This document shows positions 1 through 33,123 of a DNA stretch of 33,123 nt, piece after piece. The notes beneath the pieces are model-generated. The model had not been told where the DNA came from. It did no database searches and saw only the letters and a program-made list of their open reading frames with translations. Position numbers and translations under genes: made by a program. Every line of letters begins with the position of its first letter. Position 1 is the first letter of the stretch. This DNA is from Gammaproteobacteria bacterium. Its GTDB lineage: Bacteria; Pseudomonadota; Gammaproteobacteria; Steroidobacterales; Steroidobacteraceae. Location: the NCBI GenBank assembly GCA_023265875.1, contig JAHFSF010000006.1, positions 1-33,123 on the forward strand, in the 5' to 3' direction.

Positions 1-772
1 AGAATTCCCGATTCTGTCCGGATGGCGCTACGGGCCATACCATTCCCTCACCCATCGCCGAGCTCGCGAGGAGCTTCCACTCGTTGCTCTCGGCCGCGCG
101 ATAGAACAGGTTGTTATTACCCACGCGGTCCTCACCCGAAACGAAGACCACGCGATGCTCGAAGTCCGTCTGAAAAGTGCCATTGCGCACCGGAGAACCC
201 GCGACTTTCTTGAGCAAACCGCTTCTCACGTTCATGCGATACACGGCGTTGAACTCGCCCTCGATGCCATAACCGTAGGTCTGAATCAGCACTTCGGTCG
301 GATCCGCGGGCAGGATGTCGATGACCCTTGCCGCCGCGAAGACGGACTGGCGCTGCTCGACGCGGGTACCCGTCTGCATCTTGCCCGCCGCAGCCCCAAA
401 CAGCAGTTCTGCGGCTTTACCATCGGCATCGAGTCCGATGATCTCGCCCGTGGGTGCTTTGTAGGCAATGATTCCGGGAAAGCGCCGCGTCGGCGAAATC
501 AACAGACGTGAGTCACTGGCCCATTCGAAAGACCAGATGTCGATCCGGTCGCCGAAGTGCGACTGCGTGGACGGTTTCAGATCCTGCAATCGCAGCACCG
601 TGATCACTTCGTGCTCGGTCGTGTGGCGCGTGAACGCGAGATACGTACCGTTCGGAGAAATCTTCATAGACTCAAACTTCGCGAAATTCGTGAAGCTGGT
701 GACAGGCGGTGGCGCGGCAAGCACGAGAGTGGAAAAACCAAGTGCAAGGAAACCGGCGAGTCCGGCGCGCAT
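1..772 (-). CDS. S9 (prolyl oligopeptidase)-like peptidase, N-terminal part, truncated by window edge
   Basis: Manual minus-strand translation from ATG at 772 is open to the edge: MRAGLAGFLALGFSTLVLAAPPPVTSFTNFAKFESMKISPNGTYLAFTRHTTEHEVITVLRL... Signal peptide plus beta-propeller-like repeats; RBS aaggagga upstream. Missing from the ORF track because it runs off the window. Confidence 0.75.
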   Translation of the reverse strand, partial: MRAGLAGFLALGFSTLVLAAPPPVTSFTNFAKFESMKISPNGTYLAFTRHTTEHEVITVLRLQDLKPSTQSHFGDRIDIWSFEWASDSRLLISPTRRFPGIIAYKAPTGEIIGLDADGKAAELLFGAAAGKMQTGTRVEQRQSVFAAARVIDILPADPTEVLIQTYGYGIEGEFNAVYRMNVRSGLLKKVAGSPVRNGTFQTDFEHRVVFVSGEDRVGNNNLFYRAAESNEWKLLASSAMGEGMVWPVAPSGQNREF

Positions 773-867
773 GGCATTCCTCCTTCTCATCGACACGGTC
801 GCATTCTGCTTCCGGTCCAGGCCGCGATCCCCCGGCTTGACCGCGAGGCAGGCCTAACCCTTGCTCT

Positions 868-2694
868 TCAGGATCCGCCCATCACCCGCTCGACCTCGCG
901 TTCGACGAGCCCGGCGATTTCCCGGCTTTCATCCACGAGGCGCGCAATCTCGGCGCGGGTGCGCTTGACGTAGTCGGCATCCTTGATCGACTTCAGGTTG
1001 ATGAGCGCGTTGTAGGCCGCACCCTTCACCCCGGCGTATGACACCAGCGCGCCGACGCCGGCGTCGGTGATCATGACGTCGTTGCCGCTGCGCGCGGCCG
1101 TCAGGCACAGTTCCAGCGCCGCGCGGCAATGGCGGGCGGTCTGCACCGGGATTTCGGTGGCCTGCTGGTAGCCCGATTGTAGGGCTGCGCTGCGCGCGGC
1201 CTTCTGGTCGGGCGTGTCCTTCGGCATGCCGAGCGCGTCCATGACGCCGCTGAAAGCCTGCGTATCCTCGTCCACCGCGGCGAGCAGCAGGTCCTTGATG
1301 TCCTGCGCCCGAACCGCGAGCGCGTCCAGTTCCCCGTAGCGGCCGGCGAACTCGGCCTTGCCGGCCGTCAGGTTCGCGACCATCGCGGCCAGCGCCGCTC
1401 CAATCGAGCCCGCCAGCGCGGCAATCGAACCGCCGCCCGGGGCCGGCGTGTCGCGCGAGACCTCGTCGACGAATTCAGCGACCGTCCTGCGGACCAGCTC
1501 ACCCGTTGCGTGTGGCATGCCGAGCACCTTCTTTTCCGCCTCAAATGGCGCGACGTCACGCAGGCCCATGGCCTGCACCGCGGTTTCAATCACGTCGCCG
1601 ACCGGCAACCCTGCGGACTTGCGCATGCGGCGCAGGTAGTAGCGCCCCGACTCCAGCATGGCGTCGAACGGCACCACGCCGACGATTTCAGAACCGGTGA
1701 CCGGAATGCCGCGCTGCGCGGCTTCTTCACGCGCGGCCTCCAGGACCGCGTGCGCCGGAGCCGCCTTGAAATCGGTCAGGTTGATGGAGATCTGCGCGCG
1801 GCGGTATTTGTCGACCACCCAGCCGACCGCCTTGACGTGCGGGAAGCGGCCATCGGCGTAGACCGGTTTCCCCTCGATTGCCCCCGCCCTGTAGCCGAGC
1901 GCCGCATAGCGTGCGGCGAGGTCCTTGCCGTGAGCGTCACGGTAATGTGCCGCGAGCGCGTCCCATGACTTCGCGACCTGGTCGCAGGCCCCGCACGGAA
2001 AACGGTCCGTGGTGAACACCACCGTTTTGCCCTTGTAGTAGAAGGGCGCGACATTGCCGCTGCGCTTGTGGCGGCCGCGCTCGCGCAAGTTGTAGGCGAT
2101 GTCGTCGGCGTAACGCTTGTCGGTAGTCGCAAGGTTGACGTTAAAGGCGATCAGGAACTCGCGCGCGCCGATGATGTAGGCGCCGGTACGTGGGTTGTGC
2201 ATCGCCGGCCCGAAATCGGGCCGCCAGGCCGGGTCCGCCAATTTCTTTTCCAGCCCCTCGTATTCGCCGGCGCGCACCGCCGCGAGGTTCCTCCGCGCGG
2301 GGCTCGATGCGGCGTGCTCATAGAGATACACCGGAATGCCGAGCGCGCCGATGCGGCGGCCGCATTCCCTGGCCAGCGCGACGCAGTCCGCCATCGTGAC
2401 GCCGGCGACCGGGACGAAAGGGCAAACGTCCATCGCGCCCAGGCGCGCGTGGCTGCCGTGATGCTTCGCCATGTCGATGGTTTCCGCCGCCCGCTTCCCC
2501 GCGCGGCACGCGGCCTCCAGCACCGGATCCGGCGCGCCGACGAAGGTGATCACCGTGCGGTTCGTGTCTTCACCCGGATCGACGTCGAGCAGCGTCACGC
2601 CGTGCACTGCTTCGATTTCCGCCGCCATGCCGCGGATTACGGCGGCATCGCGCCCTTCGGAGAAATTGGGAACGCATTCCACGAGCTTGTTCAT
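868..2694 (-). CDS. ftcD: Glutamate formimidoyltransferase / formimidoyltetrahydrofolate cyclodeaminase (bifunctional)
   Basis: MNKLVECVPNFSEGRD... N-terminal formiminotransferase signature, with a C-terminal cyclodeaminase domain (DTPAPGGGSIAALAGSIGAALAAMVANLT). The ORF track starts upstream at 2727; ATG at 2694 fits the family start better. Confidence 0.9.
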   Translation of the reverse strand: MNKLVECVPNFSEGRDAAVIRGMAAEIEAVHGVTLLDVDPGEDTNRTVITFVGAPDPVLEAACRAGKRAAETIDMAKHHGSHARLGAMDVCPFVPVAGVTMADCVALARECGRRIGALGIPVYLYEHAASSPARRNLAAVRAGEYEGLEKKLADPAWRPDFGPAMHNPRTGAYIIGAREFLIAFNVNLATTDKRYADDIAYNLRERGRHKRSGNVAPFYYKGKTVVFTTDRFPCGACDQVAKSWDALAAHYRDAHGKDLAARYAALGYRAGAIEGKPVYADGRFPHVKAVGWVVDKYRRAQISINLTDFKAAPAHAVLEAAREEAAQRGIPVTGSEIVGVVPFDAMLESGRYYLRRMRKSAGLPVGDVIETAVQAMGLRDVAPFEAEKKVLGMPHATGELVRRTVAEFVDEVSRDTPAPGGGSIAALAGSIGAALAAMVANLTAGKAEFAGRYGELDALAVRAQDIKDLLLAAVDEDTQAFSGVMDALGMPKDTPDQKAARSAALQSGYQQATEIPVQTARHCRAALELCLTAARSGNDVMITDAGVGALVSYAGVKGAAYNALINLKSIKDADYVKRTRAEIARLVDESREIAGLVEREVERVMGGS

Positions 2695-2813
2695 CTCCGG
2701 CCCCGTGCGGATCGTGTTACCGACCATAATAATGAGAGTGGGTCTGGAGACGGGGCCTTGGCCTTCATGCCTTCTCCTGGCGCGGTCAGGAAACCAGTCA
2801 ACGGTTCATTGAA

Positions 2814-2839
2814 CTGCGGCATCTACGTATATGCCGCAG
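2814..2839. repeat. 26-bp near-perfect palindrome CTGCGGCATcTACGTAtATGCCGCAG
   Basis: 12 of 13 base pairs are symmetric; lies in the divergent ftcD/omcA-like intergenic region. Confidence 0.8.
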
Positions 2840-2900
2840 CCGTAACTCGTGTTAGCCAGCAAGTTACCATTTGAAATCGCCAAGCTTTTGATCGAAGCAC

Positions 2901-2914
2901 ATGATTTGGATCAA
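2901..2914 (+). promoter_or_regulatory. FNR/ANR-like box ATGATttggATCAA
   Basis: 9/10 match to TTGAT-N4-ATCAA. A GATAAC (-10-like) lies 20 nt downstream at 2935-2940, and the start codon of the decaheme gene is at 2995. Confidence 0.55.
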
Positions 2915-2994
2915 TTACGACTTTTTTCACCGCGGATAACCTAAGGCGCGACGGGTGGTGCCGCCCTTTATCGTGTGCGCTGAGGATAGCGAAA

Positions 2995-5661
2995 ATGAAC
3001 ATCAACCTTGGCCGATTCGGCTTTCTGGCCGTGATGGTCGCCAGCCTGGCAGCTTGCGGCGGTAGTGGCAGCAATCCTGTACCGCCCCCACCGCCGCCGC
3101 CACCCGGGGCAACCCTTGCTGAAACCATCGCTGCGGCAGCGGCGGACCCCGCCAACGACTCAGCGGTCAACCCGGCTGCGGCCTTTACGGTCCTGCAAGA
3201 GGCCGACAAGCCGGTCGTCACGGTGGCGAGCCCGCCCAAGGTGAACTTCACGGTGTTTTCCGACGGCAAGGTGGTGAAGGGCCTCACGACGACCTCCAAT
3301 GTGAGGTTTGTCCTCGCCAAGCTGGATCCGGGCACCGACGGCGATCCCGACCAGTGGGTGAGTTATGTCTATACGACCGAGACGGCCACCGCTGGCGTGG
3401 GTCCGGGCGGCAATCCGGTGCTGGCATCGGCCTTGCAGCCGACCAGCGACCCGAGAAGCGAGCCTCAACTGGTCTATAACTCCGATGGTTACTACACCTA
3501 CACGTTCAGCACCGACATCACCGACCCGACCAAGACCCAGGGCGTCATTTATGAGCCCGGCAAGACCCATCGCATCGGCATCCAGCTGAGCTATTTGAAC
3601 GCCGCTGGCGAGACGGTTCGCGTCAATCCCACTTTCGACTTCACTCTCGACGCCAGCGGCAATTCGGTGGCCGTCACCGACGCCACCAAGTCGCACAAGG
3701 TGGTCGATGTGTCCACCTGCAACGAGTGCCACAACAAGCTCGCGCTGCACGGTGGTGGGCGGGTTGACACGCAGTATTGCGCGCTATGCCACAACTCCGG
3801 CAATACCGATGCCAACAGCGGCAACGTGCTCGACCTGCGGACCATGGTCCACAAGATCCATGCCGGAGGGTTCCTGCACGAGGAAGGCGACGACTACGTC
3901 ATCTGGGGCTTCCAGAACAGCGAGCATAGCTACACCGACGTCGGCTTCCCGGCCAACGTGCGCGACTGCGCCAAGTGCCACGACGGCAGCAAGAAGGATG
4001 CACAGGGCAACCAGCTGGCCGCGCAGGGCGATAACTGGAAGAAGGTGCCCAGCAAGCAGGCGTGCCTGTCTTGCCACGAATCGGGCGCGACGAGCGACTG
4101 GTACAACATCCACATCACGACCCTGGGTCTCGGCACATCGGTGGACAACGTCACCAACGCTTTTTGTGCGAGCTGCCACGGCGCCGGGGAACAGTGGAGT
4201 CCCGACCGGGTGCACTGGCTCCAGGAGCTGGAGAACACGGCGCTTTATCAGCACAAGATCGAGAGCGTCACGCTGACCACGAAGCCCACGGCGACGACCC
4301 CTGGTGAATTGACGGTCAAGTACTCGCTCATCAACCCCGCCACGAGCGCCATCTATGACTTGAGGCAAGGCTGCGGCGCGGCTGGCACGGCGCTGGATGA
4401 CGCTGGAACTGCGATACCGAAGTGCTACACGAACTACCGGTGGTTTACGGCACCGCTGAGCCCCACGAACCAGCCTCAGGACAAGTTCGGCACGATCGGC
4501 GCCACCCTGGCCGTGGACGATTTCCCGACCCCTTCCGACCAGACCGAGGATGACACGAACTCTACTGTGTCCAAAGCGGCATATCTGGGCGTGGACGACG
4601 GTGCGCATCATTACTCTTTCAAGATACCTGTGCCCAAAGGCTCGCACAGCAACGCCAGGATCGTGATGCTGGGTTCGGTCGCAGAGCAGAGAATCGATCC
4701 CATTTCGCGTCTGGCCGTCGGGGCAGTGCCGCCCACGACGCACGAGGATCTGGCCTACGTGCCGGTGAAGAATGCGATCTACGAGATCAACCTCGACACC
4801 GCGCCCGTCGGCACCGCCGCGCCGCCTTCGAACATCGCGCGGCGCCAGATCGTCTCCAACGTCAAGTGCAACGCGTGTCACGTGTATCTCGGAATTCCGA
4901 TGGACCCGGTGATCGGGGCGACCGCATTCCACTCGGGCGTGCGCAACAACTCGGAGAACTGCGAGATCTGCCATAACTGGCAGCGGGCGGCCAGCTATAC
5001 CGTCATGGCGGATGGCAGCGACTTCAACGAGTCCTACGATGTGACGCGCATGGTCCATGGCATCCACGGCGGCGAGAAGCGGACCTATCCCTTCGTGCAC
5101 GGCAACGACCTGCAGGGAGAGTTCGCAAAAGATGGCACGCGCATCGTCCCGAATGACGGCGCGCCGCTGCAGAGCCAGTCCGGGACAGCCGCAGAGGTCG
5201 TCAACTTCACCGCTGAGGTGGCCTTCCCCGGCAGGCTGGCGGATTGCAACACCTGCCACGTGAACGAGGCCTGGAAGCAGAACAGGGGTGTATTTGGCTC
5301 CTCAATTGTGGGCACCAGCGGGGGCGTCCTGAATGGCAAATACACCAATCCCGGCATCGTTCGCTTCATGGCTTCGGGTGCTTGCGTCGGCCCGAGCGGC
5401 CCCATTACCGACCCACCGACGGCTATTAGCTGTGCATCGATCGATACGTCGAAGCTTCCGGTAATCTCGCCCAAGGCGGCGGTATGCACGGCCTGCCACG
5501 ATGCCAAGGGCGTGCAGGACCACGCAATCAACGTGGGTGGCGCTAGCTTCGGCAACAAGAACCAGGGCGATGTCCTGGCGAGCAGGGTATTCGAGGTCTG
5601 CGATGGTTGCCACGAACCGGGTGGCTTCGCCGGCATCGATATCAAGCACGGCCTGAACTGA
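2995..5661 (+). CDS. OmcA/MtrC-family decaheme c-type cytochrome, outer-membrane lipoprotein
   Basis: 888 aa; signal peptide with lipobox (LAAC-GG), Pro-rich linker PPPPPPPP, ten CXXCH motifs (CNECH, CALCH, CAKCH, CLSCH, CASCH, CNACH, CEICH, CNTCH, CTACH, CDGCH). Confidence 0.93.
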   Translation: MNINLGRFGFLAVMVASLAACGGSGSNPVPPPPPPPPGATLAETIAAAAADPANDSAVNPAAAFTVLQEADKPVVTVASPPKVNFTVFSDGKVVKGLTTTSNVRFVLAKLDPGTDGDPDQWVSYVYTTETATAGVGPGGNPVLASALQPTSDPRSEPQLVYNSDGYYTYTFSTDITDPTKTQGVIYEPGKTHRIGIQLSYLNAAGETVRVNPTFDFTLDASGNSVAVTDATKSHKVVDVSTCNECHNKLALHGGGRVDTQYCALCHNSGNTDANSGNVLDLRTMVHKIHAGGFLHEEGDDYVIWGFQNSEHSYTDVGFPANVRDCAKCHDGSKKDAQGNQLAAQGDNWKKVPSKQACLSCHESGATSDWYNIHITTLGLGTSVDNVTNAFCASCHGAGEQWSPDRVHWLQELENTALYQHKIESVTLTTKPTATTPGELTVKYSLINPATSAIYDLRQGCGAAGTALDDAGTAIPKCYTNYRWFTAPLSPTNQPQDKFGTIGATLAVDDFPTPSDQTEDDTNSTVSKAAYLGVDDGAHHYSFKIPVPKGSHSNARIVMLGSVAEQRIDPISRLAVGAVPPTTHEDLAYVPVKNAIYEINLDTAPVGTAAPPSNIARRQIVSNVKCNACHVYLGIPMDPVIGATAFHSGVRNNSENCEICHNWQRAASYTVMADGSDFNESYDVTRMVHGIHGGEKRTYPFVHGNDLQGEFAKDGTRIVPNDGAPLQSQSGTAAEVVNFTAEVAFPGRLADCNTCHVNEAWKQNRGVFGSSIVGTSGGVLNGKYTNPGIVRFMASGACVGPSGPITDPPTAISCASIDTSKLPVISPKAAVCTACHDAKGVQDHAINVGGASFGNKNQGDVLASRVFEVCDGCHEPGGFAGIDIKHGLN

Positions 5662-5685
5662 ACGGCCAGCGCAGCGAACTGAACA

Positions 5686-5714
5686 GGGAGAGCCGGCGAT
5701 GGCTCTCCCTTTTT
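5686..5714 (+). terminator. Rho-independent terminator GGGAGAGCC-ggcgat-GGCTCTCCC-TTTTT
   Basis: Perfect 9-bp GC-rich stem, 6-nt loop and T-run directly after the first decaheme gene. Confidence 0.9.
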
Positions 5715-5842
5715 ATACAGGCCGCGGTCCATGCTGCACTCGACAGTCAATTCGCGCCGGAGGTATTCTGCAGAGACGCCGGGGAAGGACAGCGAATGCG
5801 CTTGAACAAGATAACAATGGCGCGCCACCAGCCCAGGCAGTC

Positions 5843-8113
5843 ATGAGCAAGTATCGAAGCCGGGACCGATGGATCAACGTGGTGGCGGCGTGCTTGCTGG
5901 CACTGGCCGCGGGCGGCTGCGGCAGTGGCTCCGGTGGCGGCGCGGGTCCCGTGGGGCTACCCCAGGTGCCGCCCGGAGGTCCGGCGGCGCTCACCGCCGC
6001 GACGGCCCTGACCATCAGCATTGCCGCAGTGACCGTCGACGCCAGGCCAGTCGTGAACTTCGCGGTCGTCAATCAGGCCGGTGTCGGCATGGCCGGCCTG
6101 GCTGCCACCGACCTCGGATTCAATATCGCCAAGCTGGAGCCGGGATTGAATGGCGAGCCGACCAACTGGCAGAACTATATCAACCAGGCGACGGCTGGGG
6201 CCGTACAGGGCAGCCAGGAACGAGCAGCCGCTGGCTATCCCTTCGGTACCCTGGTCGACCACCAGGATGGAACCTATACCTATACCTTTGCTACCGATAT
6301 CAAGGACCCGGCGGCGAACCTCTGCCCGGCGCCATGCGTGGATGCCGCAGGCAAGGCGCTGCACGTCAGCTATCAGCCAGACGTGACGCACCGCGTGACG
6401 ATCCAGCAGGTCAACGACGCGTATCCGAAGTCCACGGGCGTGTTTGATTTCGTGCCGTCCGGCGCCGCCGGCATCCGGCGCGAAATCGTGCTGACGTCCA
6501 CCTGCAACCAGTGCCACCACGAACTTTCGGCGCACGCAACGCGGGTCGACACCCGCTTGTGCGTGACTTGCCACAACCCGGGTTCCTGGGTTGGCGGGAG
6601 TCCCGGCACGACAGTGGATTTCAAGGTGATGATCCATCGGATCCACTACAACAACGCCGGCAGCGCCCTGCCGAGCGTTCTCGCGGGCTTCCCGTACACG
6701 ATCGGCGATGCCGATTTCTCGGAAGTCGTGTTTACGCAGGATGTTCGCAACTGCGCGAGGTGCCACGACGGTTCGCTCAGCGCGCAGGGCGACCACTGGA
6801 AGGCCCAGCCCGGCATGGAAGCCTGCGGCTCGTGCCACGACGATGTTTATTTCGGCGCCCAGCCCGATCCGGCGAGGCCGTATCAGACGGTCGCGCACCC
6901 GGGCGGCGTCGTGACCGATAACAGCACCTGCCTGCTGTGCCATGGACCCGGGCGAGTCGCGGATGTCACGGTTGCGCATGACTTGCCGGCGCAGCTCAAG
7001 GCGGCGGCGGCCAGGTTCAAGTTCAACATACTCAGCGCCGCACCGACCGCGCCGGGTGGTTTCCCCGTCATCACCTTCTCGGTCACCGATCCGACCGATG
7101 GAGACAGGCCTTACGACATCACGACCGACGCGGCGTTCACGGCCGGTGGCGCCAGTACGCTGAATGTCCGGCTTGGCTGGACCAGGTCGGGCATCGCGGA
7201 TATCGGCAACGACGGCAGCAGCCAGAATTTTGGCCAGCCCGTCAGCATGAATGCCTTGACCACCGCGGTGCCGGGAAGCACGGTGGGTACCTACACCGTC
7301 ACCGCCACGGTCGCGATCCCGGTCACCCAGACCGGTACGCTGCGGGTCATGGTGGACGGGCATCCCGCCGGCGATGTCACGACTCCCGGGACATTCAGCG
7401 ATCGGCTGGCTGTCAAGAGTGCCTTCAGGGACTTTGCGATCACCGGCACGGCAGTGGCGCGTCGGCTGGTCGTCGACATCGCCAAGTGCAACGTGTGCCA
7501 TGACGTGCTGAGCCTGCATGGACGAAACCGTACCGACGAGCCCGGCGTGTGCGCGGTCTGCCACAACCCGAACGCGACCGACGCGGGCCGGCGCCCGGCT
7601 ACGGCGGGTGTGCTGACGGGTGGCATCGATGGCAAGCTCGAAGAGGCGGTCGATTTCAAGAGCATGATCCACGGCATTCACGCCGGCCAGGCGAGCAATG
7701 GCGGGTTCCGCGAGAAAGGACTGGTGATCTACGGCTTTGGCGGCAGCGTGAACGACTTCAGCAAGGTCGTCTTTCCGGGAAAACTGGGCAACTGCACTGC
7801 CTGCCATACCGACACCTCGTACGAGCTGACTGGTGCCTGGGAGTCTCCGACCGCCAACGGGATACTCGCAACCACGACCACGACCGCAGTCTCCGCGAGC
7901 GATGCGGCTGACAACCTGAGGACCACGCCGACCGCGGCAGTGTGTTCATCGTGCCACGACAAGGTGGGTCCGCAGGTTCACATGACGGAAGTCGGCGATG
8001 GACAGTTCGCGGTGACGCAGGCGGCCATCAACGTTGGCGCGCCTGAAATCTGCGGCATTTGCCATGGACCGGGCGGGCCGGTGGATGTCAAGGCCGTCCA
8101 CCACGTGAAGTAG
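5843..8113 (+). CDS. OmcA/MtrC-family decaheme c-type cytochrome, second paralog
   Basis: Translation MSKYRSRDRWINVVAACLLALAAGGCGSGSGGG... with lipobox and ten CXXCH motifs. The ORF-track start at 5699 lies inside the terminator, so 5843 is preferred. Confidence 0.9.
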   Translation: MSKYRSRDRWINVVAACLLALAAGGCGSGSGGGAGPVGLPQVPPGGPAALTAATALTISIAAVTVDARPVVNFAVVNQAGVGMAGLAATDLGFNIAKLEPGLNGEPTNWQNYINQATAGAVQGSQERAAAGYPFGTLVDHQDGTYTYTFATDIKDPAANLCPAPCVDAAGKALHVSYQPDVTHRVTIQQVNDAYPKSTGVFDFVPSGAAGIRREIVLTSTCNQCHHELSAHATRVDTRLCVTCHNPGSWVGGSPGTTVDFKVMIHRIHYNNAGSALPSVLAGFPYTIGDADFSEVVFTQDVRNCARCHDGSLSAQGDHWKAQPGMEACGSCHDDVYFGAQPDPARPYQTVAHPGGVVTDNSTCLLCHGPGRVADVTVAHDLPAQLKAAAARFKFNILSAAPTAPGGFPVITFSVTDPTDGDRPYDITTDAAFTAGGASTLNVRLGWTRSGIADIGNDGSSQNFGQPVSMNALTTAVPGSTVGTYTVTATVAIPVTQTGTLRVMVDGHPAGDVTTPGTFSDRLAVKSAFRDFAITGTAVARRLVVDIAKCNVCHDVLSLHGRNRTDEPGVCAVCHNPNATDAGRRPATAGVLTGGIDGKLEEAVDFKSMIHGIHAGQASNGGFREKGLVIYGFGGSVNDFSKVVFPGKLGNCTACHTDTSYELTGAWESPTANGILATTTTTAVSASDAADNLRTTPTAAVCSSCHDKVGPQVHMTEVGDGQFAVTQAAINVGAPEICGICHGPGGPVDVKAVHHVK

Positions 8114-8127
8114 ACGCGGCAGACGAC

Positions 8128-9084
8128 ATGCGCTGGATGAATCAGATGAATATCGAGAAGTCTTTATTTGCCGTGGTGCTGCTGTCGTCGGGCCTTGGGT
8201 TCAGCATTGCCGCGTCTTCGTCGCCGGCCGGTGACCAGGGGATGGAATACAGCGCAAACGGCGCCGATACCTGCCTCCTGTGCCACACCGAGGCCTGGGC
8301 GTACCCGATCTATCCGATCTTCAAGACCAAGCATGCGAACCGCGCCGACAAGCGCACGCCTTTTGCAGGATTGCAATGCGAAGCCTGCCATGGCCCGGGC
8401 GGCAAGCACGCCACCACCGGCAGCAAGGACGCCATAAACAGTTTCAAGGAGACCTCTTTCCTTTCGGTCCGGCAGCGCAACGAGGCCTGTCTGGGCTGCC
8501 ATCAGGGCAATGCCCGCGTCGGGTGGGTCGGCAGCACCCATGAGACCAGCAATCTGGCGTGCACCAGTTGCCACCAGCTTCACGTGGAGCACGATCCGGT
8601 GCTTGCCAGGGCCACCCAGCCTGAGGTCTGTTACAAGTGCCACCTGAAGGAACGCGCGGAGTTCAATAAACCGTCCGCGCATCCGGTGCGCTTCGGCCTC
8701 CTCACTTGCAGCGAATGTCACAGCCCGCATGGGTCGATTGCCGTCGCGATGCTGGCCAGGCCCACCCTGAACCAGACCTGCTATACCTGTCATGCGGAAA
8801 AGCGCGGGCCGTTCCTTTGGGAACATGCGCCGGCGGCCGAGGATTGCAGCTTGTGTCACTCGCCGCACGGCTCGGCTCACGCGTCATTGTTGAAGAAGGA
8901 TCCGCCCCTGCTCTGCCAGCAGTGTCATGCGGTGGCCGGTCATCCGTCCGTGGCGTACACCAGCGCCGCGTTGCCGGGAGGCGGTGGGGGCGGAGCGGCA
9001 TTCCTGCTTTCCGGAGGCTGCATCAACTGCCATTCGCAGGTTCACGGGTCAAACCATCCGTCGGGCATCAAGCTGATGCGATAG
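8128..9084 (+). CDS. DmsE/MtrA-family periplasmic decaheme c-type cytochrome
   Basis: Signal peptide, ten CXXCH motifs, typical C-terminus GGCINCHSQVHGSNHPSGIKLMR. Confidence 0.92.
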   Translation: MRWMNQMNIEKSLFAVVLLSSGLGFSIAASSSPAGDQGMEYSANGADTCLLCHTEAWAYPIYPIFKTKHANRADKRTPFAGLQCEACHGPGGKHATTGSKDAINSFKETSFLSVRQRNEACLGCHQGNARVGWVGSTHETSNLACTSCHQLHVEHDPVLARATQPEVCYKCHLKERAEFNKPSAHPVRFGLLTCSECHSPHGSIAVAMLARPTLNQTCYTCHAEKRGPFLWEHAPAAEDCSLCHSPHGSAHASLLKKDPPLLCQQCHAVAGHPSVAYTSAALPGGGGGGAAFLLSGGCINCHSQVHGSNHPSGIKLMR

Positions 9085-9119
9085 CGGCTGGCGAAACCAA
9101 CGGACAACAGGACCGAAAG

Positions 9120-11201
9120 ATGAAAACTGCGACCCAGCTGTTCCTGCTCGGCATGCTTTCGGCCCTGTCTGCCGCCGCCGCCGGCCAGCCAACCGTCGAC
9201 ACGTCGAAGTGGGAATGCAAACTTTGCAAATTCGATGATGGACTGAGCGGCACGCTGGAACTGGGTGGCGGAAATGTCTCGGATTCGTCGTCCAAGTCCG
9301 GCGAATACAACGGCTTACACGAGCAAGGCGGGTTTCTTGTCGCCGACGGCACGGCGCGCTATCGCGGCACCGATGCAGGCTACTGGACCGTCAGCGCATC
9401 GAATCTCGGGCTGGATACGCGCTCGCTGGCTGCCGAGGGCGGGCAACAGGGCATCTACAAGCTGTTTCTCAATTACGACGAGTCGCCGCATTTCGTCTCC
9501 GACAGCGCGCAAACGCCGTTCATCGGCAAGGGCAGTCCGTCATTGACACTGCCGGCCGGCTTTCCCGCGGGCACGACAGGTCTCATGCCTCTGGCGAGCA
9601 CGCTGCAGCCGGTCGACCTTGAAACGAAGAGGCAAAAGCTGGGAGCGGGTGCGTCCTGGACGCCGGTGCGCGACTGGATGTACGCGGTCAAATTCAGTCA
9701 CCAGACCCGCGACGGCACCAAAGGCACCGCCGGTACGTTCTTCGTCAATGCCTCCCAGCTGGTTGCGCCGATGGAGGATGTGACCGATCAATTGGACGTT
9801 TCGGCCTCGTACACGGGCGCCAGGTTGCACGCGAAGCTCGCGTATTACGGCTCGATGTTCCGTAACAACGATGCCGCTCTGAGCTGGCAAAACCCATTTG
9901 CGGTCCCGGCATTCCCCGCTGCCGTTGCCGGCCAACTCGCGCTGCCTCCGGATAACGAATCTCACCAGATTTCTGCTGCCGCAGGCTATCAGCTGAGCGA
10001 CCGGACGCGGGCCACGGCCGACGTCGCTTATAGCCGCATGACGCAGGATGACGCTTTCCTCGCGCCGACCCTGAATCCGACTCTTGCCGCCCCGGCCCTG
10101 CCGCGAGTTTCGCTGAATGGCCGCGTAAATATTTTCAGCGGGAACCTTGAACTCAACTCGGCGGTCACGGACCGGGTCCGGCTGAAAGCAGCGTACTCAC
10201 ACAACGATCGCGATAATCAAACGCCGCAGGCGGAATACGCCTGGGTGACGACCGACATGTTCCTCGCGACGCCGAGGACAAACCTTCCGTACAGCTTCAC
10301 CCAGGACCGGGTGAAACTGAGGGCCGACTACCAGGCGCCGGCTCACATCAAGGCTTCCCTCGGCCTCGATCATGACTCCAACAAACAGACGTTTCAGGAG
10401 GTCGATACCACCCGCGAGGATACGATCTGGGGAAAGGTGAACGCCCATGCCCTGCACAGAATCGACGTGACGCTGAAGCTCGCCCACGGCGAGCGCGAGA
10501 ACACGGGCTACCAGGCGGTCGACTCGATCACCCCGCCGGAGAATCCTCTGCTGAGAAAATACAACATGGCCGATCGCACGCGGGACAGCGCAGAACTGCG
10601 AGCCGACATTGCGGCGACGGCAAAAATAGACATCGGGCTCCAGGTCGATGCTTCCGAAGACGAGTATTCTGATTCGGCAATCGGCCTGACGAGTGGCAGG
10701 GACCTCAATCTGAATGGCGATGTCGCGATGATGCTGACGGAGCAGACCAGCCTGCACTTCTTCGCGAACCACTAGATGATCAAGTCAAGGCAGACTGGGA
10801 GCCAGACATTCTCGACGCCGGACTGGCGGGGCGATAACAAGGACACGATCGATTTCGCGGGAATCGGCATCAGGAAAGCGGCGATCAAGGACAAACTCGA
10901 TGTCGGCGCGGATTACACGTTTACCCGGTCACGGAGCGAAGTCGGCGTCAAGAGGGGAGTCATTGAACCCGGCTTCCCCGATCTTTCCACCACGCGCCAT
11001 AGCCTGAAACTCTATGCCACCTATCGCATCAAGGATGACTGGTCGCTGCGCGCAGGGTACTGGTACGAACACTATGACAGCGAGAACTGGATGCTCGATG
11101 GCGTCACTGCCGGCACGATCCCGAATGTCCTGACCTTTGGCCAGCAACCGCCCCAGGATCGCGTGCACGTGGTCGCCGTGTCTGCGAGATATAAGTTCTA
11201 G
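9120..11201 (+). pseudogene. MtrB/PioB-family decaheme-associated outer-membrane beta-barrel, interrupted by in-frame TAG at 10773-10775
   Basis: MKTATQLFLLGMLSALSAAAAGQPTVDTSKWECKLCKFDDGLSGTLELGGG (CXXC characteristic of MtrB-type proteins). The same frame resumes immediately after the stop (ATG at 10776) and ends ...VHVVAVSARYKF with a C-terminal aromatic residue. Pseudogene status is not certain. Confidence 0.8.
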
Positions 11202-11462
11202 GCCGCGCCACCTCTCTGCCGGCGGCCCGGATACGGCCACGCACGGCAACGACCAACTGCCTCGATGCATGAGAAAAATATGCCGGCACGAATTGCCGGA
11301 TGTGACTGAACCCAAACGAAAATGCCTGTCCGCTGCGTTTCCAGCGCATAAGAAAAACGTACATCAGGCTTCGCTCGGGGCGTTCAAGCCGCCACTCAAT
11401 ACCCCAGGCAGAATCCCATAGGTCGTTGATTTGACTGATCTCCAGCCCTTCCTGGCGCGATC

Positions 11463-11478
11463 TGGCATGGAACTTGCT
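11463..11478 (+). promoter_or_regulatory. Sigma-54 (-24/-12) promoter TGGCATGgaacTTGCT
   Basis: 15/16 match to TGGCACG-N4-TTGCT with exact GG-N10-GC spacing, 45 bp upstream of the receiver gene start (11523). Confidence 0.75.
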
Positions 11479-11522
11479 TCATTAGAGGCAGGAGGACAGA
11501 AAGAGCAGCGCGAGGAGGTTAC

Positions 11523-11927
11523 GTGGACGCAAGAACAAAGATCCTGGTCGTTGACGATGACGAAGTCGTCCGCCTCAGCCACCTGCGGTCTCTCGCGGGC
11601 GCCCGTTACAACGTCGAGGCGGTCTGGAACGGAACGGAGGCCCTGCAGGCGATGGAGCAGGAGCCATTCGATGTGATCCTGCTCGACCTGCGCATGCCGG
11701 GTATGGACGGCATCGCGGTGCTCAAGGCTATCAAGGACAGATGGCCGGAGAGCGAGGTGGTCGTCATCACGGGCTACCCGAGTCTCGAGACCGTCAGGGA
11801 GGCGCTGCGGCTCGGCGCCCACGACTACCTGGCCAAGCCGGTCGGGCCGGATGAACTCATCAAGGCCGCGAACAGCGCCCTGACGCGCAAGAAGTGGGCG
11901 CTGCACCGGGTGCGGACGGAACATTGA
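11523..11927 (+). CDS. Stand-alone response-regulator receiver domain (CheY-like)
   Basis: KILVVDDDEVVRLS... DVILLDLRMPGMDG... VVVITGYPS... DYLAKPVGPDEL; GTG start with a GAGGAGG RBS; no output domain. Confidence 0.9.
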   Translation: MDARTKILVVDDDEVVRLSHLRSLAGARYNVEAVWNGTEALQAMEQEPFDVILLDLRMPGMDGIAVLKAIKDRWPESEVVVITGYPSLETVREALRLGAHDYLAKPVGPDELIKAANSALTRKKWALHRVRTEH

Positions 11928-11942
11928 GGAAAGGAGAATGCC

Positions 11943-12674
11943 ATGAAGACTCTGAGAAAAGTGCTGGTCGTTGACGATGATCCGGTAATCGGCAAGAGCT
12001 TCGACCGGGTCCTCGCGGGAAAGGGTTACGCCGTGATCACGGCCCGTGATGGGGAAGAGGCGCTGCGCAAGCTCCGCGACGAAAAATACGATGTCGTCTT
12101 CACCGACATCAAGATGCCGGGAATGAGCGGCATCGAGGTAGCCGAGCGGATCAAGGCCACCCAGCCGTGGCTCCCGGTCGTGATCGTCACAGGCTATGGC
12201 ACCGACGCCAATGAAGCCAAGGCGCAGGCAGCGGGCGTCTCCGGCTTCCTGCGCAAGCCGTTGTCGCCAGAAATGATCGAGGGAAGCGCGCAGAAGGCCC
12301 TGCTCGAGAGAGACGTCACGGCTCCACCGGAGGTGGCCAAAGAGATTGCGCAGCCGCATCCGGCAGTCGTCAGGACGGAATTGCGCAGCGCCTGGAAGAG
12401 CATCGCGCTCTTCATCGCAGCGCCATTCATCGGGCTGATCTACGTCCTCGCCGGTCCCTTCATCGGGCTCGGCATGCTGGCGTGGATGGGCATGAAAGCG
12501 CTGGCGAAGCACCGCGCAACGAGGCGGATCGCCGTGTTCGTGAAGGACGTCGCCCTGTTCCTGGCGGCGCCTTTCGTGGGCCTGGCGTATATTGTCCTGT
12601 TCCCGTTCATCGGACTCGGCATGCTGGCCTGGACGGGCGCGCGGACATTGCTGAACCGGCCTGATCGGCAGTGA
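11943..12674 (+). CDS. Response-regulator receiver fused to a duplicated hydrophobic C-terminal hairpin region
   Basis: Receiver KVLVVDDDPVIG...DVVFTDIKMPGMSG, then two similar segments IALFIAAPFIGLIYVLAGPFIGLGMLAWMGMKAL and VALFLAAPFVGLAYIVLFPFIGLGMLAWTGARTL. Confidence 0.88.
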   Translation: MKTLRKVLVVDDDPVIGKSFDRVLAGKGYAVITARDGEEALRKLRDEKYDVVFTDIKMPGMSGIEVAERIKATQPWLPVVIVTGYGTDANEAKAQAAGVSGFLRKPLSPEMIEGSAQKALLERDVTAPPEVAKEIAQPHPAVVRTELRSAWKSIALFIAAPFIGLIYVLAGPFIGLGMLAWMGMKALAKHRATRRIAVFVKDVALFLAAPFVGLAYIVLFPFIGLGMLAWTGARTLLNRPDRQ

Positions 12675-12760
12675 GAGTGCGACCCGACCGGCGGTGCTTG
12701 ATGCAAGTCAAGCCCCGCCTGGGCAGTGGGGCCTATCATCTGCCGCAGGAGGGAGCAGCG

Positions 12761-13942
12761 ATGGGGCGCTCGCGGAACCAAGGCGCAGCGACGCGAACGA
12801 GATTGCTGCAGGGCCCGCTCTTCCGCCTGATTGCCGCGCTTCCGTTTCTTTTCGCCACATCCTTTGCCGCGGATGCCGCGGAAAGCACTCTCTCGGCCGC
12901 CGACAACGCATGTCTCGGCTGTCACTCGATCGAAGGCCTGGCCAAACAACTGCCGGACGGCGAAGCGATGTCTCTGCAGGTTCCGGGAGACGCCTTTGCG
13001 AAATCGGTCCACCGGCTGATCGGATGCACCGGCTGCCACGCGGGCATCGATCTCGCGAAGCACGCTGCGGCAACGAGCGACATCAGGAGCCTGCGCCAGT
13101 ATTCCATCGAGCGGGCGGAAACCTGCCGCCTATGTCATCAAGCTGCAGCCGAGCAGCACGAGGCCAGCGTCCATGCCGCGCGCGCCCGTGCGGGCAATAC
13201 GCTCGCCCCGGTTTGCACGGGTTGCCATGGTTCCCACTCGGTCAGCCCCAGGACGGCGTATGAGACCTGTGCGCGCTGCCACGCGGCCGATCTTGGCGCC
13301 CACAGCCAATGGCTGCCGAATGCGAAACTTCATCATGCGGTCGTGGCATGTGCCGCCTGCCATGCGCCAGCGGCGCTGCGGATGCTGGACCTGAGACTTT
13401 ACGACGGCGCAACGAACAAATGGGTCGTGGAGAAAGAAGACTCGCCCCGGTTTGAGCAAATGGCGAGTGCGGCCGACGCGGATCGAAACGGCCTGGATGC
13501 CGCGGAATTGCGCAACCTCCTCAGGGAAATCAACCACGACGCGGCGGTAACGCCCAGGACCCTGCGCGGACGCGTCGAGCTGCGCGTCGGTGTCGAGGCG
13601 CATCTGCTCGCCGACAAGGCCCACGCAATCAGGGCCTGCGACAGCTGCCACCGTTACGGCGCCGAACCATTCCAGAATGTCACGGTTTCCATCACCAGAT
13701 CCGACGGCAGGCCGTTGCGTTATCCGGCCCAGAGGGAAATCCTGGGCTCCACGCTGGCGATCGAATCGCTGCCGGAGTTTTATGCCATCGGCGGCACGCG
13801 CAGCGTATTCCTCGACTCCCTCTTCATCCTCGCCCTGGTCGCCGGAATCGGTATCCCGATCGGGCACCTGACGGTGAAATGGCTGTTCAGGAAGCAGCGT
13901 GCGCGCCGTGATCGCCAGGGCCGCGCGGACGGCGCCGGATAA
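12761..13942 (+). CDS. Heptaheme c-type cytochrome with signal peptide and C-terminal transmembrane anchor
   Basis: Seven CXXCH motifs; EF-hand-like DADRNGLDAAEL; C-terminal TM helix SLFILALVAGIGIPIGHLTVKWLF; RBS aggaggga before ATG 12761. Confidence 0.85.
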   Translation: MGRSRNQGAATRTRLLQGPLFRLIAALPFLFATSFAADAAESTLSAADNACLGCHSIEGLAKQLPDGEAMSLQVPGDAFAKSVHRLIGCTGCHAGIDLAKHAAATSDIRSLRQYSIERAETCRLCHQAAAEQHEASVHAARARAGNTLAPVCTGCHGSHSVSPRTAYETCARCHAADLGAHSQWLPNAKLHHAVVACAACHAPAALRMLDLRLYDGATNKWVVEKEDSPRFEQMASAADADRNGLDAAELRNLLREINHDAAVTPRTLRGRVELRVGVEAHLLADKAHAIRACDSCHRYGAEPFQNVTVSITRSDGRPLRYPAQREILGSTLAIESLPEFYAIGGTRSVFLDSLFILALVAGIGIPIGHLTVKWLFRKQRARRDRQGRADGAG

Positions 13943-13956
13943 GGGGGAAATGCGCC

Positions 13957-14619
13957 ATGCCGAGGATCTACATCCACCCGCTGCCGGTACGGATCTGGCA
14001 CTGGATCAATGCCCTCGGCTTCGTGGCATTGATACTGACCGGCATCCAGATCCGTTATGCGGACCGGCTCGGACTGGTGTCCTTCAGGAACGCGGTCCAC
14101 CTGCACAACTGGATCGGTTTCGTTCTTGTCGCGAACTTCTTCATCTGGTTCCTGTTCTATGTCTTTTCGGACAAGATCAGGGTCTATCACCCGGAACTGA
14201 GCCCGATGAAGCATTTCCGCGGCAGCCTGCGTCAGCTCCAGTATTACGGTTACGGCATTTTCAGGGGCGATCCCAATCCGCACCACGTGAGTGCGTACCA
14301 CAAGTTCAATCCGCTGCAGAGCACGACCTACCAGATCATCATGCTGCTGGTGGTTCCCCTGCAATTCTTCACCGGCCTGATGCTCTGGGACCTGGAGCGT
14401 TTCTCGGCGGCGGTGGAGTTCTTCGGGGGAGTCCGCGTCGTCGACACCGTGCACGTGCTGTGCTTCATTTTCTTCGTGGGGTTCATTTTCATTCATCCAT
14501 ATCTGTCAAGCCTAGCGCGCCCGCCCTCGGCGCACTTCAAGGCCATGCTTACCGGATACGAGGAAGTCGAGGAAGAACCCGGCCAGGGCGACGCTGGCAG
14601 GATCGACACGCCCCCGTAA
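13957..14619 (+). CDS. Cytochrome b subunit (b561 / thiosulfate-reductase or formate-dehydrogenase gamma-like)
   Basis: RIYIHPLPVRIWHWINALGFVALILTGIQIRYAD..., four predicted TM helices with conserved His residues; follows the heptaheme gene by 14 bp. Confidence 0.85.
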   Translation: MPRIYIHPLPVRIWHWINALGFVALILTGIQIRYADRLGLVSFRNAVHLHNWIGFVLVANFFIWFLFYVFSDKIRVYHPELSPMKHFRGSLRQLQYYGYGIFRGDPNPHHVSAYHKFNPLQSTTYQIIMLLVVPLQFFTGLMLWDLERFSAAVEFFGGVRVVDTVHVLCFIFFVGFIFIHPYLSSLARPPSAHFKAMLTGYEEVEEEPGQGDAGRIDTPP

Positions 14620-14624
14620 CTACG

Positions 14625-16052
14625 TCAGGAGGATCCGGAATCGTCGGGGTCCTGTTCCGTTCCGCGGAGCCGGATGCCGTGCTTCTTCATCAGTGCCTGG
14701 AAATTGGCCCGCTGCATGCCCGTCTCATCGGCGCTCCGGGTCACGTTCCAGGAGTTCCTCCTGAGCGCCTCGAGCACGAAGCGCTTCTCGATCTCTTCGA
14801 CCGATTTCTCCCGTGCCAGTTTCTTGGTCCGCTTCAGCTCATCGCTGGTCTTCGGCACTTCGAGATCGAGCCGCAATGACGCGCCCGCGATGTCGCCCAG
14901 GTGGGCCTGGCGGACGACCTTGTCCGTAGCGAGAATCACCGCGCGTTGGATGTTGTTCTCGAGTTCGCGCACATTCCCCGGCCAGCCATGGTTCACGATG
15001 GCGCTCATCGCTCCCTCGGAAAACTCCGTGACCTTCTTCCCCAGCTCCTCGCTGAAGACCCTGAGGAAATGGAAGGCCAGGGCGGGAATGTCGTCCCGGC
15101 GTTCCCTCAGGGGCGGTATCTGGATGGGAAAGACGTTGACGCGATAGAACAGATCCTCACGGAATGTGCCCGCGGCCACCATCGCCGCCAGATCCCTGTT
15201 GGTGGCGCAAATCAGCCTGAAATTGGCGCTCTGGGCCCGGGTATCTCCCACCGCCTTGAATTCCCGTTCCTGGATGACCCGGAGGAGTTTGGCCTGCGTG
15301 GCAAGCGAGATGTTTCCGATTTCGTCCAGGAAGAGCGTTCCATTGTCCGCGATTTCGAACATCCCCTTCTTGCTGGCCACCGCGCCGGTGAACGAGCCCT
15401 TGACATGCCCGAACATCTCGCTCTCCAGGAGACTTTCGCTCAGCGAGTTGCAATCGACCGGGACGAAGGGCTTGTCCTTGCGCAGACTGTTGTAGTGGAT
15501 GGCGCGGGCGACCAGCTCCTTGCCCGTTCCGCTTTCCCCCGTGAGCAGGACCGTACTGTTGGTCGGCGCACATTGCGCGATCAGGCGATAGACGCCCTGC
15601 ATCCGCGGACTGGACCCGATGATATTCTCGAAGCGGTACCTGGAGCCGACCTCGTTCCGGAGCTCGAGGTTCTCCTGCAGCAGCCGTCGTCGTTCCAGCG
15701 CCCGTTGCACGACGAGCTTCAGCTCGTCCGGATCGAAGGGCTTGGGCAGGTAGTCACAAGCCCCGAGCTTCATGGCCTTCACGGCGGTGTCGATCTGGGA
15801 CAGGCCGGTGATCATGATAACGTCCATGTCCGGGTGCGATTCCTTCACCCTCTGCAGCACTTCCAGGCCGTCGATCTTCGGCATCATGATGTCCAGTATC
15901 AGGACGTCATATTGATTTTCGTCAATCTTCTTCAGCGCCTCCAGACCGTCCTGGGCGGACTCCACTTCGTGGTCGCTGTCACCGAGAATGCGAAGGCAAC
16001 TCCTGATGACGATCTCCTCGTCGTCAACTACCAGTATCCTGGCGCTCATCAT
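14625..16052 (-). CDS. Sigma-54-dependent NtrC-family response regulator
   Basis: Receiver (ILVVDDEEIV, DVLILDIMMPKIDG), AAA+ domain (GESGTGKE, GSFTGA, DEIGNISLATQAKLLRVIQE) and a C-terminal Fis-type HTH. Confidence 0.95.
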   Translation of the reverse strand: MMSARILVVDDEEIVIRSCLRILGDSDHEVESAQDGLEALKKIDENQYDVLILDIMMPKIDGLEVLQRVKESHPDMDVIMITGLSQIDTAVKAMKLGACDYLPKPFDPDELKLVVQRALERRRLLQENLELRNEVGSRYRFENIIGSSPRMQGVYRLIAQCAPTNSTVLLTGESGTGKELVARAIHYNSLRKDKPFVPVDCNSLSESLLESEMFGHVKGSFTGAVASKKGMFEIADNGTLFLDEIGNISLATQAKLLRVIQEREFKAVGDTRAQSANFRLICATNRDLAAMVAAGTFREDLFYRVNVFPIQIPPLRERRDDIPALAFHFLRVFSEELGKKVTEFSEGAMSAIVNHGWPGNVRELENNIQRAVILATDKVVRQAHLGDIAGASLRLDLEVPKTSDELKRTKKLAREKSVEEIEKRFVLEALRRNSWNVTRSADETGMQRANFQALMKKHGIRLRGTEQDPDDSGSS

Positions 16053-17674
16053 TCACTCCCGCTGCTTTCTGCGGCTCCAGACGGCGGTTGCACCGGGAGA
16101 AAGACGTGGAATGTCGACCCCTCTCCCACCTTGCTCTCCACCTTGATCATCCCCCCGTGGGCGCTGACGATCCCGTGGCTGACGGACAGCCCGAGTCCCG
16201 TTCCCTTGCCCAGCCCCTTCGACGTGAAGAACGGGTCGAATATCCGCTGCAGGTTCTGCTCTGGAATTCCGCATCCGGTATCGATGATCGAGAACTCGAC
16301 CATGGGCACTGGCGTGGCGCCCGGTCCGGAACTCATCGCGTCCGGAACGCGTCGGCTCCGGATCGTGATGCTGCCCTTCTCCTCGATGGCGTGCTGGGCA
16401 TTGACGAGCATGTTCATGATCACCTGCTTAATGAGATCCGAGTCGACCCAGACCGGCGGCAGATCGCGGTCGAGGTCCATGGTGATCTCGATGTCGCGCA
16501 GGGTTGCGGGCCGTTCGATGATGCGCACGGTGTCGTCGATGATCTGGTTCAGATCGGAGAATTTCTTCTCCGGCGCCTTTTCGCGGGCGAAATCGAGCAG
16601 CCTCCTGATGATGGCGGCGCATCTCTTGGTCTCCCGGATCACGAGGTCCAGGTCTTCCGCTTCCGGGCTTCCGGCCGGCATCTTCTCGCGGATCAGGTGC
16701 GAGAATGTGAGAATCCCGGTCAATGGATTGTTCAGTTCATGGGCGATTCCGGCGGCGAGCAGCCCGACCGAGGCCAGTTTCTCACCGCGCGCGGCCTCGG
16801 CCTCGGCAATGCGGAGTTCCCGGGTTCTTGTCTCCACTTTCTGCTCCAGCGTGCGGCCCCACTCCTGCAGTTCGTGCTGTGAGTTCCTGAGCGCTGCTGT
16901 CATGGCGTTGAAAGAGGCCGCGAGTTCGCCGAACTCGTCCTCGCCCCGCACGGGAATCGACTGTTCCAGGTTCCCGGAGGAAAGCCGCCTGGCCCCGGCC
17001 CCCAGGTCACGCAGCGGCACATAGATCAGGCGCCGTACGAACAGATTGACCGAGACCAGGGCGATGACGACAAATCCCAGCGAAAAAACCGCCACGGTTA
17101 CGACATTGTCCCGCATGGTCCGGTCGATCTCATCGAGGGAATAAACGATGTCCAGGACGCCGAGGACCGACTGGTCCTTGCTGTGCTGATGACAGGCCGC
17201 GGTACTGCACGACGGTTCATTGCGAATCACTTCCATGCTGCCAAGCAGCCGCTTCCCGTCCGCGGTCGAGAAGATCCTCGCCTTCTCGCTCCCGGAGACC
17301 TGTTCCAGTGGTTTCGAAGTCTGGTGGCAGCGGATGCAGCCTTCGGCTTTCTGGTCCACCGTCAGCCCGATTTCGGGCGCGAAGGTGGAGTCGATGATCT
17401 TCCCCTCCTTGCTGAAGATCCTGATCCTGTCGATGCCCGGATTGCTCCCCACGTCCTGGATGATCCGGTGCACGTAATCGGGCTGATTCTGGAGCATCGC
17501 GAAACGGGTGCTCCTGGTGACCATCTCGGAGAGTTGGGTGACGCGACTCTTTGCCTCGCGCAGCAGTGCATCCTGCTGGTGCCGGACCACGAGCAAGGTG
17601 AAGAGGAGCAGCGCAACCGTCAGGGCGATTGCCACGTAGAGACTGACTTTGAACTTGAGGGTCTTCGGCCCCAC
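16049..17674 (-). CDS. Sensor histidine kinase with heme-c-type periplasmic sensor domain
   Basis: TM - sensor domain with CIRCH and CSTAACH - TM - HAMP - HisKA (AGIAHELNNPLTGIL) - HATPase_c (GCGIPEQNL..GTGLGLSVSHGIV). GTG at 17674 has a strong GAGGGAG RBS; the ORF extends to 17749. Overlaps the RR gene by 4 bp. Confidence 0.9.
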   Translation of the reverse strand: MGPKTLKFKVSLYVAIALTVALLLFTLLVVRHQQDALLREAKSRVTQLSEMVTRSTRFAMLQNQPDYVHRIIQDVGSNPGIDRIRIFSKEGKIIDSTFAPEIGLTVDQKAEGCIRCHQTSKPLEQVSGSEKARIFSTADGKRLLGSMEVIRNEPSCSTAACHQHSKDQSVLGVLDIVYSLDEIDRTMRDNVVTVAVFSLGFVVIALVSVNLFVRRLIYVPLRDLGAGARRLSSGNLEQSIPVRGEDEFGELAASFNAMTAALRNSQHELQEWGRTLEQKVETRTRELRIAEAEAARGEKLASVGLLAAGIAHELNNPLTGILTFSHLIREKMPAGSPEAEDLDLVIRETKRCAAIIRRLLDFAREKAPEKKFSDLNQIIDDTVRIIERPATLRDIEITMDLDRDLPPVWVDSDLIKQVIMNMLVNAQHAIEEKGSITIRSRRVPDAMSSGPGATPVPMVEFSIIDTGCGIPEQNLQRIFDPFFTSKGLGKGTGLGLSVSHGIVSAHGGMIKVESKVGEGSTFHVFLPVQPPSGAAESSGSE

Positions 17675-17775
17675 GGGCTCCCTCGAGGTTTCGGATCGGA
17701 GGGCAATCCAGATTCGCGCCGCATCGGCCCAAACGATCTTTCCTGGCAATCTACCGGCTTTGCTGCGACTGCGAC

Positions 17776-17789
17776 TTGATCTAACTCAA
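17776..17789 (-). promoter_or_regulatory. FNR/ANR-like box TTGAGttagATCAA (minus strand)
   Basis: 9/10 match to TTGAT-N4-ATCAA. A TAGATT -10-like element lies 21 nt downstream on the minus strand (17754-17749), close to class II FNR spacing ahead of the kinase gene. Confidence 0.55.
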
Positions 17790-17961
17790 GACGATCCCGG
17801 ACCTGTTGCCGGCAAATTCATGAAGCCACAGGGAATTCCTTTTTGGGCGCCGGACCGGCCGGACCCTGGCAGGCACCCGGGACGGGCCGGATCCGGCATT
17901 CCGGCCGCAGCCGGATGGGCGTGGCGATGACAAGGCTTCACATCGATGCCACCATGCAGTC

Positions 17962-18969
17962 ATGCGATGGCAAGCCACCTGTGCCGCACGGCCTTTCCTG
18001 CGCCGATTGTTCGCGGTGGCCTGTTTGATGCCAGCGCTGCAGGCGGCGCCGGCGGCCGCAGAGGCGCCGAAACTCAGCTTGCCCGCCGGGCTCAGCACCT
18101 TCGCCGACGGTCGCCGGCCCATCGAGGCGCTCTACGCGTCCTACCTCAGCCTGATCGAACAGGGCTGGACGCTGGAGATCGTCGCCAGCTCCCAGCCGCC
18201 TGGAACGGAGGCCGCGCTGCCAATCGTCGCGCTGCTCTCTCCTGGCAGTGGGACCGCAGTGTGGATTCTGGCGGGTATCCACGGCGAGGAACCGGCGGGT
18301 CCGAATGCGATCGCCACGACGATCAAAGACATCGCGCGGCTCGGCCGGAAGCGGCCGGTGATCCTGATGCCGCTGCTGAATCCGCAGGGCTATGCGCGCA
18401 ACTGGCGCTACCTGAATGTCGCCACGTTTTCGGACAGCATCGACGGGCAAAGCGTCGGCGACTCGTCACACCTGCTGCCCGCCCCGGAGAAGCCCGACAG
18501 TCCCAGGGCGCCATCCGCGTCCAGCCCGGAGGCGGATGCCATCACCCGCTTCGTGCTGCGGCACAGTGCCGACTATCCACCGCTGGCCAGTATCGACCTG
18601 CATGAAGACAATTTCATCGATGCGGGCTATGTCTACTCACAAGGCAGCCTCGGTGCCGATGATCCGCTTGCCGTCGAGGCGGTGAGCGTGCTGCGGGACA
18701 ACGGCATCACGATCAAGATGAGTGGCGAAACGCGATTCGGCGAGAAGATTGCCGGCGGCATCATCGGTCCCGTCATCGACAGCTCGATCGACGAGCTGAT
18801 CAGCAGCCCGACGATCGTCTGTGGCGGTCGCGCCCTGCCCGGCCCGGCCGCGCGTACCGTAATGGTCTTCGAGACGCCGGCGGCAAACGCATCGCTGGAA
18901 CGGCGAATCGCCGCCCACGCGGCGTTGATTCGCCTGCTCGTGGATCGCCTCGGCGCGATCGGGCCGTGA
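17962..18969 (+). CDS. M14-type / succinylglutamate desuccinylase-aspartoacylase-like zinc peptidase, secreted
   Basis: Signal-like N-terminus; WILAGIHGEEPAGPNA (HxxE zinc motif), MPLLNPQGYARNWRY, SIDLHED, VMVFETPA. Confidence 0.7.
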   Translation: MRWQATCAARPFLRRLFAVACLMPALQAAPAAAEAPKLSLPAGLSTFADGRRPIEALYASYLSLIEQGWTLEIVASSQPPGTEAALPIVALLSPGSGTAVWILAGIHGEEPAGPNAIATTIKDIARLGRKRPVILMPLLNPQGYARNWRYLNVATFSDSIDGQSVGDSSHLLPAPEKPDSPRAPSASSPEADAITRFVLRHSADYPPLASIDLHEDNFIDAGYVYSQGSLGADDPLAVEAVSVLRDNGITIKMSGETRFGEKIAGGIIGPVIDSSIDELISSPTIVCGGRALPGPAARTVMVFETPAANASLERRIAAHAALIRLLVDRLGAIGP

Positions 18970-18988
18970 CTGCCACGCAGTCGAGCTG

Positions 18989-21016
18989 ATGTCCATGCGT
19001 CCGTTACTTGCACCCAAGACCGTATTCAACGAAGCGATCGCGCTGATCGACAGTGGCGATCTCGCCGCGGCCGAAGCCCGGTGTCGCAGGGCCCTCGACG
19101 ACTACCCGCGCGACGTCAACATGCTCGGGCTGCTGGGAGCGCTGTTGATCAAACGCGAGCGGCCGGCCGAGGCCGAAACGCTGCTGGTCCAGGTGACCGC
19201 TGCAGCGCCGACATTTGCGAAGCCTCACGAGGACCTGGGTCTGCTGCTCGTGCAGCAGCAACGCCCGCACGAAGCGCTGCCCTACCTGCAACGTGCCACC
19301 CACCTCGACCCGAAGCTGGAAAACGCCTGGTTCACGCTCGGCAAGGCGCTGGCGATACTCGGCCGCGGCGCCGAGGCAGATGAGGCCTTCGAACGGTGCT
19401 TCGCGCTGTCACCGGAACGCCGCCTGATGGCGCTCGCGGCAGAGCATCAGAAAGAGGGCCGCTTCGAGGAAGCGGAGCACCTCTATCGCCGGATACTTCG
19501 CCACGATCCGCGCAATGTCGATGCGATGCGCCTGCTGGCCCTGATCGCGCTGAGGGCCGGTCGTGCCGACGAGGCAGAGGAGCTGCTCGTCAAGGCGATA
19601 GCGCTGGCGCCCGATTACCTGAACGCCATCCTCGACCTCGGCCGGCTGCGCAAGGACCAGGATCGCTATGGCGAAGCGCTCGAGTGCTTTGACCGGGCAA
19701 CCGCCCTCGACCCCGTCAACCCGCAAGCCCATTTCCTGCGCGGTGCCACGCTGGCGCCGGCGGCATTCACGTACGAGGCCATCGAAGCGTACCAGCACTG
19801 CCTGAAGCTGAAGCCCGACCATGTCGGCGCCCTGCTCGGCCTCGGCCATGTCCAGAAAGCCGTCGGCCGCTATCAGGAGGCCGTCGCCTCCTACACGGCG
19901 TGCATCAGGCAGCGGCCCGACCTCGGGGAAACTTATTGGAGCCTGGCAAACCTGAAGACCTACCGCTTCGATGACGCGACCGTCGCCGAGATGGAACGCC
20001 GCGTCGGCGGCAGCGGGCTCACCGTGCAATCCGAGGTGAACTTCCTGTTCGCGCTCGCCAAGGCGCATGAGGATTCCAGCGACTTCAGTCGCGCCTGGCA
20101 TTACTACCGGACCGGCAACGCGAAACAACGGGCCGAGGTTGCCTACGACCCGGTGCAGACCGAGTCGATGAATGACCGCCTGGTCAGAGCGTTTTCGCCG
20201 GATTTCCTGCGCTCCCGCGACGGTGTCGGCCTCGCTGATCCGGCGCCGATATTTATCATGGGCCTGCCGCGCTCCGGCTCGACGCTGCTCGAGCAGATAC
20301 TCGCCAGTCACAGCCAGGTCGAAGGCACCAGCGAATTGCCCTACCTTGGCAGGGTTGCAATTTCGCTGAACCGCAATCGGGCCGACGGCATCAATTATCC
20401 GGAGGCCGTGCGTGAACTGCGGCCGCAGAATTTCAGGGCCCTGGGTGAGGACTATCTTGCCTACGCGCGAATGCACCGCCGCTCGGGGGCGCCGCGGTTC
20501 ATCGACAAGATGCCAAACAACTTCCCCAATATCGGCCTGCTGTCGCTGATACTGCCGAACGCCAGGATCATCGACGCCCGGCGCCATCCGCTGGATGCCT
20601 GCCTGTCCTGCTATCGCCAGCTGTTCGCGAAGGGCCAGGCGTTTACGTATGACCTGACGGAAATCGGCGAATACTACCTGCAATACCAGCGGATGATGGA
20701 TCACTGGGCCGCGGCCCTGCCCGGCAGGGTGTTGACGGTGCAGTACGAGGACGTCGTCGCCGGCTTCGAGCAACAGGTGCGACGCCTGCTGGACTTTTGC
20801 GGCTTGCCGTGGGAGGACGCGTGCCTGCGTTTTTACGAGAGCGACCGGCCGGTCCGCACGCCGAGCTCGGAACAGGTGCGCCAGCCGATCTACGACCACT
20901 CAGTCGGACACTGGCGGAACTACGCCCGGTATCTCGACGAACTCGTCACCGTCATTGCGCCGATCCGCGAACGCTATCGGCATTGCGAACCCCTGGCGGA
21001 ACATAGTCGAAAATGA
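18989..21016 (+). CDS. TPR-repeat protein with C-terminal sulfotransferase domain
   Basis: Multiple TPR units, then PAPS-binding 5'-PSB-like IFIMGLPRSGSTLLEQILASHSQVEGTSELPYL and NARIIDARRHPLDACLSCYRQLF. Confidence 0.9.
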   Translation: MSMRPLLAPKTVFNEAIALIDSGDLAAAEARCRRALDDYPRDVNMLGLLGALLIKRERPAEAETLLVQVTAAAPTFAKPHEDLGLLLVQQQRPHEALPYLQRATHLDPKLENAWFTLGKALAILGRGAEADEAFERCFALSPERRLMALAAEHQKEGRFEEAEHLYRRILRHDPRNVDAMRLLALIALRAGRADEAEELLVKAIALAPDYLNAILDLGRLRKDQDRYGEALECFDRATALDPVNPQAHFLRGATLAPAAFTYEAIEAYQHCLKLKPDHVGALLGLGHVQKAVGRYQEAVASYTACIRQRPDLGETYWSLANLKTYRFDDATVAEMERRVGGSGLTVQSEVNFLFALAKAHEDSSDFSRAWHYYRTGNAKQRAEVAYDPVQTESMNDRLVRAFSPDFLRSRDGVGLADPAPIFIMGLPRSGSTLLEQILASHSQVEGTSELPYLGRVAISLNRNRADGINYPEAVRELRPQNFRALGEDYLAYARMHRRSGAPRFIDKMPNNFPNIGLLSLILPNARIIDARRHPLDACLSCYRQLFAKGQAFTYDLTEIGEYYLQYQRMMDHWAAALPGRVLTVQYEDVVAGFEQQVRRLLDFCGLPWEDACLRFYESDRPVRTPSSEQVRQPIYDHSVGHWRNYARYLDELVTVIAPIRERYRHCEPLAEHSRK

Positions 21017-21533
21017 AGTTGATCCGGTCCGCGTCGCCCTTGTTCATGACACTGTGGACTTTCTGGTTGTTGATTTCGTAGGCCTGGCCGACCTCCAGCT
21101 GGAACGGCCGGCCGTCGATCATGAAGCGGACCCGGGGATTCGTGACGATCGGCACGTGGATGCGATGGCCGACGCCGAATGACGGATGCGAATCGCGGTG
21201 CGGCAATATCCGCCCGCCCGCCAGCAGCTTCGCCGCCATTGCGCGGATGATCGTGCCGCCGGGCGGGTACCACTTGCCGACGATCTGGTGCATCAGCGGC
21301 ACAGCGACGCCGGACAGCCGGTCCCAGCCGGGTTGCTTGGTGACCGCGATCGCGGGCCAGTCCTCGACCTCGGCGAACAGCAGCACGATCGAGCGCGTCT
21401 GTTCGTGGACCTCATAGTCCATTTGCCGCTGCACGTTTTCGTTCCAGGCGATCTCGTTTTGGGCCAGGATCGCCGCCGCCAGCGGTTCCATGTCCACTTT
21501 TCCAAAGCAGCGGAGCGGAACGCCGATGTCCAT
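20952..21533 (-). CDS. Aspartyl/asparaginyl beta-hydroxylase-like protein
   Basis: 193 aa; AAKLLAGGRILPHRDSHPSFGVGHRIHVPIVTNPRVRFMIDGRPFQLEVGQAYEINNQKVHSVMNKGDADRINFIFDY; HxD and distal His as in AspH/cupin-type 2OG oxygenases. Confidence 0.85.
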   Translation of the reverse strand: MDIGVPLRCFGKVDMEPLAAAILAQNEIAWNENVQRQMDYEVHEQTRSIVLLFAEVEDWPAIAVTKQPGWDRLSGVAVPLMHQIVGKWYPPGGTIIRAMAAKLLAGGRILPHRDSHPSFGVGHRIHVPIVTNPRVRFMIDGRPFQLEVGQAYEINNQKVHSVMNKGDADRINFIFDYVPPGVRNADSVRGSAQ

Positions 21534-21553
21534 GGCAGCAGCCTAGCAAAGCC

Positions 21554-22471
21554 TCAGGCAATCGGGGTGGCGGCGAAGTCCCAGCCAAACGGCCAGACCT
21601 CCAGGCCATGAATGGCGTTGCGGACGTCATGGGTCAGCGTCGCCAGCCTGGCGCGGCCGCCGGCAGCGAGGGCATGCAGCGTAATCGTCGACGGCGAGGA
21701 CCCGGCCGCGATGGTCGCATCATCGATTACGCACAGGCCACGCGCGAAACCCTGCCGGGCGACACGGGTATCGTCGGCGTTGACATGCGTGAGGCTTTCA
21801 TCCGGGAAGCGCGGAACCGGGAACGCGCGTTCGCCGCCGCGCGAAGCAAATCTCACGACGTCCGCCTCGGTGTCATTGAACAGCACGCCATCGAGGAACG
21901 GCCGCGCATTGTGGGCGCCGACCGGGATGCCGACCCATCGTTTCAGTTCCCGGCCGTTGAACAGCAGGATGCCGGCCGTCCTCAGGCCGCTGATGTGCAT
22001 GCCGCCCTGTTCGCAGTGGACGTTGTTGAGATGCAGTGCGTTCAATGGCGCCGGACCATCGTCGAATTCCGGATCGAACGGTTGCCCGACAAATCCATCG
22101 CCTTCGGCTGCGATCTTCAGGCCCCAGGAAAAAGACAGTGTATTGAGGTCGAAGCCAAGTACCGAATCAAATCCGGTCGAGGTCAGGAACAGCGTGCGCT
22201 CGTGGCGGCAGATTTCGTGGCAGTGTTTCAGGTAGCGATTGCGCCATGAACCAAGCAACTGGAAATCCGGCGAATATGCGAATAACTCGTCGCTGGCCGC
22301 GATGTACACGGTCTCGCCGTCATACGCGATGCCGCGCAGGCCGCGGTCCCAGCCGCGACCCTGCCAGTCGATCTCCATGGTGTTCCAGTCGAGCACGCGC
22401 GTCGCCCGGTCGTGGTCGAAATCGACCAGATAGACGCCGCCATGGCTTTCGCCCTGGCGGCTGCCGCGCAC
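21554..22471 (-). CDS. Beta-propeller-like protein of unknown function (distant resemblance to TIGR03032/DUF4915 proteins)
   Basis: Repeating YLVDFDHD.., LRGIAYDGETVYIAASDELFAYS, LFLTSTGFDSVLGFD, LHLNNVHCEQGGMHISGL. The true start is uncertain; the frame remains open upstream as LTILIATSVVRGS. Confidence 0.55.
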   Translation of the reverse strand: MRGSRQGESHGGVYLVDFDHDRATRVLDWNTMEIDWQGRGWDRGLRGIAYDGETVYIAASDELFAYSPDFQLLGSWRNRYLKHCHEICRHERTLFLTSTGFDSVLGFDLNTLSFSWGLKIAAEGDGFVGQPFDPEFDDGPAPLNALHLNNVHCEQGGMHISGLRTAGILLFNGRELKRWVGIPVGAHNARPFLDGVLFNDTEADVVRFASRGGERAFPVPRFPDESLTHVNADDTRVARQGFARGLCVIDDATIAAGSSPSTITLHALAAGGRARLATLTHDVRNAIHGLEVWPFGWDFAATPIA

Positions 22472-22505
22472 GACCGAGGTTGCGATGAGGATCGTCAGGG
22501 CTGGA

Positions 22506-24848
22506 TCAGAAATCGAAGCGGATTTGCACGCCCACCGTTCGCGGCCGGTTGACCGACTGTCGCTGCACCGCCCAGCGGTTGCTCAGGAACAGTTCAGCAC
22601 GCTCGTCCCAGACATTGTCGATATAGATTGAGCCGCTCCAGCGTTCGCCTTCCAGGCCGAATCGCAGGTCGCCCGTCTGGTACGCATGCTGCGTCTCAAC
22701 CGGGTTCCCCGAAACGATGGATTCGATTCCCTCGAGCGAATTGACGGATTCGCCGACATACGAATAGTCGAACCGGGTAAAGGGCTGCGCATTCAGCAGG
22801 CGTCCGTGCGGGCGGTACTCGAGGCCGAGCGTGGCAGTCCAGTCGGGTGTCAGCGGCAGCCGCGCGCCATCGGACACGCTGAACTCGTAGTCGTTGCCGG
22901 CAGGATCCGAGAGCACGAGCCTGGTCGCCTGGCCTACTTGTGCATCGTTCCACGCCAGCGAGCCATCGAGTTGCCACTGGTCGCTGATCGTGACAGCAAG
23001 CTCGGCTTCGATGCCCGGGATATCCGCCGTCGGCAGGTTCACGAAGCCAAGCTGAAAGAGCGCCGGTTGCGGATCTTCGATCTGCACGGCGAAGTCATTC
23101 CACTTCATGTAGTAGGCGGCAATATTCAGCCGCAGGCGGTTGTTCAGCCATTCCGTCTTCGCGCCAATCTCGAAGTTCTGCAGATCATCGGAACTGTAGT
23201 CCCGCGGCAGAATGGAGGCTGGCTTCAACGGGTTGCTGCCACCGACACGGAAGCCCTCCGAATATGTCGCATAGACCAGCCGGTCACGGTCAAAGCGATA
23301 GGTGAAGTTCAGCTTCGTGACCGTGCCTTTCTCGCCGGATTTCTGGTTGCCGTCGAGCCGCGTGTACCCGTTGAAGCCCTCGGGTTGCTCCTGGTGCTGC
23401 ACGAACTTGCGGTCATAATCAAACCAGCGCCCGCCGGCCGTGATCTTGAAATTCTCGGTCACGTCGAAGCTGAGTTCACCGAACACCGCGACCTGGTCGA
23501 GCTCCGTCTCATAGCGGCCCAGGAACCACGTCTCCGTGGGCGCCAGCGGGCTGCCGCTCAGATTGGCTTCGTAGTCGCTGAAATACGCAAACGACGGGGT
23601 GTCCTGGTAGTCGCGCACATAGCTGTCGAATTTCGTGTGCCCCTTCTCCTGGCTATAGAACGCGCCGACCAGCCACCCCCACCGGCTCCCGGAGTCGCCC
23701 GCTGACGCAATCCGCGCCTCGAAGGTCGTGATCTGGGTCTGTTCGTTATTGGTGGCGAAGCCCCTGGGGTCGCCGCCGAAATCGTAGATCGGGCTGTCGT
23801 AGTAGATTGCATTCTGGTTGAACGTGAATTCGTAGTCCGTGGCATCCGCCTCATAGCGGAAGTCGCGGTCGAAATGGGAGGCGGAAATCACGGCATCGCC
23901 GAATGGCAGCGATGCGTTGATCGTCAGCGCCAGCTGGTACCAGTCATCGTGCAGGTTTTCGTCCTCGAACCGGACCTGGTTCAGGTCACCGCGGTCCAGA
24001 TTGATATCGCCGTGCCCGTCGGCGGTGACATCCTGAAAGATTGCGCCGACCGTCGCATTGACCTTGTCGGTGACATCCCAGCGCAGCGCGACCCGGCCGC
24101 CATCCGTGCGCGTCGAATTCACGTCCTTCCTGACCACATCTGCATTCGTGTACGTCCCGCCGGGACTGTCGCTCAGCACGTTGTCGATGAATCCGGCATC
24201 CTCGGCCGTGAAACCGACCAGGCGCAGGGCGAGCCGGTCCGCTGCCAGCGGCAGGTTCAGCATGCCGCTGACGTCGTACCCGGCGGCACCGTCGTGCGTA
24301 TCCGAAACCTGCGCCACGGCCCAGGCATCGAAACCGGTCGGGTCCGGCTTGTTCGTGATGACGCGCAAGGTACCGGACTGGGAGCTCGCGCCGTAGAGCG
24401 TGCCCTGCGGCCCGCGCAGGGCCTCGACCCGCTCGACGTCGATCAGCCGCGGATCGGGGCTACGGCCGGCCGAGGTGATCGGCTGTTCGTCGAGGTACAG
24501 CGCTGACGACGCGACCGCCCCGAACACGAGGCCCGAAGACGCGACGCCGCGAAAGACGATGGTGTTGCCACCGGGCTCCCGCGTTGCCAGGGACATGCCC
24601 GGCACGAGCCTGGCCAGATCTTCCAGCTGCTGCAGGCCATGCATTGCGATGGCATTCGAGTCGAAAGCGCTGATCGACTCCGGGACATCCTGCAGCCGCT
24701 CGGCGCGGCGGGTCGCCGTGACGACGACTTCGTCCAGTGCGCCCCCGGTCTGGGCCGCGGCTACGCCTGGCATCGCCAGCACACCGGAAATCGCAGCGGC
24801 CAGGGCCGGCGAGCCGGCTCCCGTTGGCCTTCTCCTGAGGTCAGTCAT
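22506..24848 (-). CDS. TonB-dependent outer-membrane receptor
   Basis: Signal peptide; TonB-box-like DEVVVTATRRAERLQDVPESISAF; plug domain; C-terminal ...TVGVQIRFDF. Confidence 0.95.
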   Translation of the reverse strand: MTDLRRRPTGAGSPALAAAISGVLAMPGVAAAQTGGALDEVVVTATRRAERLQDVPESISAFDSNAIAMHGLQQLEDLARLVPGMSLATREPGGNTIVFRGVASSGLVFGAVASSALYLDEQPITSAGRSPDPRLIDVERVEALRGPQGTLYGASSQSGTLRVITNKPDPTGFDAWAVAQVSDTHDGAAGYDVSGMLNLPLAADRLALRLVGFTAEDAGFIDNVLSDSPGGTYTNADVVRKDVNSTRTDGGRVALRWDVTDKVNATVGAIFQDVTADGHGDINLDRGDLNQVRFEDENLHDDWYQLALTINASLPFGDAVISASHFDRDFRYEADATDYEFTFNQNAIYYDSPIYDFGGDPRGFATNNEQTQITTFEARIASAGDSGSRWGWLVGAFYSQEKGHTKFDSYVRDYQDTPSFAYFSDYEANLSGSPLAPTETWFLGRYETELDQVAVFGELSFDVTENFKITAGGRWFDYDRKFVQHQEQPEGFNGYTRLDGNQKSGEKGTVTKLNFTYRFDRDRLVYATYSEGFRVGGSNPLKPASILPRDYSSDDLQNFEIGAKTEWLNNRLRLNIAAYYMKWNDFAVQIEDPQPALFQLGFVNLPTADIPGIEAELAVTISDQWQLDGSLAWNDAQVGQATRLVLSDPAGNDYEFSVSDGARLPLTPDWTATLGLEYRPHGRLLNAQPFTRFDYSYVGESVNSLEGIESIVSGNPVETQHAYQTGDLRFGLEGERWSGSIYIDNVWDERAELFLSNRWAVQRQSVNRPRTVGVQIRFDF

Positions 24849-24921
24849 GTCAACCCCCCCGTGCCTGCCGGATGTTAACCACAATGGCGCATCCGCGGCA
24901 ATCCGGACCACTTGCCTGCGA

Positions 24922-26151
24922 TCAGCCGCCGGCGGCGGCAGCCGCGCTGCGCGCAGCGTCGCCCATCGTTGCGAGGTACCAGTTCAGGAACCGTTGCGTG
25001 AAGTCCTCCATCGGCGACAACGGCCCTGGCTCGTAGTAGCGCGAGTCAACGCCGGCCTGGTTACGCTCGATGATTTCCTTGTCGGCCAGCGTCGTGACAT
25101 CCCACAACCAGGTCAGGGCGGCGCGATCGTAGTCCCTGCCCTCGACCGCCGATTCGTTGACCAGCCAGGTGATCTCGCAGTCGGTACTGCGCTGGCCGCG
25201 CGGCGTGAAGCGGTAGAGGACGACGTGATCGCAGTAGGCCAGGCCGAAGGTCATCGGCCCGAGGTGCAGATCCGTCGTGCCGCCGTCGTAACCGGTGATG
25301 GAGCCGAGCAACGGCGCGACCGGCCCGCCGTCGCGGCTGCCGCTTCGATGGCCACGCAGCAGCGGGTAGCGGTCGAATCCACGATCGACGCCAAAGGCAT
25401 CCGAATCCAGCCACGAGCGACGCACCAGGTGCTGCGTCAAACCGACGGCAGGTGCGCGTTCCATGACCTGTTCCAGCAGGCTTGCGTATTCCGCCTCCGG
25501 AATGGCGCGCCCATGGCCGACGGAATACTCGGGATGCGCGGGCTGGCAGTGATAGCACTCGCAATAATTCTCGACGGCGAGCTTCCAGTTGCTCGCGATC
25601 GCGTAATTCTGCCGATGCGCTACCTTCGTGCGTTCCAGCCGGTACGGCCGCAGCGGTTCCTCCAGATCGCGTTCAATGGCGTCGAACGGCGCAGCGCCGG
25701 CGTCGAAGTTCACGAATATCAGGCCGGCGAATACTTTCGTGCGCAGGCGGCGCAGGCCGAATTGCGAGCGATCGAATCCTTCCGGCGTGCGCGCGGCCGC
25801 ACGCAGGGAGCCGTCCAGGCCGTAAGTCCAGCCGTGATAGCGGCACACGAGGCGCGGCTCATGCCCTTCCGGCTCGTCGCAGATACGCGACCCGCGATGA
25901 CGGCAGACATTCAGCAACGCATTGATCTGCCCGTCAACGTCACGGACGACGATGACGGACTCACCCGCGATCTCGAACAGGAAATAGTCGCCGCGGGCGG
26001 GGATCCGGCTCTGGTGCCCGACGTAGAGCCATGATTTCAGGAATATCGCGCGGATCTCGCACTCGTAAACCTGTGGATCCTGATACAAGGCGCCCGGCAA
26101 CGCGTAGCCGGCCTGGCAGGTGTCCAGGATGCGGTTGATTCCTGCGTTCAC
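24922..26151 (-). CDS. Rieske-type ring-hydroxylating oxygenase alpha subunit (GbcA/quaternary-amine-oxygenase-like)
   Basis: Rieske CRHRG-x17-CRYHGW and mononuclear iron region NWKLAVENYCECYHCQPAHPEYS; GTG start at 26151 directly after the permease stop. Confidence 0.9.
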   Translation of the reverse strand: MNAGINRILDTCQAGYALPGALYQDPQVYECEIRAIFLKSWLYVGHQSRIPARGDYFLFEIAGESVIVVRDVDGQINALLNVCRHRGSRICDEPEGHEPRLVCRYHGWTYGLDGSLRAAARTPEGFDRSQFGLRRLRTKVFAGLIFVNFDAGAAPFDAIERDLEEPLRPYRLERTKVAHRQNYAIASNWKLAVENYCECYHCQPAHPEYSVGHGRAIPEAEYASLLEQVMERAPAVGLTQHLVRRSWLDSDAFGVDRGFDRYPLLRGHRSGSRDGGPVAPLLGSITGYDGGTTDLHLGPMTFGLAYCDHVVLYRFTPRGQRSTDCEITWLVNESAVEGRDYDRAALTWLWDVTTLADKEIIERNQAGVDSRYYEPGPLSPMEDFTQRFLNWYLATMGDAARSAAAAAGG

Positions 26152-26152
26152 T

Positions 26153-26983
26153 TCATTGTCCTCCTGCGTCCGCTGGGCGCGCGGCCACCGGTCCGCGCCT
26201 GCCGGATATGATCGTTGCCGCCACCACGATGATGACCACGAGCGCAATGATGATCGTCGTGATGGCATTGATGTCCGGTGTCACCCCGAGCCGTACCTTC
26301 GCGAAGATCAGCATTGGCAGGGTCGTCGCCCCCGGACCCGACACGAAGCTCGAAATCACGAGATCGTCGAGCGACAGCGTGAATGACAGCAGCCAGCCCG
26401 AGACAAGCGCGGGAAGCAGCATCGGCACGGTGATGTCGAAGAAGACTGCCACTGGCCGGCCGCCGAGGTCCATCGCCGCCTCCTCGAGCGATTCATCCAT
26501 GGCTGCGAGCCGCGCCCGGACGACGACGACCACGTAGGCCATCGAAAACGTGATGTGCGCAATCGTAATCGTCGTCGCGCCGCGCGACGCTGGCCAGCCG
26601 ATCAAGTCGGCCATCGAAATGAACAGGAACAGCAATGACAGGCCGGTGATGATCTCGGGCATCACGAGCGGAGCGGTAATCATGCCGCTCAACAGCAACC
26701 GGCCGCGAAGGCGGTTCACGCGATGCAGCGCCAGTGCGACTATTGCGCCGAGCGCGGTGGCGAAGGTCGCGCTGACAATGGCTATTCGCAGGCTCAGCAA
26801 GGCGGCGCCAAGCAGATCCTTGTCCGCGAGCAGGCTTGCGTACCACCGCAGCGAAAATCCGCCCCAGAGCGTCACCAGCCGTGAGCCATTGAATGAATAG
26901 ATCACGACCGACACGATCGGCACGTACAGCAACGCGTAGCCGAATGCCACGATCGTCATCAGCATCGGCGAGCGTCGCTTCAT
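26153..26983 (-). CDS. ABC transporter permease, spermidine/putrescine (PotC) type
   Basis: MKRRSPMLMTIVAFGYALLYVPIVSVVIYSFN...; EAA-loop EEAAMDLGGRPVAVFFDITVPMLLP. Confidence 0.9.
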   Translation of the reverse strand: MKRRSPMLMTIVAFGYALLYVPIVSVVIYSFNGSRLVTLWGGFSLRWYASLLADKDLLGAALLSLRIAIVSATFATALGAIVALALHRVNRLRGRLLLSGMITAPLVMPEIITGLSLLFLFISMADLIGWPASRGATTITIAHITFSMAYVVVVVRARLAAMDESLEEAAMDLGGRPVAVFFDITVPMLLPALVSGWLLSFTLSLDDLVISSFVSGPGATTLPMLIFAKVRLGVTPDINAITTIIIALVVIIVVAATIISGRRGPVAARPADAGGQ

Positions 26984-27897
26984 GGCGCCGCCTCCTGCTC
27001 GCGGCGCTGCAGGCGCTGGAACCACAGGATCGGGGCGACCAGAAGCAGGACCAGCACGACGGACACCGCCGAAGCGACGGGCCAGTCGCGGTTGATGAAG
27101 AACTCGTCCCAAAGCACCCGGCCGATCATCAGCGTATCCGCACCGCCGAGCAGCGCCGGGATCGTGAACTCGCCGACCGCCGGAATGAAGACCAGCAGGC
27201 AGCCGCCGATGATTCCCGGGACGGAAAGCGGCACCGTCACATCGACGAACGCCTGCCAGCGCCGCGCGCCGAGGTCCGCAGCGGCATCGAGCAGGTCGAG
27301 GTCCAGCCGCTCGAGGTTCGCGTACAACGGCATGATCATGAATGGCAGGTACGAGTAGACAATGCCAAGGTACACGGCGAAATCGTTGTAGAGCATCGTC
27401 AGCGGGTGGTCGATGACGCCGATGCTGATCAGGAAGTTATTGATCAGACCCCGGTTATTCAGCAGACCGATCCAGGCATACACCCGCAGCAGAAACGAGA
27501 TCCAGAACGGCAGGATCACCGCCAGCAGCAGGATCTGGCGGCGACGCGGCGGCTGCCGCACGATGAAATACGCCATCGGGTACCCGAGCATCAGGCACAG
27601 CAGCGTGCCAATGCCCGCCATCTTCAGCGACGCGAGATAGATGATTCCGTAGTAACCGTCCTGGAACAGGAACGCGTAATTCTCGAACGTGGTCTTGAGG
27701 CCTGTAAATCCCTGCTCGCCCCATTCAAGCAGCGCCGTGAATGGCGGCTGGGCCACGATTGGGTCGGCAAAGCTGATCTTCAGGATGATCAGGAACGGCG
27801 CAAGGAAAAACAACAGCAGCCAGAGGTATGGCAGCGTCACCATCCTGCGCAGCCAGCGCAGGGAATGCCCGCCGTCGTTCGTGGTTCCGTCGCTCAT
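26980..27897 (-). CDS. ABC transporter permease, spermidine/putrescine (PotB) type
   Basis: MSDGTTNDGGHSLRWLRRMVTLPYLWLLLFFLAPFLIILKISFAD...; EAA-like LLDAAADLGARRWQAFVDVTVPLSVPG. Confidence 0.9.
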   Translation of the reverse strand: MSDGTTNDGGHSLRWLRRMVTLPYLWLLLFFLAPFLIILKISFADPIVAQPPFTALLEWGEQGFTGLKTTFENYAFLFQDGYYGIIYLASLKMAGIGTLLCLMLGYPMAYFIVRQPPRRRQILLLAVILPFWISFLLRVYAWIGLLNNRGLINNFLISIGVIDHPLTMLYNDFAVYLGIVYSYLPFMIMPLYANLERLDLDLLDAAADLGARRWQAFVDVTVPLSVPGIIGGCLLVFIPAVGEFTIPALLGGADTLMIGRVLWDEFFINRDWPVASAVSVVLVLLLVAPILWFQRLQRREQEAAP

Positions 27898-29000
27898 GAC
27901 AGCAACAGGATGGTGCTGGCGATTTCCCAGGACAGGTACACTTCGTCGTCCCATTCAACCGTCAATTTCGCGGAACGACGCAGGTTCTGCGCGCTGACCT
28001 GCAGCTCGGTGCCGTTCTTCAGGCGCACGCGATAGAGGGACTGATCGCCGAAGTAAGCCAGGTCCCAGACGGTGCCCTTGACGAGGTTACGGTCCTTCGT
28101 CTCCGGCGCCTGCCGGCTGAGCGTGATCTTCTCCGGCCGCACCGCAACGCACGCGGCACTCCCGGGAGCAATCGCCTCGTCCGACAGCACCGCCAGTTCC
28201 ACGCCGAGCGCCTCGCATCGCAACGACATCCGCCCGCCATCGACGCCAGTCACGCGACCCTCGAACAGATTGATATTGCCGACGAAGCCCGCCACATAAC
28301 GGTTCGCCGGAAACTCGTACACCTGGCCTGGCGTGCCGACCTGGGCAATGCGTCCATCCGCCATGACGGCAATGCGGCTCGCGAGCGTCATCGCCTCGCC
28401 TTGATCATGGGTGACGACGACGAATGTCGTGCCGAGCTGGTATTGAAGGTTTGCGATCTCGAACTGCGTGTGCTGGCGCAGCTTCTTGTCGAGTGCGGCG
28501 AGCGGTTCGTCCAGCAGGAGCAGCTTTGGCCGCTTGACCAGCGCCCGCGCGAGCGCAACGCGTTGTTTCTCGCCCCCCGACAGTTTGTCGGGCTTGCGGG
28601 CCGCCAACGGCTCGAGCTTCACCATGGCCAGCATTTCCGCGACCCGTTCACGGATCCTTGCGGCAGGAACGCGCTCTTTCCTGAGCCCGTATGCCACATT
28701 TTCGGCAACCGTCATGTGCGGAAACAACGCGTAGGACTGGAACATCAGGTTGACGGGGCGGTCGTACGGCGGCACATCGGTTGCATCCACGCCATCGATC
28801 AGGATCCTGCCCGAAGTCGGTTGCTCGAAGCCCGCCAGCAGCCGGAGCAGCGTTGTCTTGCCGCAGCCCGAGCTGCCAAGGATCGCGAACAGCTCGTTGC
28901 GGAGGAAGTCGAGCGACACGCGATCGACGGCTGTCACGTTGCCGAAGCGCTTTGTCACTTCGCGGATCTGCACCAGTGGCGTTGACGTAGTATCGGTCAC
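27894..29000 (-). CDS. ABC transporter ATP-binding protein, PotA type
   Basis: Walker A GSSGCGKTT, signature LSGGEKQRVALARAL, Walker B LLLLDEPL, C-terminal TOBE region; GTG start overlaps the upstream TGA. Confidence 0.93.
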   Translation of the reverse strand: MTDTTSTPLVQIREVTKRFGNVTAVDRVSLDFLRNELFAILGSSGCGKTTLLRLLAGFEQPTSGRILIDGVDATDVPPYDRPVNLMFQSYALFPHMTVAENVAYGLRKERVPAARIRERVAEMLAMVKLEPLAARKPDKLSGGEKQRVALARALVKRPKLLLLDEPLAALDKKLRQHTQFEIANLQYQLGTTFVVVTHDQGEAMTLASRIAVMADGRIAQVGTPGQVYEFPANRYVAGFVGNINLFEGRVTGVDGGRMSLRCEALGVELAVLSDEAIAPGSAACVAVRPEKITLSRQAPETKDRNLVKGTVWDLAYFGDQSLYRVRLKNGTELQVSAQNLRRSAKLTVEWDDEVYLSWEIASTILLLS

Positions 29001-30088
29001 AGGCCGGTCTTCACGCGCGACCACAGGCGGGTTCGCTTGCGCTCCAGCAGAGGATCGTGGATGACACCCCGGTACAGGCTTTGCTTCACGTCGGCGGGCG
29101 GATACACCGCAGGGTCGTCACGGACTTCCGGCCGCAGCAGCGGTATCGCCTTCAGATTCGGAGTCGCATAGCGGGTCTCGTCGCTGATCGCGGCGGCAAC
29201 TTCAGGTCGCAACAGATAGTTCAGGAACAGATGTGCATTGTCGGGATGTGGTGCGTCCGCGAGTACGAACCACATGTCGAACCACGCCAGCGTTCCCTCG
29301 CGCTGCGTCGTGTAGGCCAGCTCGACCGGCTTGCCTACTTCCTGCGCCCGGTGCATTGCCTGAGCGTAGTCACCCGACCAGCTCATCGCAATGCAGACCT
29401 CTTCGTTCGGCAGGTCGATCAGCATCTTCGCCGAGCTGAAATACCGGATGTACGGACGCACTCCCTTCAGCAATTTCTCGACGTCCGCCAGATCGCCGGG
29501 ATCGAGGCTGTTGGGGTCGTGGCCGAGATAGAGCAGCGCCATCGGTATGACATCGGTTGGTTCGTCGAGGAAGGTGATGCCACAGTCGGCGAACCGCCGG
29601 GCGACTTCCGGCTTGAAGATCATGTCGCCGCTGCTGACGGGCGCATTCGGCATTCGTTCCCGGATCATCTTGACGTTGTAGGTGAAGCCGGTGGTGCCCC
29701 ACAGGTAAGGCACGCCATACCGGTTGCCCGGATCCGCCGACTCCAGGGTCTTCATCACCCAGGGATCCAGATTGCTGATGTTCGGGAGCTTGCTGCGGTC
29801 CAGTGGCCGATAGACGCCGATCGGGATAAGCCGTGCGGAGTAACGTTCCGCGTGCGCGACGACGTCATAACCCGTGCGGCCGGCCAGCAACCGTGCCTCC
29901 GCCATCTCGGTCGAATCGTAGGTGTCGTAATTGACCTTGATGCCGTACTCCGCCTCGAAGTTGGCGATCGTGTCCGGGGCGATGTAGTCAGGCCAGGTGA
30001 AGACGTTGAGGATCTTCTCCTCTGCGCCTGCAGCCAGGGCAGTCCACAGCGTCGCAATGGCGGCAATCAGCAGCTTCAGCGGTCGCAC
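28997..30088 (-). CDS. Periplasmic polyamine-type substrate-binding protein (PotD/PotF family)
   Basis: Signal peptide LLIAAIATLWTALAAGA; EEKILNVFTWPDYIAPDTIANFEAEYGIKVNYDTYDSTEMAEARL; GTG start at 30088. Confidence 0.9.
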   Translation of the reverse strand: MRPLKLLIAAIATLWTALAAGAEEKILNVFTWPDYIAPDTIANFEAEYGIKVNYDTYDSTEMAEARLLAGRTGYDVVAHAERYSARLIPIGVYRPLDRSKLPNISNLDPWVMKTLESADPGNRYGVPYLWGTTGFTYNVKMIRERMPNAPVSSGDMIFKPEVARRFADCGITFLDEPTDVIPMALLYLGHDPNSLDPGDLADVEKLLKGVRPYIRYFSSAKMLIDLPNEEVCIAMSWSGDYAQAMHRAQEVGKPVELAYTTQREGTLAWFDMWFVLADAPHPDNAHLFLNYLLRPEVAAAISDETRYATPNLKAIPLLRPEVRDDPAVYPPADVKQSLYRGVIHDPLLERKRTRLWSRVKTGL

Positions 30089-30090
30089 GC

Positions 30091-31257
30091 CTACATGCCT
30101 TCGAGACCGCGCTTCAGCAGGGCGCGTGCGATGATCAGACGCTGGATCTCGCTGGAGCCTTCCCAGATCCGGTCCACGCGCAGTTCCCGGAAGAATCGTT
30201 CGGTTGCGTTTTCCCGCATGTAACCGCGCCCGCCGAAAATCTGCAGCGCGCGGTCGACAATCCGGTTCGCCGCCTCCGACGCATACAGCTTGGCGATCGA
30301 GCATCGTGCATGCAGCGACCTGAGTTCATCGCCGCGGTCATGCGCCTGGGCGGCCTCAAAGGTGACCAGCCGCGCGGCCCACAGCTCGGTGACGCTGTCT
30401 GCGAGCATCGCCTGGATCATCTGCTGGTCTGCCAGCATCCCGCCGCCGACGCTGCGCGTGGCCGCAAAAGCGCTTGCTTCCGTGATCAGGCGGCTGGCCG
30501 CACCGCAGCAGCGTGCGGCGATCATCAGCCGTTCGCGGCGGAACCAGCTGTGCGCGAACTGCATGCCGTCACCCTCCGCGCCGAGACGCTGGTTCTCGGG
30601 CACGTGGACATCGTTGAACCGGTAGGTCGGATGATGATCGCCGAATGTATGGCTGAAAAGCGGCGTCCGCACGAGTTCAATGCCATCCTGGGCCTTGTCG
30701 ACGAAGAACAGCGAATGCGACCCCGCGTGTGGCCCATCGGCGAGCGTGGCCTGCAGGATGAAGTAGTCCGCATGATTCGCGCTGGTTACATACCACTTCT
30801 CGCCGGAAATCCGGTAGCCGCCGGAAACCCGGCGGGCACTCGTCTCGATCGAAACATTCGAGCCGGAACCGCTCTCCGTAATCGCGTAGCACTCCTTGCG
30901 TTTCCCGCTGGCCAGTGGCAGGACATAGCGTTCGAGCTGTTCCTCGCTGCAAGCCTCGAACATCCAGCGCTGGGGTTCCGAAAAGCACCAGCAGAGCGCA
31001 TTCGTGACGCGGCCGAGCTGTTCCCAGACCGCGACCTGATCAACGATCCGCGCATCGCTGCCGCCGCGCGCAGCCGGCACATCCATCCCGCTGAAACCCA
31101 GTTCGATTGCGATGCGCTTGTGCCGCGCCTTCACTTCGGGCGGCAGCTTGCCTTCATTCAGTTCGGCCTGTACTTCCCACGGCATGAGTTCTTCGGTGGC
31201 AAACCGGGCTGCGCGATCGCGCCACGCGAGGGCTTCGGCATCGAGCTGGATGTGCAT
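30091..31257 (-). CDS. Acyl-CoA dehydrogenase family protein
   Basis: ECYAITESGSGSNVSIETSARR, WYVTSANHADYFI, ALQIFGGRGYMRENATERFFRELRVDRIWEGSSEIQRLIIARALLK. Confidence 0.93.
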   Translation of the reverse strand: MHIQLDAEALAWRDRAARFATEELMPWEVQAELNEGKLPPEVKARHKRIAIELGFSGMDVPAARGGSDARIVDQVAVWEQLGRVTNALCWCFSEPQRWMFEACSEEQLERYVLPLASGKRKECYAITESGSGSNVSIETSARRVSGGYRISGEKWYVTSANHADYFILQATLADGPHAGSHSLFFVDKAQDGIELVRTPLFSHTFGDHHPTYRFNDVHVPENQRLGAEGDGMQFAHSWFRRERLMIAARCCGAASRLITEASAFAATRSVGGGMLADQQMIQAMLADSVTELWAARLVTFEAAQAHDRGDELRSLHARCSIAKLYASEAANRIVDRALQIFGGRGYMRENATERFFRELRVDRIWEGSSEIQRLIIARALLKRGLEGM

Positions 31258-31262
31258 GTAGT

Positions 31263-31928
31263 CTAGCTCCCGCTGGACGCGACAGGTTGACGAATGTGCC
31301 TGGGAAAGACATCTGCCAGATACGACATCGTAATCCGCCGCGCCAACTCCCGGCTCATCGATTCCGGCCGCACCAGCAGGTCGAGCCACAGGCCATCCGT
31401 CAGCGCCGACAGCCCGTCCGCCACCAGCGCCGGCTCGACACCGGGATACTCACCCTGTTGACAAAGCTGCGTGCACATGGCGCGGACCATGTCGTCGTAC
31501 GATTTGTCCCGTGCGGCGCAGATGCGCCGGTAGGTCGGTCGAAACTTGCGTTCCCCCCAGAATGCGAACCAGACCGCCAGCTTGTCCCGCGCGCAGATGC
31601 CGCGCCGGAAATCCAGGTCCACCATCGCCAGCAGGCCTGCGACCGGCGAAGACTCCGCGGCCGCAGCCGCGGTGCGGCAGGCGTTGCGGTACTCATCCGC
31701 CAGGTAGCGCAGGGTCTCGGTCAGCAGCCGCTCCTTGCTGCGGAAATGCAGGTTGATGATCCCCTGGCTGAGTCCCGCCTCGCGCGCCACCGTGGCGATG
31801 GTCGTATCCGCAAGTCCGCGCTTCGCGACACAGCGGATTGTGGCCTCGATCAACTGCTGTCGGCGCTGCTCCGGCGGCGCCGTGCGACCCCCCGCCCCGG
31901 CCCGGTGCGGCCGTTTCGTGCTCAGCAT
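31263..31928 (-). CDS. TetR-family regulator, BetI-like
   Basis: N-terminal HTH RRQQLIEATIRCVAKRGLADTTIATVAREAGLSQGIINLHFRSKERLL; C-terminal region (VWFAFWGERKF...ALTDGLWLDLL) resembles BetI. Confidence 0.85.
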   Translation of the reverse strand: MLSTKRPHRAGAGGRTAPPEQRRQQLIEATIRCVAKRGLADTTIATVAREAGLSQGIINLHFRSKERLLTETLRYLADEYRNACRTAAAAAESSPVAGLLAMVDLDFRRGICARDKLAVWFAFWGERKFRPTYRRICAARDKSYDDMVRAMCTQLCQQGEYPGVEPALVADGLSALTDGLWLDLLVRPESMSRELARRITMSYLADVFPRHIRQPVASSGS

Positions 31929-32013
31929 AATTCCGGTTAAATCAATCAGTTAGAAGACAGCGAACTGGGTCCTGATGGTCGATTCTACGGCATCCCGCCG
32001 GCAATGCAATGAA

Positions 32014-32027
32014 TGAATGACTATTCA
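32014..32027. promoter_or_regulatory. Candidate TetR-type operator TGAATgactATTCA
   Basis: Perfect 5-bp half-site inverted repeat between the divergent TetR-family gene (start 31928) and the aminotransferase gene (start 32107). Confidence 0.4.
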
Positions 32028-32106
32028 ATGAACGTGGACCGGGGCACCGGTTTGTGCGATCCTGAGCTTCCCTATTCCGGCCTGCCGTGGCAGGAGGGCC
32101 GCCGCG

Positions 32107-33123
32107 ATGACCCGCGACCTCAGCCGTTCGAATGCCCACTTCCGCAAGGCCCTCACCCGCCTGCCGCTGGGCGTCTCGTCAGACTTCCGTTACTGGGGCC
32201 AAGACCGGACCCTCTACGTCGCCGGCGCCAGGGGTGCCCGGCTGCGCGACATCGACGGCAACGAATACATCGACTACCGGCTGGCGTACGGCCCCTGCAT
32301 CCTCGGCTACGCCGATCCGCGGGTCGACGCGGCGGCCCGTGCGGGCATGGAGATGGGCGGCGTCTTTGCGCTGTCAACCGAGCGCGAATATGCCGTGGCC
32401 GAGCGCATTTCGCGCATGGTGCCGGCCGCCGAGCTGGTCCGATTCTCGAATTCCGGGACCGAGGCCGTCATGGCGGCGTTACGGCTCGCCAGGGCGCACA
32501 CCGGCAGGGATTCCTACGTGGTCGTCGAGGGTGGTTATCACGGGGTTTTCGACGCGGCGCTCTGGTACACGCCGATCGAGGACTGGCGTCCGTCTGCCGG
32601 CGAGCCGCACCTCGTTCCCTACAGCGCCGGCGTGCCGGGGATCCTGCGCGCGTTGCTGCATGCCGTGCCGATGAACGACGCCGAAAGGCTGGAAAGCGTG
32701 TTCAAGGCTTACGGACATGAAATCGCGGCATTCCTGATCGAGCCGATCATGGGCAACTGCTGCTCGATTTCGGCGACGCGCCAGTACCTGCGCGATGCCC
32801 GCACCCTGTGCGACCGCTATGGCATCCTGATGATCATCGACGAAGTCAAGACGGGCTTTCGCGTCGCGCGCGGCGGCGTGCAGGAACTGATGGGCGTGCG
32901 CAGCGACCTGTGCACCTTCGCCAAGGCGATGGCAAATGGCTATCCGATCTCGGTGCTGGCCGGACGCGAGGACATCATGCGGCGCCTCGGCGATGGCGTC
33001 GTGCACGGCGGCACGTTCACCTGCCATTCCGTCGCCCTCGCCGCCGCCGAGAAAACCCTCGAAATCCTCGACGAAACGCCGGCGCTGCAGACGATCGCGG
33101 AATACGGCATGCGGATGCGCGCC
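32107..33123 (+). CDS. Class-III aminotransferase / glutamate-1-semialdehyde aminomutase-like, truncated by window edge
   Basis: Manual translation: MTRDLSRSNAHFRKALTRLPLGVSSDFRYWG...LVRFSNSGTEAVMAALRLARAHTGRD...LMIIDEVKTGFR...TFAKAMANGYPISVLAG. Open to the window end, so not in the ORF track. Confidence 0.9.
   Translation, partial: MTRDLSRSNAHFRKALTRLPLGVSSDFRYWGQDRTLYVAGARGARLRDIDGNEYIDYRLAYGPCILGYADPRVDAAARAGMEMGGVFALSTEREYAVAERISRMVPAAELVRFSNSGTEAVMAALRLARAHTGRDSYVVVEGGYHGVFDAALWYTPIEDWRPSAGEPHLVPYSAGVPGILRALLHAVPMNDAERLESVFKAYGHEIAAFLIEPIMGNCCSISATRQYLRDARTLCDRYGILMIIDEVKTGFRVARGGVQELMGVRSDLCTFAKAMANGYPISVLAGREDIMRRLGDGVVHGGTFTCHSVALAAAEKTLEILDETPALQTIAEYGMRMRA

Follow-up and report, generated by a model that had tools for sequence, protein, structure and literature searches.

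A lone in-frame TAG in the mtrB porin gene of a Steroidobacteraceae metagenome-assembled genome, most likely a consensus base error of the assembly

The crystal structure of MtrB is a barrel of 26 strands (PMC7198977). The porin gene described here, from a metagenome-assembled genome (MAG; 2.31 Mb, 222 contigs, 77% complete), shares with the MtrB/PioB family the N-terminal CXXC pair (C33/C36, invariant in the alignment of relatives), the 26 strands, the terminal Phe and the adjoining dmsE/mtrA and mtrC genes, but differs in carrying an in-frame TAG in this assembly, which is seen in none of the other members examined. MtrB of the Shewanella baltica MtrCAB complex (6R2Q chain B) aligns to residues 19-692 of the read-through product with an E value of 4e-101. 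Conserved mtrB genes are also interrupted in other draft metagenome assemblies, although by frameshifts that spread the gene over two or three frames rather than by a lone substitution. These frameshifted copies are found in G451:C242 (L089), equivalent to L160 of Chromatiales Ww634, and in G607:C74 (L194); the title of the L160 contig gives a coverage of 3.4x. Natural nonsense suppression, as by the supE-type tRNA-Gln (CUA) of E. coli, offers a further parallel, in that UAG stands at Gln or Glu sites of otherwise intact genes.

The window, i.e. the whole analysed stretch of 33,123 nucleotides, contains an mtrB frame that starts with ATG at 9120 and runs uninterrupted to TAG at 10773-10775, after which ATG ATC AAG opens 141 further codons ending with Phe and a second TAG at 11199-11201. 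Reading of the sequence thus agrees with the preliminary description, which had reported a clean frame split by a TAG that an ATG follows directly. This TAG is the sole interruption between 9120 and 11201, and a second lesion is absent. The same frame is listed as open from 8706, upstream of the ATG as well, which is a matter of chance in a genome of 66% G+C. In profile searches, residues 55-551 cover positions 4-492 of PF11854 (E 4e-132) and the downstream 141 residues cover positions 494-635 of 635 (E 2.5e-35), leaving exactly one profile position to the TAG, with the two halves contiguous; TIGR03509 gives the same picture, and the read-through frame matches PF11854 over its full length with 582 bits. 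Two in-frame halves that abut to one codon are far beyond chance expectation, and the gene, judged by its sequence, is an ordinary MtrB/PioB outer-membrane porin with a read-through length of 693 residues. An N-terminal signal peptide, MKTATQLFLLGMLSALSAAAAG, was recognized by eye. No further PF11854 gene was found in this genome.

Table 1. Features of the mtrB locus and other genes interrupted by one in-frame stop (positions without a contig number are those of the window)
Feature	Position	Strand	Evidence
Further OmcA/MtrC-family decaheme cytochrome, 10 CXXCH	2995..5661	+	TIGR03507 E 1e-135, heme count
OmcA/MtrC-family outer-membrane decaheme cytochrome, 10 CXXCH	5699..8113	+	TIGR03507 E 7e-142, heme count
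DmsE/MtrA-type periplasmic decaheme cytochrome, 10 CXXCH, ends with TAG	8059..9084 (ORF limits)	+	TIGR03508 E 3e-89, heme count
mtrB/pioB, codons 1-551: signal peptide, N-terminal portion, strands 1-20 and part of 21	9120..10772	+	PF11854 4-492, TIGR03509, identity to relatives, AlphaFold
In-frame TAG, residue 552 of mtrB	10773..10775	+	Sequence, alignment of relatives
mtrB/pioB, C-terminal 141 codons: last five strands, terminal Phe, ends with TAG	10776..11201	+	PF11854 494-635, strands, no excess divergence
gatB, one in-frame TAG	contig 109, 14875-14877 (L308)	-	GatB_N across the stop; solved homologue aligns across it with Glu at the stop
icd (NADP-dependent isocitrate dehydrogenase), one in-frame TAG	contig 57, 3101 (L256)	+	Iso_dh; solved ICDH aligns across, Glu at the stop
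metG (methionyl-tRNA synthetase), one in-frame TAG	contig 68, 3336 (L267)	+	6WQ6 across the stop with Glu; TIGR00398, NF001100
D-succinylase/penicillin-amidase-like gene, one in-frame TAG	contig 38, 2030-2032 (L237)	-	Penicil_amidase; solved D-succinylase aligns, Glu at the stop
627-aa frame, one in-frame TGA	contig 24, 3109-3111 (L223)	-	Unbroken match in G003, G005, G006 and G030

The gene order in the window is mtrC-mtrC-dmsE-mtrB, with mtrB adjoining the decaheme genes, and mtrC-dmsE-mtrB is the order common to most of the relatives examined. The true start of the DmsE/MtrA-type gene is probably downstream of the TTG at the ORF limit. The two OmcA/MtrC-family genes lie in tandem upstream of dmsE-mtrB, and only the second of the pair is closely conserved in relatives. 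Further downstream are genes for a seven-heme cytochrome and a cytochrome b561-type protein (12671-13942 and 13957-14619), preceded by a response regulator and followed by an NtrC-type regulator and a histidine kinase; together they may serve the regulation of the EET locus and its supply with electrons.

To place the stop among relatives, we searched 217 genomes from the same family and obtained a PF11854 match above the family cut-off in 53; among the matches listed, only that of the window contains an in-frame stop. A single-sequence protein scan of genome contigs returned nothing, and an alignment query led to 80 named loci. The nearest are from the Betaproteobacteria MAGs SG8_41 (L109) and RIFCSPLOWO2_12_FULL_62_13 (L110), each at ~70% identity; in another comparison, the first 551 codons showed 52% identity to the best relative. 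The stop column is read straight through in all 100 full-length relatives aligned and none has a stop there, so the conservation of the stop that would mark programmed readthrough or recoding is absent from these 100 sequences. Nor are the two segments separate proteins in any of them, an arrangement that the preliminary description had named as evidence against a split porin. The residues in the column are E (54), Q (30), D (9), T (4), A (2) and N (1), i.e. Q, E or D in 93 of 100, encoded mostly by CAG, GAG or GAA, and the solved MtrB 6R2Q has Gln. L109 has CAG and L110 has GAG; a single substitution is sufficient to produce the TAG, as had been proposed. Judged from these alignments, the TAG is private to this assembly. 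No relevant paper came up in a literature search on premature stop codons in MtrB.

AlphaFold models the read-through product with 26 barrel strands (pTM 0.70) and places residue 552 inside the strand 543-560, the 21st of 26, with five strands and the terminal Phe after it; the product, as the sequence stands, would be without strands 22-26. The terminal Phe is used as the BAM signal, and a barrel cut at residue 552 would not be expected to assemble, judging from known BAM signals. The preliminary description had also raised the possibility that reinitiation at TAGATG gives a two-piece barrel by design, for which the ATG directly after the stop and the 141 open codons could speak. This is implausible because the second ORF, which begins MIKSRQTGSQTF, lacks a signal peptide, and CTTCTTCGCGAACCACTAG, ahead of its ATG, contains no Shine-Dalgarno sequence on inspection. 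Since Met follows the stop column in 0 of 100 full-length relatives, the adjoining ATG seems to be coincidental. With the break in a modelled beta strand instead of a loop, and with no split relative, we consider a designed two-piece barrel extremely improbable.

We also compared constraint on both sides of the stop. The dN/dS values are ~0.26 (L109) and ~0.21 (L110) upstream, and ~0.36 and ~0.44, respectively, downstream; the C-terminal part is slightly faster-evolving in most intact relative pairs too, in the same direction. In relative-rate counts, the window's mtrB behaves alike before and after the stop, and neither measure, with L109 and L110 as references, reveals relaxed constraint downstream. 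Because the downstream part is undecayed and carries no second lesion, the nonsense change appears either very recent or not real in the organism. A genuine recent nonsense mutation would mean that the sampled population has lost MtrB, the barrel without strands 22-26 and its terminal Phe being degraded, and that the EET locus is dead while its other genes have not yet decayed. One substitution is enough for this, an unaltered downstream part, as observed, is what a recent event predicts, and mtrB is non-essential, unlike metG or gatB. On the other hand, the adjoining cytochromes are all intact with 10 hemes each, in line with what was first said of the neighbouring genes, and stops of the same kind occur in gatB, metG and icd, where real loss is hardly tolerable. 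We thus regard this option, which the preliminary description had also listed, as unlikely.

The stops in these other genes came from a scan covering about half of the genome (120 contigs, which with the window add up to 1.16 Mb) for same-frame ORF pairs with coding composition, by codon usage, on both sides of one stop; most pairs returned in this way are true gene boundaries. Pruning by Shine-Dalgarno sequences lost known cases and was dropped, and in a tblastn census against the ORFs of relatives, which reached only 104 kb of the genome's own contigs, shadow frames swamped the result. A Pfam domain extends across the stop in 3 of 20 TAG junctions read through (GatB_N, Iso_dh and Penicil_amidase), versus 0 of 60 TGA/TAA junctions under the same rule. 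The metG case came from a relaxed junction list, and the TGA junction of contig 24 was picked by eye and then confirmed by homology. The latter gene has no Pfam or NCBIfam match and is weakly M32-carboxypeptidase-like at its end, and it is uninterrupted in the same-genus genomes G003, G005 and G006 (74% identity to G006) as well as in G030. Including mtrB, at least six lone in-frame stops (five TAG and one TGA) are thus found in about half of the genome. Since gatB, icd, metG, the D-succinylase-like gene and the contig 24 gene are also affected, such lesions are not confined to the EET locus. Because metG and gatB count as essential or nearly so, real nonsense alleles in them are unlikely; gatB was found in a single copy. 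Consensus base errors seem to account better than gene inactivation for lone stops, of two types, in genes that are essential.

The five TAG sites fall in Glu columns in four cases and in a Gln/Glu column in the fifth. Such a pattern would be anticipated from amber suppression, in which UAG is read as Gln or Glu at appreciable frequency, is nearly silent at tolerant sites and accumulates. Amber-specific recoding was in fact our first suspicion, from the 3/20 versus 0/60 contrast, and was weakened by the TGA case on contig 24, which shows that the in-frame stops are not confined to TAG. In addition, RF1 is present, none of the 27 tRNAs found in the 77% complete genome has a CUA anticodon, in contrast to the supE-type system, and TAG is an ordinary terminator that ends 117 of 573 long ORFs (~20%), including the neighbouring dmsE-like gene. 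Back-up stops within 10 codons are not in excess behind TAG (14%, versus 21% behind TGA), and among the family-wide matches listed for gatB and icd (>100 each), the window's genome is the only one with a stop inside. The readthrough suggested in the preliminary description keeps the Gln/Glu columns in its favour, but we judge it improbable.

A sequencing or assembly error, another of the options first listed, is the one that we favour from comparison with the lone stops elsewhere in the same assembly: the stop in mtrB is probably a consensus base error. The true mtrB would be whole, and a single-base substitution to TAG, private to the assembly, would have arisen in a fragmented, probably low-coverage MAG. 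In support of this, similar lesions are spread across unrelated genes, essential ones included. Under random substitution in this codon usage, the expected TAG share is 50-58% and the probability of at least five TAG among six is 0.11-0.20, so that five TAG and one TGA are compatible with it. The implied substitution rate, ~2-4e-4 per base, is plausible for a thinly covered assembly. Two observations run against a base error: the restriction of domain-spanning junctions to TAG in the scan, and the placement of all five TAG at Glu or Gln/Glu columns, which is narrower than uniform random error predicts, with six cases in all behind this bias. G-to-T oxidation is a known library artefact (PMC12390751). 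At GAG it would fit the TAG pattern, but hits at GAA and GGA would also be expected.

If the stop is an error, as we infer, the conduit would be functional. In the living organism, the barrel would then sheathe the decaheme DmsE/MtrA-type cytochrome, and electrons would cross the outer membrane to MtrC, as in MtrCAB. Its mtrC-dmsE-mtrB conduit would thus be normal and the organism should be classed as EET-capable, whereas the gene would be reported by automatic annotation as a pseudogene or as two fragments. The same reading carries a warning, namely that in this reference genome essential genes are disrupted by base errors. Should the stops prove real, this organism would instead exemplify pervasive nonsense tolerance: an uncultured bacterium in which nonsense codons, mostly UAG at Glu/Gln positions, are tolerated in the essential genes metG, gatB and icd and in an EET porin because they are read through by a suppressor tRNA or by leaky termination, with UAG still terminating about one gene in five, a prospect to which we assign only a slight chance.
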